Virus record (IMG/VR): IMGVR_UViG_3300042904_000219
Span: 1-42,826 of that record
Strand: one strand, 5' to 3'
DNA from: a virus
Length of the DNA: 42,826 nt
Each line of letters starts with the position of its first letter. Position 1 is the stretch's first letter. The translations under genes were made by a program, and so were the position numbers. The notes beneath the pieces are model-generated. The model was not told the DNA's origin and ran no database searches. It saw nothing but the letters and a program-made list of their open reading frames with translations. Positions 1 to 42,826 of this stretch are shown here, one piece after another.

Positions 1-113
1 GTCCTTATAGGGACAACCCTCGGCTGGTCTTGTTGCACCCCTGCAACATTTCTCGCATGACATTGTCACTTTGATATCGCGTTGCATTGATGCAACAACC
101 TCACCGCGAAGGG
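1..113. promoter_or_regulatory. Non-coding left end with spaced palindromes
   Basis: No credible gene is present. Four dyads are visible: an imperfect GTCCTTATAGGGAC at 1-14; GTTGCA-CCCC-TGCAAC at 32-47; TGACA-T-TGTCA at 58-68; and GTTGCA-TTGA-TGCAAC at 81-96. Their centres lie at about 7.5, 39.5, 63 and 88.5, so the last three are roughly 24-25 bp apart. The two GTTGCA-N4-TGCAAC dyads are identical apart from the spacer. If the genome is circular, this DNA lies between the leftward accessory genes and TerS. It could be an operator region for late genes, a packaging recognition site or a partition-like site. Function is inferred only from symmetry. Confidence 0.6.
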
Positions 114-332
114 TCAATCGTCATACACGAACCGCCAACGAATGATCTGCGTCATGTCCTCCACCTCATCCTGCGAATCATCATCAGGGATGAACGTCGT
201 AGGGCCACCGTCACGCCAGTCTACATCAAGCCAACCGGCAACGATATCGCCATCGCACATCTGAACCTCTATCGTCTCACCGGCCGCCTCTCTGCATCCT
301 GGCTCACCTTCCATCCATTCGCTTACTGCCAT
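114..332 (-). CDS. Hypothetical acidic protein (72 aa)
   Basis: I do not recognise the family. The protein starts MAVSEWMEG and is strongly acidic, with a run of Asp and Glu before a C-terminal RWRFVYDD. The start at 332 is chosen over a longer ORF beginning at 404 because GGAGG lies five bases before this ATG and because it overlaps the stop of the upstream gene by 10 bp, typical of this operon. It is the last gene of the leftward accessory block, followed only by the palindrome-rich non-coding end. Confidence 0.7.
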   Translation of the reverse strand: MAVSEWMEGEPGCREAAGETIEVQMCDGDIVAGWLDVDWRDGGPTTFIPDDDSQDEVEDMTQIIRWRFVYDD

Positions 333-838
333 GGCTCCTCCGGTGCTCTCTGTGCGCGGTTGTCGTCGCGGCGGCGCCACGGCTCTGTCGGCTCGACATG
401 GCACTGGTCTTCTAGCACGTCATTGATGCTGATCTTTCCATCTGCGATAGCTTCCTGTATCTCGGTCGGAGTCATGGTGCCGCTGCGCAATCGGTTGAGC
501 AACGCTTCCCGTGCGGGCTCACCTTTGTTGTACGGGTCGTAGAAGCTTCCGGTCTTCGATGGCTTCACTACCTCAACCTCAAGCCCTGCCTCTAGCACAA
601 TAATGTTACGCGCATGATCCTTGAACCATCCTTCCATCATCTGCTTCAATGCAGTACGCTGCTCACGCGTGAGAAGTCCCTTGTACCTCAGTATTACTGT
701 ATCGCCTTCTTCGATGCGGATCTTACCGATGTCGGGCAACTCTGCTTCTGGCTGCTTGATGCCACCTGCGCGTGCCGTGCCATACCCGCAGGCAAAGCCG
801 AGCACGAGGATCAGAAGGAATGCTGCGTATTCAGCCAT
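323..838 (-). CDS. Membrane-anchored hypothetical protein (171 aa)
   Basis: The N-terminus (residues about 4-21, AFLLILVLGFACGYGTA) is one hydrophobic segment followed by a charged soluble part, so a single-pass inner-membrane protein with one large domain is likely. The cysteine at residue 17 is not in a convincing lipobox. The central region is acidic and the C-terminus is Arg and Pro rich. A strong GGAAGGTG Shine-Dalgarno precedes the ATG. The gene lies between an unknown 216-residue protein and an acidic 72-residue protein in the accessory block. No family is recognised. Confidence 0.7.
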   Translation of the reverse strand: MAEYAAFLLILVLGFACGYGTARAGGIKQPEAELPDIGKIRIEEGDTVILRYKGLLTREQRTALKQMMEGWFKDHARNIIVLEAGLEVEVVKPSKTGSFYDPYNKGEPAREALLNRLRSGTMTPTEIQEAIADGKISINDVLEDQCHVEPTEPWRRRDDNRAQRAPEEPWQ

Positions 839-842
839 GGGA

Positions 843-1493
843 TCACCTTCCGATTAGGCTCAACGGTCGATCATCCAGCATACTTACCTGCACTAGGTAA
901 TTCCCTTTGCGCGGGTCGTGATCGGATGCCATCTGCTTCTGCACTTCGGTCAGTTCGCATTCGGGCAACCACACAGCCGCCGGCAATTCGCCAACAGCTT
1001 CCGGCTCCTCGGCCACGTCGACATGCTGCACCTTGCGGCCGCCGACGCCTTCACTAGGCTGCTCGCAACCTACCGATACAACTTCCTTGAACGCCGGGTG
1101 CCTTCCATTCGGAAGATTGATAGGGTTCTGCGTCAAGTACTCGTCGAACTGCTCCTCCTGGCGATGCGCCTTGTACCGCGCAAACGACTTGAACTTACCA
1201 CGCTCGGTCTGAGTAAGCGCGGCCCAGTCGTCGCGCAACTGCTCCAGGTTCATCTCATCAGGCACAAACACCGGTTCGACCTGCGCCTGCGCCTCGGGCT
1301 GTGCCATCTGCCCCATGCGATGCGTGATGCCCACCAGGTCTTCAGGTGTGAGCGCGATGGTCATCTGCACGCTGAACACGCCATCGATAGCGCCGCTCTG
1401 CTTTCCCATGATCAGCTGGTCAGGAGGGATGCCCCAGTAGGAGGCCGCTGCCTGGAGGAACAGCGAGGATGTGTCGAGGATAGCGGTTTTCAT
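843..1493 (-). CDS. Hypothetical protein (216 aa)
   Basis: This is a soluble-looking protein of unknown family. Residues about 80-120 are polar and probably helical. There are no obvious catalytic motifs and no signal peptide. The start is supported by GGAGG five bases upstream and by an ATGA overlap with the preceding gene, suggesting coupled translation. It belongs to the accessory block that also contains the collagen-like protein. A virion-associated role is possible but unsupported. Confidence 0.65.
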   Translation of the reverse strand: MKTAILDTSSLFLQAAASYWGIPPDQLIMGKQSGAIDGVFSVQMTIALTPEDLVGITHRMGQMAQPEAQAQVEPVFVPDEMNLEQLRDDWAALTQTERGKFKSFARYKAHRQEEQFDEYLTQNPINLPNGRHPAFKEVVSVGCEQPSEGVGGRKVQHVDVAEEPEAVGELPAAVWLPECELTEVQKQMASDHDPRKGNYLVQVSMLDDRPLSLIGR

Positions 1494-1693
1494 ACAGCCT
1501 CCACTGCCATAGCTTTACCGGCGCAGGTCACGCGATTAGCCAAATCCATCATATCAACCTGATTTGCCTCAATAGCCATCAGAACCTCGAAGATGGACAC
1601 CAGAACAAAAGTTTGCTTCTGCTCTTCGGTACCAGGCGCCTTCATCGCCGCCTCCATCATGCTGCGCAATTTCTCACGATCCTGCTTATCCAT
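1490..1693 (-). CDS. Small helical hypothetical protein (67 aa)
   Basis: A short, Met- and Glu-rich, probably all-helical protein (MDKQDREKLRSMMEAAMKA...). No family is recognised. The ribosome binding site is part of the repeated element CCTCTCGAAAGG at 1701-1712, placing AAAGG seven bases before the ATG. The gene follows an 82-bp gap after the collagen-like gene, and its end overlaps the next gene by ATGA. Confidence 0.7.
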   Translation of the reverse strand: MDKQDREKLRSMMEAAMKAPGTEEQKQTFVLVSIFEVLMAIEANQVDMMDLANRVTCAGKAMAVEAV

Positions 1694-1700
1694 TATTCAT

Positions 1701-1712
1701 CCTTTCGAGAGG
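1701..1712 (-). promoter_or_regulatory. CCTCTCGAAAGG leader/RBS element, copy 1
   Basis: Read on the coding strand the element is CCTCTCGAAAGG, ending seven bases before the start at 1693. Its AAAGG is the Shine-Dalgarno. The same 12-mer recurs before unrelated genes at 10132-10143, 16228-16239 and 31076-31087, with a variant at 7837-7848. The rest of the 1694-1775 gap holds a weak ACCAC/GTGGT hairpin (1749-1764) and no clear promoter. Confidence 0.7.
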
Positions 1713-1775
1713 GAAAGCGCCCAAATCCTGGCGCCGTACATACAATGTACCACTATTTCGTGGTTGTGTATAGCA

Positions 1776-2636
1776 CTATGATGCGATTACTGCGACACGA
1801 GCGGGCGCGCCTGCAACGTTGGTCATTGCGGCTAGCAAAAGTTCTAGTCCGAGCAACTGTGCAGAGCTGCGTTGAACCAAGCGAATAGAAAAGCCTGTGG
1901 CGCTGGACGATACCTTGACCCACACCTGATTGCCGACCAATGGCGGCTCGGGCTGGATCGTCGGTATAGCCGGGAATGGCGTGGCAAACGTGACTGTGAA
2001 AAGCCCGGCCGAATCGGTCACTCCCGTGTACGTGTCGATACGCTTACCGTCTGCGCCTGCTGGTCCGCGTAGACCTTGTATGCCTTGGGCACCGTCCCTC
2101 CCGGGGATGCCTTGAATACCTTGAATACCTTGGAATCCTTGCGGGCCTCTGTCGCCCTGTATGCCATCCATGCCGGGCCGACCTTGTTCGCCTGCATGTC
2201 CGGTTTCGCCCTTCTCGCCGCGCTCGCCTCGCTCGCCTGGGAGGCCGTCAATCCCATCTTTCCCGTTGGCCCCATCGCGACCGGGTGTTCCGTCCCTCCC
2301 TGGCGCACCATCTTTGCCGGGGGCGCCAGGCAGTCCTTGAGGGCCCTGAAGACCGTCCTTGCCATCTGCGCCATTAAGCCCATCCTTACCCGGAGCGCCA
2401 TCCTTCCCAGGCGCTCCATCTTTCCCAGGCAATCCCGGCGGGCCTTGTATTCCCGGCTCGCCTTGGGAGCCTCGCTCACCGGTTTGACCCGGCACGCTCG
2501 TCCCGGCCTTGCTAATAGCCAGCGTTCGATCGGGACTCTCAATGGCCGTAGTATTGCCCTGTGCATCCTTCTGATACTTCGGGAGCTTGTTCTGCAGTTG
2601 CTTGGCAAGCTGATTGATTGCGCGAGTCTCACTCAT
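1776..2636 (-). CDS. Collagen-like phage protein
   Basis: Residues 50-199 form 50 uninterrupted Gly-X-Y triplets, rich in GKD, GRD, GER, GEK and GAP. Such charged triplets stabilise a bacterial or phage collagen triple helix without hydroxyproline. The N-terminal 49 residues are polar and helical, a possible trimerisation or attachment part. The C-terminal 87 residues ([14 protein letters not shown]..., with PFPAIPTI) look like a small beta-rich head domain. The likely role is a trimeric fibre or decoration on the virion; the attachment site is unknown. It overlaps the upstream gene by ATGA and belongs to an accessory transcript with its own promoter near 3000. Confidence 0.85.
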
Positions 2637-2947
2637 GGCGTCACCAGTACCCAGGCTGATTCGGTCATCAACAGTCCAGCTTCCCAGGTCGACGTCTGCC
2701 GAACGTACAGGCCGGATGGATCGGGTCCGTAAGTCACGCTCGTCTGGTTGCCGTCCGTGTCATACGTGAACTTAGATGGGAGCGAGCCGAGGTCGAATGT
2801 GTGCTGGCCAGTGCTATCAGTCACAAGCCCAGCGCCGGCCGCTACAGCCACGCGATCGGCATATGTTCCGTCAGCCAAGCGAGCCATGGACCGCGCTCGG
2901 CCGTTTGAAATACCAATCAGGATTTTGTCAGGGGAATCATCGGGCAT
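2633..2947 (-). CDS. Hypothetical protein upstream of collagen-like gene (104 aa)
   Basis: A soluble, probably beta-rich protein of unknown family ([19 protein letters not shown]...). Its composition ([33 protein letters not shown]) resembles small phage fibre or baseplate accessory domains, but no match can be named. It is the first gene after the promoter at 2993-3021, and its stop overlaps the start of the collagen-like gene by ATGA. The two are probably co-translated, and possibly partners on the virion. Confidence 0.7.
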
Positions 2948-2951
2948 AGCT

Positions 2952-2979
2952 CTCTCGCTTGGTGGGATGGGATCGAGAG
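2952..2979 (-). promoter_or_regulatory. Leader hairpin before gene 2633-2947
   Basis: CTCTCG (2952-2957) and CGAGAG (2974-2979) form a 6-bp stem with a 16-nt loop in the leader RNA. The purine-rich arm next to the ATG at 2947 is the only Shine-Dalgarno-like sequence, so folding could limit initiation. The arm shares CCTCTCGA with the repeated leader element. Confidence 0.45.
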
Positions 2980-2992
2980 GGTGTCAGATGAG

Positions 2993-3021
2993 ATTGTAGC
3001 GGACTCTTCCTTGCCGCGAAA
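2993..3021 (-). promoter_or_regulatory. Sigma70-type promoter for accessory block
   Basis: On the minus strand the -35 TTTCGC (3016-3021) and the -10 TACAAT (2993-2998) are separated by exactly 17 bp. The -10 matches consensus at five of six positions; the -35 is weak. It lies in the gap between the HNH gene and the accessory genes, so it can express 2947-114 independently of the early operon. Confidence 0.55.
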
Positions 3022-3023
3022 CA

Positions 3024-3347
3024 CTATTCGATAGGCCATCCGTCAAGCCCGATCTTAGGCCGCGGCGCGTTCTTCGTCTTGCCTTGCTCCTGCTCAGTTT
3101 TTGCATCATGGCAAGGTTTGCAGATGCACTGGCAGTTCTCCATGCTCTCCGTACGGCTCTTGCTCCACCCTAATTGCTGAGCACGCGCCTTGCTGGTTAT
3201 ATGGTCGACCGCATCGAATTTAGTAACGCGCCCTTCTTTTTTGCATGGCTGGCATAGGCCCATATCTCGCTCAATCACCTTCCTTCGAAGCCGCTCCCAT
3301 TCCGCACCATATCCACGGCTCTGGCGGCTTTCCTTAGACCATGCCAT
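3024..3347 (-). CDS. HNH endonuclease, packaging-associated type
   Basis: A 107-residue HNH nuclease of the kind found beside terminase genes in HK97-like phages. Visible signatures are RGYGAEWERLRR at the start, a zinc-binding CQPC, the catalytic region DAVDHI, and a closing CICKPCHDAKT with the second CxxC and the HNH histidine. These proteins cooperate with terminase in cos cleavage in related phages. The start at 3347 (MAWSKES) is chosen because the longer ORF start at 3374 lies inside the terminator hairpin. On a circular map it is upstream of TerS, separated by the collagen-like block. Confidence 0.88.
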   Translation of the reverse strand: MAWSKESRQSRGYGAEWERLRRKVIERDMGLCQPCKKEGRVTKFDAVDHITSKARAQQLGWSKSRTESMENCQCICKPCHDAKTEQEQGKTKNAPRPKIGLDGWPIE

Positions 3348-3354
3348 AGCATCC

Positions 3355-3383
3355 CCAAAAAAAGAACCCCGCATGGTGCGGGG
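3355..3383 (-). terminator. Strong intrinsic terminator of early-left operon
   Basis: On the minus strand CCCCGCA (plus 3377-3383) and TGCGGGG (plus 3367-3373) form a perfect 7-bp GC stem with a 3-nt loop, followed by TTCTTTTTTT (plus 3357-3366). It ends transcripts from the genes at 3426-10753. The downstream HNH start codon lies only eight bases beyond, so that gene is read by a separate or readthrough transcript. Confidence 0.85.
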
Positions 3384-3425
3384 CTAAATCAACACTCCTG
3401 GATGAGTGCTTTTAGTCTACCCGAT

Positions 3426-3647
3426 CTAGCCCGGCTCTGCCCACCATTCGGCAAGCTGCCCGATTGGCACCCCGGTGGCTTCGCTGGCCTTCTTCAGCGT
3501 GGCCAGAGTCATGCCCTCGCCGCGGCCTGGCTGACTGCGGATGCGCGACAAATCGGAGCGGCCGATGCCGGTCAGGTCGGACAGGTGGTAGTCGCTCCGG
3601 GCGCCGATCTCCTGCGCCAGTTTTGTGAGCATGCTGCGGGCCGTCAT
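3426..3647 (-). CDS. Small helix-turn-helix (XRE-like) DNA-binding protein
   Basis: A 73-residue protein with a Cro/C1-type fold suggested by LTKLAQEIGARSDYHLSDLT followed by a recognition-helix-like GRSDLSRIRSQ and a final packing helix LATLKKASEATGVPIGQLAEW. It is probably a transcriptional regulator, but its operator is unknown and its promoter-distal place in the operon is not that of a typical CI repressor. The start at 3647 is chosen from the ATGA overlap with the upstream gene rather than the extended ORF start at 3767. Confidence 0.75.
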   Translation of the reverse strand: MTARSMLTKLAQEIGARSDYHLSDLTGIGRSDLSRIRSQPGRGEGMTLATLKKASEATGVPIGQLAEWWAEPG

Positions 3648-3967
3648 TGGCTGCCCTCCTTCGCCAGCTGGATATCGGCAGCCACCAGGACGATCGCCCA
3701 GCGGTTGACCACCATGCGCGGGTTGGTTGCGTATTTCATATCGCGAACGTGCGACATAGGGCCGCATGTGACGCGCACTCGCTCGGTGGTGATATCGATC
3801 ATGAGCCGCAGCGCGTCGGCCAGTTCGAACGCTTGCTGGCTATTAAGGCTGGCGTTCCAATAGTGCGGCGTGCCAACTATCGAGAAGTATTCGCCCTTGC
3901 GCTTATCGAAGTCGATCTGCAGGCCGCCCGCGCGGGCCGCCAGTTTCAGGTAGTCCAGTTCGGTCAC
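3644..3967 (-). CDS. Hypothetical protein (107 aa)
   Basis: A soluble protein of unknown family starting with GTG at 3967 (TELDYLKLAARAGG...). The start overlaps the preceding stop as GTGA, which supports coupled translation. The middle has a helical segment (AFELADALRLMIDITT) and the C-terminus is rich in Val, Ile and Ala. Small proteins with this look are common in early operons of proteobacterial phages. No function can be stated. Confidence 0.7.
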   Translation of the reverse strand: MTELDYLKLAARAGGLQIDFDKRKGEYFSIVGTPHYWNASLNSQQAFELADALRLMIDITTERVRVTCGPMSHVRDMKYATNPRMVVNRWAIVLVAADIQLAKEGSQ

Positions 3968-4140
3968 AGTTTATCTCCCACCTGGATAGGGCTGGCCCGC
4001 TCGCGCCGGCGGCGCACCGCTTCTTCGGCGTCGTCGATGAGCATGCGGCCGTGCTGGGGCGCGAACAGGGACAGGACGGCCATCGCCATGTAGTAGGCGA
4101 ACAGGCCAAGGCGCATTGCGATACTGATCAAGATGAGCAT
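3964..4140 (-). CDS. Small single-pass membrane protein (58 aa)
   Basis: Residues 2-25 form one hydrophobic segment (MLILISIAMRLGLFAYYMAM...) followed by a basic and acidic tail. GGAG six bases before the ATG at 4140 supports this start. The same reading frame is open upstream through the frame-shifted DUF1382-like gene, which could mislead automatic callers into a 140-residue fusion. The stop overlaps the next gene by GTGA. The function is unknown. Confidence 0.65.
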   Translation of the reverse strand: MLILISIAMRLGLFAYYMAMAVLSLFAPQHGRMLIDDAEEAVRRRRERASPIQVGDKL

Positions 4141-4189
4141 GTGATTCTCCGTTGTTCTTTGGTTGCCCGGAAGCGCTCCGGGCTGGCGG

Positions 4190-4386
4190 TTACTTGGTCT
4201 TTCCTTCTGGTGGTGCAGCAGCGGCCCGCTCCATCCGCTCAAATTTGGCCAGCGCCGGTCAGCCAGGGCTCGCGCTTCTTCTTCATTGGCGACCGGCACC
4301 GGCACGAAGTTGATGCCCATCTTCACGAACAGGTTGGCCAGCTCCAGCGCCCGGCGAAGCTGCGCAGGGGATGCGCGTTCTAACAT
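4190..4386 (-). pseudogene. DUF1382-like small phage protein, apparent frameshift
   Basis: The N-terminus (MLERASPAQLRRALELANLF then VKMGINFVPVPVANEEEARAL) matches the DUF1382 family of about 60-residue lambdoid early proteins. After ALADR the frame reads RWPNLSGW and stays open into the next gene. The other frame gives the expected family-like end ALAKFERMERAAAAPPEGKT and a stop at 4190. Inserting one base in GACCGGCGCTGG (about 4250-4262) restores a normal 65-residue gene. It is therefore a real deletion or a sequence error. The start at 4386 has AGGAGG four bases upstream. Confidence 0.65.
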
Positions 4387-4499
4387 CACGCCTCCTTCCC
4401 GGCCTGCCCGAACGCTCGCCGAAGCAGCGCCTGCGCGCCGATGGTGATGCCAGCGCCGGCCATGATGCCCAGCGCGGTCCATTGTGCCCAGCCCATCAT
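4386..4499 (-). CDS. Tiny membrane protein (37 aa)
   Basis: The sequence starts MMGWAQWTALGIMAGAGITI, one hydrophobic helix followed by a basic tail (LLRRAFGQAGKEA). The start overlaps the upstream stop by ATGA and the stop overlaps the DUF1382-like start as TGATG. This tight packing is the main evidence that it is translated. The function is unknown. Confidence 0.6.
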   Translation of the reverse strand: MMGWAQWTALGIMAGAGITIGAQALLRRAFGQAGKEA

Positions 4500-5770
4500 G
4501 CACCTTCCTTCCGGGCCTGCTTCGCAGCAACACAGCCAGCGTCGATGGCATCCATTTCGTCCATCACAGCGAGCGCAAAGGCGTCAATGTCTGCCGCGTA
4601 GCCGCTGAACCACGTTCCATCAACATTGACGGTCAGATGCTCGCGCGCCAATTTTCCTACCGCTTCCTCTGTCAACCGCTTCAACGGCTTGCGCGCCTCA
4701 TCCGGCAGCGCGACCGGTTGGCGAAGGGCGGCGCCGCTCGGCAGGCCATGCGGATTGCACTCGCCCATATCGAATTCGTTGTCGATCCAATCCGGCTCAT
4801 ACTGCGCCAGGCGCTGTTCCAGTTCCGCGATATACGACTGCACTGCGCCTATTGGGCTTGTGCAGCCTTTCCAGCGTTCCGGCACGCTGCCGCGCAGGAT
4901 CTTGTCATAGTCCGAGAGCGTGTCGCCGCTGTCATCCGCCTGCGCTGCTGCCTCTGCCACTGGCGCCACGTCCAAAGCATCCACAAGCGCGCCGAATGCG
5001 TCATTGGCCTCGGCCGCGCTCTGGTAGTGAAGCGTGATCTTGCCGCCCAAGTCCTCGCTGACCATGGTGCCGCTTTCATATCCGGCTTTCAGTGCTGCTG
5101 CGAGGCGATCCCCGCCCGCCGTGCGCTGTGCGATCTGGCTGCGCGCCTGGATCAACTCCAATTTCACCGCTGCCAAGTCGCTGGCGTGCTCTCTCAGGCA
5201 TCGGCGGGCGGTGTCTCGCTCATGTGTCAGGTGCGTGATACGTGCCACCGCTTCCCGCCGCGCCTCTTCCGCATGGGCGCGGGCATGCTGGTCGATGTGG
5301 GTGATGAGAGCGGCAATATGCTGTCCCAGCATGGCGTCCGAGTCCTTTCGATGATTCCAGAGAAGCGCCCGGAACGCCCCTGTGTCAATCGTCGGCGCAG
5401 CGCTTGCAGTGGTGGCGCGCTCGGGTTTAATTCCGTCGATTTCGACAGTTTTAATTCCCTCGATTTCGGGGGATTTGACCGATGCCGGATTTCCGGCTTC
5501 GACCTGGGCGGCGCCCGGCTTGCGGCGGTGCGTGTGATTCATGAAGCCCCAGGCGCCGCTGGGCTTGCTCATGTCGGTATGGCCTTCGCAGTCGTTGCAC
5601 AGCGGCGCGCCGCAGACAAACTGCCCGGTGTGGGCGCAGTCGTGCGTGGCCTGGGCCTTGCACACGCTGCACGTCATCGCCGCGTGCTTCTCGCAATAGC
5701 CGGATTCGCCCGCTGCCGCGCCGCACTGGCCGCGCCATGCTTCGCTGAATTTGCATTTTTCGTTGTTCAC
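4496..5770 (-). CDS. Large cysteine-rich early protein (424 aa)
   Basis: The N-terminal ~75 residues carry many Cys and His (CKFSEAWRGQC, YCEKH, TCSVCKAQATHDC, FVCGAPLCNDCEGH), consistent with a zinc-binding module of B-box or ribbon type. A long helical, Arg/Glu-rich stretch in the middle may form a coiled coil (around EEARREAVARITHLTHERDT). The C-terminal part contains WIDNEFDMGECNPHGLP and a helical end. GTG at 5770 is chosen because AAGGGA lies seven bases upstream; the ORF extension to 5854 would overlap another small gene entirely. It may be a modular early protein related to Ea22-like proteins, but its function is unknown. Confidence 0.7.
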   Translation of the reverse strand: MNNEKCKFSEAWRGQCGAAAGESGYCEKHAAMTCSVCKAQATHDCAHTGQFVCGAPLCNDCEGHTDMSKPSGAWGFMNHTHRRKPGAAQVEAGNPASVKSPEIEGIKTVEIDGIKPERATTASAAPTIDTGAFRALLWNHRKDSDAMLGQHIAALITHIDQHARAHAEEARREAVARITHLTHERDTARRCLREHASDLAAVKLELIQARSQIAQRTAGGDRLAAALKAGYESGTMVSEDLGGKITLHYQSAAEANDAFGALVDALDVAPVAEAAAQADDSGDTLSDYDKILRGSVPERWKGCTSPIGAVQSYIAELEQRLAQYEPDWIDNEFDMGECNPHGLPSGAALRQPVALPDEARKPLKRLTEEAVGKLAREHLTVNVDGTWFSGYAADIDAFALAVMDEMDAIDAGCVAAKQARKEGA

Positions 5771-5786
5771 GGTGTTCCCTTCGATG

Positions 5787-5882
5787 TTATGCCGCTCGAG
5801 CGTTTCGCTTGCCGATGGAATAGCCGCACATGAAGCCGATCCCGAACAGCGCAATTACTGCGAAGAATATGGGCCAGTTCAC
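5787..5882 (-). CDS. Tiny membrane peptide (31 aa, GTG start)
   Basis: GTG at 5882 overlaps the upstream stop as GTGA and is preceded by AGGTG. The peptide (NWPIFFAVIALFGIGFMCGY, then SIGKRNARAA) is one membrane helix with a positive tail, so N-out/C-in insertion is expected. It is too short for usual ORF calls. The function is unknown; similar peptides are scattered through this operon. Confidence 0.6.
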   Translation of the reverse strand: MNWPIFFAVIALFGIGFMCGYSIGKRNARAA

Positions 5883-6700
5883 GGCTTCACCTCGCCGGCG
5901 CTGCTGGTGATAGCCGCGTCAATGACTCGGCGCACGTCACCTTGCACGCTCATGGGGCCGAAGAATTTCCACTTGATGCAGTTCGGCGCTTGCCGCTCGT
6001 CCCAATCGTCTTTCTGGTCGCTGAAGAAGTTTTCATTCAACCAATCCAGCCGCGCCGCATCTTTGGCGTCCGCCGTGCTGGACGTGGGAGCGGCGTAGAG
6101 CGGCTGAACGTTGCGCAAATAGCTTGCTGGCTCGGGCTTGTCGCGGCTGAAGAACTCGCACCAGATATCCTGATCCCTGACGGGCTGCCGACACTCGTAC
6201 ATCCACGCCACCGGCTGCACTATGGGCGCCGGACCTTGCGTCATCGCGTCGAACAGCGCCGATGCCGATTCAGGCGAAAGCGTGATTGGCTCACTGGTGT
6301 GCAGCACGTGGCCGAAGTGGTCGCGCAGATCGGTCAAGCTGGTGGTCTGCACTATGGGCGCTGCCGCTGGGGCTGGCGGTGCTGCGGCAAGAGCGGCGCG
6401 AAGGTCGGCGATTTCGGCCTCCATGAAGCGGGCGGCGGGCAACATATGAACGCTCGTCTGCTTCGCGTAGTGCGCTTCCATGCGCTGCTGCCACGTCTTG
6501 ATCGCCGCTACTGGTGCGGGAGCTGCCGCAGGGGCGCGGCGGTTCCAGGCGGCGATGGCTTCGGCTGCGTTGTCCTGGCATCCGGTCGTGGTTTCGCAAA
6601 CGGAGCATTCGATGATGTAGCTCACGTCCTCGATGAAGTCGTCTTGCGCTTGTCCGCCGCAAAACGGGCACGGCAGCAGTTGTTCGTTCAGGTTGGTCAT
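5879..6700 (-). CDS. Lar-like restriction alleviation protein with C-terminal extension
   Basis: Residues 8-55 match the Lar restriction-alleviation zinc domain: LLPCPFCGG, a second Cys pair (ECSVCETTTGC) and the closing helix AAEAIAAWNRR. In lambdoid phages and Rac, Lar modulates type I restriction. The Ala/Pro-rich linker and C-terminal part (QPVAWMYECRQ, VQPLYAAP, DAARLDWLNENFF) resemble other early phage proteins of the Ea22/DUF551 neighbourhood. GGAG lies six bases before the ATG. Its presence with a phage methyltransferase suggests a counter-restriction strategy; the activity of the long fusion form is inferred. Confidence 0.75.
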   Translation of the reverse strand: MTNLNEQLLPCPFCGGQAQDDFIEDVSYIIECSVCETTTGCQDNAAEAIAAWNRRAPAAAPAPVAAIKTWQQRMEAHYAKQTSVHMLPAARFMEAEIADLRAALAAAPPAPAAAPIVQTTSLTDLRDHFGHVLHTSEPITLSPESASALFDAMTQGPAPIVQPVAWMYECRQPVRDQDIWCEFFSRDKPEPASYLRNVQPLYAAPTSSTADAKDAARLDWLNENFFSDQKDDWDERQAPNCIKWKFFGPMSVQGDVRRVIDAAITSSAGEVKP

Positions 6701-6703
6701 GGT

Positions 6704-6880
6704 TCACTCCGTGGTGCGCGCAATGCGCTGTTGCAAAATATCCATCGTCATCGCGTGCCATTCGCGGAACCCGTTGCCATCAGGCTCATGGACGGTGGCA
6801 ACCAATCTCCCGCTTTCCAGTTCTTCGACAGGGACTGCATTGCCTTCGATCATCACGATCAGGTCGGTTTTCGCGCGCAT
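6704..6880 (-). CDS. Hypothetical protein (58 aa)
   Basis: A short soluble protein, MRAKTDLIVMIEGNAVPVEE then LESGRLVATVHEP, with an early beta-strand pattern and a helical end (HAMTMDILQQRIARTTE). It fills the space between the DUF551-type gene and the Lar gene with only 3-bp gaps on each side, which supports translation. It is not in any family I recognise. Confidence 0.65.
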   Translation of the reverse strand: MRAKTDLIVMIEGNAVPVEELESGRLVATVHEPDGNGFREWHAMTMDILQQRIARTTE

Positions 6881-6883
6881 GCC

Positions 6884-7657
6884 TCACCCCTCCGCTTTGT
6901 CGCAGGTTGCCGGCGCAGCAGGGAAGATCAGTTCCTGCCAGTGCGTGACGGTGAAGGGCCTTTTCGACCGGTCCCAGTCGTCCATGCCTTCGTCGCTGTC
7001 GGTGAGCGCGTCTTGGAACTCGCCTTTCGCCCATTCCGGCACGTGCAGGTGCGCCATGCGTACACCCCAGTTCGACGCCACCCAATATTTCTTCTTCGTG
7101 TCGGTCGGGCGCCGCTCGTCCACGCTGACCCACCCTTCGGAGGCTGCCGGCACTGATGCCTGGGGAGCTGCGCGGGATTTGATACCGTCGCTGTACGCCG
7201 CCAGCGCATGGCCCCTCGTAGGCGCGCAAATTTCCTTTCCTTCGAATCCGGCTTGCCAGTACGTCGCCCGGTAATCGCTGTACGGGTTCGCCGCTGCTGG
7301 CTGGCTTTCGGCCACTGCTGCCGCTTGCTCTGCTGGCTGCTGTACTGCTTGGGGCTGCGGTGCGGCGGCGCAAACCTGCTCCCACATCGAAGTTGCAATA
7401 TGCTTGACCGCACTCGGGAACTGACGAACGCAGTCAAACACGTCATACTCGGCAAACTTTTTAACCATTTCGTCTGTCGGCTCGATTGGCACGAGCTTCC
7501 ACCCGGCCGGCACTACGCCCGCTGCTTGATCGGCAGAGGCGGCAGACTTCGCCCGCTCGTGAATCCGGACGTAGATTTGCTCTTTCGTCAGGCCGCTCGG
7601 CAGCGAGTGGGCGAAGTTCAGAACTTCTTCGTGCTCTTGGTTGATGGGGTCGGTCAT
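6884..7657 (-). CDS. DUF551-type early protein (257 aa)
   Basis: The C-terminal region (GWVSVDERRPTDT, a central WVASNWGVRMAHLHV, and THWQELIFP) shows the DUF551 pattern of small lambdoid early proteins. The N-terminal half holds PAGWKLVPIEPTDEMVKKF, often seen in modular phage proteins next to Lar or Ea22-like genes, then an Ala/Gln-rich linker. The function of DUF551 is not known. The start overlaps the preceding stop by ATGA. Confidence 0.7.
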   Translation of the reverse strand: MTDPINQEHEEVLNFAHSLPSGLTKEQIYVRIHERAKSAASADQAAGVVPAGWKLVPIEPTDEMVKKFAEYDVFDCVRQFPSAVKHIATSMWEQVCAAAPQPQAVQQPAEQAAAVAESQPAAANPYSDYRATYWQAGFEGKEICAPTRGHALAAYSDGIKSRAAPQASVPAASEGWVSVDERRPTDTKKKYWVASNWGVRMAHLHVPEWAKGEFQDALTDSDEGMDDWDRSKRPFTVTHWQELIFPAAPATCDKAEG

Positions 7658-7830
7658 TTTGCCTTCCCGTTTTCCTGGAGAAGCTTTGCGATGTGAGACT
7701 TGTACCAGTCCTTGCGACTGATACTGACCGACGACAGCTGGAACTTCGCCGCCGCGGCCTCTTTGGTCATGCGGCCGGACTCGATCGCTTTTTGAGCCTT
7801 GTCCATTGCCGAGGATTGTTTTCCTGCCAT
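7654..7830 (-). CDS. Small helix-turn-helix-like protein (58 aa)
   Basis: MAGKQSSAMDKAQKAIESGR leads into MTKEAAAAKFQLSSVSISR, a likely helix-turn-helix (helix, turn at QLSS, recognition helix) with a basic C-terminus. It may be a small regulator or DNA-binding accessory protein. The gene is the first after the 7831-7922 gap; it has the variant leader element CCTCTCGAAGGG six bases before its ATG and ends with an ATGA overlap. Confidence 0.65.
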   Translation of the reverse strand: MAGKQSSAMDKAQKAIESGRMTKEAAAAKFQLSSVSISRKDWYKSHIAKLLQENGKAK

Positions 7831-7833
7831 TTT

Positions 7834-7912
7834 GAACCCTTCGAGAGGTTGGTTGGTGAGACTTAAATATACATCATATGAGACAAGATGTGTACTTTAT
7901 TTCGAAGGGTTC
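7834..7912 (-). promoter_or_regulatory. Promoter flanked by 11-bp inverted repeat
   Basis: On the minus strand a -35 TACACA (7889-7894) and a -10 TATATT (7866-7871) are 17 bp apart, with the start site expected near 7858. The promoter is bracketed by GAACCCTTCGA (7834-7844) and its exact reverse complement TCGAAGGGTTC (7902-7912). The downstream arm overlaps the leader element and the ribosome binding site of the gene at 7654-7830. The arrangement suggests either an operator pair or an RNA hairpin that can hide the RBS when transcription starts further upstream. Confidence 0.5.
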
Positions 7913-7922
7913 GTCGGAAATG

Positions 7923-8339
7923 CTATGCGCTCCACCTCACGTCATGTTGGGCGCCATAGGCGTACAGGTATTCAATGAACTGCGCTGCTTCCTTCACGTA
8001 GAAGCGGCTCGTCTGAATGCCAAGCTGGACGATACGCCGACCGTCAAAGCTAGGAACCACGCGGCCGTCATGGTGCAGCGGCGTGCCGGCTGATCGCATT
8101 TCCTCTGCGAACTCGTCCACCAGTAGCCGCTTCATATCTTCCGTTTCCCACTTGCGGCCGGCGTATTCGACCTGGCGCGCAATGTCGGCAATCATCGCGT
8201 GATACTTTTCCTCCTGCTCTCGCTTCTTTGCCGGCGGCGATATCCGCACCACCATTCCTTCAGAGGCCCGCTGTACGGCCTCTACGGCGCGGCGGCGGGC
8301 CGTTTCGTGTGCCAAGACGAAGATCAATCGGTCGCTCAT
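7923..8339 (-). CDS. ninB: NinB recombination protein
   Basis: A 138-residue protein with the NinB (lambda Orf) pattern: early RLIFVLAHETARRRAVEAV, the conserved REQEEKYHAMIADIARQVEY, then METEDMKRLL-like helices and an ETSRFYVKEAAQF-like region near the end. NinB binds single-stranded DNA and SSB and assists RecBCD- or Red-type recombination. Here it follows the exonuclease and annealing genes with an ATGA overlap, forming one recombination cassette. The length is close to the lambda homologue (146 residues). Confidence 0.85.
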   Translation of the reverse strand: MSDRLIFVLAHETARRRAVEAVQRASEGMVVRISPPAKKREQEEKYHAMIADIARQVEYAGRKWETEDMKRLLVDEFAEEMRSAGTPLHHDGRVVPSFDGRRIVQLGIQTSRFYVKEAAQFIEYLYAYGAQHDVRWSA

Positions 8340-8968
8340 TGCCGCACCCCGTAACGCTCCAGAAGTCGCTTCACGTTGCTGTTGATCTCTTCGACGGCGG
8401 ACAGCACCTTTTCCTCCATGTCGGCAATGAACCGGTCATCGCGTTCGATGGTCTGCACGTAAAGCTGCATGCCGAGCGGGAAGACAGGCGAATAGCTCAC
8501 GAAGTCCCAAGTCTCTTTCCCGCAACACCACATGCCGCCTTGCACCTGGGCCATGTGTTCTTCCGGCATGCCGTTGAGCAGCGTGTCGAGGTGAACAGTC
8601 GGGCTGAAGGGGCACTTGCTCTCATAGCCGCGGCTCACGCCCATTAGGATTCCGTCAGGCGAGCACCCGACCTGCTTGTGGACCGGGTGAGTGATGAACC
8701 CCACCTCCTCGCAGAAGTGACCAGTCTTCGCCTCGTACGCCATGCGCGCCGCGGCCTCGTACGTATTGCCCCAGTCGGTAGCCTTCGACGTCCACATGGA
8801 GCCAGGCCGACCGGTCAGCAGTTCAAGCGTTATCTCGGTGATCGCCGTTTCGCGCGACTTGAGGAACCGCTTGCCGGTCTTGTCCATCGCGATCACCTCG
8901 CCAAAGCGCGAGCCGGTGATATGGCCCAGCCGCTCGAGCAGCCAGGCTTCGGTCTTCTGTTCAGCCAT
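8336..8968 (-). CDS. YqaJ-type viral exonuclease
   Basis: A 210-residue lambda-exonuclease-like nuclease of the YqaJ family (PD-(D/E)XK fold). Visible: ITGSRFG near residue 18, WGNTYEAAAR around 66-75, the acidic GCSPDG (Asp105), and the YESKCP core with Glu116 and Lys118. It degrades one strand of double-stranded DNA so that the RecT-type partner can anneal the other. ATG 8968 is preferred over 8974 because GGAG lies six bases before it. It overlaps the annealing protein gene upstream and ninB downstream. Confidence 0.9.
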   Translation of the reverse strand: MAEQKTEAWLLERLGHITGSRFGEVIAMDKTGKRFLKSRETAITEITLELLTGRPGSMWTSKATDWGNTYEAAARMAYEAKTGHFCEEVGFITHPVHKQVGCSPDGILMGVSRGYESKCPFSPTVHLDTLLNGMPEEHMAQVQGGMWCCGKETWDFVSYSPVFPLGMQLYVQTIERDDRFIADMEEKVLSAVEEINSNVKRLLERYGVRQ

Positions 8969-9719
8969 TCGCATCTCCAGCGTCCATACCGGCCACGAAA
9001 TCGGCGTCAGGCTCGCTCGCAGGCGCTGGCTGCTCCGCTGCTACCAGTTCAGCCTTGCGACGCGCCACAGCCGCTTTAAATCGGTCATACAGCGGCTTGT
9101 CGTTCGCCTTCTGGATATCGGCAACGCCTTCTTTCCAAACCAGTGCCAGCTGTTCAGACGAAAGGCAGTCTTCAGCTATGCCGATCCAGTTATGTTCGAC
9201 CACGTGTTGCGGCGCGGCGTTGATATCCTTCATCGGCTGCGGCGCCGGCTCGACGTCCTGCGCTTCCTCGACGGTCAGCATGCCACCAATGGCGCCGGGG
9301 AATACTGCACGCACGCCTTCCGCAATGCACCGAGCGCGCAGCATGGCTTGCGGATAGTTGCGCCAGTTGTCCTTGCCGGTGAGTCCGGCCTTCTTCGCCT
9401 GTTCGAACGTCCACTCAACGCGCAGCGCGCCGCCTTGCTTATGGCTGAACGTGCCGCATGCCCGGGTCGAACTGATCTCTTCCCACGCCACGGAGCCGCC
9501 GGCCGCCTGGAACCGAGCAAGGATCGAATGTGTCTTGCGTGCCGGCCGACCTTGCACGACGTCAAAATCTTGTATAGCCGTCATAGGGTGGCATCCTTCA
9601 GCCTGAGCCAAAAGCATGAGCGACATGGCCTGGCTCTCATCTTTTGCCCCGAATAACTTCGACCTTACGATGTAGCTGGCCATCGCTTCCAACTGGTTGA
9701 AGGGAATGATTTCGTTCAT
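8961..9719 (-). CDS. RecT-family single-strand annealing protein
   Basis: The N-terminal half carries the RecT pattern: LEAMASYIVRSKLFG, AMSLMLLAQAEGCHPMTAIQ, DVVQGRPARKTHSILARF, then an aromatic-rich core and RCIAEGVRAVFPGAIGGM. It pairs with the YqaJ exonuclease to promote annealing recombination and replication restart. The start at 9719 (MNEIIPFNQ) has AAGGT six bases upstream; the reading frame stays open to 9842, but that stretch is the overlapping HNH gene in another frame. The C-terminal ~60 residues are acidic and variable, probably for SSB or exonuclease contact. Length 252. Confidence 0.88.
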   Translation of the reverse strand: MNEIIPFNQLEAMASYIVRSKLFGAKDESQAMSLMLLAQAEGCHPMTAIQDFDVVQGRPARKTHSILARFQAAGGSVAWEEISSTRACGTFSHKQGGALRVEWTFEQAKKAGLTGKDNWRNYPQAMLRARCIAEGVRAVFPGAIGGMLTVEEAQDVEPAPQPMKDINAAPQHVVEHNWIGIAEDCLSSEQLALVWKEGVADIQKANDKPLYDRFKAAVARRKAELVAAEQPAPASEPDADFVAGMDAGDANG

Positions 9720-10123
9720 CGCGCTACCTTTGATAAATTGAAACTGGTTATGTTTCGAGATGATGCTTTCCGTTGGCTCTCGGAGATCTTGGTTATGCCA
9801 GTGCGGTACGCGTGGCTCTTGTTTTCGCTGGCCGTCATCCACTCGAGATTCTCGGCCCTGTTGTCATGCTTGATACCGTTCTTATGGTTGACCTGTGGCT
9901 TTTCGGATTCAGCCAAGAATGCTTTCGCTACCAGGCGATGAACATACAAGGTCTTCCTCTTTCCATCCTTAAGGAACACGACATATGGGTAGCCACAGTT
10001 GTTGATTGAAGTCTTCAGCCATCGACCAACAGACCGAGAAGCGTTCGGATAGGCCCACACTCTGCCGTCAGCCGCAACAGCGTATCTCCCTTCATAACCT
10101 GGGACGTCTACTAATGTTTCCAA
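9716..10123 (-). CDS. NUMOD4/HNH homing endonuclease
   Basis: Residues 1-50 show NUMOD4 (VPGYEGRYAVAADGRVWAY); residues 60-110 show an HNH_3 nuclease (YVHRLVAKAFL, VNHKNGIKHDNRAENLEWMT then ASENKSHAYRTG). It is a free-standing homing endonuclease, expected to cut phage alleles lacking it. TTG at 10123 is the likely start: AAAGGA of the CCTCTCGAAAGG element lies seven bases before it, while the nearby ATG frame ends after 12 codons. Its stop overlaps the RecT start by ATGA, so it is inserted exactly at the front of that gene. Confidence 0.88.
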   Translation of the reverse strand: METLVDVPGYEGRYAVAADGRVWAYPNASRSVGRWLKTSINNCGYPYVVFLKDGKRKTLYVHRLVAKAFLAESEKPQVNHKNGIKHDNRAENLEWMTASENKSHAYRTGITKISESQRKASSRNITSFNLSKVAR

Positions 10124-10131
10124 AATTCATT

Positions 10132-10143
10132 CCTTTCGAGAGG
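10132..10143 (-). promoter_or_regulatory. CCTCTCGAAAGG leader/RBS element, copy before HNH gene
   Basis: An exact copy of the 12-bp element, eight bases upstream of the TTG start of the HNH gene. The surrounding gap 10124-10261 contains no clear gene; it has a GC-rich imperfect dyad around 10228-10252 but no T-run, so I call no terminator there. Confidence 0.65.
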
Positions 10144-10261
10144 TAAAGAGGCATCCCACCTCACCGGCATTTGAGCATGCTTGCTACGCGATCAACAGAG
10201 GTACTTCGGAGCTACTGCCTCGCGCTGCCGGTGTTGCCCACCGCCGGCTGGGGCCGCACGT

Positions 10262-10495
10262 CTAATCATCATCGCCCAGCGCGCGGCCAATCTGGCGCTG
10301 GACGTATTCGTTGTTCAGTTGACGCTTTACTGCAGCGTCGATCTTTGCCCAGTCCGGCTTGAAGTCCGGATCGCTGCCGCCGGTTTCGAAGTACTCGCGC
10401 ACCTGGGCGGCGTGCGCGGCTTCGAACAACATCGAATAACGCTCGGCCTCGGCTTCTTCGTCGGCGCGGCGGGATGGGGCGCTTTGTCTTGGCAT
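10262..10495 (-). CDS. Hypothetical acidic protein (77 aa)
   Basis: Soluble, helical and charged: MPRQSAPSRRADEEAEAERY at the start, then MLFEAAHAAQVREYFETGGS and a C-terminus ending GRALGDDD. The family is unknown. GGGA lies seven bases before the ATG. It precedes a 138-bp gap before the HNH gene, so it and the gene at 10508-10753 form a short promoter-proximal pair in the early-left region. Confidence 0.65.
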   Translation of the reverse strand: MPRQSAPSRRADEEAEAERYSMLFEAAHAAQVREYFETGGSDPDFKPDWAKIDAAVKRQLNNEYVQRQIGRALGDDD

Positions 10496-10507
10496 GATCG
10501 AATCCCG

Positions 10508-10753
10508 TCAAGTGTGAGGCCTGTACTGCACCTTGCTCCAGTCGATGAAGTCGAGCGTAGATGATTCTCCGCCGTCGATATCACCCTTCAGCGACTCGAC
10601 CAATTTCCGTACTAACTGCTCAGTGAAATCGACTTCTGCAGTCATCGCATCCAGTTCGCAAACAACGGCAATAGCTTCCTCCCGCTGCAATCCAAACAAG
10701 CCGCGCGCAACGTCTTCCGCGTCAATCACAAGTTCAATAGAAACCTTCGTCAT
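10508..10753 (-). CDS. Hypothetical protein, first early-left gene (81 aa)
   Basis: MTKVSIELVIDAEDVARGLF gives a beta strand and helix, followed by an acidic helical part and the ending WSKVQYRPHT. No family is recognised. ATG 10753 is chosen because GGGAGAAGAAG immediately precedes it; the ORF extension to 10903 would run into the divergent promoter. Its position makes it the first gene transcribed leftward from the divergent control region. Confidence 0.65.
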   Translation of the reverse strand: MTKVSIELVIDAEDVARGLFGLQREEAIAVVCELDAMTAEVDFTEQLVRKLVESLKGDIDGGESSTLDFIDWSKVQYRPHT

Positions 10754-10829
10754 CTTCTTCTCCCGTTTCGCGCCGCCGATGCAGCGCCGATGAACAACAT
10801 CATGCCACGGCCCCGCATAATGCACAACC

Positions 10830-10889
10830 ATCTTTTGTTTGATACGCGCAAATCTTTTGCTTGCTATGCTGGCCGGACTTGAGTACGAT
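10830..10889 (+). promoter_or_regulatory. Early-right promoter with 22-bp-spaced direct repeats
   Basis: -35 TTGCTA (10861-10866) and -10 TACGAT (10884-10889) are 17 bp apart, giving a good sigma70 promoter for the Cro-like gene. ATCTTTTGTTTG (10830-10841) and ATCTTTTGCTTG (10852-10863) are direct repeats exactly 22 bp, two helical turns, apart; the second overlaps the -35. They are candidate operators for a phage regulator. In the rest of the 10754-10917 gap a weak leftward match (TTGTGC-17-CATGAT) can be seen but is not convincing. Confidence 0.6.
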
Positions 10890-10917
10890 TGAGCCATCAA
10901 CACGAGAAAGGAACTGT

Positions 10918-11136
10918 ATGGACCGGGATCAAATGGTGCGCGCTCTCAAGTCGCACATTCGCAACAACTACGAAACGCAGAACGACGCAGCTGCGGCATG
11001 GGGCACTAGCGCTGCCGTGCTGTCGCGGGTCTTGCATCACAAGATTTTGCCGACCGAGCAAATGCTCAACGATATTGGCCTCGTGATGGTCAAGCCGGAA
11101 GTGACATACCGCAAGGTGAGGAAGGAGAAGAAATGA
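10918..11136 (+). CDS. Cro/YdaS-like helix-turn-helix regulator
   Basis: A 72-residue protein whose core reads TQNDAAAAWGTSAAVLSRVL, a Cro/C1-type helix-turn-helix (the second and third helices flanking GTSAA). As the first gene behind the early-right promoter it is placed like lambda Cro and may bind the ATCTTTTG repeats. ATG 10918 follows AAAGGA by five bases; the ORF extension to 10861 overlaps the promoter itself. The C-terminus is very basic (RKVRKEKK). ATGA overlap with the next gene. Confidence 0.78.
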   Translation: MDRDQMVRALKSHIRNNYETQNDAAAAWGTSAAVLSRVLHHKILPTEQMLNDIGLVMVKPEVTYRKVRKEKK

Positions 11137-11561
11137 AACGCGCAGCCCCAATCAACCCGCTGCTTCTCATCGCAGCAAAGAACCGCATCCCGCAGGAAAA
11201 CGCAGACACGATCTCGACGCTAGTGCTCATCTGCCTGGACGAAGTGAAGCGCGGCCGCGCGCCGAACTCGATCACGAACACGCTTACCGAGCACCTAGCC
11301 ACGGCGCAAGCTCTGTGGGCAGGCATGGAGAACCGGCCGCTGTACAAGCAAGCGGTCGAATGCTGGGCGCTGTGGTGCCGCGCTTGCAACCGCGATCCGA
11401 GCAAGCCGATCTCGCTGACGACTGGCGAGTATCAGGCCGTGCGCCATACGGTCAGCTACTACCTCCGCTCTCTCACGCAGATTGAGGTGGGCAGGCTGGT
11501 CACGGCGAAGCAGACGGCAATGAATTTCCTCAACACCATCACCGTAAAGGAGGCAGCATAA
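11133..11561 (+). CDS. Hypothetical protein (142 aa)
   Basis: A soluble, mostly helical protein with no family recognised. It contains NADTISTLVLICLDEVKRG and a Cys-containing WCRACNRDPSKPISL, followed by a Tyr-rich helix. It is translated with its neighbours (ATGA before, TAATG after). Its location between a Cro-like and a winged-helix-like gene suggests an early regulatory or replication-associated role, unproven. Confidence 0.7.
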   Translation: MKRAAPINPLLLIAAKNRIPQENADTISTLVLICLDEVKRGRAPNSITNTLTEHLATAQALWAGMENRPLYKQAVECWALWCRACNRDPSKPISLTTGEYQAVRHTVSYYLRSLTQIEVGRLVTAKQTAMNFLNTITVKEAA

Positions 11562-11965
11562 TGCGCGCCGGAAAAGCACTCATCGAAGCCACGCTGGCTT
11601 ACATCGAATCTCAACCTACCGCCGTTACTAACGCAATGGTCGCGCGGCATCTTAAGCGCTCGTCCTCTCATTTGTCCGGCGTGCTCACTTTACTGCCGAC
11701 TGAGAATAAGCTGACGATCGCCACTGGTACGACGGCGAAAGGCTCTTACACCGTGCTGTACCGCCCATACGGCTTCCCGCTGGTGCCGCCTGAAGGCATG
11801 GTATTCACCGATGCAGCCGAGCGCCGCAAGCCGGAACGTCCGATCAAAGGCGAGCAGCCCAAGCGAGTGATGACTGCGGCAAAGCAGATCGGCATGGCCA
11901 GGCATTGGCTCGACCGCGCCTTGTTGGGTGACGGGCCGGCGCACTCTGACGAGGCGGTGGCATGA
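11561..11965 (+). CDS. Putative winged-helix DNA-binding protein (134 aa)
   Basis: The N-terminal ~60 residues (LIEATLAYIESQPTAVTNAM, VARHLKRSSSHLSGVLTLL, then a beta hairpin GTTAKGSYTVLYRPYG) look like a winged helix-turn-helix. The C-terminus is basic and Pro rich. No exact family can be named. AGGAGG precedes the start; the ATG overlaps the preceding stop as TAATG and the stop overlaps ninG by ATGA. Confidence 0.65.
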   Translation: MRAGKALIEATLAYIESQPTAVTNAMVARHLKRSSSHLSGVLTLLPTENKLTIATGTTAKGSYTVLYRPYGFPLVPPEGMVFTDAAERRKPERPIKGEQPKRVMTAAKQIGMARHWLDRALLGDGPAHSDEAVA

Positions 11966-12582
11966 GCTTGGAAAGAAAAACGGCTCTCAAGCGCACGCCT
12001 TTCGTGCAGAAGGAGCCGGCGCAGCGAAAGCTCAAGCCGAAGAAGTGCCGCATCTGCGCGAAGGAGTATCAGCCGGTGTCGTCCACGTCTAAGGTTTGCT
12101 CAGTGGAATGTGCGCAAGGCTTACTCAAAAAGATGGCGACCACTCAGATAACGAGGCAGCGGCGCAAGGAACGGGCGCAGGACAAGCTTAAGCTCAAGAC
12201 CCGGGCCGACTACTTCAGGGAAGCGCAGGCCGCTTTGAACAAGTGGATACGCGAAGTGCGCGACGCCGGCAAGCCATGTATCTCCTGTGGCCATACTGAC
12301 CACGGCCAGAAGTTCGACGCCGGTCACTTCATCACCCGCGGATCTCGGCCGAACTTGGCGCTTGAGGAAAACAACCTGGCCCGGCAATGCCACTGGTGCA
12401 ACGTTCACTTGAGCGGAAACCAGATCCTTTTCCGCAAGGGCCTCGTCGCTCGGATCGGCTTAGAAGCAGTCGAATCGCTGGAAGCCGACCAGACGCCACG
12501 TAAATACACAATCGAGCAGCTGCAGGCCATCAAGGCTGACTACATGGCACGCATTAGGAAGGCGAAGAAGGAGAACTCATGA
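11962..12582 (+). CDS. ninG: NinG (Rap) recombination endonuclease
   Basis: A 206-residue NinG/Rap family protein, a Holliday-junction and D-loop nuclease acting in lambda-type recombination. The N-terminal zinc module has Cys29, Cys32, Cys46 and Cys50 (CRICAKEYQ, VCSVEC). The middle is a basic helical linker (KERAQDKLKLKTRADYFREA). The C-terminal HNH-like part shows CISCGH, DAGHFITRGSRPNLAL and ARQCHWCNVHLSGN. Together with NinB and the RecT/YqaJ pair it completes a recombination set. It is translationally coupled on both sides by ATGA. Confidence 0.9.
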   Translation: MSLERKTALKRTPFVQKEPAQRKLKPKKCRICAKEYQPVSSTSKVCSVECAQGLLKKMATTQITRQRRKERAQDKLKLKTRADYFREAQAALNKWIREVRDAGKPCISCGHTDHGQKFDAGHFITRGSRPNLALEENNLARQCHWCNVHLSGNQILFRKGLVARIGLEAVESLEADQTPRKYTIEQLQAIKADYMARIRKAKKENS

Positions 12583-12818
12583 AACAAAACCAATGGCTTT
12601 CGGCGGCCCTCTCTAGCTGCCCGAAGCACAACGAACGGGTATGGGTAGCATTCCAAAGTGAAGAAGGGCCAGTGCAAGTTGGCATTGGAATCTTCGACGC
12701 CTATTACGTCTGCTGGCGGAAAGAAGGCTTTACTCGCTTCTCCGACTGCAACGAGCATGTGCTCGGATGGATGCCGTTTGAAGTGCCAGCATGGGAGATG
12801 CCCGAATGCAACCTGTAA
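12579..12818 (+). CDS. DUF551-type small protein
   Basis: A 79-residue protein with the DUF551 pattern: WLSAALSSCPKHNERVWVAF at the start, a central beta part (GIGIFDAYYVCWRKEGF) and the closing HVLGWMPFEVP. DUF551 proteins are small early phage proteins of unknown function. ATGA overlap with ninG; the end overlaps the methyltransferase start by 13 bp. Confidence 0.75.
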   Translation: MKQNQWLSAALSSCPKHNERVWVAFQSEEGPVQVGIGIFDAYYVCWRKEGFTRFSDCNEHVLGWMPFEVPAWEMPECNL

Positions 12819-13459
12819 TCATTGGGGATGCGACCCTGTATCTGGGCTCGTGCGAGGCGATTCTGCCACAGCTAAGCCGGGTCGCGGCGGTCATTACGGA
12901 CCCGCCATACGGCATTAACTTCGCGGCCATGCCTACGAAGTGGCAACGCGCAGCAGGGCAAAAGCCTGAAGACTGGGACGGGCAGATCGCCATCGACATC
13001 GACCAGATACGAGCAATGGGTGACGTTCAGGTGATTTGGGGTGGGAATTACTACCCGTTGCCACCTGTCCGCGGCTGGCTCACTTGGCATAAGCCGGATG
13101 CGCCTCCCTCGATGGGAAGTTTTGAGATGGCCTGGACGAACCTCGATCGCAACACACGGCAGATTTCGTGCTCGATCTCGCAAACGAACAAAGAGCGCGT
13201 TGGGCACCCGACCCAGAAACCGCTCGCCGTGATGCTCTGGACTATAGAGCAAGCCGGCAAGCCCGCCAGCATTCTCGATCCCTTTATGGGAAGCGGCACG
13301 ACCGGCGTAGCAGCAATTCAGCTGGGCCGCAAGTTTATCGGCATAGAGCGCGACGAACGTTACTTCGATATCGCTTGCAAAAGAATCGAGCGCGCTGTAG
13401 CTCAAGGCCAGCTGTTCGCGCCTGAACCGGTCAAGCAAATTCAGGAATCGCTGCTATGA
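12806..13459 (+). CDS. DNA methyltransferase (N4-cytosine/N6-adenine type)
   Basis: The DPPY catalytic motif is at residues 32-35 and the SAM-binding DPFMGSGTTG at 158-167. The order catalytic motif first and SAM motif last is that of beta-class DNA methyltransferases. HPTQKPLAVM (134-143) is the usual helix before the SAM motif. At 217 residues it is a compact solo enzyme without a visible restriction partner, so self-protection against host restriction or epigenetic control is likely. Start 12806 is preferred over 12791 because GGGAG lies eight bases upstream. Confidence 0.9.
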   Translation: MQPVIIGDATLYLGSCEAILPQLSRVAAVITDPPYGINFAAMPTKWQRAAGQKPEDWDGQIAIDIDQIRAMGDVQVIWGGNYYPLPPVRGWLTWHKPDAPPSMGSFEMAWTNLDRNTRQISCSISQTNKERVGHPTQKPLAVMLWTIEQAGKPASILDPFMGSGTTGVAAIQLGRKFIGIERDERYFDIACKRIERAVAQGQLFAPEPVKQIQESLL

Positions 13460-13680
13460 ACTATTTCATCGACCTATTCGACGTCCAGGCGATCGACCCA
13501 GCGTCGATGAACTATGACGCGGTGCCGGCGAAGACGTGCCGCGGGTGCCTTTTCCAGCGGCAGTTCTCGCCAGTGTGCCGGCGGGCTGCGGCGCTGGCGG
13601 TCGCGGTGGGGAAGGAAGACTGCGATTCAGGATTCATCTACGTGAGCCGGGATGATCCGCGTCAGCTCACGATTGAATGA
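13456..13680 (+). CDS. Small cysteine-rich hypothetical protein (74 aa)
   Basis: Cysteines in CRGCLFQRQFSPVCRRAAAL and a later GKEDCDSG suggest a small zinc-binding fold of the CxxC-x(8)-C type; the end IYVSRDDPRQLTIE is typical of a phage family of unknown function. ATGA overlap with the methyltransferase. It is the last gene of the first early-right operon; the next promoter begins seven bases after its stop. Confidence 0.7.
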   Translation: MNYFIDLFDVQAIDPASMNYDAVPAKTCRGCLFQRQFSPVCRRAAALAVAVGKEDCDSGFIYVSRDDPRQLTIE

Positions 13681-13686
13681 TTTTGC

Positions 13687-13715
13687 TTGCGTATCGCTTC
13701 GGGCTTGTGTAGCAT
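13687..13715 (+). promoter_or_regulatory. Sigma70 promoter of structured leader
   Basis: -35 TTGCGT (13687-13692) and -10 TAGCAT (13710-13715), 17 bp apart. The -35 region TTTTGCTTGCGTATC is nearly identical to that of the promoter at 16165 and similar to that at 10861. The expected start is near 13722, at the beginning of the structured RNA. Confidence 0.65.
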
Positions 13716-13721
13716 TCGTTT

Positions 13722-13836
13722 TGTCGATGTGGCAGCGTTGACGAATAACCGAAGCCCTCATAAGCCTCGGCTCCTTCTAGGGTTAAATCCCAATCGCTGC
13801 CACGAGAAAGAGCCGATACTTCTGAGGGCTTTTTCG
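13722..13836 (+). ncRNA. Structured leader or small RNA with intrinsic terminator
   Basis: About 115 nt from the predicted start site to a U-run. AAGCCCTCA (13752-13760) pairs perfectly with TGAGGGCTT (13823-13831), continued inward by AAG/CTT and TCGGCTC/GAGCCGA (13767-13773 with 13810-13816), and is followed by TTTTTCG: an intrinsic terminator with a long arm. A second perfect helix, GTGGCAGCG (13729-13737) with CGCTGCCAC (13795-13803), crosses it in A-B-A'-B' order. GTCGATGTGG (13723-13732) can also pair with CCACATCGAC (13845-13854) beyond the terminator. This suggests either a small RNA or an attenuator controlling the downstream Rha and replication operon. No protein-coding signal is seen. 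Confidence 0.6.
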
Positions 13837-14086
13837 TTTCCGCGCCACATCGACTAGCCGCCTGTTGGGAACGCAAGCACCAGGGCAAGCGGCAAGAACC
13901 GGGACTGGGGCGTAGTGTTTGAAACACCGGAATGGGGCGTCGAAGATAGCACCCCAAACACGTAAGGCTGTCGGGTCAGCGACGTCCCACCGGATGCGTT
14001 GTGAAGGATCTAGGCTAAGTCTAGGTCCGCTCAGAGCCCTCGGATATACCTCTAACGTACTACCTTATTGGCAGATAGGAGAAACA
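13837..14086 (+). promoter_or_regulatory. 250-bp non-coding leader upstream of Rha gene
   Basis: No supported gene. Visible elements: perfect palindrome GTGTTT-G-AAACAC (13915-13927); a direct repeat of GGGGCGT at 13907-13913 and 13934-13940, 27 bp apart; hairpin TGGGG/CCCCA (13933-13956); a dyad GGA-CTAG/CTAG-TCC (14006-14028); and AGCCCTC (14035-14041), which could compete for the terminator arm GAGGGCT. No good second promoter is seen. The region may hold operators, an origin or a regulatory 5' leader. Confidence 0.45.
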
Positions 14087-14773
14087 ATGAATCACCTTAA
14101 CTTAGTAGCATCAGAGCAAGAACCACGGATGACCAGCAAGGAAATGGCTGAGTTGACCGAAAAACGGCACGACAGCGTAAAGCGGACCATTGTCACGCTT
14201 TCGCAAAAAGGTCTCATATCCTACCCACAATTTGTGGATGGGACCCCCGGAGCAAATGGCGTCTGCGAACGTGTCTATCATATCGGCAAGCGCGACTCTT
14301 ACGTTGTGGTTGCTCAACTCTCTCCGGAATTTACGGCTCGTCTTGTCGACCGTTGGCAAGAGCTCGAAGCGGCCGCGCCGGCCGTTCTTGACCTGAACAA
14401 TCCGGCTGCGCTGCGTGCCGCCCTGCTGGCCTACACAGAACGCGTTGAGAAGCAGGATGCGAAGATCGCGGCAGACGCGCCGAAGGTCGCCTTCGCAGAA
14501 GCGATCCGCGCCGTCGATGGTGTATGCAGCGTCGATAAGATTGCAAAGACGATCGGTATAGGACGTAACAAATTCTTCAAGCAGTTGCGCGACGATGGCA
14601 TCCTCATGCAGAACAATCTGCCTTACCAGAAATACTTGGACCGGGAATACTTCACGGTGATTGAGCAGGAACCCTACACAGACAGCAAGGGCGAGACTCA
14701 CCCGACGTTCACCACACGCGTGACGGGCGCCGGCCAAGTCTTTTTGGCTCGCAGGTACGGGAGCGCAGCATGA
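14087..14773 (+). CDS. Rha-type regulator with C-terminal KilAC domain
   Basis: A 228-residue two-domain protein. Residues ~14-90 match the phage regulatory protein Rha domain (MTSKEMAELTEKRHDSVKRT and a downstream YHIGKRDSYVVVAQLSPEF then LVDRWQELE). Residues ~130-225 match the phage antirepressor KilAC domain (APKVAFAEAIRAVDG, SVDKIAKTIGIGRNKFFKQL, VTGAGQVFLARRYG). Such proteins bind DNA and act as antirepressors or growth regulators. ATG 14087 has AGGAG six bases upstream; the frame is open to 13919 but lacks another good start. First gene after the structured leader. Confidence 0.85.
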   Translation: MNHLNLVASEQEPRMTSKEMAELTEKRHDSVKRTIVTLSQKGLISYPQFVDGTPGANGVCERVYHIGKRDSYVVVAQLSPEFTARLVDRWQELEAAAPAVLDLNNPAALRAALLAYTERVEKQDAKIAADAPKVAFAEAIRAVDGVCSVDKIAKTIGIGRNKFFKQLRDDGILMQNNLPYQKYLDREYFTVIEQEPYTDSKGETHPTFTTRVTGAGQVFLARRYGSAA

Positions 14774-15006
14774 ATAAGCGAACAATGGACATGCTTGAAC
14801 GCGCCTTCACGTCCGAAGTGAACGGCGAGAATCTTTTCCAAACCAAGTCGCGCCTGGCGGAAGTTCTCGCGGAAGACGGCTACCTGGAAGAGGCGAGCTA
14901 TACCATTGAAGGCCGGTTCCCTGTAATAGTTAAAGGCTATCGCCTCACTCACCTTGGCCGATTGACCTACTGCCTTTCCTGCGAGGACGATGATGCAGAC
15001 GCCTGA
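14770..15006 (+). CDS. Hypothetical protein (78 aa)
   Basis: A small soluble protein, helical at the start (KRTMDMLERAFTSEVNGEN) with a beta-rich centre (EGRFPVIVKGYRLTHLGR) and an acidic end. It may be a small winged-helix-like fold, but no family is recognised. ATGA overlap with the Rha gene and a 17-bp overlap with the replication-type gene. Confidence 0.65.
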   Translation: MNKRTMDMLERAFTSEVNGENLFQTKSRLAEVLAEDGYLEEASYTIEGRFPVIVKGYRLTHLGRLTYCLSCEDDDADA

Positions 15007-15955
15007 TTGGATGCCCACCGCCGCATGGGCCGGATTTGTTGAAATGCGCAGGAAGATCAAGAAGCCCATGACAGATCGCGCCGCGGATCTTATCATCATC
15101 AAGCTTGACGGATTCCGCGCTGCAGGCCACGACGTAGAAGCTATACTGAATCGGTCGGTGGAGAACAGCTGGCAGGGCGTCTTTGAGCCGGATCCCGTGC
15201 GCGGATCTGCTGGCGCTGCAGGTTCAAAGGTGCCGCACTTGGGTAAAGCCGGCCAGGCGACGGCGAACAGCGCGCAAGACTGGCTGGAGTCTGCACCCGT
15301 GGACAACGTGCTGGAGGAGAAGCGGCGGTTCGCGGCCTTGATCACCGGGCTGTCCGACTATTACAAGTCGGAGATTTCACGCGCCGTCCTGGGCCTCTAT
15401 TGGGAAGGACTGCGGCAATACGACTTCGCGGCGATCGAGAAAGCCTGCTGGGCACATACCCAGAACCCGGATACCGGCATGTGGATGCCCAAGGTTGCCG
15501 ATATCGTCAAGATGCTCGCCGGCCGCACCGATGACCAAGCGAAGATTGCCTGGGCCAAGGTGGACCGCGGCGTACGCTCGGTCGGTATCTACCAAGACGT
15601 TGCCTTCGACGATCCGATCATCCACCGCGTGATAGCGGACATGGGCGGATGGGTCGCGCTGTGTGGCAAGAACGAAGACGAATGGCCATTCATCGCGAAA
15701 GAGTTTGAAACGCGCTACAGGGCGTTTCGTTCGCGCGGTGAGATTCCGGCCTACGCCCCATCGTTAATCGGCTTGGCGAGCTCTCAAAACTCGTCCCAGG
15801 GCATGCAGCACAATGCAGGCGTGATGCTCATTGGCGAGCGCGAGAAGGCAATAGCTGTCATCAAGAATGGCAAGACCGGTTCGCTGCTGCAGCTGGGCAT
15901 GGTCGACGCCGCCGAGCTCACCTCGGGCCCTGGCAATCCCCCTCTTCTCTCTTGA
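14990..15955 (+). CDS. Putative phage replication protein (DUF6475-like C-terminus)
   Basis: The N-terminal ~65 residues (WAGFVEMRRKIKKPMTDRAA then LDGFRAAGHDVEAILNRSVE and WQGVF) resemble the helical segment found at the ends of phage and plasmid replication initiators and DnaT-like proteins. The C-terminal ~200 residues (LYWEGLRQYDFAAIEKA, MWMPKVADIVKML, FDDPIIHRVIADMGGW, KEFETRYRAFRSRG) match a phage replication-region family. No helicase Walker motifs are present, so it would be a loader or initiator. Start 14990 or 14993; both fit GAGG. The order of the two parts is unusual and the assignment is moderate. Confidence 0.6.
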   Translation: MMQTPDWMPTAAWAGFVEMRRKIKKPMTDRAADLIIIKLDGFRAAGHDVEAILNRSVENSWQGVFEPDPVRGSAGAAGSKVPHLGKAGQATANSAQDWLESAPVDNVLEEKRRFAALITGLSDYYKSEISRAVLGLYWEGLRQYDFAAIEKACWAHTQNPDTGMWMPKVADIVKMLAGRTDDQAKIAWAKVDRGVRSVGIYQDVAFDDPIIHRVIADMGGWVALCGKNEDEWPFIAKEFETRYRAFRSRGEIPAYAPSLIGLASSQNSSQGMQHNAGVMLIGEREKAIAVIKNGKTGSLLQLGMVDAAELTSGPGNPPLLS

Positions 15956-16161
15956 AAACCCCCTGCATAGCCTGCACGCGCTTCAGCCTTCAACGGGCAC
16001 CGAAGGAAGAAGCGCGCAAAGGATACGGCCGCTGCCTCGCGCAGCCGGTCGACGTCCTTTTGCACATCGATCGCGACGTTAGATGCCGCGACTTCAAGCC
16101 TGCGCCAGCTGACCAGGTCGAGAGCCGGCGCGTTTGGTGGATGCAACACACATCAAAATAG
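15952..16161 (+). CDS. Small cysteine-containing protein (69 aa, TTG start)
   Basis: KTPCIACTRFSLQRAPKEEA, then RKGYGRCLAQ and a late CRDF give a four-cysteine, potential zinc-binding layout; the end PADQVESRRVWWMQHTS is typical of early phage proteins. TTG at 15952 overlaps the preceding stop as TTGA. No good Shine-Dalgarno is visible, so translation probably depends on coupling. Function unknown. Confidence 0.6.
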   Translation: MKTPCIACTRFSLQRAPKEEARKGYGRCLAQPVDVLLHIDRDVRCRDFKPAPADQVESRRVWWMQHTSK

Positions 16162-16164
16162 TGC

Positions 16165-16193
16165 TTGCGTATCATACGCAGCCGGCCTATTAT
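16165..16193 (+). promoter_or_regulatory. Sigma70 promoter for 16246-17870 operon
   Basis: -35 TTGCGT (16165-16170) and -10 TATTAT (16188-16193) with a 17-bp spacer, the best promoter match in the window. It drives the run of ten small genes that follows. The leader contains the CCTCTCGAAAGG element at 16228-16239, about 28 bases after the expected start site. Confidence 0.72.
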
Positions 16194-16227
16194 TCATACA
16201 TGGATGCGTAACGCACGTGTCCTAATC

Positions 16228-16239
16228 CCTCTCGAAAGG
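16228..16239 (+). promoter_or_regulatory. CCTCTCGAAAGG leader/RBS element, plus-strand copy
   Basis: An exact 12-bp copy six bases before the ATG at 16246. It shows that the element keeps its orientation relative to the downstream gene, not to the genome. Confidence 0.7.
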
Positions 16240-16245
16240 TTACGT

Positions 16246-16362
16246 ATGAATAAGCTCATCGATCGTTTTCTCGACCGCCACGCGCTCGTCACTCTCTACC
16301 TGTTGGCCGGCGCAGGCGCGTTCCTCCTTACCTCCCTCATCGTACTGGAATGTCAATGTTGA
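16246..16362 (+). CDS. Tiny membrane protein (38 aa)
   Basis: MNKLIDRFLDRHALVTLYLL followed by a hydrophobic stretch to residue ~34 and a C-terminal LECQC. One membrane helix with a positively charged N-terminus, so the N-terminus is probably cytoplasmic. The start is fixed by the leader element's AAAGG. First gene of its operon; overlaps the next by 13 bp. Function unknown. Confidence 0.7.
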   Translation: MNKLIDRFLDRHALVTLYLLAGAGAFLLTSLIVLECQC

Positions 16363-16547
16363 AACCGAAGCAGAAGAAGAAACGCAAGGATGGCTTTGCC
16401 TCCATGGACCCGGTGAAGCTGGCAGAAGTCAGCAGCCAGGCCGGCAAGCGGGCACACGAGCTAGGCAAGGCCAACAAGTTCAACAGTGAAACCGCCAGGG
16501 CCGCAGTGCTGGCCAGGTGGGCGAAGAAAAAAAAGGAACAGACATGA
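16350..16547 (+). CDS. Small basic protein (65 aa)
   Basis: Lysine-rich at both ends (LKPKQKKKRKDGFASMDP and ARWAKKKKEQT). The middle (VKLAEVSSQAGKRAHELGKA) resembles the stress-protein KGG or Con-10 repeat, also seen in small phage proteins. Nucleic-acid binding is plausible from charge. Start 16350 or 16356. ATGA overlap with the following gene. Confidence 0.68.
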   Translation: MSMLKPKQKKKRKDGFASMDPVKLAEVSSQAGKRAHELGKANKFNSETARAAVLARWAKKKKEQT

Positions 16548-16747
16548 CCGAATTATTCAAGCAGTTAGCGGAAGCATTGAAACTTCGGCTGCGCGAACGG
16601 AAAGAAGATTGGGCCGATGTGAACGATTGGAACGGCGATACCGAAGCGGGCTTCTACACAACGACCGAGATCGATATGAAAGAGCTTGACGCCCAGATCG
16701 ATGCTTTGTGTCAGGAGTTCGCGGAAAAGCAGAAGGTGAAGCCATGA
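16544..16747 (+). CDS. Hypothetical helical protein (67 aa)
   Basis: MTELFKQLAEALKLRLRERK continues as an acidic, Trp-containing middle (WADVNDWNGDTEAGFY) and a second helix. Start 16544 is chosen from the ATGA overlap with the upstream gene. No family is recognised. The operon context of tiny proteins suggests an accessory, host-directed role. Confidence 0.65.
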   Translation: MTELFKQLAEALKLRLRERKEDWADVNDWNGDTEAGFYTTTEIDMKELDAQIDALCQEFAEKQKVKP

Positions 16748-16896
16748 GCGAAGAATGGAAAACCATGGCGCAGCGTTTCGCGGAACTGCAGCGCCAGCTA
16801 GCCGAAGTCACCGCCGAGCGAGACCAGTACAAAGCAGCATACGAGCTTCAAGACCTTCAACGCCGGACAGTGAAAGGAGACAACCATGTCCACTAG
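16744..16896 (+). CDS. Short coiled-coil protein (50 aa)
   Basis: MSEEWKTMAQRFAELQRQLA then EVTAERDQYKAAYELQDLQ gives an almost continuous heptad pattern, so a short dimeric coiled coil is likely. ATGA overlap before it and an 11-bp overlap after it with another coiled-coil gene; the two may interact. Function unknown. Confidence 0.65.
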   Translation: MSEEWKTMAQRFAELQRQLAEVTAERDQYKAAYELQDLQRRTVKGDNHVH

Positions 16897-17131
16897 CCAT
16901 CCCTGCGTACTTACGCAAGCTTTCGATACCATGCACGAAGAAGTTCGGAAGATGCAGCGCGAGAACAACGAACTGCGCATGAAGAACAACCAGCGCGCCG
17001 CGGCCCTGGAACTCGTCACCAAAGAGCGCGACGATCTGCAGTGGCAGGTTAAGCAGCTGCAAGGCGCGTTGGCTCGCAAGTTCGGCAAGACTGGCGTTGA
17101 CATGCTCCCGACTATCAAGGCGATGGCCTAA
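16886..17131 (+). CDS. Coiled-coil hypothetical protein (81 aa)
   Basis: Residues ~15-65 (TMHEEVRKMQRENNELRMKN and RDDLQWQVKQLQGALARKF) form a long coiled coil. AGGAG lies six bases before the ATG. Its neighbour 16744-16896 has a similar heptad pattern, perhaps giving a hetero-oligomer. No family can be named. Confidence 0.7.
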   Translation: MSTSHPCVLTQAFDTMHEEVRKMQRENNELRMKNNQRAAALELVTKERDDLQWQVKQLQGALARKFGKTGVDMLPTIKAMA

Positions 17132-17151
17132 CTGTAACCTGAAAGAGAATC

Positions 17152-17343
17152 ATGACTTCCGACCACCTCGTTATCACCATCTGGCTGCTCGTCGGCCTGA
17201 TCATTTTCTTCGCGCCGGCTTGGGCCGCGCGCCCCGGCAAGCGCTGGGCTATTTTCTTCGTCGTGCTGTTCTTCGGCTGGACGGGCATCGGCTGGGGCGT
17301 GGCGGTCATCATGTCGGCCAAGTCGCGGGAGGGAATGAGATGA
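17152..17343 (+). CDS. Imm-like superinfection immunity membrane protein
   Basis: A 63-residue protein with two membrane helices (about 7-24 and 32-54) separated by the basic loop ARPGKRW. The second helix ends in FFGWTGIGWGVAVIM, the GWT-x-x-GW signature of the T4 Imm-type superinfection immunity family. Such proteins sit in the inner membrane and block DNA entry of later-arriving related phages. Ribosome site AAAGAG; ATGA overlap with the next gene. The family match is by eye from one motif and topology. Confidence 0.6.
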   Translation: MTSDHLVITIWLLVGLIIFFAPAWAARPGKRWAIFFVVLFFGWTGIGWGVAVIMSAKSREGMR

Positions 17344-17546
17344 TTCCTCGTTTCTACCCGAACGTAGGCCTGCAAGCTGAAATAGAGGCACGCCGCAAAG
17401 CACGCCGCGAGGAACTGGCCAAAGATCTGCTGCTGAAACTGGTCGAAACGAACGGCGGCCGCGGGCAGTACGATATCAACTACAACGTGCGCGCCGCAGT
17501 CGATTACACCGATGCGCTGCTCGCGGAACTGGAGAAGGTAAAATGA
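17340..17546 (+). CDS. Hypothetical protein (68 aa)
   Basis: MIPRFYPNVGLQAEIEARRK starts a charged helix (ARREELAKDLLLKLVE), followed by NGGRGQYDINYNVRAAVDYT and a final helix. No family is recognised. Start 17340 is preferred because GGAGG precedes it and it overlaps the upstream stop by ATGA; the open frame to 17097 is a shadow of the neighbouring genes. Confidence 0.68.
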   Translation: MIPRFYPNVGLQAEIEARRKARREELAKDLLLKLVETNGGRGQYDINYNVRAAVDYTDALLAELEKVK

Positions 17547-17743
17547 TCATCACTCAATTTTTCATTAGCGCGGAGAAACCGGGGGCCGAGACTGCGGAGG
17601 AATATGAGAAGCTGGAATGGGCCGAGATAAGTTCCGCTGTAGTCCCTGGCGACTCAGCTCGGGGAGAAATGACCAAGAACGAAAAGGACGAAGCACGCCG
17701 TCAAATGGGCCCGACTGGAAAGGAGCGGACTCGAAATGCGTGA
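17543..17743 (+). CDS. Hypothetical protein (66 aa)
   Basis: MIITQFFISAEKPGAETAEE followed by a helical acidic section and a basic end (RRQMGPTGKERTRNA). Coupled by ATGA to the upstream gene and overlapping the next start by 8 bp. No family or motif is recognised. Confidence 0.6.
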   Translation: MIITQFFISAEKPGAETAEEYEKLEWAEISSAVVPGDSARGEMTKNEKDEARRQMGPTGKERTRNA

Positions 17744-17870
17744 TGATGAAACTGTGCAGCAGTGGATCGCCCGCACTAAACGAGAAGACGACAGCCTAGC
17801 GGTGGCCGTCTTCGTGTTCTGCTTCTTCGCGCTGTCCGGGATTATTGGGCTGGCGCTTGGCTTGCGCTGA
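17736..17870 (+). CDS. Small tail-anchored-like membrane protein (44 aa)
   Basis: MRDDETVQQWIARTKREDDS is a polar N-terminus followed by one C-terminal membrane helix (LAVAVFVFCFFALSGIIGLA). AGGAG lies ten bases before the ATG. Last gene of the rightward operon; it ends convergently with the lysis cassette, and its 3' end overlaps Rz by 29 bp on the opposite strand. Function unknown. Confidence 0.6.
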   Translation: MRDDETVQQWIARTKREDDSLAVAVFVFCFFALSGIIGLALGLR

Positions 17871-18336
17871 TCACTTCGTCCGCCCACCGATAGCAGGCCT
17901 GGAGGGCGGCGCGGTGCTCGTCTGCCCGTCCAGCAAGCCCGACAAGAAATTCTCCATCTGGCCTTGATAGCTCTGCCCCAGTGGCACCCGCGCAAGCGGG
18001 GGCGGCACCGGGCACTGCACCTGGACTGGCGGGCTTACGATCGGGGCGGGACTGCAGCCGGGCAATAGCAGAAGCGCTGTCAGCGCGAATCCTAGCGATT
18101 TCATCTTGTTTATCCTGTTCGATTTTCCCAGCTTGCACCGCGGCGCGCTGCTCGATATCCCGGGCCTTGCGTTCAGCCGACGAGCGCGCCACTTCCCGCA
18201 CCCGCAGTTCCTCCGAATAGGCCGCCTCCATCCGGTCGATCTTTGCGCCCAGGCGCGTGTGCTCGAAGTAGAAGCCGCCGGCCAAGCCGACCACCAGGGC
18301 GCCCGCGGCAATTGGCCAAGTGGGCAGGATGCTCAT
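17842..18336 (-). CDS. Rz-like i-spanin
   Basis: A 164-residue inner-membrane spanin: residues 8-25 form the N-terminal membrane anchor (PIAAGALVVGLAGGFYFEHT), followed by a periplasmic helical section (DRMEAAYSEELRVREVARSS). The C-terminus is Pro/Ala rich, with HRAALQACYRWADEVIS near the end, typical of Rz. Spanins fuse inner and outer membranes in the last lysis step. Start 18336 is chosen from the ATGA overlap with the endolysin stop. The Rz1 gene is nested inside. Confidence 0.85.
   Translation of the reverse strand: MSILPTWPIAAGALVVGLAGGFYFEHTRLGAKIDRMEAAYSEELRVREVARSSAERKARDIEQRAAVQAGKIEQDKQDEIARIRADSASAIARLQSRPDRKPASPGAVPGAAPACAGATGAELSRPDGEFLVGLAGRADEHRAALQACYRWADEVISASQAPAQ
17871..18104 (-). 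CDS. Rz1-like outer-membrane lipoprotein (o-spanin), nested in Rz
   Basis: A 77-residue protein entirely inside the Rz gene in another frame. It has a lipoprotein signal with lipobox LLPGC and the acylated Cys at residue 17, and a Pro-rich mature part (SPPVQVQCPVPPPLARVP). AGGA lies eight bases before the ATG at 18104. It partners with Rz across the periplasm. The nested arrangement is as in lambda. Confidence 0.85.
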   Translation of the reverse strand: MKSLGFALTALLLLPGCSPAPIVSPPVQVQCPVPPPLARVPLGQSYQGQMENFLSGLLDGQTSTAPPSRPAIGGRTK

Positions 18337-18833
18337 GATTTCAGGCCGACGATAAAGGCCGCGGACTGCCAGTGTTTGGCCCATGTTTCAGGGTGGGGCT
18401 TACCTGGGCGCCATGCTGAAAGGTATTGGTCCCAGCCGTGTTCTGCCGTAACCGGAAGACCCTTCGGCAGCGTGTAAATCAGCAGGCGTGCCGCGCAGGC
18501 CGCAACAATATCGTTGTAGCGCATTGCCTCCCACAGGCCGGCCGGCGTCGGGTTAACGTCGTAGGCGTTGCAAATGTTCAGCATCTTCGACGCCACGCCC
18601 TTATGCGTTAGAACGCCCTTGCACCCGCCACCTTGTTCGAACTGCCAGTATGACGAGGCTGGGCCATTTTCGACGCCGCCCGAGCTAACTTGTCGTCTGT
18701 AACGTAGAGCAGACTCCTGAAGCGCAATCGCCAGCAGGAATCGAGCGGCATGCACATTCTGCGCAACGCCCTGCAGTTCCAGTTCAGCTAGAGCTGGGTT
18801 GATGGCCGTAGTGAGTAGTCTTTGCGGGGTCAT
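18333..18833 (-). CDS. Putative endolysin (lysozyme-like)
   Basis: A 166-residue soluble protein. FLLAIALQESALRYRRQV with Glu40 is a lysozyme or transglycosylase-like catalytic helix; GPASSYWQFEQGGG and WRPGKPHPETWAKHW are landmarks of this uncharacterised phage hydrolase group. It lies directly before Rz/Rz1 (ATGA overlap) and after the membrane-protein genes, so a peptidoglycan-degrading role is well supported by context. No signal peptide is seen, so release should depend on a holin. Confidence 0.65.
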   Translation of the reverse strand: MTPQRLLTTAINPALAELELQGVAQNVHAARFLLAIALQESALRYRRQVSSGGVENGPASSYWQFEQGGGCKGVLTHKGVASKMLNICNAYDVNPTPAGLWEAMRYNDIVAACAARLLIYTLPKGLPVTAEHGWDQYLSAWRPGKPHPETWAKHWQSAAFIVGLKS

Positions 18834-18871
18834 GGCTTGCCTTTTAGTGGTTTCTTCTATACAGTTAACGT

Positions 18872-19606
18872 ATGAGACTAATCGATATCACAGGTCAAAA
18901 ATTTGGCAAGCTGACCGTCTTGCAACGTGCGCCAAACAAGCCTGGCCAAAATGGCGGCTCCTTTTGGGAGTGTCTATGTGAGTGCGGACGAACTTGCACT
19001 CGTCAAGGCGGAAGTCTAAAAATTGCCGGCGCCTCCTCTTGCGGATGTGATCGCTCAAGGATTATGAAACAGGTTGCCAATCAACCTTTGACAAAAGCTC
19101 GCAAAGCCGATGCTATCACTAAACATGGCGAAAAGAAACGAGGGAAAGCCACGATAGAGTACAAGACTTGGCTAAGGATGAAGAGTCGTTGCTACAGAAA
19201 AACAGATAAGAATTACAACAATTGGGGTGGCCGTGGTATCCGAGTTTGCGAGGCTTGGCTACATGACTTCCCGAAGTTTTTGGAAGATATGGGAAGACGA
19301 CCAGAAGACAAAGAATCAATTGATCGCATAGATCCTAATGGACATTACGAGCCAGCAAATTGCCGCTGGGCCTCAATGCATGAGCAAGTGACAGAGCACT
19401 GTCGTGCAATGGTTTCAATCACGATAGACGGGATCGAATTCCCCTCGATGGCGGCGGCTTGTAGGCATATCGGGCTGTCTCCGACGACCTTGAACGAAAG
19501 ACTCCGGGCTGGCTATAGCCTAGAACAAGCCTTTACATCAAAAAGACTTAAGCCCCGTAGATCACGTGAGTCTTATCTAAAAAAGAATCATCCAGACAGG
19601 TCGTAA
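18872..19606 (+). CDS. Homing-type endonuclease inserted on opposite strand
   Basis: A 244-residue protein on the plus strand between holin-like and endolysin genes that read on the minus strand. The N-terminus (GQKFGKLTVLQR, WECLCECGRTCTR, ASSCGCDRS) is a treble-clef-like zinc module; the core (YNNWGGRGIRVCEAW, DKESIDRIDPNGHYEPANCR) is typical of phage and intron-associated HNH-like endonucleases; the C-terminus (IEFPSMAAACRHIGLSPTTL) looks like a NUMOD1-type DNA-binding repeat. Its coding strand is visibly richer in A and T than its neighbours. A weak TTGCCT-15-TATACA promoter precedes it; no clear RBS. Confidence 0.78.
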   Translation: MRLIDITGQKFGKLTVLQRAPNKPGQNGGSFWECLCECGRTCTRQGGSLKIAGASSCGCDRSRIMKQVANQPLTKARKADAITKHGEKKRGKATIEYKTWLRMKSRCYRKTDKNYNNWGGRGIRVCEAWLHDFPKFLEDMGRRPEDKESIDRIDPNGHYEPANCRWASMHEQVTEHCRAMVSITIDGIEFPSMAAACRHIGLSPTTLNERLRAGYSLEQAFTSKRLKPRRSRESYLKKNHPDRS

Positions 19607-20077
19607 TCATTGAGGCGTTTCCTCGCGCATGGGTTGGACCGCCGGTGGCGGTACGGGGTCAGCGCCCTTGCCGAATGCCTGGCCCAGCTTTGGGAATAGG
19701 CCATTATTCAGTGCCAGGTCAATGACCTTAGCGTTGCCAGCGCCACCCAGCAGAACTAACAGGCAGGTAAGGGACCAAGGCCACTCCTGCCAAATTGAGA
19801 TGAGGAAGAGAATCAAGCCAGCCACGAACGAGCAAACAACGTCCTTGATGATTTCCAGCGGCAGATTCTTGATGACGATAGCCGGGCTTAGCATCTTTGG
19901 CAGCGTGGCCGCCATCCCGCCCAGAACAGACAGAAAGAATACGTAGACTACTGCCTTGAAAGGGACTGTTTCGATACCTTCGGCAAAGGATAATTCAGCA
20001 GCGTAAGCGGCTGTGGCCCAAGCGACCATCATGCATGCCCAAACGAAGTTTCTCAGTTGGTTTGCGTTCTTTGCCAC
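19607..20077 (-). CDS. Multi-pass membrane protein, holin candidate (156 aa)
   Basis: About four hydrophobic segments (residues ~11-29, 41-60, 79-97, 100-115) and a charged Pro-rich tail (DPVPPPAVQPMREETPQ). It is the nearest lysis-cassette membrane protein upstream of the endolysin and the best holin candidate by topology and place. GTG at 20077 is preferred: GGAGG lies five bases upstream, whereas TTG at 20080 would be too close. It starts inside the end of the preceding gene. Confidence 0.65.
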   Translation of the reverse strand: MAKNANQLRNFVWACMMVAWATAAYAAELSFAEGIETVPFKAVVYVFFLSVLGGMAATLPKMLSPAIVIKNLPLEIIKDVVCSFVAGLILFLISIWQEWPWSLTCLLVLLGGAGNAKVIDLALNNGLFPKLGQAFGKGADPVPPPAVQPMREETPQ

Positions 20078-20511
20078 CAAAGCCTCCTTGATCTTTCGCC
20101 GGCATCAATGAAAGCTGCGGCCATGTGGGCAACGGCTTGGAAGTAACAGATGAGGATGACGAACCAAGACTGCCCGGATACGTCCGCGATCTGCGGCTGG
20201 GCTGCGTAGCATGCGGCAATGCCAACAAACAGCCAGTGTCTGTTTTTCCAGACATTGGACCAGTGTACAGGAAATAGTTTCCTTCCGATACGTATACAGT
20301 CGGGAGTCCAATCATTAATGAACAAATCCAACAGCATGAGTGCCCCGCAGATGCCGATCCCCCAAATGAAAAGGCCACCGTCTGCTGTCGATGAGATTTC
20401 GTGCAGAGTCGACTCGTCGTTCTGGAAAGAACTAGCCCAGGTAATCACGGCCTGAAGGCCGAGATAGCATCGGAGGAAAGGGGAAAGCTGGTCTTGAATT
20501 CGGCGCATCAT
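20053..20511 (-). CDS. Multi-pass membrane protein (152 aa)
   Basis: Hydrophobic segments around residues 46-63 (LFIWGIGICGALMLLDLF), 90-104 (WLFVGIAACYAAQ) and 113-133 (WFVILICYFQAVAHMAAAF), with a basic C-terminus. The family is unknown. Start 20511 gives the ATGA overlap seen throughout the genome; the ORF extension to 20586 is discarded. Part of a three-gene membrane-protein run before the endolysin, perhaps antiholin or holin. Confidence 0.62.
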   Translation of the reverse strand: MMRRIQDQLSPFLRCYLGLQAVITWASSFQNDESTLHEISSTADGGLFIWGIGICGALMLLDLFINDWTPDCIRIGRKLFPVHWSNVWKNRHWLFVGIAACYAAQPQIADVSGQSWFVILICYFQAVAHMAAAFIDAGERSRRLWWQRTQTN

Positions 20512-20894
20512 GATAGGCGGTTCCGCAGGCTCGTGAACAAGCCCGGGGAAAACGCGATGCACAGGAAGAGTTGCGAGTATTCGCACACCTTGACAATGAC
20601 GCGGTACGGGCTAAGGTGGGGTGTCCCCAAATAGTAACCCATGACATGAATCACGACGAGTACGGTGGCGAACTGAATAACGATAATACTTGCTCTGGCT
20701 CGCAGAAGGAAAGCCCCGAGCAGCAAACATAGTTCAGCAATAATGCACCAGAAGAAAAATTCCTCCCGGTTATTCGATGGTATCGGAGCAAGAATGTTTG
20801 CACCGACGAGCAGGGTAAGCGCCAGCATACGCCAGTCCCTCAGGTTGGCAAGAAGGCCAATGCCCAAGAGCATGCCGTAGCTGGGCAGCAGCAT
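20508..20894 (-). CDS. Multi-pass membrane protein (128 aa)
   Basis: Four likely membrane helices (residues ~3-16, 22-37, 46-64, 68-88), e.g. LALTLLVGANILAPIP and FFFWCIIAELCLLLGAFLL. No soluble domain. Starts on TAATG overlap with the tiny gene upstream and has no strong Shine-Dalgarno, so it is likely translated by coupling. Family unknown; candidate holin or antiholin partner. Confidence 0.62.
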   Translation of the reverse strand: MLLPSYGMLLGIGLLANLRDWRMLALTLLVGANILAPIPSNNREEFFFWCIIAELCLLLGAFLLRARASIIVIQFATVLVVIHVMGYYLGTPHLSPYRVIVKVCEYSQLFLCIAFSPGLFTSLRNRLS

Positions 20895-21016
20895 TATTTC
20901 GACTCAGCCGGCGTGTCGATCGGGTCTTTTTCAACAGGGACCTGTTGACGCTTCGGCGGAGGATTGCCGTTGCCTGCTTCGTTCTCGTCTTCGCCGCCAA
21001 TGTAGAGCTTGCGCAT
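20894..21016 (-). CDS. Small hydrophilic protein (40 aa)
   Basis: MRKLYIGGEDENEAGNGNPP then PKRQQVPVEKDPIDTPAESK: polar, probably disordered. AAAGG lies seven bases before the ATG, and the stop overlaps the next start (TAATG). It is too short for usual ORF calls. It may only serve to couple translation of the membrane-protein genes. Confidence 0.55.
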   Translation of the reverse strand: MRKLYIGGEDENEAGNGNPPPKRQQVPVEKDPIDTPAESK

Positions 21017-21053
21017 GGTGTTGCCTTTCAGTTATTGAGGGATGGAAACGGGA

Positions 21054-21290
21054 TTATGGCGCCGCTTCTTCGGATTCGTCAACCATGTTCGCGCCTGGAT
21101 ACTGCGGTGCCGGCGGCGTTGTGCTCTCGGCTTCCTTGCGGCGCCAGCTGCCGCCGAACACGTGGCAGTAATAATCGGCGAAGCAGGCCGACGCCACGAT
21201 CGTGTTTACCACGCTGCCATCGGCGTCGAGGATCTGCACGTCGTTGAATACTTCTTCCTGGCCGGTGCAGGGGTAGGGTGGGAAATCCAT
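21054..21290 (-). CDS. Hypothetical protein downstream of tail fibre (78 aa)
   Basis: MDFPPYPCTGQEEVFNDVQI opens a soluble protein with an ADGSVVNTIVASACFADYYC core and a Pro-rich end. Position just after the glycine-rich fibre suggests a fibre-associated or assembly role. ATG 21290 is preferred (AGGTG five bases upstream); GTG at 21296, overlapping the fibre stop, is the alternative. Confidence 0.6.
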   Translation of the reverse strand: MDFPPYPCTGQEEVFNDVQILDADGSVVNTIVASACFADYYCHVFGGSWRRKEAESTTPPAPQYPGANMVDESEEAAP

Positions 21291-21292
21291 GG

Positions 21293-22831
21293 TCACACCT
21301 GATAGCGAATGATGCAGACGCCGGGGCGACCGGCGCTGCCGTTGAGATCGGCCAGGCCGCCGGGGAACGCCACGGTAGATCCGCTCTGCGTGCCAGATGT
21401 TCCTCCAGAACCGTATCCGGTAGCGCCCTGCGCGGTATCCCTGGCGCCATTGCCTAACATACCGTCAGCCCCGGCGCCGCCCGTATAACTTGCGTAGACG
21501 GAATTATTAACGTCGTAGGTTGCGGTGGAGGTTGCCAAGAATCCACGGACACCATTGATATTGATATCGCCGCCGGCCGCCACCGCGTTGCCGTCCTTGC
21601 CGCCTTCGCACGTGACCGTGGTAAAGCCTGCCAAAGTAAAGGACGAGTTGCCGCCGTTGTTGCGCGTACCGCTCGTGGTGGCCGCGCCACCGACGCCAAC
21701 CACTACGCTGGCCGTCGAACCTACCACCGCACCGCTGAACTGTTTTTTGGCGTAGGCTCCGCAGGAACCGCCTCGTTCGGAAGATGTCATGCCGTTTTGC
21801 CCGCCGCCGCAGATCTCCACCTCGAAGTCGGTAGCCGGCACGTTCCACATTTGGCTCGACGTGAGCACCTGAACAACAGTGCGCGAGCCCACCGTGGCTT
21901 TGCCGTCGCGGCGACGTGCGGTCACCCGAAACTTTGTAACGGACCCCTCCGCTATCACGTCGACCAGATCGCCAGCCGCAAAAGTGAGGGTGCCGCCGGC
22001 AACGATCAGGTTGGCGCTGTCGGTGAAAGTAACCGCGCCGTTGAGGAGCAAGGTACGGCGCGCACCGGTTTGTGGCGCGGCGGGGAAGCTGTTGACGGTA
22101 CCGGTACCGGTCAAGGGGATCAGATTACCCAGGCCGCTCCAGATATCAGGCGACGCGGATACCGGAACGCTGTTCGCTTGTCGCTCGTTCAAGGCGCCAT
22201 CCAGATTGCCGCCCGTCAGCCCGCCGCCGGTTGGCCCCGGCGGTCCCTGAACGCCCGACACGGTGATAGCCCAGTTGGATGCAGAATTGCCTGCGGTTGC
22301 CGGGTTCACCGCCACCACGTTCACGACCAGACTTGTTCCGCTGTAGCTAGTCACAGTGGCGGCCATCCACATCGCCCCGTTCGTCGGGTTGACGATGTAG
22401 ACATTTTCGTTGGGGATAAACTGCTTGCCAGCCTGCACGATAAAAGTCTTGGCGCCGGCACCGATCGTGTGCGAGCTGGTGCTGGTGGCGGTGAGCGCGG
22501 TGACGTTGTTCAGGGCCGCATCCCGTGCGGTCTCAGCGCCGGTCCTGGCTGTCTCGGCGCCGGTTCGCGCAGTCTCGGCGCCCGTCCTGGCGGTCTCCGC
22601 GCCGGTGCGTGCGGTCTCGGCACCGGCCTTGGCTGTGGCCGCTGCGCTGGCGCTTGTAGCGGCATCGGTGGCGTTCGCGGACACGTTCAGAGCCACGGCT
22701 CGGAATTGTGCAACTGCGGTCACCAGCCACATGATAAACGCGTCGACGCGGCTGGAGAACGTGGCCCGATCCCCGCGCTGGATTGGCGGGGTCGGGACCG
22801 GATCGATCGGCGGTGGATTCTGGACGGCCAT
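21293..22831 (-). CDS. Tail fibre with heptad repeats and glycine-rich tip
   Basis: A 512-residue fibre. Residues 70-104 hold five copies of a 7-residue GAETART-type repeat, expected to be a trimeric coiled coil. GVQGPPGPTGGG is a short collagen-like link; the middle (LIPLTGTGTVNSFP, RTLLLNGAVTFTDS) is beta-rich. From about residue 345 the C-terminus is glycine rich (CGGGQNGMTSSERGGSCGAY, ending PGVCIIRYQV), a pattern of receptor-binding fibre tips made of glycine-rich sheets. It is the last major tail gene and likely sets host specificity. Confidence 0.8.
   Translation of the reverse strand: MAVQNPPPIDPVPTPPIQRGDRATFSSRVDAFIMWLVTAVAQFRAVALNVSANATDAATSASAAATAKAGAETARTGAETARTGAETARTGAETARTGAETARDAALNNVTALTATSTSSHTIGAGAKTFIVQAGKQFIPNENVYIVNPTNGAMWMAATVTSYSGTSLVVNVVAVNPATAGNSASNWAITVSGVQGPPGPTGGGLTGGNLDGALNERQANSVPVSASPDIWSGLGNLIPLTGTGTVNSFPAAPQTGARRTLLLNGAVTFTDSANLIVAGGTLTFAAGDLVDVIAEGSVTKFRVTARRRDGKATVGSRTVVQVLTSSQMWNVPATDFEVEICGGGQNGMTSSERGGSCGAYAKKQFSGAVVGSTASVVVGVGGAATTSGTRNNGGNSSFTLAGFTTVTCEGGKDGNAVAAGGDININGVRGFLATSTATYDVNNSVYASYTGGAGADGMLGNGARDTAQGATGYGSGGTSGTQSGSTVAFPGGLADLNGSAGRPGVCIIRYQV
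22520..22624 (-). repeat. Five tandem 21-bp repeats in fibre gene
   Basis: Five in-frame 21-bp units encode the GAETART-like heptads; synonymous differences are scattered between units, so the protein pattern is kept while DNA identity is reduced. This section can expand or contract by slippage and change fibre length. Confidence 0.85.
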
Positions 22832-23859
22832 TAGATGAGCCCTTTCACGGAGATGTTAAGCGTTGCGTATGGCCATGGTACAGGAGACATGCGCGCGCTG
22901 ATAAGGCCAAATACGGTCAGCCATTCGAATAGGTTTTTGCCGCTGCCGATCACTACCACAGGTACGCCGAGTACGTCCTTGATCGTCTGCAGCACCGCGC
23001 CGGCCTCCTCGTTCTCCATCACCGTAGTGATCGACATGCCGGTGGCGTTCGGTCGCTTCGTCACCCGGGTGTTGCCGAACGCGTCTTGCTTGATGACGCT
23101 GAAGTCTTGCGGCTCCACGCTGGCATCGCGCTGGGGAATACCGACCGGGCGCAGGTCACCGATAGCGAACATGCCCAGCCCGACATTCCCGGTGGCGCGG
23201 CGCAGGGTCAACACGATCTCCGAGTCGCCGTATGGGTCGATGCCGACGCGGATAACCTGACGCAGGGGCTTGAACCGCTCGAAGAAGTATTCGTAATAGT
23301 CGGCCGGCCGCGAGCCCTCCAACGGCGTGTCCACCTCGTCGTAAATGATCTGGCCACCGGGGGCCGCGCGCACTCGCACGTCCATCTCGTCGGCATCCAC
23401 TCCGAACAGCGCGAAGCCGTTGAACGCGCCGGGGCGCAGCGTGATGACCAGCGGCGAGGCCGCCAATGTCTGGCTGCTAACCAGGCCGTCAAACATCGCG
23501 GCGCGGTTGGTCGGTCCAACCTCAAACCACCAGGTACCGACCCCCGTAGCCGTGGTCTGATTTACCAGCAAAGTTGGGTCTTTCCCGACATTGTTGTCTT
23601 TTACACTCTCGTACACTTTATGCGTTACTGGACTGTGGACGCGGTCACCAGTAGCGTAGCTGGCCTCAGGGTCGTACACCGCGCTCGTGTCCTCCGCCAG
23701 CGCTACGCCCCCCGCCGTAATCGACGTGATGGCGCCCGGGGTGCCCAAGATATCCACCGGCACCAGCACACTGCACGCGTCTTCGAACTCGTCGTAGAGC
23801 GATACGAATTCGCCGGGGGCGGGCTGTGCTGGCGCGGTGTACGGGATGGCGATTGGCAT
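22831..23859 (-). CDS. Tail protein with possible carbohydrate-binding module
   Basis: 342 residues. Residues ~65-115 (YATGDRVHSPVTHKVYES, then WWFEVGPTNRAAMFDG) resemble CBM5/12-like or carbohydrate-binding inserts of tail proteins. The rest is beta-rich and acidic (DEFEDACSVLVPVDILGTPG at the start, RPADYYEYFFERFKPLR in the middle). It stands between tailspike and fibre where a tail-tip or spike-attachment protein is expected. No close family can be named. TAATG overlap with the fibre gene. Confidence 0.65.
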   Translation of the reverse strand: MPIAIPYTAPAQPAPGEFVSLYDEFEDACSVLVPVDILGTPGAITSITAGGVALAEDTSAVYDPEASYATGDRVHSPVTHKVYESVKDNNVGKDPTLLVNQTTATGVGTWWFEVGPTNRAAMFDGLVSSQTLAASPLVITLRPGAFNGFALFGVDADEMDVRVRAAPGGQIIYDEVDTPLEGSRPADYYEYFFERFKPLRQVIRVGIDPYGDSEIVLTLRRATGNVGLGMFAIGDLRPVGIPQRDASVEPQDFSVIKQDAFGNTRVTKRPNATGMSITTVMENEEAGAVLQTIKDVLGVPVVVIGSGKNLFEWLTVFGLISARMSPVPWPYATLNISVKGLI

Positions 23860-23862
23860 ATT

Positions 23863-23934
23863 TTAGGGGCCGGTGCGCGACAGCACGTCCGCGGTCTTCA
23901 CCGGGAAGATGAGCGGGGAAATGATGATAGGCAT
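23863..23934 (-). CDS. Candidate micropeptide between tail genes (23 aa)
   Basis: MPIIISPLIFPVKTADVLSR followed by TGP and a stop. AGGGGG lies six bases before the ATG, an excellent ribosome site, in the only gap between the tailspike and the 342-residue tail protein. Both it and the downstream protein begin MPI. It may be a real micropeptide or a leader for coupled translation. Confidence 0.45.
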   Translation of the reverse strand: MPIIISPLIFPVKTADVLSRTGP

Positions 23935-23945
23935 TGCGTTCCCCC

Positions 23946-25706
23946 TTAATTCGGCACAGCGCGGATGCGCGCATAGGTGAAAGGGCCGCCAGCTTGAAAT
24001 TGCGTGGATGTACTACCTACTAGATACCGAATGTCGTAAGCGGTCCCGGCCGTGAGAAATTCATCAAGGCATCCAGCCGCCATTTCCACGTTCGTCCCCT
24101 CGGAACGGAAGAACGCCAGGCGGCGGATGGCCGTGCCTGTGCTTGTGTACAGAGCGATGCCAAGATTCTCACCAGCTGCCGCTGGTGCGCACGTTATTGC
24201 CGCCTCGATGCGATACCGCCCCGAATTTTTCGGAGTGAATGTGCCATTGGCGAATTCCCCCATTGGGTCGGAATCCTCCAGGTCGTACGGGAGCACAGTC
24301 CAGGCGTTCGCCGCGGTGGCGTTGACATTTGCCGAAAGCCGCGCCTTAACGCTGGTGCGAATCCAGTTACCATCAAACCTATCGGTTTCCAGGATGCCAT
24401 TAACGACGCGAGTGGTTGTCGGGATGCCCTGCACTCCAAGACCAGACATATCATTGCCGCAGACCGTCCAGGACTCATGCGTGCCGGAGAAATTGACCGC
24501 ATAACGCATTAGATACGGCGTAACTGGTGAAACGGATGCGTAGAATTTATTGCCAGTGATCGTGCCGTAATTTGCATTTGGCTCGATGTAAATGCCGTCG
24601 TACTGGCCTGTGGTCCCGACATTAAACGAATTGGCGTAAATCTTATTGCCACTGATGAAGCCGAAACTATTACCAGTCGAAACTACAATGCCGTAACGTC
24701 CATGCCCTTCGATCTTGCATCCGATAATTTGCCAGGACAGGCCGGCTGTCAGTACGCCGACAGAATTTGGTAGCTGTTCGCCCCAAATCACAGCGCCAGT
24801 TACCGAGCAAGATGTCGCCAGTACAACACCAGCTTCCGCGTTGTAGCCAATATCGCCGTTGATAATATGCACATCGGTGATTCCACCACCTTGCATGCGG
24901 ATGCCTACGCCGTCGCTACCGTATGACCAGCAATCCCGCAGAATGCTACCGAAGCCTGTATTGTTGGCTTCTAAGACGATATTGTCGCCGTGGCAGTTGC
25001 GAATATTCGCATTCGTCAAATGGCAGCGTACGGGTCGGATTAGGTGGATTCCTTTGCCGCCAGTCGGGTTGCCCGCCTTATTGCCATCGATATAAATGTC
25101 ATAGAAATCAACGGTCGTGAAGGCGCTTTCACTTCCCGAGGTGAAAATATATGCAGGGTTGGAGCCGTTAATTACCTGGATCTTGCTGAGCCAGCCGTCT
25201 CCAGCGACTGCGGTGTCATGCGGGACAATGTGATTGCCTCTCGTCATGTAAAGCCCGGCAGGGAACTCGACGCGCCGACCTGCGCCGAACGTCAGCGCAG
25301 CCTGGATCGCCGCCGTGTCATCTGTCACGCCATCGCCTTTTGCGCCGAACTGCCTTACGCTTACCCGGTCCTGAAGCTCTACTGATACGTCGCGCGGTAC
25401 GGCCCCAACCCCATTTTGGAGGAACTCGATGGACGCCGCACCGTTATCAGCAGGGTCAAACAGCACCACTTCCTTGCCGTCGTATTCGGCGCCATCCGGC
25501 GGCTCGATGCGCGTGGTGTACCGACCATTCGCCGCGTAGAAAATGTAGCGGCCGTTCTGGTCGGTGTATGTCGGGTTCGATACCGGCGTCAGGCCGTTGT
25601 CAGAGAAAAGTTGCGCAAGCGAGCCGTCGTTGGCGAAAACTCGAATGGCCACGCCGGGCAGAGCGTTGCCCTTGAGATCGATGATGGTGTCGCTGCTTTG
25701 TTCCAT
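23946..25706 (-). CDS. Tailspike with pectate-lyase-like beta-helix
   Basis: 586 residues. The N-terminal ~100 residues (LKGNALPGVAIRVFANDGS, TPVSNPTYTDQNGRYIFYA) are a common tailspike attachment domain. VSVRQFGAKGDGVTDDTAAI (115-134) is the Pectate_lyase_3 signature that opens a right-handed beta-helix, continuing to about 430 with repeated turns such as ISGNKIYANSF and ITGNKFYAS. The C-terminal ~130 residues look like a TNF/C1q-type jelly-roll. Such spikes bind and often depolymerise surface polysaccharide; no catalytic residues can be assigned by eye. TAATG overlap with the tape measure. Confidence 0.85.
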   Translation of the reverse strand: MEQSSDTIIDLKGNALPGVAIRVFANDGSLAQLFSDNGLTPVSNPTYTDQNGRYIFYAANGRYTTRIEPPDGAEYDGKEVVLFDPADNGAASIEFLQNGVGAVPRDVSVELQDRVSVRQFGAKGDGVTDDTAAIQAALTFGAGRRVEFPAGLYMTRGNHIVPHDTAVAGDGWLSKIQVINGSNPAYIFTSGSESAFTTVDFYDIYIDGNKAGNPTGGKGIHLIRPVRCHLTNANIRNCHGDNIVLEANNTGFGSILRDCWSYGSDGVGIRMQGGGITDVHIINGDIGYNAEAGVVLATSCSVTGAVIWGEQLPNSVGVLTAGLSWQIIGCKIEGHGRYGIVVSTGNSFGFISGNKIYANSFNVGTTGQYDGIYIEPNANYGTITGNKFYASVSPVTPYLMRYAVNFSGTHESWTVCGNDMSGLGVQGIPTTTRVVNGILETDRFDGNWIRTSVKARLSANVNATAANAWTVLPYDLEDSDPMGEFANGTFTPKNSGRYRIEAAITCAPAAAGENLGIALYTSTGTAIRRLAFFRSEGTNVEMAAGCLDEFLTAGTAYDIRYLVGSTSTQFQAGGPFTYARIRAVPN

Positions 25707-28700
25707 TAGACGGTCTCCACAGCCAGCGAGTTACCGCCGGCAGATACTTGGTTGAACTGCTGCGCCAGCTGCTCGATCGCTGCCGCCGTGCGTGCGGTGT
25801 TTTCTTCCATCCGCTGATTGATCGCGGCTTGATCGCCGCTGGCTGCTGACATTGTACCGGACTGTTGCGGATTGTAAATGCTACCGGTGCGGGCGGCGTA
25901 CTCTGCGCTGTTCCGGATATCCTGCTCGATGTTCGCCAAGCTGGCACCGTTCTTCAGCAGGTCCAGGTAGTAGGACAGGCCGGCGGCGTCGCTGGTGCGG
26001 CCCAGCACGCTGTTGTACAGCGCTTCGATCTGCGTTTGACCGGTGACGCTCGGTTGCCCTCCGATGGTCGGATTCTGCAGCGCGCCGGCGATGCTGGCGG
26101 CGAAGTTGTTGAACGCGTCGATGAGCGGCTGCACCTGGCCGATGCCGTTGATCGCGTCGAGCTGCTGCTGGGCCTTCGTCAGCATCTCGTCGTACTTCTC
26201 CATCTGCGCGTTGAACATCGACTGTGCAGCGGTCTTCTGGTCTTGCAGCGCGATGAGCGTACGCTGCGCCACCGACAGTTCGGTGTCGGTGATTCCGGCC
26301 AGTTCCTCGATGCTGTTCTGCGTACGCAGCTGCGCGCGCTGGTAGTCCGCCATGCTGCTGAACTGGTCTGCCGTATCGATCGCCACCGCTGCCAGTGCGT
26401 CCTTCAGGTCGTCCGCTTTCGGCAGTACGCCGCTCGCGCGCGCGATGGCCAGTGCCGCGGTGATCTGCGCGTCCGCTGCGGCCCTCCGGCTGGAGGACTG
26501 CATATCCGACACCCCGGCCACGTTCGCGCCGCGCAGAGCCGCGGATAGGGCCTGCAAATCGGTGATCTTCGCCGTGGTGGTATCGATGCTCGCCTGGATG
26601 CCGGCCATCAGCTTGTTGAACGATTCCTGCACACCGCTGCGCTCGGCGTCCACCGACCGGCGCAGCTCGTTGAACATGGCGCCGGCGGTGGACTGGAGCA
26701 GCGCTACAGCGTTGGCTGCCGCTTCCGTCGCTGCCGCCTCGTCCTGCAGCGCGTAGATGCGCTCGTACAGCGGGCGCAGGCTGACGTCTACCGCCGCCAG
26801 TTCCATCTGGCGCTGGGCCGCAAGGGCTTCGATAGCCTTGCCTTCCATTTCCATGATCTGGATTTCTAGATCCCGCCGCTGGCTGGCCAGTTCCCGGGCT
26901 TTCTCTGCAGCCTCGTCGGTGTATTTGGCCAGGTCGATGAACGCCTGGGATGCACTCATCAAGCTAGCGTAGGCCTCGCGGCCGGACTGAGTGGTCAAGT
27001 CCTGCGCCAGCACCAGGGCCTTAAACTGGGCAACGGTCTGGGCCGAGCTGCCGCCTGCTACCTTGTCCAGCTGTGCATACACCGCCGTGCGCAGGGTCGC
27101 TTCCTTTTCCGCGTCGCTAAAGAAATTCTCCAGGAAGAAAGATCCTTGCGAGGTGAAGTCGTCCAGGCCCCCGGCTAATTCGATCAGGCTTTCCCGAGCG
27201 GCCACCGAGGCCATCCCCACCGCGCCGAACGTTTTGCCGAAGGAGTTGAGGACTGCATCCACCGTGGCGTAGTTGTTCGCGATCCGCACCAGGGTTTCGT
27301 AGGTGCCCTCGCCCACCTTCTGGAATTCGGAGAGGCCGGCGATAGCGTAGTTGGCGATATCGTCGCCCAGCTTGGAGAAGGCCGCTTCCAGTTCAGCCTG
27401 GATTTCTTCGCCCTTCAAATCCTTCAGGCTGATCAATCCGATATCGACCACGAAGCCGCTAAGCTTCTGGTTGAATTCGTCACCGACCATTCCCAGCACA
27501 CTAGCCGACGCCTTCACACCTTCCGCCAGGCTGGCGATAACTTTCCCAAACTGAGTATTTACTTCAGCACCCAAGCCTTCGGTTTGCGTGCGGAACTTGT
27601 CGCTGCTGAACCATCCGCCGGACTTCTTGGTGTCCACATAGGACATGGCGTTGATGCCGCCGGCCATAGCCGCAGCCAGCGAGGTCGGATCGATCTTAAT
27701 ACCGGTGTCCAGCACCGAGACCTTGCCGCCGAAGATGCTTTTCATCATGCCACCCCAGAACCCACCGCTGGAGGTACCACTAACCGAGGAGGCCAGATCC
27801 GTTATTCCGGTGCCGCGCACGATCAGGTTGCCCAGGCCGGAAAGGTTGGATTCAATGCTGCGCAGAGCGGAGAGCATGTCGTAATTTACCGATAGGTTCC
27901 GATAGGTATTATCAGCCACCATCTTCAGGGCGTTAGCCAAGGATTCACTCTTGGCGGACGAATCCCCCAGCACCGAACCGGTGCCCTGCGTTGCCTGCCG
28001 CTGCTTGGATACGCTTGCGGACCCCGCGCCACCACCACTTACCGACACGCCCAGCGTAGCCACGAAGGCCGCCATAGCCGCCATACGGGGGAACGCGGTG
28101 TACGGGTCGCCCTGCCCCTGCGTGAGAATGGCGGCGATGCCCTTGGGAACCAGGCCGGCGATCGTAGCGGCGAGTTCCGCGGCGTGGAACGCCTGGGAAA
28201 CGCTGCTCAGGATTTTATAGCCTTTGCTCTGCTCCCCGAAGAATCCAGCCGCGGCACCAGCCATATCGCCGTAGCCGCCTAATTGCGCGCTGAAACGATC
28301 CCGGTCGATGTTCTGCAGATCGCGGGTGTATTCCTTCTCGTCCGACAGGTTGTTGAGATACTTCAGCGCCGCATTACCGCGCTGCTTTTCGAAGCTTGAC
28401 TGCTTGTTCGCGTACGACTGGAAGGTTGAGGTAAGCTGACCCATGGCGCTGCCAGCTCGGCCGAAGGCCTTAGCCAAGGTATCGCCGAAAGTTTCCGCCT
28501 TGCTCTCGTCGAAGAATTTATTCAGCTCGTCGGAAGCCTTCTTGGCTTCTTCCAACCCCTCTAACTGCTGGGTGGCAGCGGCCGCGCGCTTCTTCTCGTC
28601 CACGATCTTGCGAAGACGCTCCATCTCGTCATAGTCCAGGCCTTCAGTCTTGGCCCGCTCCAGATTGTCCTGGGCGCGCACCACCGCCAGTTCAGCAAGG

Positions 28701-30169
28701 GCCGTCTTCGTCATGCCGAAAGTGCGCACCAGTTCTTCCTGCGCGTCTGCTTCCTTGATCGCTGTTTCCACGTCCTTGTCACGTTCGGCCGCGATCTGCT
28801 TCATGAACTTTGCCAGGTCGTCGGCACCCTTCGCCGCGCGCTTGTTCGATTCCTCGATTTCCTTGTTCACCCGGGCGGTATCTTCGCTCGCGCCCAGCAC
28901 CTCGATCAGCATGCGGTAGTAGCCTTCTTCCGCTGCGGTCAACGTGACTTTTCCCTCAGCTAGCGCCTTGTCCAACGACATAGCCAGCTTCTGGCTTTCC
29001 GTCAGCTTGGCCAGGCCGGCCGCCTCTCGGTCGCTTTCCGAGATCTTTCCTTGGATGGCATCGATCAAGCCTTGGTAGGCGTCGGCCTGTCGCTTGGCGT
29101 CCTTACTGGTGGTGTTGGCTGCCACGGTGCCGGCATTGGTCGACGTCACCAGGGCCTGCACCACCTCGCCGCCGGCGCCTGTCCACACGTCACCGATCGT
29201 CTTGGCCGTGCTGGTGAAGACGTCTTTCATATCGGCCTGCCACGCGTGGCCGATGTTCATGGCCTGCTTAAACTCCAGCTGGAACAGCGCGACGAGCTGC
29301 GCGCCCAGCATGCCGATCGTTTTGCCGGCCACGTTGAACACCTGGGTGATCAGCATGCCCGCGGTATAGATCAGCTTAAATCCGGTTCCGATCACATCGG
29401 CCGCGCCGCGCACCTTGTCGCCCGTGGTGATGAACTGCAGCATGGAACCGGTTAGAGAATTCAGGGTGGGGAGCAGCTGCGCGGCGACCTGGCGCGCGAC
29501 ACCCTGCGATGCCGCCCCCATCAAGTCGAGTGTATCGTTGAAGTCTCCGGCGGCGTTGACCGTCTTTTCGTCGAACGTCAGGCCGAGCTTTTCGGCCATC
29601 TCGTTCATTTCGCGCAGGCCCTCGCTGCCTTCGTTGAGCAGGGGGATCAGTTCCGCGCCGCTCTTGCCGAACAGTTCCACCGCCAAAGCGGTCTTGGCCG
29701 TGCCATCCTGCATCGCCGCGAACGCATCGGCGGAATCGCGCAGCACGTCCACGTTCGTGCGCAAGTTGCCGTTGGCGTCGCGTGTCTTGATGCCGAGCCG
29801 GTCGAACTCCTTACCGCCGTCTGCGATTTTCTTGGACAGCTTGATCATGGCCCCTTCGAAGGCGCCGGCTTCCGTGCCGCCCTTCTGGAACCACATCTGC
29901 AGGCCGGCAATATCCTTGATGGCAATGCCGGTCCGTTGGGAGATATCGGATACTGCGTCGGTGGCGTCGATGGCGCCCTTGATCCACCCGGCAAATGCGC
30001 CAGCCGCCATGCCGACAGCCAGCGCACCGAGTGCTTTTGTTGCGGTGTTCACGGAATCGCGGATTCCGTTCATGGCCCCGCCCACCGCCTGGCGGGCTTG
30101 GTCCATGTCCTGCCGGAGTTGCGCGATGTTGGCCGCCAATCGGATTTCAATGTCGCTGACGATTGCCAT
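25706..30169 (-). CDS. Tape measure protein with C-terminal DUF4214-like domain
   Basis: 1487 residues. The N-terminus (AIVSDIEIRLAANIAQLRQD, then KALGALAVGMAAGAFAGWI) is typical of siphophage tape measures, followed by hydrophobic segments near 235-290 and long coiled-coil regions. At roughly 1.5 angstrom per residue a tail of about 220 nm is predicted. Residues ~1379-1430 (ALYNSVLGRTSDAAGLSYYL, NIEQDIRNSAEYAAR) match the DUF4214 pattern of extracellular proteins, unusual here. The start overlaps the T-frame end by 23 bp. Confidence 0.9.
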   Translation of the reverse strand: MAIVSDIEIRLAANIAQLRQDMDQARQAVGGAMNGIRDSVNTATKALGALAVGMAAGAFAGWIKGAIDATDAVSDISQRTGIAIKDIAGLQMWFQKGGTEAGAFEGAMIKLSKKIADGGKEFDRLGIKTRDANGNLRTNVDVLRDSADAFAAMQDGTAKTALAVELFGKSGAELIPLLNEGSEGLREMNEMAEKLGLTFDEKTVNAAGDFNDTLDLMGAASQGVARQVAAQLLPTLNSLTGSMLQFITTGDKVRGAADVIGTGFKLIYTAGMLITQVFNVAGKTIGMLGAQLVALFQLEFKQAMNIGHAWQADMKDVFTSTAKTIGDVWTGAGGEVVQALVTSTNAGTVAANTTSKDAKRQADAYQGLIDAIQGKISESDREAAGLAKLTESQKLAMSLDKALAEGKVTLTAAEEGYYRMLIEVLGASEDTARVNKEIEESNKRAAKGADDLAKFMKQIAAERDKDVETAIKEADAQEELVRTFGMTKTALAELAVVRAQDNLERAKTEGLDYDEMERLRKIVDEKKRAAAATQQLEGLEEAKKASDELNKFFDESKAETFGDTLAKAFGRAGSAMGQLTSTFQSYANKQSSFEKQRGNAALKYLNNLSDEKEYTRDLQNIDRDRFSAQLGGYGDMAGAAAGFFGEQSKGYKILSSVSQAFHAAELAATIAGLVPKGIAAILTQGQGDPYTAFPRMAAMAAFVATLGVSVSGGGAGSASVSKQRQATQGTGSVLGDSSAKSESLANALKMVADNTYRNLSVNYDMLSALRSIESNLSGLGNLIVRGTGITDLASSVSGTSSGGFWGGMMKSIFGGKVSVLDTGIKIDPTSLAAAMAGGINAMSYVDTKKSGGWFSSDKFRTQTEGLGAEVNTQFGKVIASLAEGVKASASVLGMVGDEFNQKLSGFVVDIGLISLKDLKGEEIQAELEAAFSKLGDDIANYAIAGLSEFQKVGEGTYETLVRIANNYATVDAVLNSFGKTFGAVGMASVAARESLIELAGGLDDFTSQGSFFLENFFSDAEKEATLRTAVYAQLDKVAGGSSAQTVAQFKALVLAQDLTTQSGREAYASLMSASQAFIDLAKYTDEAAEKARELASQRRDLEIQIMEMEGKAIEALAAQRQMELAAVDVSLRPLYERIYALQDEAAATEAAANAVALLQSTAGAMFNELRRSVDAERSGVQESFNKLMAGIQASIDTTTAKITDLQALSAALRGANVAGVSDMQSSSRRAAADAQITAALAIARASGVLPKADDLKDALAAVAIDTADQFSSMADYQRAQLRTQNSIEELAGITDTELSVAQRTLIALQDQKTAAQSMFNAQMEKYDEMLTKAQQQLDAINGIGQVQPLIDAFNNFAASIAGALQNPTIGGQPSVTGQTQIEALYNSVLGRTSDAAGLSYYLDLLKNGASLANIEQDIRNSAEYAARTGSIYNPQQSGTMSAASGDQAAINQRMEENTARTAAAIEQLAQQFNQVSAGGNSLAVETV

Positions 30170-30671
30170 TGCGCTTATCCTTTTTCTGGTTTCGTTCTTC
30201 TGCTTCGGCCTTGGCCACAGCCTTCATCTGCTCTACGTTGCGTGCGCTTTGCTGCTTGCGCACCCATCGCCACTGGTTCGCGGCGCCGCGGTACGGCGGC
30301 TCTGCACCCCATTCCTTGGCTTTGTGCATCTCCATGTGGTAGGTGCGGGACAACTGGATCAGCGCCCGCATTTCCCATGGTTCGAACTCCAGGCCCAGCA
30401 CGTATTCCCAGCCGGGGATATCCTGGGGCTCGATGGCCGCGCCGTTCTTCACCGGGCCAAGCTCCATCAGGAATTCGACCAGGTGCCCGCCGAAGCCGAG
30501 CGGCGGGAGTAGAACGGTGCTGCCGGTTGCTTCTATCTGCTCACGCCGGATTGGCTCCGGCGCTCTATCCTGCTCGGGCTTCTTCGGGTTCTTCGGCCAC
30601 TCGGGCGAGGTGTTCAGCCATGCGACGTATCGCACATACTCGCCCAGCGAATCGGTCAGCCCGCGTAGAAG
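30147..30671 (-). CDS. Tail assembly chaperone T frame (expressed as G-T fusion)
   Basis: The T part has no need for its own start: ribosomes slipping -1 at GGGAAAC enter this frame at about 30671 and read 174 residues (LLRGLTDSLGEYVRYVAWLN...) to the stop at 30147. Together with the first ~133 codons of G this gives a G-T protein of about 307 residues. The T part is basic at the end (EERNQKKDKRNGNRQRH), probably to contact the tape measure. A GTG-initiated ORF at 30635 exists but is likely not the main form. Confidence 0.78.
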   Translation of the reverse strand, partial: LLRGLTDSLGEYVRYVAWLNTSPEWPKNPKKPEQDRAPEPIRREQIEATGSTVLLPPLGFGGHLVEFLMELGPVKNGAAIEPQDIPGWEYVLGLEFEPWEMRALIQLSRTYHMEMHKAKEWGAEPPYRGAANQWRWVRKQQSARNVEQMKAVAKAEAEERNQKKDKRNGNRQRH

Positions 30672-31069
30672 TTTCCCCGGTCAGTGTGGTACTTGTCGAC
30701 CGCCGCGGCGACGTGGCCCATGAGCGGGTCCATGTAGATCGCGCGCAAGGCTTCGTTGCCGGTCTTGCCTTCGTACTCCAGGCCTTCGGCGTTGGTGCCG
30801 CGCGTGATCGCCATCAGGAACTTGGCGCGGTCCTTGATCTCGTCCATTTCGTCGCGGGTGGATTTCTTGCCGGCCATCTGCGAGAACACTTCGGACTTCT
30901 GCGCCTTCTGGTATTCGTGCAGCGCGCGCATGGCTTCCTTGGTGCCCGGGCTGGCCACTGTGATAGTCCAGGGTTGGCCATTATCCAGGAGGATTACCTC
31001 TCCTTTTGCGTCGGGGATTTCGCACGTGCCTTCTTCGGCAATTTTGTACTTGCTGGGATTGAAACTCAT
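30656..31069 (-). CDS. Tail assembly chaperone G
   Basis: A 137-residue protein (MSFNPSKYKIAEEGTCEIPD...) between tail tube and tape measure, the position of lambda gpG. It contains an acidic beta-rich start and helices (KEAMRALHEYQKAQKSEVFS). Near its 3' end lies the slippery heptamer that gives the G-T fusion. Its RBS (AAAGG) is inside the interleaved repeat element at 31076-31143, so its translation may be controlled by RNA folding. Confidence 0.82.
   Translation of the reverse strand: MSFNPSKYKIAEEGTCEIPDAKGEVILLDNGQPWTITVASPGTKEAMRALHEYQKAQKSEVFSQMAGKKSTRDEMDEIKDRAKFLMAITRGTNAEGLEYEGKTGNEALRAIYMDPLMGHVAAAVDKYHTDRGNFYAG
30671..30677 (-). other. Programmed -1 frameshift site GGGAAAC
   Basis: On the coding strand the codons are CGG GGA AAC TTC, so G-GGA-AAC fits X-XXY-YYZ exactly in the zero frame, five codons before the G stop. 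A -1 slip gives GGG AAA CTT and continues in the T frame without an early stop. Lambda uses the close relative GGGAAAG at the same gene junction. Confidence 0.82.
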
Positions 31070-31075
31070 TTCATA

Positions 31076-31143
31076 CCTTTCGAGAGGGATGGCACCAGAG
31101 CCCGCCGCGCGCTCCCTCTCGAAAGGATTGTCCGCGCGGCGGG
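31076..31143 (-). promoter_or_regulatory. Interleaved inverted repeats over chaperone G RBS (RNA switch candidate)
   Basis: Perfect 14-bp inverted repeat CCTTTCGAGAGGGA (31076-31089) with TCCCTCTCGAAAGG (31113-31126), and perfect 11-bp CCCGCCGCGCG (31101-31111) with CGCGCGGCGGG (31133-31143). In the mRNA the order is B', A', B, A, then ATG. Pairing of the GC stem leaves the last arm, with its AAAGG Shine-Dalgarno, free; pairing of the 14-bp arms hides it. Both stems at once would need a pseudoknot with a 6-nt loop across 14 bp, which is unlikely. It sits between the abundant tail tube gene and the low-level chaperone. Remaining sequence 31144-31177 holds no clear signal. Confidence 0.75.
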
Positions 31144-31177
31144 TCGGTGCCCAGTTACGCCCAAGTGGGCGGATTCG

Positions 31178-31678
31178 TTACGGGGTGGTGTCTTCCACCG
31201 GTACGACCGGGGTGGCCGCGGGGATCGTGTCGGACTGGCGCAGCAGCGTCATGGTGCCAGTGCGGGCGTCGTTGTTGCCACCGCCGGCTTCCTGGAACGT
31301 CGACACCTGGGCGCTGAAGTACGACACGCCGTTGTTCTGGTCGACGACTGCAAAGCCGTACGTACCATAACCTTCGCTGGCCGCTGCTGCCGTGATCTGG
31401 CCCGGTTCTTCCGGCAGCCACACCACCGGGAAGTCGGAGGAGCCGAAGGTGAATTCACCCTTCTTCTCGCGGCTGCGGCCGGAGCTGACCACGGACAGCG
31501 TGGAGTTGGTGTACGAGCGACCGTTATAGGTGCCCACGCTGGTGATCGTGATCTCTTCGGCACCGGTGCCGAAGAACGTTTCCCACGCCGCTTCGGTGTT
31601 CGTGGCAGGGCGTCCTACCTTGATGAACAGCCGCGTGCCGGCATAAGTTTCGTAGTCGTCTTCAAATTCCATTGGCAT
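31178..31678 (-). CDS. Major tail (tube) protein
   Basis: 166 residues starting MPMEFEDDYETYAG at 31678, where AGGAG precedes by six bases; the frame extension to 31735 is rejected. Beta-rich with a sequence pattern of tail tube proteins (TRLFIKVGRP, ITITSVGTYNGRSYTNSTLS, KKGEFTFGSSDFPVVWLPE) and a C-terminal variable part. Placed between tail completion and chaperone genes. Bracketed by hairpins on both sides, consistent with high, separately tuned expression. Confidence 0.8.
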   Translation of the reverse strand: MPMEFEDDYETYAGTRLFIKVGRPATNTEAAWETFFGTGAEEITITSVGTYNGRSYTNSTLSVVSSGRSREKKGEFTFGSSDFPVVWLPEEPGQITAAAASEGYGTYGFAVVDQNNGVSYFSAQVSTFQEAGGGNNDARTGTMTLLRQSDTIPAATPVVPVEDTTP

Positions 31679-31696
31679 CTTGCTCTCCTGTGTAAA

Positions 31697-31728
31697 AGCC
31701 CGCTCGCGGAGTGCGATACGGGCGGGCT
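31697..31728 (-). terminator. Hairpin with short U-run before tail tube gene
   Basis: On the minus strand AGCCCGC (plus 31722-31728) and GCGGGCT (plus 31697-31703) form a 7-bp stem with an 18-nt loop, followed by TTTTACAC. It resembles a weak intrinsic terminator or mRNA-stabilising 5' hairpin just before the tail tube RBS. Confidence 0.5.
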
Positions 31729-31744
31729 GAAGCATTCCGGTATT

Positions 31745-32152
31745 TTAGTTTGCTTCCATGAAAGTTACCATAAAATCCCGCGATTGCTCGTAAATCTTAT
31801 CGTCACTCGGGGGAATCTCCGGCCCAACACCCCATTGCAGGACGCTGTTGACGCGCCACTGGCCGACCGTGCCGGAGTGCACGCCGGCGCCAAGCTTGCA
31901 CGCCAGTAGGATATCTTTCATCTGACGATAGCTGGACGCGTAGACCGTCACCTGGACGCGCGAGCGAATCATCGTTTTCGACAGGCGCCGCGCCGTGGTT
32001 ATGTCTTCGGTATTGCTGATCTCGGAGATGCCGACAGCCGGCAGTGCGGTACCTTGCTGAACGATCCCCGCGATGATCCGCGCAGCCGGTACCAGAGCGG
32101 TTATCTCGCCGCGGGACACCAGCAGGGCGCGCATGATGGCGGTGCTGCTCAT
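31745..32152 (-). CDS. Tail completion/terminator protein
   Basis: 135 residues (MSSTAIMRALLVSRGEITAL...) with the pattern of the DUF3168-like tail completion family: an N-terminal helix, LVPAARIIAGIVQQGTALPA, and a strand-rich core with RSRVQVTVYASSYRQMKDI. It likely caps the tail and joins it to the head. ATGA overlap with the gp10-like gene upstream. Confidence 0.75.
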   Translation of the reverse strand: MSSTAIMRALLVSRGEITALVPAARIIAGIVQQGTALPAVGISEISNTEDITTARRLSKTMIRSRVQVTVYASSYRQMKDILLACKLGAGVHSGTVGQWRVNSVLQWGVGPEIPPSDDKIYEQSRDFMVTFMEAN

Positions 32153-32709
32153 TCAGCAGGATCTCCGCCATCGGGCGCCGGCACGTCAAGGCCCTGATTC
32201 GTCAGCCGCTCGCGCAGCTTTTTCTTCATCGCATCGATCGCGCGCGGCAGCGCAGTGTCCACCGCGGGCCTCATGAATGGTTTCGGTCGTGCGCCGTTAT
32301 GCTGCACCGATGGCCCGATGAGGTTGCCCCCGATCTGCAGGGAACGCCGCTGCCGGTTGATCGTGGTGACGCTAATCTGGCGGCCTGTGCGCCGGTTGAT
32401 ACCGCGGTCCCGGTCGTCGACTTGCACCAGGTGGGGACGCGTGCCGTATTCGACGAAGCGCGCGTAATACGCCACGCTGTTGCCGGCCTTGACGGACGCC
32501 GAGACTTCCTCACCCCGCGCTCGGCTGGTAATCCGGACGCTGTTGCGCAAGTCGCCGCTTTGCACCGGCACATTCTGCTTCACCTCGTCGCGCAGGACGA
32601 CAGCGCCGGCGCGCAGCATCGCACGGTTGATGTTTTTTTGAACTTTGCCCGGCAACGTGCGCAGCAGTTCGTCCAGTTCGCGGCCACCGGTGATCGCTTG
32701 GTCTGTCAT
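32149..32709 (-). CDS. HK97 gp10-like tail/neck protein
   Basis: 186 residues from MTDQAITGGRELDELLRTLP; the family landmarks are NRAMLRAGAVVLRDEVKQ, NVPVQSGDLRNSV and the AYYARFVEYGT motif, all typical of HK97-gp10-like proteins. It acts in head-to-tail joining or tail completion. Start 32709 gives an ATGA overlap with head closure; the longer ORF start at 32742 is discarded. Confidence 0.88.
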   Translation of the reverse strand: MTDQAITGGRELDELLRTLPGKVQKNINRAMLRAGAVVLRDEVKQNVPVQSGDLRNSVRITSRARGEEVSASVKAGNSVAYYARFVEYGTRPHLVQVDDRDRGINRRTGRQISVTTINRQRRSLQIGGNLIGPSVQHNGARPKPFMRPAVDTALPRAIDAMKKKLRERLTNQGLDVPAPDGGDPAE

Positions 32710-33065
32710 GACGAGAAATTCCTTATCGTAAATTCCGTCCACTCGCGCCGGCCGATCTCTGCCGGGCCACCGCTGATCTCGTACATCACGTCCTGCTCGC
32801 CGAAAGCGCTGTCCTTGGCGTGCACGATCACGCGCATGTCCGACGTGATCCGCTTCAGATAGCGCGTGCGCACCTGGGCGGGGCGATCGGCCAAGCGCAG
32901 GCCGCCTTGGATGCTCTCCGAATTGCTCGGCAGCTGGTCGAACACCCGTGCAGGCACGCGCACGTACACATCAATCCACCCGCCCGGCTGCGGCCCGTAC
33001 TCCGGGTCGTCCACCATGCCCGGCTTCTGGATCGTGATGCGGCGGTCGAGTTCCCCGGCGTGCAT
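32706..33065 (-). CDS. Head closure (head-tail joining) protein
   Basis: 119 residues starting MHAGELDRRITIQKPGMVDD, the standard opening of the Phage_H_T_join/SPP1 gp16-like family (LDRRITI). Central RYLKRITSDMRVIVH and the end REWTEFTIRN complete the beta-barrel. It closes the portal channel after packaging and before tail joining. Confidence 0.88.
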   Translation of the reverse strand: MHAGELDRRITIQKPGMVDDPEYGPQPGGWIDVYVRVPARVFDQLPSNSESIQGGLRLADRPAQVRTRYLKRITSDMRVIVHAKDSAFGEQDVMYEISGGPAEIGRREWTEFTIRNFSS

Positions 33066-33628
33066 TACAGGTACACCATGTAAGGGTGCCAGAGCCAGTG
33101 CATGAAGTCTTCCGGCAGAGCGGTAATGGATACGCCGGCGACGATCGAAGCACGGTTATCGTATAGCGCGGTGATGGCCAGCAGCATCCATGCTTTCAGT
33201 TCTGCCGGAACAGCATCGGCCGAGGGGTAGCCCACCACGGCGCGCACAGTTGGCCTATTGCCGCGCTGCAGTTCTGGCCAGGACTGGTCAAAGGCGAGCA
33301 CGGCCGCCGCTGGCTCGTGGTAAGTGTCCACGTACAGCAGCGTATCGTCGAGCACCTGCGGCGCGCCCGCAGCGTCTACGTAACTGATCTCACCCAGCGC
33401 CACCAGTGGGGCGGTGGGAATGATGAACCCGCCCCAGGCCGGCAGAACAAACTCGATGGTTTGCGCCATCAGCCGCCGGTTCGTGCGTTGCTCCAGCATG
33501 CCGCGTGCCGCCGAGATCAGCCGTTCGATCAGGGCGTCTTCGTCGGGCTCAACCACGCGGAGGTGCATCTTAGCTTCCTCCAGCGTGATCGGCTCGGCTA
33601 CCGGCGGGGTGATTACTTTGAATCCCAT
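33065..33628 (-). CDS. Head-tail connector (gp6-like)
   Basis: 187 residues with the gp6-like signature near the start: PITLEEAKMHLRVVEPDEDA and ALIERLISAARGMLEQRTNR. The C-terminal PAELKAWMLLAITALYDNR is also typical. It forms the ring below the portal. GAGGGA lies before the ATG; its start overlaps the end of the secreted protein gene by 16 bp. Confidence 0.88.
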   Translation of the reverse strand: MGFKVITPPVAEPITLEEAKMHLRVVEPDEDALIERLISAARGMLEQRTNRRLMAQTIEFVLPAWGGFIIPTAPLVALGEISYVDAAGAPQVLDDTLLYVDTYHEPAAAVLAFDQSWPELQRGNRPTVRAVVGYPSADAVPAELKAWMLLAITALYDNRASIVAGVSITALPEDFMHWLWHPYMVYL

Positions 33629-33939
33629 TCTTCCCTCAGCAGAGTGTAAGGCTTGCCCGCGGTAATCGAACCGATAACCCTGTAGTAACGAATTTCTTCA
33701 CCGTTCACCGGGGCTTTTACGATAAATTCTATCGTGTCCTTGCCGTAGTCGCGCCGCGTGAGGAAGGGCCAGCCGAACCATCCGCGGAGCCCCAGCGCAA
33801 TATCATCTGGCTCGGTGCCACGTGCCACGTACTCGGCCAGCTTGGCCTGATACTTCTCGATATCGGCCTCGGTCGGCTGTGCCCGCGCCGCCGTAGCGGT
33901 CAGCGCGAGTGCAGCGACAATGATCAGTTGTTTGACCAT
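33613..33939 (-). CDS. Secreted small protein inside head-tail module
   Basis: 108 residues. The N-terminus MVKQLIIVAALALTATAARA is a classical Sec signal peptide (positive start, hydrophobic core, ARA cleavage site), followed by QPTEADIEKYQAKLAEYVAR and a mature domain with GWFGWPFLTRRDYGKDTIEF. Such a signal is not expected for a virion-assembly protein, so it probably acts in the host periplasm during infection. Overlaps SGNH hydrolase and connector genes by 16 bp each. Family unknown. Confidence 0.7.
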   Translation of the reverse strand: MVKQLIIVAALALTATAARAQPTEADIEKYQAKLAEYVARGTEPDDIALGLRGWFGWPFLTRRDYGKDTIEFIVKAPVNGEEIRYYRVIGSITAGKPYTLLREEWDSK

Positions 33940-35741
33940 TTTACAAACCGTGGTTTGCTGACGCGGATGCGGGCGGGGGTGCTGTCAGCCAGGTAAAGCG
34001 CCGTCTGCACCAGGCCGTTATCCAGGCCCGCGCTGTCGGCTGGCATGACCAAGGGCAGCGAAACAATCTTTCCGGCGATCACGTCATCCGGCGCGCACAG
34101 TGTCCCGTTGGCATTGCCCAGTTCGACCGACCGGACACGGAAGAAGCTACCACCGGTAGGGAAGCCGATAGCCACGCCAGCGTACCAGCTCATGACGCTG
34201 CGAGGAATACCACCGTCGCCATCGTCAATGATCAGGTCATACTCCAGCCGCACCAGGTCGCCGGCTTTCACGTCCAGCGCTGGGGTGGCACCGAACAGTG
34301 ACAGCGCCATGTTCATCGTGATGTTCGATAAGCCATTAGGCGCGCCGACCTTTACAGCATTGTCGTACGCCGTCGCCACGCAGGTAAGGTTCTGCCAGAT
34401 CGTGCCGTCCGGATCCTCCGTGATGGTCCAGGTTCGAGTCGTTGCGCCCGTGCCTTGTGCATCGCTGAAGCCGGTCAGCCGGCCGGCTGCTACGGTGGTC
34501 GTCATGGCTGGCGCCGGGAACGCATTCACGCCACCAGAGCCCACGGTGAGCGGGGCATATCCGCTGGTGATATCGCGCGGGCGTGCCATAGAAAGAACCA
34601 GATCGGACAGGCGTTTGCCGATGACGCGACCGCCGTTGCGGTTCTCGTGCAAGCCATCCGTCGAGTACTGCGGCAGCCACACGCCGTTTTCGTCCACCAT
34701 GCCATCGCGAATCCACAGCACCGACATATCGCCCAGCGTCGGCACCAACACGTCCATGATGTGGCGGTGCACGCGGTTCATCAGCGCGCGCTGCACTTCC
34801 ACGTCAGCCGCGGTCAGGCCGGCCCCGTGCGCATAGTTGTAGTTGACGGGCTCGTACCCGTAGCCGGCGAACTCGCGCAGGATTGGGTACATGCCGAGGC
34901 GCTGCACGCGCTTCACGGCGGTGGCCGTGTCGGCGATGATCGTGTCGAAGATGGCTTGTTGAGCCGACGCCGTGGTATTCGCCCGCACCGCCGACAGAAT
35001 GTTGTTGCGGCCGATCGAGACCACGCAAACCTGCGCCTTCAGGGCGGCGGCATCCGCGGCGCCGCGGCGGTTGACGCCCGGCGGGTCATTATCGCGGGCC
35101 AGGATCTGCGTGGACGTCGTGCCGCCCAGGCCGCAATTCGCCACCGGGATCAGCTTGCCACCGGACTGCATCAGCATGTTCGCCGCCATCCGGGCGCTGC
35201 GCAGATCTTTGCTGTTCCACAGGGCGACGTCGGCCCGGGTCAGGTCGTGCGTGTCGGCGGTGGCGGTATCGGCCAGGGAATCACCCCAGGTGGCTACTCG
35301 GACAGGGGTGTCGAAGCGGGGCACCTGGGGGTAAGCGTCATCCACGTTCTGCGTGCTGGTCTGGAAAGTGCCGAAGTCTACCGCGACGCGGTATGTTTTA
35401 CCGCCGGGAAGCGGACCGGCGAGGCCCGAGCGCAGCGGCTTCGAGGATACGACCGCGCCGCTGGGGCTGAGGGTTTCGAGTGTGCCCTGCGCCTGCGCAT
35501 TGCCATTAACGGTGAGCGCGCTTCCCACCGGCACCGAGATACTTACGCGTTGCTGCGCGGTGATCTGGCCGCTGGCAATGCTGCCGTCGCTGTCCATGTG
35601 ACGGACCACTCCGCCCGTCAGGTCGGTCGTTGCACCTACCCCGCCGGCCAGAAGTTTATCGGCCGTGGCGTCGTCCAGCATAATGATGCTGTTCGGCGGC
35701 AGGTTGTTGTACGTCGATAACAGGCGGATTTTCTTGGCCAT
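33924..35741 (-). CDS. SGNH/GDSL hydrolase in head module
   Basis: 605 residues. SGNH blocks are visible: VATWGDSLAD with nucleophile Ser155, NCGLGGTTS (block II, Gly near 204), VVSIGRNNIL (block III, Asn246/247) and TDGLHENRNG with Asp362 and His365. The N-terminal ~145 residues (including QITAQQRVSISVPVGSALTV) look like a beta-sandwich; the C-terminal ~200 are beta-rich and may bind carbohydrate. Probable acetyl-esterase acting on surface polysaccharide. Its location between capsid and connector genes rather than with fibres suggests a head decoration or neck fibre. Confidence 0.82.
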   Translation of the reverse strand: MAKKIRLLSTYNNLPPNSIIMLDDATADKLLAGGVGATTDLTGGVVRHMDSDGSIASGQITAQQRVSISVPVGSALTVNGNAQAQGTLETLSPSGAVVSSKPLRSGLAGPLPGGKTYRVAVDFGTFQTSTQNVDDAYPQVPRFDTPVRVATWGDSLADTATADTHDLTRADVALWNSKDLRSARMAANMLMQSGGKLIPVANCGLGGTTSTQILARDNDPPGVNRRGAADAAALKAQVCVVSIGRNNILSAVRANTTASAQQAIFDTIIADTATAVKRVQRLGMYPILREFAGYGYEPVNYNYAHGAGLTAADVEVQRALMNRVHRHIMDVLVPTLGDMSVLWIRDGMVDENGVWLPQYSTDGLHENRNGGRVIGKRLSDLVLSMARPRDITSGYAPLTVGSGGVNAFPAPAMTTTVAAGRLTGFSDAQGTGATTRTWTITEDPDGTIWQNLTCVATAYDNAVKVGAPNGLSNITMNMALSLFGATPALDVKAGDLVRLEYDLIIDDGDGGIPRSVMSWYAGVAIGFPTGGSFFRVRSVELGNANGTLCAPDDVIAGKIVSLPLVMPADSAGLDNGLVQTALYLADSTPARIRVSKPRFVKWSNN

Positions 35742-35743
35742 GA

Positions 35744-36085
35744 TCAGTCAGCTTTCTTTCCAGCGGTTTTACGGGCCGCTTTGCCGGCGGCAGGCTTGTC
35801 TTCGTCGGAAGCTTCAGCCTTGTTTTCGGGCACGTCTTCCATCTTGTTCTCGGGGGCTTCGGCCATTTTCGCTTCAACCGACTGAGCGGGCTCAGATTCC
35901 GCCGTCATCTGCTGCGTTTCGGCCGGTTGTTCGGATTGGGCGGCCTGCTCATCGTTCACGATTTGCACCAGTCCAGCCTTCACCATTTCGTCAGCCTCGC
36001 CCTTCGTCACTTCCAGTTCGTCGCCAGCATCGGCACGAATACGGCCATGCATGAAGCTTGCTGTTGCTTTGATCTTCGTCTTCAT
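35744..36085 (-). CDS. Small acidic capsid-region protein (113 aa)
   Basis: Residues 1-50 (MKTKIKATASFMHGRIRADA, EVTKGEADEMVKAGLVQIVN) form a small beta-barrel-like domain found in phage head operons; the rest is a low-complexity Glu/Ala/Lys tail ending in a basic KAARKTAGKKAD. Possibly a head decoration or scaffold accessory protein. The start at 36085 has GAGGAGGGG just before it, and that RBS lies within the last codons of the HNH gene. Confidence 0.7.
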   Translation of the reverse strand: MKTKIKATASFMHGRIRADAGDELEVTKGEADEMVKAGLVQIVNDEQAAQSEQPAETQQMTAESEPAQSVEAKMAEAPENKMEDVPENKAEASDEDKPAAGKAARKTAGKKAD

Positions 36086-36086
36086 C

Positions 36087-36689
36087 TTACCCCTCCTCGG
36101 GAAAATTGTTGCCCTTAGACAGATTCTCCGTCGCCGGGATAATGCGGAGATTGTACTGATTGTGTAGCCCACATACTACATCGCTTGTCAGCGGATAGTA
36201 ATGGTCAACATGATGCTTGATACCGGTGAATGTTGATACAAAACTGCACTGTCGGTAAATCGCTTCGATCGCTTCGAGGTCTGCCCAGGTTGACAACGCT
36301 TGACGCTTTCTGCTTTGCCGCATCTTGAAGTGCGCTCGGTAATAACCGGGATTCTTCGCGCGCTCTCGCTTCTGCTGCTCATAGCGCCTCTGCGGGTCGC
36401 GGAGCACGTAGTTTCTGACAACCTCTTTGCGCTTTTCCGGGTTCTCTGCAGCCCATTTCTTTGCTCTAGCCTTGTACTCATCCTTCTTCGCCGCATAATC
36501 TGCTCGGCGCTTCGCCTTCTGAGCTTCTCGATCTCTCGCGTATATCTCTTTTTTCTGCCCTCTGACGCACGGCTTGCACCAAGGAAATAACCCATCTGGC
36601 CTATTTTTATCCCGATTGAAGAAACCGACAGCATGCTCAATAAGGCACTTGGTACAGCGTTTTGTCGTGATACTATTCGTTTCAGCCAT
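36087..36689 (-). CDS. HNH homing endonuclease between capsid and next head gene
   Basis: 200 residues. The N-terminus has a zinc-binding pair CTKCLIEHAVGFF and WCKPCVRG, a long basic helical linker (RREADY-like, KWAAENPEKRKEVVRNYVL), and a C-terminal HNH core TGIKHHVDHYYPLTSDVVCG then HNQYNLRIIPATENLSKGNN. Endonucleases of this kind are selfish elements in phages. Its stop TAA lies one base before the next ATG and its final codons form that gene's Shine-Dalgarno. Confidence 0.85.
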   Translation of the reverse strand: MAETNSITTKRCTKCLIEHAVGFFNRDKNRPDGLFPWCKPCVRGQKKEIYARDREAQKAKRRADYAAKKDEYKARAKKWAAENPEKRKEVVRNYVLRDPQRRYEQQKRERAKNPGYYRAHFKMRQSRKRQALSTWADLEAIEAIYRQCSFVSTFTGIKHHVDHYYPLTSDVVCGLHNQYNLRIIPATENLSKGNNFPEEG

Positions 36690-36719
36690 GGCCGAAGCTC
36701 CCCTTCAGTTGTGGTTAGG

Positions 36720-36752
36720 AACCGCCGACCGACTGCGAATCGTTCGGCGGTT
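36720..36752. terminator. Hairpin after capsid gene
   Basis: AACCGCCGA (36720-36728) and TCGGCGGTT (36744-36752) form a 9-bp stem with a 15-nt loop in the gap after the capsid stop. In the plus direction it is followed by TTGCTTTTATTG, in the coding (minus) direction by no U-run. It may protect the 3' end of capsid mRNA or stop antisense transcription. Confidence 0.5.
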
Positions 36753-36765
36753 TTGCTTTTATTGC

Positions 36766-37950
36766 TTAGACGGCAGCGGGGAATGCCCCTTTCACGAGTG
36801 CCCCCGGGCGGTAAATTGCCAGTGCCAGGCGTTCTTCAGCCAGGATCGTCACGCGGTTGTTTTGGAAGTCATCGACGTTTTCGGTCGAGACAACAACGTT
36901 GGCATCTTCGCGGTCGAAGATTTGCGCAGACTGACGGAAATTACCGGCGAGATACTGGCCGGCGGTCATCGCCAGGGTGGTTGCAATACGGCGGCCCCAC
37001 AGCGTCGGCGCGATATTCCCTTGGGGATTGCCGATGATGTAACGGCCCTGGGAATCCTTCAGAAGCTCGATGCGGGCCCAGTCGGAAGGGTGAAGCACGG
37101 CTGCATCGGCCGGCAGCAGTGCCAGCTCGCCTTGCAGGAATGCCAGGCGCAGACGATCGATTGCAGTTTCTGCCTGGATGCCGGTGATTGGCGCGCTGTA
37201 AGCAGTCGCAGCCGTGTACAGGCCGAGCAGGTTGTTGCCCACGCCCGAGCCCATCAGAAGTTGCAGGTCTTCCACGAAGTCCAGGCCATAGCGCAGGCGC
37301 TGGTCGATCATCGACTGCATAGCCGGCGCATCGTCCAGGATCTCGGTGGTGGCTTTGATGAAATGCGCCAGCTTGATCACCTTCGCGTCGGCCTGTTCGA
37401 AAGTCAGATTCGATTCAGGCTTCAGCGTATTTTCCGCGACAGGAGCGGCGTTGTTCGTGAAGACCAGTTCGCGGAAGTACTGGATCAGATTCGAATTGGT
37501 GCGGCCGGGCGCGACCAGGGCGCGGACCGTCAGCGGGCGTTGCGGGATCTCGATGACTCCGGCCTGGCGGTCAGGAGCGATCAGGGTGCCGCCGGAAGCC
37601 GTCAGGCTGGTGATAGCCTTGACGTCGACGCGCACAGATTGACCGGTTTGCAGGCGCTCGCCACGCGATTGATACGACTTGAAGGCTTCCGACTCGATGA
37701 ACTTGTAGCCGGGAGTGTTGGGCGTCTTCTCGCCATCGTCGCCGCCGCGGCGGGCCATTTTCTGCAGCAGGTCGTCCAGCTCCGCACGCGCGGCGCTCTG
37801 CTTCGTCATCAGCTCGTCAATGACGCCCTTCTGGTCTTCCGTCAGCTTGATGCCGCGTTGGGCTTCAGCGATGGCCTTCTCAGCTTTGGCGCGCACTTCG
37901 TCGGTCAGTTTGTCTACTGCCGCTTTGATTTCAGTTACTTCGGTGGTCAT
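36766..37950 (-). CDS. Major capsid protein, HK97 fold
   Basis: 394 residues. The first ~75 residues are a coiled-coil delta domain (TEIKAAVDKLTDEVRAKAEK, ELDDLLQKMARRGG) expected to serve as internal scaffold and be removed by the protease. The HK97 core follows: GGTLIAPDRQAGVIEIPQRP, LVAPGRTNSNLIQYFRE, KLAHFIKATTEILDDAPAMQ and the C-terminal RVTILAEERLALAIYRPGAL. Gene order portal-protease-capsid fits. Confidence 0.93.
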   Translation of the reverse strand: MTTEVTEIKAAVDKLTDEVRAKAEKAIAEAQRGIKLTEDQKGVIDELMTKQSAARAELDDLLQKMARRGGDDGEKTPNTPGYKFIESEAFKSYQSRGERLQTGQSVRVDVKAITSLTASGGTLIAPDRQAGVIEIPQRPLTVRALVAPGRTNSNLIQYFRELVFTNNAAPVAENTLKPESNLTFEQADAKVIKLAHFIKATTEILDDAPAMQSMIDQRLRYGLDFVEDLQLLMGSGVGNNLLGLYTAATAYSAPITGIQAETAIDRLRLAFLQGELALLPADAAVLHPSDWARIELLKDSQGRYIIGNPQGNIAPTLWGRRIATTLAMTAGQYLAGNFRQSAQIFDREDANVVVSTENVDDFQNNRVTILAEERLALAIYRPGALVKGAFPAAV

Positions 37951-37970
37951 AGTTTCCTCGTCGGGGTGAG

Positions 37971-38630
37971 TTAGCTTTTGCTGCGGATATGATCCAGCAG
38001 CGATTTAAGATCGTCGCCTTGGGCGTTGCCGGGCTCACCCCGGAGCAACTTGACCAGGCCACCGCCGGCGATTGCCGTAGCCTGGGATTTCGAGAAGCCG
38101 GCCTCGCGCAGGAACTCCTCAAATTCTGGAACGGTCGGCAGTTTGCCGGCCGCAATCATGCTCTTAACATCGGCCACGCGGGCGTCATCGTTCATCGGGT
38201 TTGTAACCACACTGATTTCCACAAGGTCAAGCTCGTGCAGAGTGGTCACACCGGTCTTCTTATCGTAGCTATCGCGCTTGATGCGGTAGCCGATGGAAAG
38301 CCCGGTAATGGTCTTGCTTTTCATGCCCTTGTGAGCGATTCGCGCGTAAGGCGCGTCATCGACCCACAGGTCGGCATCGCCGAGGAGCCCATGCTCGTCT
38401 TCTTTGAGATTTACCCATGCGCCAATCGGCTCGTCGGTCTTGTGCTGCCACAGAACAGGCACTGAGCGGCCGTTTTTGGCCCAAGTTTCTAAGCTCTTAC
38501 CGAAAGCCCCTGCCTCCACGATGTCGCCGCCCTTATCCACGTTGCCGAATACGGAACCGTAGCCCGAGAATTTACCTTCTTCCGTCAGGCTTTTAAGGTC
38601 CAACTCAACCGATTTAGTCAGGTAATTCAT
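37971..38630 (-). CDS. Prohead protease (U35 type)
   Basis: 219 residues. Catalytic His63 in PVLWQHKTDEPIG and Ser112 in TGLSIGYRI are visible, with the supporting acidic region HELDLVEISVVTNPMN. It matures the prohead by removing the capsid delta domain. ATG 38630 (MNYLTKSVEL) has AAGGGA six bases upstream; the ORF start at 38687 lies within the portal gene. Short overlap with the portal 3' end. Confidence 0.9.
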   Translation of the reverse strand: MNYLTKSVELDLKSLTEEGKFSGYGSVFGNVDKGGDIVEAGAFGKSLETWAKNGRSVPVLWQHKTDEPIGAWVNLKEDEHGLLGDADLWVDDAPYARIAHKGMKSKTITGLSIGYRIKRDSYDKKTGVTTLHELDLVEISVVTNPMNDDARVADVKSMIAAGKLPTVPEFEEFLREAGFSKSQATAIAGGGLVKLLRGEPGNAQGDDLKSLLDHIRSKS

Positions 38631-39939
38631 CTTCATTCCCTTGGGTATCTTGCCCGATTGTACCATTCTGTGTTCCCTGTGGCACATTTCCTAACTGTGT
38701 TAAGGGGATCATGGCAGCCTGAACGCGGAATATCTCGCCGCCCTCTACTGGGCCGCGGTTCTCTAACTCGCGAACCTCATTGACGTTGAGCCAGCCATCG
38801 AACAGGCCATTCTTGTAGAAGGCGGCGCGGCCGGCGCTGTCAGTGCGCAGGAGCGCTTCGAAGTTGAATTCGGCATAGTAGCGGCGGCGCTCGGCTGGCG
38901 TAAGCAAATGTTTGGCAATGCTCTGCTCGATGCGGCTTGTGTACTGGTCGAGCACGTATTGTTTAAAGCCGAGGTTGATTTGCTCGCGGCCAGTGCCCCA
39001 GTTCGAAACCATGGTGCCGTGGCCAATCATCGACGGCGGAACTTGGAACCAGCGGCACAGATCCTCGACGCTACGGCCGAGTGCTTCGGCCATCTGCGCG
39101 TCAACCGGGTTGATGGAAAGCTGCTGATACTTCATGCCGCCTTCGAGCAAGTGGACACGGCCCATTTCAGCATTGCCGAATACGCCGTCTTCGATGACTT
39201 TCTTCAGCTGGTCGCGCTGGTCAGCCTTCAGAATTGGCTCGACAGACACCACGCCGGTAGGGCGCATGTTGCCGCCGAAGGTGCGCGACGCGGCATTCTC
39301 GACGTTGTTCGCGCTGTAGATCGAGCGCCAGCCCATGCCAATAGGCGACAGGCCGATCAATCCATCGGAGCCGAAGCCCTTGACGTGCCAGATATCGCGC
39401 TCGGTATATTCCTTCTGGCCGCGCGGATCGGCATAAACGTACGTCACGTCACCGTCAAGCGTGCGCCGAACAGTCATCAGGGCCGGATTCAGCGGGTCAA
39501 GCGCCACGATGCGGGCGCCGCTGTAGGTCTTCAGGACGTACGAGTTGCCCCAGGTCAGCAGGCCAAACATGACGCATTCCCAAAACTCGACGGCGGTCAT
39601 ATCAGCGTTGGGGGAATCGTGCAGCAGGTAGTAGAGCGGGTGCTCCCGGGCAACGCGGCGCGTATCTCGGCCATTCGTTTCCGTGCGCTCGTAGACGAAT
39701 AGGGGAAGGGTGGAGATAGTTCCGGCGATCAGGCGAACGCAGCTCCAAATCGTTGACAGCTGAAGGGCCCGATCGATCCGCGGGCCGCCGCCATTGCCAT
39801 CACTGTTGTAATCGCCGCGGGTGATATCCCGATTGCCAGGATCTCGGTCGATCTGGCGGTAAGCCATCGCATCACGGATAGAAAAATAGATGGCCTTCGC
39901 TCGCAGGGCCAGCGCACCACCTTTGTTTTTTACCGTCAT
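38614..39939 (-). CDS. Portal protein, HK97 type
   Basis: 441 residues of the phage portal family: RALQLSTIWSCVRLIAGTIS, LPLFVYERTE, HPLYYLLHDSPNADMTAVEF, GNSYVLKTYSGARIVALDPL and IWHVKGFGSDGLIGLSPI are characteristic, as is the later PPSMIGHGTMVSNWGTGREQ. It forms the dodecameric ring through which DNA enters and leaves. ATGA overlap with TerL. Confidence 0.93.
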   Translation of the reverse strand: MTVKNKGGALALRAKAIYFSIRDAMAYRQIDRDPGNRDITRGDYNSDGNGGGPRIDRALQLSTIWSCVRLIAGTISTLPLFVYERTETNGRDTRRVAREHPLYYLLHDSPNADMTAVEFWECVMFGLLTWGNSYVLKTYSGARIVALDPLNPALMTVRRTLDGDVTYVYADPRGQKEYTERDIWHVKGFGSDGLIGLSPIGMGWRSIYSANNVENAASRTFGGNMRPTGVVSVEPILKADQRDQLKKVIEDGVFGNAEMGRVHLLEGGMKYQQLSINPVDAQMAEALGRSVEDLCRWFQVPPSMIGHGTMVSNWGTGREQINLGFKQYVLDQYTSRIEQSIAKHLLTPAERRRYYAEFNFEALLRTDSAGRAAFYKNGLFDGWLNVNEVRELENRGPVEGGEIFRVQAAMIPLTQLGNVPQGTQNGTIGQDTQGNEDELPD

Positions 39940-41465
39940 GCGCTCACCATGTCCGCCAAGTAGTCATCCCAAGTCCGCCCCGATTCTTCCGTTTGCTGTG
40001 GCATTACGCCAACAGCCATTGCCAGTGCGACCATTCCATCAATCCGGCCGCGCGCCGTCTTCTTGTCAAACTTGCGAGCGCCGCTGTCGCCAACTACCTT
40101 GGCATTCGCCGCGCACATGTTCAATACCGGGTGGCCGCCATGCTTCAACTGTCCATTAAGCAATTTTACCTCAAGATCACGAAGCGCCGGCGTCATGCTA
40201 GCCGTACCCTGCCCGAATTCAACAAATTTGTCAATTTCCTGCTGTGCAAAACCTTCTTCCAGCAGCCAAGGCACCAAAAACTTCATGTTGTAGCGGTCGA
40301 ATCCGATGGCCTGTACGTCAAATTCGTCAAATATCGACCTCAAAAAGCGCGCAACGAAGCGGTATTCAATGGCCTTCCCGGGCGTCGTTCGTAGCAATCC
40401 GGCCTTTTTCCAGACGTCATACGGCACTTTATCCTTTAATGACTTCTCGGAAAGACCGTGTTCCGGCAGGAAAAACTCGGAAATTACGCTGCCATCCTCA
40501 AGGATTCCCTCGAATGCGGTCAGGTCATTGACGCTTGAAAGGTCAAGCCCGCCCCACAGCTTAGCTCCTTTGGTACGGACGGGCTCGCCGGCGTTCGCCT
40601 CCCACACCGAACGCGGCACGAATGGCGCTTCCGCATCGGTACGGGTGTTAAGGATTAGGTTGCGCACGGCCGGCTCGTAGGACGGCAAGTCCATAGCCTT
40701 GCGCACCTGCTTGCGAAGATCATCAATCGAGCGGAACACGCCGAGTGCTGGGTTTGCCGCACGCCAGGCGTCTTCATCATCAAGCGCGCAATCATTCGGC
40801 GCAGCGTAGACGTGGCAGACAGTGCGCGGGTCGGGATTCGCCTCCTGGCTGTCGATCATGCGTGAAAGCAGGTCGTTTGCGGTCGGGGCCTGCGTGCTGA
40901 TCACCAGGTAAAGTGCGTTTTTGTAGGCGCCCTGGGCCGTTTCTACCGCCTCCACGAACGGATCGGAGGGGCCTTTTACCTGCCCCAGCTCGTCCATGAT
41001 GGCCACGATTGGCGACAGGCCGTGCGTTGTCTTGCCCTCGGCGGCCAGTGCTTTGTATGTGACGTTGCGGCGAATCCCTAATAGACGCTTGCCGGAGGGG
41101 AAAACCTTGACCAGCGGACGCAGTTCGTCACTCATGTCGACCATCTTGCGCGCTAGTTCGAACAAAATTGCGGCCTGCTCCTTCGACATTGCACCGCTTA
41201 CGATCTGCGAGTTCTGCACCGCTTCGGGCCCGACAAGGTGAGCTAGCAGGATGCCGGCAATGAGCGCGGTCTTGCCGTTCTTGCGGCCGATCGACAGGAT
41301 GCCGGTGCTGGTGCCGTGCGGGTTTGAGTACACGTCCATGATGAACTTGCGCTGAAACGGCAAAAGCTTCACGTTCTGCCCAATCATATCCCCCTCAGGC
41401 ACTTTAAGATACTTCTCGATGAAGCGGCAGACTCGCTCTCCACGTTCAAGATTTGGTTTCTTCAC
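39936..41465 (-). CDS. Terminase large subunit
   Basis: 509 residues from a GTG at 41465. ATPase motifs: Walker-A-like SIGRKNGKTAL (58-68), Walker B IVAIMDELG (Asp156, Glu157). The nuclease part includes LWGGLDLSSVNDLTAF, AIGFDRYNM and ARGRIDGMVALAMAVG. It pumps and cuts DNA with TerS. The start is uncertain: the frame is open to 41633, but that stretch is the 3' end of the HNH gene in another frame; GGAG eight bases before the GTG supports 41465, ATG 41510 is the alternative. The N-terminus is short compared with many relatives. Confidence 0.9.
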   Translation of the reverse strand: MKKPNLERGERVCRFIEKYLKVPEGDMIGQNVKLLPFQRKFIMDVYSNPHGTSTGILSIGRKNGKTALIAGILLAHLVGPEAVQNSQIVSGAMSKEQAAILFELARKMVDMSDELRPLVKVFPSGKRLLGIRRNVTYKALAAEGKTTHGLSPIVAIMDELGQVKGPSDPFVEAVETAQGAYKNALYLVISTQAPTANDLLSRMIDSQEANPDPRTVCHVYAAPNDCALDDEDAWRAANPALGVFRSIDDLRKQVRKAMDLPSYEPAVRNLILNTRTDAEAPFVPRSVWEANAGEPVRTKGAKLWGGLDLSSVNDLTAFEGILEDGSVISEFFLPEHGLSEKSLKDKVPYDVWKKAGLLRTTPGKAIEYRFVARFLRSIFDEFDVQAIGFDRYNMKFLVPWLLEEGFAQQEIDKFVEFGQGTASMTPALRDLEVKLLNGQLKHGGHPVLNMCAANAKVVGDSGARKFDKKTARGRIDGMVALAMAVGVMPQQTEESGRTWDDYLADMVSA

Positions 41466-42273
41466 CGACGTATCTCCATCCTCGTGCTGTTCGTACGCCG
41501 TTTTTTCCATTGATGCAGTTAGAAAGCATCCCGGAATCTTTGATGTGCTCCGCGTTAAAGTCGTATGCCGTTCCAACGTAGCGACGACCGTCACGGTGCT
41601 CAAAAATACGCACTGTGCGGTCACGGTTTCCACGAGGCTTAAATTCGTTGCCTTTCATCACCCATCCCTTGGCTGCGCCACATACTCCGCGCACCAGTTG
41701 TGATGTGTGACTCTGGCTAACGCCGGATACAGCCTGGAACTGTAGCGAAGTCCCTCGGAAATGCTTCCCTGTAGCCACGTGCACAAACTCGAAGACGGGC
41801 GCCGATGCCTCGCGGGATGCACGGGCCTTTAAAACCGCCTCTGGAGCCATCTTTCTACCTTTGCCATACTCGGAACGCAACTTTTTTTGATCATCGCTCC
41901 AAGGCTTGTACACGCGGCTTCTCTTGAATTCTCCAGAAGCCCAGGCCCGCGTCATGTTCTCACTGCGAACAGCGGCGGCTAGTCGCCTTGAAACATCGAA
42001 CATTCGCCCCATCAGGAACGGGGTAGCACCATGTTTAGGCTTCTGCGTATGCGCCATTAGGTGAAGTGCCGCCCACATTTCGCCTCCATGGATCTTGGCT
42101 AGACAACAGTGCGCGAAGTAATGCTCTCTAGCTGTCAGCCTTATCAGGTTCTCATTCGAGTCAGATCCTCCTCGGCTGCGCGGGATTATGTGATGCGACT
42201 CTGAGTAGCCTTCAGGTTGCGGCCTACCCTTGCGATCAGCGATGAAGCTTTGGTAAATTTTCTCGTAATCCAT
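41446..42273 (-). CDS. HNH homing endonuclease between TerS and TerL
   Basis: 275 residues. HNH core near the start: SESHHIIPRSRGGSDSNENL and LTAREHYFAHCCLAKIH. The C-terminal half has NUMOD-like DNA-binding repeats (KHFRGTSLQFQAVSGVSQSH, RRYVGTAYDFNAEHI, NGVRTARGWRYVGEE). It splits the usual TerS-TerL pair and its last codons overlap the TerL start region by 20 bp or more. It is a free-standing selfish endonuclease rather than the packaging HNH, which is at 3024-3347. Confidence 0.87.
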   Translation of the reverse strand: MDYEKIYQSFIADRKGRPQPEGYSESHHIIPRSRGGSDSNENLIRLTAREHYFAHCCLAKIHGGEMWAALHLMAHTQKPKHGATPFLMGRMFDVSRRLAAAVRSENMTRAWASGEFKRSRVYKPWSDDQKKLRSEYGKGRKMAPEAVLKARASREASAPVFEFVHVATGKHFRGTSLQFQAVSGVSQSHTSQLVRGVCGAAKGWVMKGNEFKPRGNRDRTVRIFEHRDGRRYVGTAYDFNAEHIKDSGMLSNCINGKNGVRTARGWRYVGEETKS

Positions 42274-42315
42274 CCACGAACATTAACACATTCTGGAAGT
42301 TCTTTCAGAGAAAAT

Positions 42316-42783
42316 TCATGCAAGCAAGTCGTTCTCTTGTGCCACCTGTCCGGCAGTAGCACGGGCCTTCTGCTCTAGCGCTCGGGCTTTTTCGAATGTG
42401 CGCGGATCCGCTGCAACCCGCCCGCCAATCTGCAGCGTGCGCGCGATGGATGCCGCCTCGGAACGGTAGCGGGAAATGATCTTAATCCGGGGATTCTCGA
42501 TGCTTCCGCCGTTGCGCAGTTCGATAACCGTGTCCTCGTCCTTGAGCTTCTGCTGCTCTCGGTCCAGATCGCACCAGCAGCGCGCCAGGTCGGCGGCGAA
42601 GTGCAGGTCTGCATCACGCCAGTCATCGCGCGCACGGGCCAGCATGATATCTGCGAAGTACAACCGTTCAGCATCCGTCAGTTGCTTGGATGCCGGCGGC
42701 TCGATCATCGGCGCAACAGCGTTCTGAGCCGCACGGATGGCCGCTGCCGCACTGTCGGATCGCTGCTTTCTTGGCTTTGTCAT
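42316..42783 (-). CDS. Terminase small subunit
   Basis: 155 residues placed directly before the terminase region: a basic N-terminus (MTKPRKQRSDSAAAAIRAAQ), helical middle (DAERLYFADIMLARARDDWR, FAADLARCWCDLDREQQKLK) and a C-terminal ENPRIKIISRYRSEAASIAR typical of HK97-type TerS. It recognises the packaging site. No strong Shine-Dalgarno precedes ATG 42783, and a -10-like TAAAAT lies just upstream, so the transcript may be nearly leaderless. Confidence 0.82.
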   Translation of the reverse strand: MTKPRKQRSDSAAAAIRAAQNAVAPMIEPPASKQLTDAERLYFADIMLARARDDWRDADLHFAADLARCWCDLDREQQKLKDEDTVIELRNGGSIENPRIKIISRYRSEAASIARTLQIGGRVAADPRTFEKARALEQKARATAGQVAQENDLLA

Positions 42784-42826
42784 AACTGTTGTATTTTAGA
42801 ACTGTGTATTACCGTTGAAAGGAAGG
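42784..42826 (-). promoter_or_regulatory. Upstream region of TerS with weak promoter
   Basis: On the minus strand TTTCAA and TAAAAT are 16 bp apart, the latter about ten bases before the TerS ATG. The -35 match is poor. If the genome is circular this segment continues into the palindromes at 1-113, which would be the control region of the late genes. Confidence 0.35.

Follow-up and report, generated by a model that had tools for sequence, protein, structure and literature searches.

In phages P1 and P7, the C4 antisense RNA lies upstream of the antirepressor gene in the same transcript, is processed, and acts on downstream translation. The replication attenuators of pT181 and pIP501 combine overlapping pairings that share a strand with a counter-transcribed RNA. 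In satellite phage P4, the excerpted text of PMC4825925 describes the CI RNA as an antisense RNA that pairs with seqA and seqC and thereby brings about termination. According to the same excerpt, a single promoter of IsrK (Gifsy-1) yields both a terminator-ended small RNA and readthrough to an antirepressor gene (PMC4825925).

We analysed a viral DNA of 42,826 nucleotides (the window) in which a promoter, a crossing helix, a terminator and an outer helix lie ~0.25 kb upstream of a Rha/Ant gene (Table 1). The original prediction of an intrinsic terminator followed by TTTTT was borne out: the hairpin (13750-13774/13809-13829, then TTTTT; 13750-13834 as a whole), with a stem of -33 kcal/mol, sits between the promoter and the first gene, Rha. 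The predicted crossing helix GTGGCAGCG/CGCTGCCAC (13729-13737/13795-13803) is likewise there, as 9 perfect base pairs, and the outer helix reaching beyond the terminator is present but counts 11 perfect base pairs rather than 10 (13723-13733/13844-13854). The promoter is found where it had been placed (-35 TTGCGT, 13687-13692; -10 TAGCAT, 13710-13715; 17-nt spacer), but what had been called good is weak by consensus, at 7/12 and under our scan threshold. The site is nevertheless conserved, since class-A relatives (below) carry better hexamers in the same place, for example TTGACG-17-TATGAT in L206. In 8/8 class-A sequences a -10-like hexamer ends 6-7 nt ahead of GTYGATG, the motif with which class-A elements open. 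The RNA 13716-13842 folds at -50.5 kcal/mol versus -31.4 kcal/mol when shuffled (z -5.9, 0/200 shuffles), and the crossing duplex by itself also stands out (z -3.6, 0/300 shuffles). A candidate leader peptide (ATG TGG CAG CGT TGA, 13728-13742) was rejected: its frame is lost in relatives and no ribosome-binding site was seen.

Table 1 Features of the leader and first genes in the window
Feature	Position	Strand	Basis or remark
Sigma-70-type promoter TTGCGT-17-TAGCAT	13687..13715	+	Sequence; position kept in class-A relatives
Strand X, expected 5' end	13723..13737	+	13729-13737 pairs with X'; 13723-13733 pairs with X''; covaries with both
T5, terminator 5' arm	13750..13774	+	Duplex with T3, -33 kcal/mol
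GGGTTAAATCCC, small inverted repeat in terminator loop	13780..13791	+	Conserved in class A
Strand X', terminator loop	13795..13803	+	Crossing helix with 13729-13737; covariation
T3, terminator 3' arm	13809..13829	+	Duplex with T5
U-tract TTTTT, intrinsic terminator	13830..13834	+	Sequence
Strand X''	13844..13854	+	Pairs with 13723-13733 as the outer helix; class A only
Rfam RF02932 (Betaproteobacteria-1 RNA), separate module of the leader	13857..13976	+	70.8 bits (gathering score 49.4)
Stem-loop GGATCTAGGCTAAGTCTAGGTCC	14006..14028	+	Also present in the leaders of L007, L009, L109, L121 and L160
Rha/Ant antirepressor gene, first in operon	14087..14773	+	phrog_63, E 4e-62; PF09669, PF03374
Replication initiation (O-like) gene	14990..15955	+	phrog_678, E 8e-19, N-terminal part

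How does this locus compare with the systems above? Like C4, it places an RNA upstream of an antirepressor gene within one transcript and is proposed to act by complementarity; C4, however, is processed and acts on translation, whereas the element is built around an intrinsic terminator. With pT181 and pIP501 it would share a replication-gene leader, terminator and antiterminator states and specificity by RNA pairing, but its pairings cross (1:3 against 2:4) and an opposite-strand gene is not needed. With P4, as presented in the excerpt of PMC4825925, it has in common a replication-operon untranslated leader, premature termination and complementary strands within one transcript, of which one has two partners; X with X' and X'' are indeed such strands in one leader. 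The P4 effector is processed and is flanked by its targets (PMC4825925), whereas here the loop strand lies inside a terminator hairpin, and the order seqA-seqB-seqC is not reproduced, as the two-partner strand X of class A is 5'-most with both partners downstream. P4 itself (NC_001609) showed no crossing layout in its cI region in a relaxed scan with high background. Like IsrK, the element would give, from a single promoter, a terminator-ended RNA or readthrough toward an antirepressor gene, but what IsrK affects is how the readthrough mRNA is translated, and the excerpt describes no crossing helix for it (PMC4825925).

Within 13600-14120, no Rfam family matched the terminator element (E up to 1), nor did the covariance models of C4 and IsrK. 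In blastn searches, neither the window region nor two relatives found the element among annotated phages, nor did one relative find it among plasmids; blastn with L121 and L149 retrieved other sequences only, and a class-A query gave just short matches, in 1/399 genomes from a single bacterial order. Regulation by attenuators and by P4-like self-encoded RNA is already known; what is new here is that the helices cross and that the partner strands, described below, are hypervariable.

Relatives were collected by a Rha-based search and by pattern scans for the core of RF02932 and for two terminator loops. The Rha-based search yielded L007 and L009, both with RF02932, whose upstream terminators are unlike that of the window in sequence, each with a crossing helix of its own (CCGGTGAT/ATCACCGG and GACTCTGT/ACAGAGTC). 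The pattern scans gave 47 elements, of which 36, the window counted, are non-redundant and have a strong terminator stem; about half of the elements were recovered by patterns of their own loops, which leave the pairing partner unspecified. In 36/36, the terminator loop pairs with the RNA immediately 5' of the terminator, and the mean pairing energy is -27.7 kcal/mol for own partners versus -18.3 kcal/mol for swapped ones (0/20,000 permutations). The terminator stems contain 60 G-U pairs when folded as the sense strand versus 9 as the antisense strand (p 4e-5), a bias indicating that they are kept as RNA. For the crossing helix such a bias is absent overall (p 0.89); among long crossing helices only, the sense strand forms 350 pairs versus 277 for the antisense, 32 versus 13 of them G-U, which is moderate support for a crossing helix at the RNA level. 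When folded before T3 is made, 33/36 elements have at least 8 crossing pairs at minimum energy, the window being among the 3/36 exceptions, with 0 crossing pairs in its pre-terminator minimum-energy fold. The finished terminator averages -58.8 kcal/mol, versus -40.6 kcal/mol for the fold in which the 3' arm is still missing. Pairing of T3 with the U-tract in a local hairpin, which could mask the U-tract, was also considered and set aside: it is strong for class A (window z -2.8) but weak overall (mean z -0.9).

Class A consists of the window, L109, L121, L160, L202, L205, L206 and L210. Here X:X' has 94% pairing and three double-sided changes, and X:X'' has 100% pairing in the 8 sequences and likewise three such changes; at X positions 8 and 9, the three strands X, X' and X'' are altered together in L121 and L206. 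Thus, the compensatory changes looked for in relatives exist in both the crossing and the outer helix, and the fact that X has two partners, both conserved and each excluding the other, is strong sequence evidence that the leader would undergo structural exchange. X'' was rejected as a general feature, since it fails outside class A. In the window's class the crossing helix has 9 bp and linkers are present, so that crossing helix and terminator could coexist as a pseudoknot.

Class B (for example L131, L134, L216-L228, L237, L251 and L262) has a promoter near consensus, mostly with a 5' hairpin such as CCTGTGAAAAAGACAGG; this hairpin, whose loop is rich in purines, directly follows the promoter, is conserved in most transcripts of class B and is absent from class A. 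The framework of class B is conserved, with identities of 0.78/0.79 for the terminator arms, whereas Y and Y', the inner strands of the crossing helix, have between-phage identities of 0.47 and 0.45, the level of shuffled sequence. Despite this hypervariability, every Y is still complementary to its own Y', as in L218 (GTACATGG/CCATGTAC), L222 (TGCAAAAGGA/TCCTTTTGCA) and L251 (AAGCAATACGA/TCGTATTGCTT). The class-B crossing helix is mostly 17-26 bp long, with nearly no linker to either terminator arm. Pseudoknot geometry makes a complete pseudoknot of two such stems sterically implausible; given these lengths and near-zero linkers, the crossing and terminator states should exclude each other, an incompatibility that follows from geometry and applies to class B only. 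The original prediction had missed this hypervariable sister class and RF02932, and also that in related elements crossing helix and terminator are too long, and abut too closely, for both to be complete at once.

We then considered the genes downstream. Rha and an O-like initiator follow the element in the window and in L205, and a lone O-like initiator comes after Rha in L007. Elsewhere the element precedes helicase and primase (L206), primase/helicase (L120, L217), a primosomal protein (L226), RecE (L131) or a Mom-like modification gene (L099). These neighbours indicate that the elements are leaders of early, mostly replication-related operons; across unrelated contigs, the genes headed by the promoter/crossing-terminator layout are those of replication or of other early functions. 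A tyrosine integrase was sought in the window and none was found; we therefore do not claim temperate life, nor lysogenic immunity specifically, and regard replication dosage control and lysogenic immunity as equally possible.

With moderate confidence, we propose that a phage early (antirepressor/replication) operon here has a long untranslated leader in which the element serves as a transcriptional attenuator. The readings first offered included an attenuator or antiterminator controlling Rha and the replication operon, and this one is the best supported, by a layout that recurs in unrelated contigs and by helices that covary. Promoter position, terminator, crossing helix with its covariation, three-strand covariation, hypervariability and gene context are the parts of this model read from sequence; that the crossing helix lowers termination we infer, and, by analogy with P4 CI RNA, the terminated RNA may act on new transcripts in trans via the same complementarity, in dosage or immunity control.

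The proposed sequence of events is as follows. RNA polymerase would be expected to start near 13723 and to make X as the first strand, which would then pair with X', a later strand inside the loop of the downstream terminator. As the crossing helix can form before T3 exists, it would compete in time with the terminator; because the finished terminator is clearly more stable, antitermination, if it occurs, must be kinetic. Termination would release a short RNA of ~112-115 nt; otherwise, transcription would continue through RF02932 to Rha and the replication genes. After such readthrough in the window's class, X'' would capture X, closing the leader as one long hairpin, while in the sister class exclusion would be achieved by topology, not by strand sharing. 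The loop strand, exposed in the terminated RNA, could pair with the 5' strand of newly made leaders, which would favour termination and form a self-limiting loop like that of P4 CI RNA.

A more specific form of the attenuator is possible and is put forward only tentatively: an RNA immunity or genome-dosage system in which the terminated leader RNA would pair with nascent copies of the same leader through the hypervariable self-complementary segment and force termination of the replication operon, with the switch working through the crossing 1:3/2:4 topology, whose helices would not both be completed, instead of through a shared strand, and with the variable segment setting specificity groups. 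A sequence that changes freely while keeping its partner is the signature expected of self-recognition, as in superinfection immunity or copy-number control. If true, a set of uncultured phages controls early replication genes by an RNA switch whose layout is not in Rfam, and exclusion via pseudoknot topology is added as an RNA logic element.

Could the product simply be a stable, terminator-ended phage small RNA, with the crossing helix as part of its fold, other targets and incidental readthrough? The promoter and strong terminator do bound a compact, very stably folded RNA, and class-A linkers would permit a pseudoknot; a small RNA had been named as an option and is compatible with the data, since the terminated product would itself be one. 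As a full account it is nonetheless unlikely, because class-B helices, given their lengths and near-zero linkers, would hardly both be complete together, because hypervariable crossing strands are odd for a fixed fold, and because the element, where its surroundings are visible, always stands in a long leader ahead of early genes.

A second explanation is protein- or RNA-polymerase-dependent antitermination (N/Q- or put-like), in which the leader RNA, for instance the class-B 5' hairpin or the crossing helix, would recruit a factor that lets polymerase pass the terminator. Factor-controlled phage leaders also have a promoter, short RNA, terminator and operon in succession, and a 5'-terminal hairpin with a purine-rich loop opens most class-B transcripts. 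We find this doubtful all the same: the hairpin is missing from class A, the free sequence change of Y/Y' is ill-suited to a protein site, and no antiterminator gene was identified adjoining these leaders. The put-type (HK022) antiterminator proposed at the outset lacks support for the terminator element; if anything in the leader, the neighbouring RF02932 may be nearer such a promoter-proximal cis RNA.

It is improbable that the element is a processing signal, in which X:X''/terminator hairpin cleavage (e.g. by RNase III) would free the RF02932 RNA. In class A, X:X'' does close a long hairpin whose end lies 2 nt before RF02932, but X:X'' is missing outside class A, L202, L205, L206 and L210 have no RF02932 core downstream, and many RF02932 copies occur without the element. 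Finally, an ordinary terminator with chance complementarity nearby, to which the random occurrence of lone 9-bp helices and the 7/12 promoter might point, is very hard to believe against pairing kept across unrelated sequences, 0/20,000 permutations and double-sided changes.

An Rfam search, as suggested originally, returned RF02932 as the single family in 13600-14120 (E up to 1), beginning 2 nt past the outer helix. After the terminator element, RF02932 is found in some members and different leader sequences in others; since each also occurs without the other, the two are separate modules. Downstream of the U-tract in L202, L205, L206, L210 and L216-L218 there are several other leader sequences, perhaps further undescribed RNA modules. 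In L004, L103, L112, L124 and L125, the terminator element is absent and RF02932 comes directly after a sigma-70-like promoter, as expected of a promoter-proximal leader RNA. Among 399 genomes of the order of G001, RF02932 scored above cut-off in 5, one with more than one copy, a distribution that fits carriage on mobile elements.

We also examined contacts within RF02932, using 39 distinct sequences, a few of which may be false matches. One contact joins the second-stem loop to the sequence preceding AAGGCT (own -8.0 versus swapped -5.2 kcal/mol, 0/10,000 permutations) and is absent from the Rfam consensus structure; in the other, CGAAG-N-TAGC covaries with GGCTG-N', with standard pairs in 50/50. 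Both are covarying pseudoknot contacts. On the complement strand of L121 (~9290-8520), RF02932 and the first gene lie ~0.75 kb apart, and the sequence between them is apparently non-coding and may be structured. Other small RNA families occur near Rha genes, namely RF02278 (Betaproteobacteria toxic small RNA) and isrJ (RF01393), at L015:208-265, L017:82-139 and L020:3443-3521.

Follow-up and report, generated by a model that had tools for sequence, protein, structure and literature searches.

A covarying RNA element at the tail-tube/chaperone junction of related viruses, with a predicted pseudoknot over the chaperone ribosome-binding site

Two interleaved inverted repeats occupy the gap between two predicted tail genes on the minus strand of IMG/VR virus record IMGVR_UViG_3300042904_000219 (positions 1 to 42,826; this whole stretch of 42,826 nucleotides is called the window here), and one arm of the repeats overlies a ribosome-binding site (RBS). 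The arrangement raises the question of whether the junction encodes an RNA that controls translation of the downstream gene and, if so, which structures that RNA adopts.

The upstream gene encodes the major tail (tube) protein; the downstream gene, G, is followed by a short ORF and then by the tape measure gene (Table 1). The window G protein has no Pfam or PHROG profile match, and its identity as a tail assembly chaperone rests on synteny, a frameshift signal, and a distant homologue (L016) that matches PHROG 313, tail assembly chaperone. At the slippery heptamer of the window, the -1 frame is open into the next ORF (30147-30635). An in-register heptamer lies near the end of G in 39/39 loci, either GGGAAAC or, in other clades, AAATTTT and similar, and the -1 frame is open in the loci translated. 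A position between tail tube and tape measure, an in-register -1 heptamer, and an open -1 frame are also the marks of the G/GT arrangement described in lambda (PMC5009743), and the presence of the heptamer in every locus supports assignment of the downstream gene as a lambda-type G/GT chaperone. Its start is presumably under the control of the junction element. A frameshift-stimulating pseudoknot was considered as an identity for the element and ruled out, because the element is intergenic and the heptamer lies about 400 nt further downstream.

Between the tail-tube stop (31178) and the ATG of G (31069), the minus strand reads, 5' to 3', P0 hairpin, GGCACC-GA-CCCGCCGCGCG-GACAAT-CCTTTCGAGAGGGA-G-CGCGCGGCGGG-CTCT-GGTGCC-A-TCCCTCTCGAAAGG-TATGAA-ATG. 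As the initial annotation had it, the 14-bp arms (CCTTTCGAGAGGGA/TCCCTCTCGAAAGG) and the 11-bp GC arms (CGCGCGGCGGG/CCCGCCGCGCG) are both perfect, they cross in the order A-B-A'-B', and the AAAGG of gene G sits within the 3' arm of the 14-bp repeat. The GC stem is longer than first noted, with an outer helix, P1a (GGCACC/GGTGCC), beyond the 11-bp helix, P1b. Of all perfect non-palindromic inverted repeats within 80 nt, the 14-bp pair is the longest that the window contains. Elsewhere, at 13752-13778/13805-13831, the window holds a 27-nt inverted repeat that is 85% complementary, with a 26-nt spacer. P0 perhaps insulates the element from the terminating ribosome; a P0-like second hairpin (GGCC/GGCC type) is found after the tail-tube stop in most relatives.

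Table 1. Positions in the window of the junction element and of the flanking genes
Feature	Position	Strand	Basis
Major tail (tube) protein gene, upstream of element	31178-31678	minus	PHROG 158, E 1.1e-7
P0, short hairpin CGCCC-ACUU-GGGCG just after tail-tube stop	31158-31171	minus	Folding
P1a 5' strand GGCACC, within conserved GCACCGAC	31146-31151	minus	Near-invariant; own versus swapped partners, z -3.0
P1b 5' strand (GC arm)	31133-31143	minus	Covariation
Apical loop strand, complementary to RBS (pseudoknot 5' strand)	31113-31126	minus	Repeat and loop-RBS tests
P1b 3' strand	31101-31111	minus	Covariation
P1a 3' strand GGTGCC (CGGGC or GGTGC in relatives)	31091-31096	minus	Junction alignment, swap test
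Pseudoknot 3' strand, including SD AAAGG (31080-31076)	31076-31089	minus	Repeat and loop-RBS tests
Gene G, predicted tail assembly chaperone, 137 aa	30656-31069	minus	Between tail tube and tape measure; -1 heptamer
GGGAAAC slippery heptamer, predicted G/GT -1 frameshift	30671-30677	minus	In register (G GGA AAC), last codons of G

Corresponding junctions were gathered by protein searches from some three dozen viral contigs, and some of the relatives, L050 and L060 among them, come from genomes of isolates. The layout is kept at the tail-tube/chaperone junction in 36 of the 37 tail-tube relatives with a complete junction, and even among close members the identity of the G protein to that of the window goes down to 43%. 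Aligned, the junctions run (P0), GCACYGAC, variable GC stem, bulged U, apical hairpin, stem, CGGGC or GGUGC, short A/U-rich linker, loop-complementary strand, SD, and ATG. The window and a near twin (L003/L006) represent one sequence type; L039, L008, L041, L042, L062, L073, L040, L044, L046, L050, L056, L059, and others each have differing stems and loops, and the L005/L008 junction retains loop-RBS complementarity with about 9 extra nt in the apical loop. P1a pairs as GC(A)CCG/CGGGC, GC(A)CCU/AGGGC, or GCACY/GGUGC, depending on the relative, and both its GCACYGAC strand and the bulged A and U vary much less than pairing alone would allow.

A covariance model gave 40 matches at 37-92 bits in the 0.7 Mb searched, all at the tail-tube/chaperone junction and some from outside its building set (e.g., L116); elsewhere in the 0.7 Mb it scored at most 16.4 bits. 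A search for the RNA pattern itself, run over the whole viral collection without reference to protein, gave 50 stretches. About 17 of them have a matching stem, and every one of these lies at this junction; the remainder lack P1 and resemble chance, and the full layout was found at this junction only. Nucleotide and G-protein searches of INPHARED phages left the window's own junction and G unmatched, and relatives there were reached only at a distance, by way of L016 and of the tail-tube protein; GTDB genome contigs yielded no relatives with either the window G or the tail-tube alignment as query. Roseobacter phage CRP-6 (L022, ~905-1000) has a 12-bp stem whose loop, GGTGTCGGGT, is complementary to ACCCGACGCC, immediately upstream of the SD (shuffle fraction 0.013), a possible independent version of the element; this helix and a weak loop-RBS helix in L016 (shuffle fraction 0.10) are suggestive only.

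Compensatory change is seen in the stem. Across P1, 91.7% of cells are paired and 16 of 22 pairs have changed on both sides; doubly changed cells number 124, against 41 in shuffles (0/500 reach the observed count), and pairing falls to 34-48% when the alignment is slid by one to three columns. P1b strands fit their own partners far better than swapped ones (z -10.9, 0/50,000), and support for P1a is weaker because its sequence hardly varies. P1b also contains 28 G-U pairs and 4 A-C mismatches, an excess indicating that it acts as RNA of the mRNA-sense strand. For the loop-RBS helix, an A-C excess (51 to 14) appeared when the local alignment overran the helix into its flanks, and the tally of the two mismatch types within the core helix (3 to 5) is uninformative, so the strand argument is made from P1b.

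The second helix joins the apical loop to the RBS. Own partners give a mean duplex energy of -21.6, swapped ones -16.7 (z = -6.5, 0/200,000), and the test retains z -4.8 to -6.2 with one representative per loop class. The helix is contiguous over 7-14 bp and nearly all Watson-Crick in 24 of 25 distinct junctions, ends 4-16 nt before the ATG, and is not convincing in one relative (L009); the energy of the window duplex, -27.7, was reached by 0/2000 RBS shuffles. In a fixed register on the model-fitted alignment its covariation is only modest, as expected where loop length varies and shifts the register, and the helix was therefore judged by the register-free swap test. Relatives lacking the repeats, or showing uncompensated changes in them, had been named in advance as the finding that would tell against an RNA switch; the comparison instead found both helices kept by compensatory change. 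At the level of sequence, the two helices, their compensatory conservation, and their position over the RBS are clear, and retention of the layout in 36/37 relatives, compensatory change, and the separation achieved by the covariance model together argue for a selected cis-regulatory RNA.

Which structures are conserved differs from what was first proposed. Of 200 dinucleotide shuffles, only 1 folds as well as the minus strand or better (z = -3.4). Of the RNA switch over the RBS, the part that stands is a conserved element whose loop complement buries the SD; the part that does not is the reading of the two repeats as alternative hairpins, since the GC stem wins nested folding yet both helices covary. 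Nested folding shows essentially zero loop-RBS pairing in most members (L046 is an exception) and leaves the RBS largely free in most relatives. Because it picks the GC stem in most members, the relatives have not preserved a competition between two hairpins; that both helices are kept instead implies that they coexist, at least transiently. Such coexistence had been thought sterically hard, but the GC stem and the loop-RBS helix are compatible as an H-type pseudoknot with an 11-19 nt spacer, and a stem combined with pairing of its loop to a downstream strand that includes the SD region is the predicted arrangement of an RBS-sequestering pseudoknot of this type.

The outer helix introduces a second state. 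With P1a open, the spacer separating the P1b base from the RBS strand is 11-19 nt, mostly 12-14; with P1a closed, the spacer from its base is 4-12 nt, mostly 4-7. Under the steric limits of H-type pseudoknots, 11-19 nt can span an 11-bp stem, and 4-12 nt is too short for one of at least 17 bp. P1a and the pseudoknot should therefore exclude each other, the spacer left by a closed P1a being too short for a stem of about 17 bp or more. Rough energy sums place the two states within about 10 kcal/mol of each other, the pseudoknot ranging from 11 kcal/mol below the closed hairpin to 5 above it when no pseudoknot penalty is applied. By these sums the window is close to balance between the two states, and most relatives would have the closed form, with its free RBS, as their resting state. 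The resting state may thus be ON, given that nested folding leaves the RBS free and that a pseudoknot penalty favours the closed hairpin in most members.

The reading we prefer, with a probability of about 0.7, is that the mRNA between the tail-tube gene and G is a selected cis-acting element of translational control that would alternate between a P1a-closed state and a pseudoknot. The P1b stem would form as soon as it is transcribed and be common to both states. Its apical loop would then pair with the RBS of G to give the H-type pseudoknot, which requires P1a to open and would reduce initiation at G compared with the tail-tube gene, which the same mRNA carries. With P1a closed, the spacer would be too short for this pairing, the RBS free, and G on; in the pseudoknot state, the RBS would be covered and G low. 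Exchange between P1a and pseudoknot might be triggered by ribosome traffic, a tail protein, or a small molecule. Loop-RBS pairing thus probably sets the amount of chaperone made, and a role in the dosage of tail tube versus chaperone is plausible. The lambda virion contains about 192 tail subunits, while neither gpG nor gpGT stays in the tail (PMC5009743). A lower yield of G than of tail tube from a shared mRNA would fit this demand, and would also fit the terminator-like hairpins found at the same junction in more distant phages.

One alternative is a special case of this model with a named trigger: an autogenous operator, in which translation of G is repressed or released by a tail protein (G, GT, or tail tube) bound to the GCACCGAC/P1a region or to the pseudoknot, much as T4 gp32 acts on the mRNA that encodes it. 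Conservation of the GCACYGAC strand and of the bulged A and U beyond pairing needs would suit a protein site, and the protein-bound pseudoknot of T4 gene 32 provides a phage precedent (PMC3014915), but no RNA-binding domain was detected in the proteins scanned, and we consider an operator of this kind rather doubtful.

The hairpins just mentioned, in distant phages whose gene order is similar (L020, L021, L025, where one is annotated, L026, L027, and L127), raise another possibility, that the stem is mainly a barrier at the mRNA 3' end or a weak terminator that raises tail tube over downstream genes, with RBS pairing secondary. No terminator was called on the minus strand between 30600 and 31800, where a GC hairpin followed by a U run was not found; the sequence after the window stem is AUCCC, and a U run is absent in most relatives. 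Short U runs do follow the stem in a few, so termination could contribute there. Such a function leaves the loop-RBS covariation unexplained, and as the main role of the stem it is plainly unlikely; the hairpins of distant phages may be a convergent solution for keeping chaperone expression down.

SAM-II and preQ1 riboswitches are H-type pseudoknots that sequester the SD. The element has that form together with conserved bulges, and its unpaired bases could in principle bind a small molecule that drives the pseudoknot in the same manner. Its operon, however, encodes virion structure and has no link to metabolism, and no Rfam riboswitch matched at a meaningful score; a metabolite riboswitch is accordingly very unlikely. 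A mobile repeat (REP/MITE) or a chance GC-rich palindrome can be dismissed despite the REP-like look of the GC stem, since the element is present in a single copy in the window genome and shows compensatory change across dozens of phages.

Among known systems, the element most resembles, in kind, the gene 32 leader of T4, T2, and RB69, a phage mRNA pseudoknot that controls translation of the gene just downstream, as the present one would (PMC3014915). It is not a member of that family: the gene 32 pseudoknot lies upstream of the RBS, excludes it, and nucleates cooperative gp32 binding (PMC3014915), whereas here one pseudoknot strand is the RBS itself and the gene is a tail chaperone. In SAM-II and preQ1 riboswitches, and in SAM/SAH ones (PMC7367207), a hairpin loop pairs with the downstream SD region, as predicted here; the present element differs in lacking metabolite logic, in its much longer stem, and in the extra P1a helix that would exclude the pseudoknot. 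The E. coli rpsO (S15) operator (cited in PMC3014915) also employs a pseudoknot in translational control, but of a ribosomal protein gene unrelated to the tail chaperone. The lambda G/GT frameshift element (PMC5009743) concerns the same gene pair and controls chaperone dosage in translation, as the junction element would; it acts at the 3' end of G, in contrast to the present element at its start, and the window phage has signals for both.

Rfam gave no meaningful match to the element at gathering or loose thresholds, and its described phage pseudoknot families, T4 gene 32 included, matched neither at gathering nor with a meaningful E-value. No description of the element, or of a conserved RNA structure setting tail-gene translation, was found in the open PMC literature, a scope outside which subscription papers mostly fall. 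A 2010 review noted that the T4 gene 32 pseudoknot was possibly the only viral one in translation autoregulation (PMC3014915), and the title of Sampson et al. 1988 (listed in PMC5712128) attributes rates of lambda late gene expression to translation initiation. Judged from sequence comparison, the RNA structure is real and selected; within the reach of the searches, it represents an undescribed family.

More tentatively, and at odds we would put somewhat below even, the elements may constitute a new family of two-state structured RNAs in which an outer helix whose recognition sequence hardly varies competes with the loop-RBS pseudoknot, so that tail-protein status or ribosome traffic would set chaperone synthesis during assembly, in series with the G/GT frameshift. 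The dozens of naturally covarying versions make the model directly testable, and through the junction element gene G would come under a translational device at its start in addition to the predicted G/GT frameshift.
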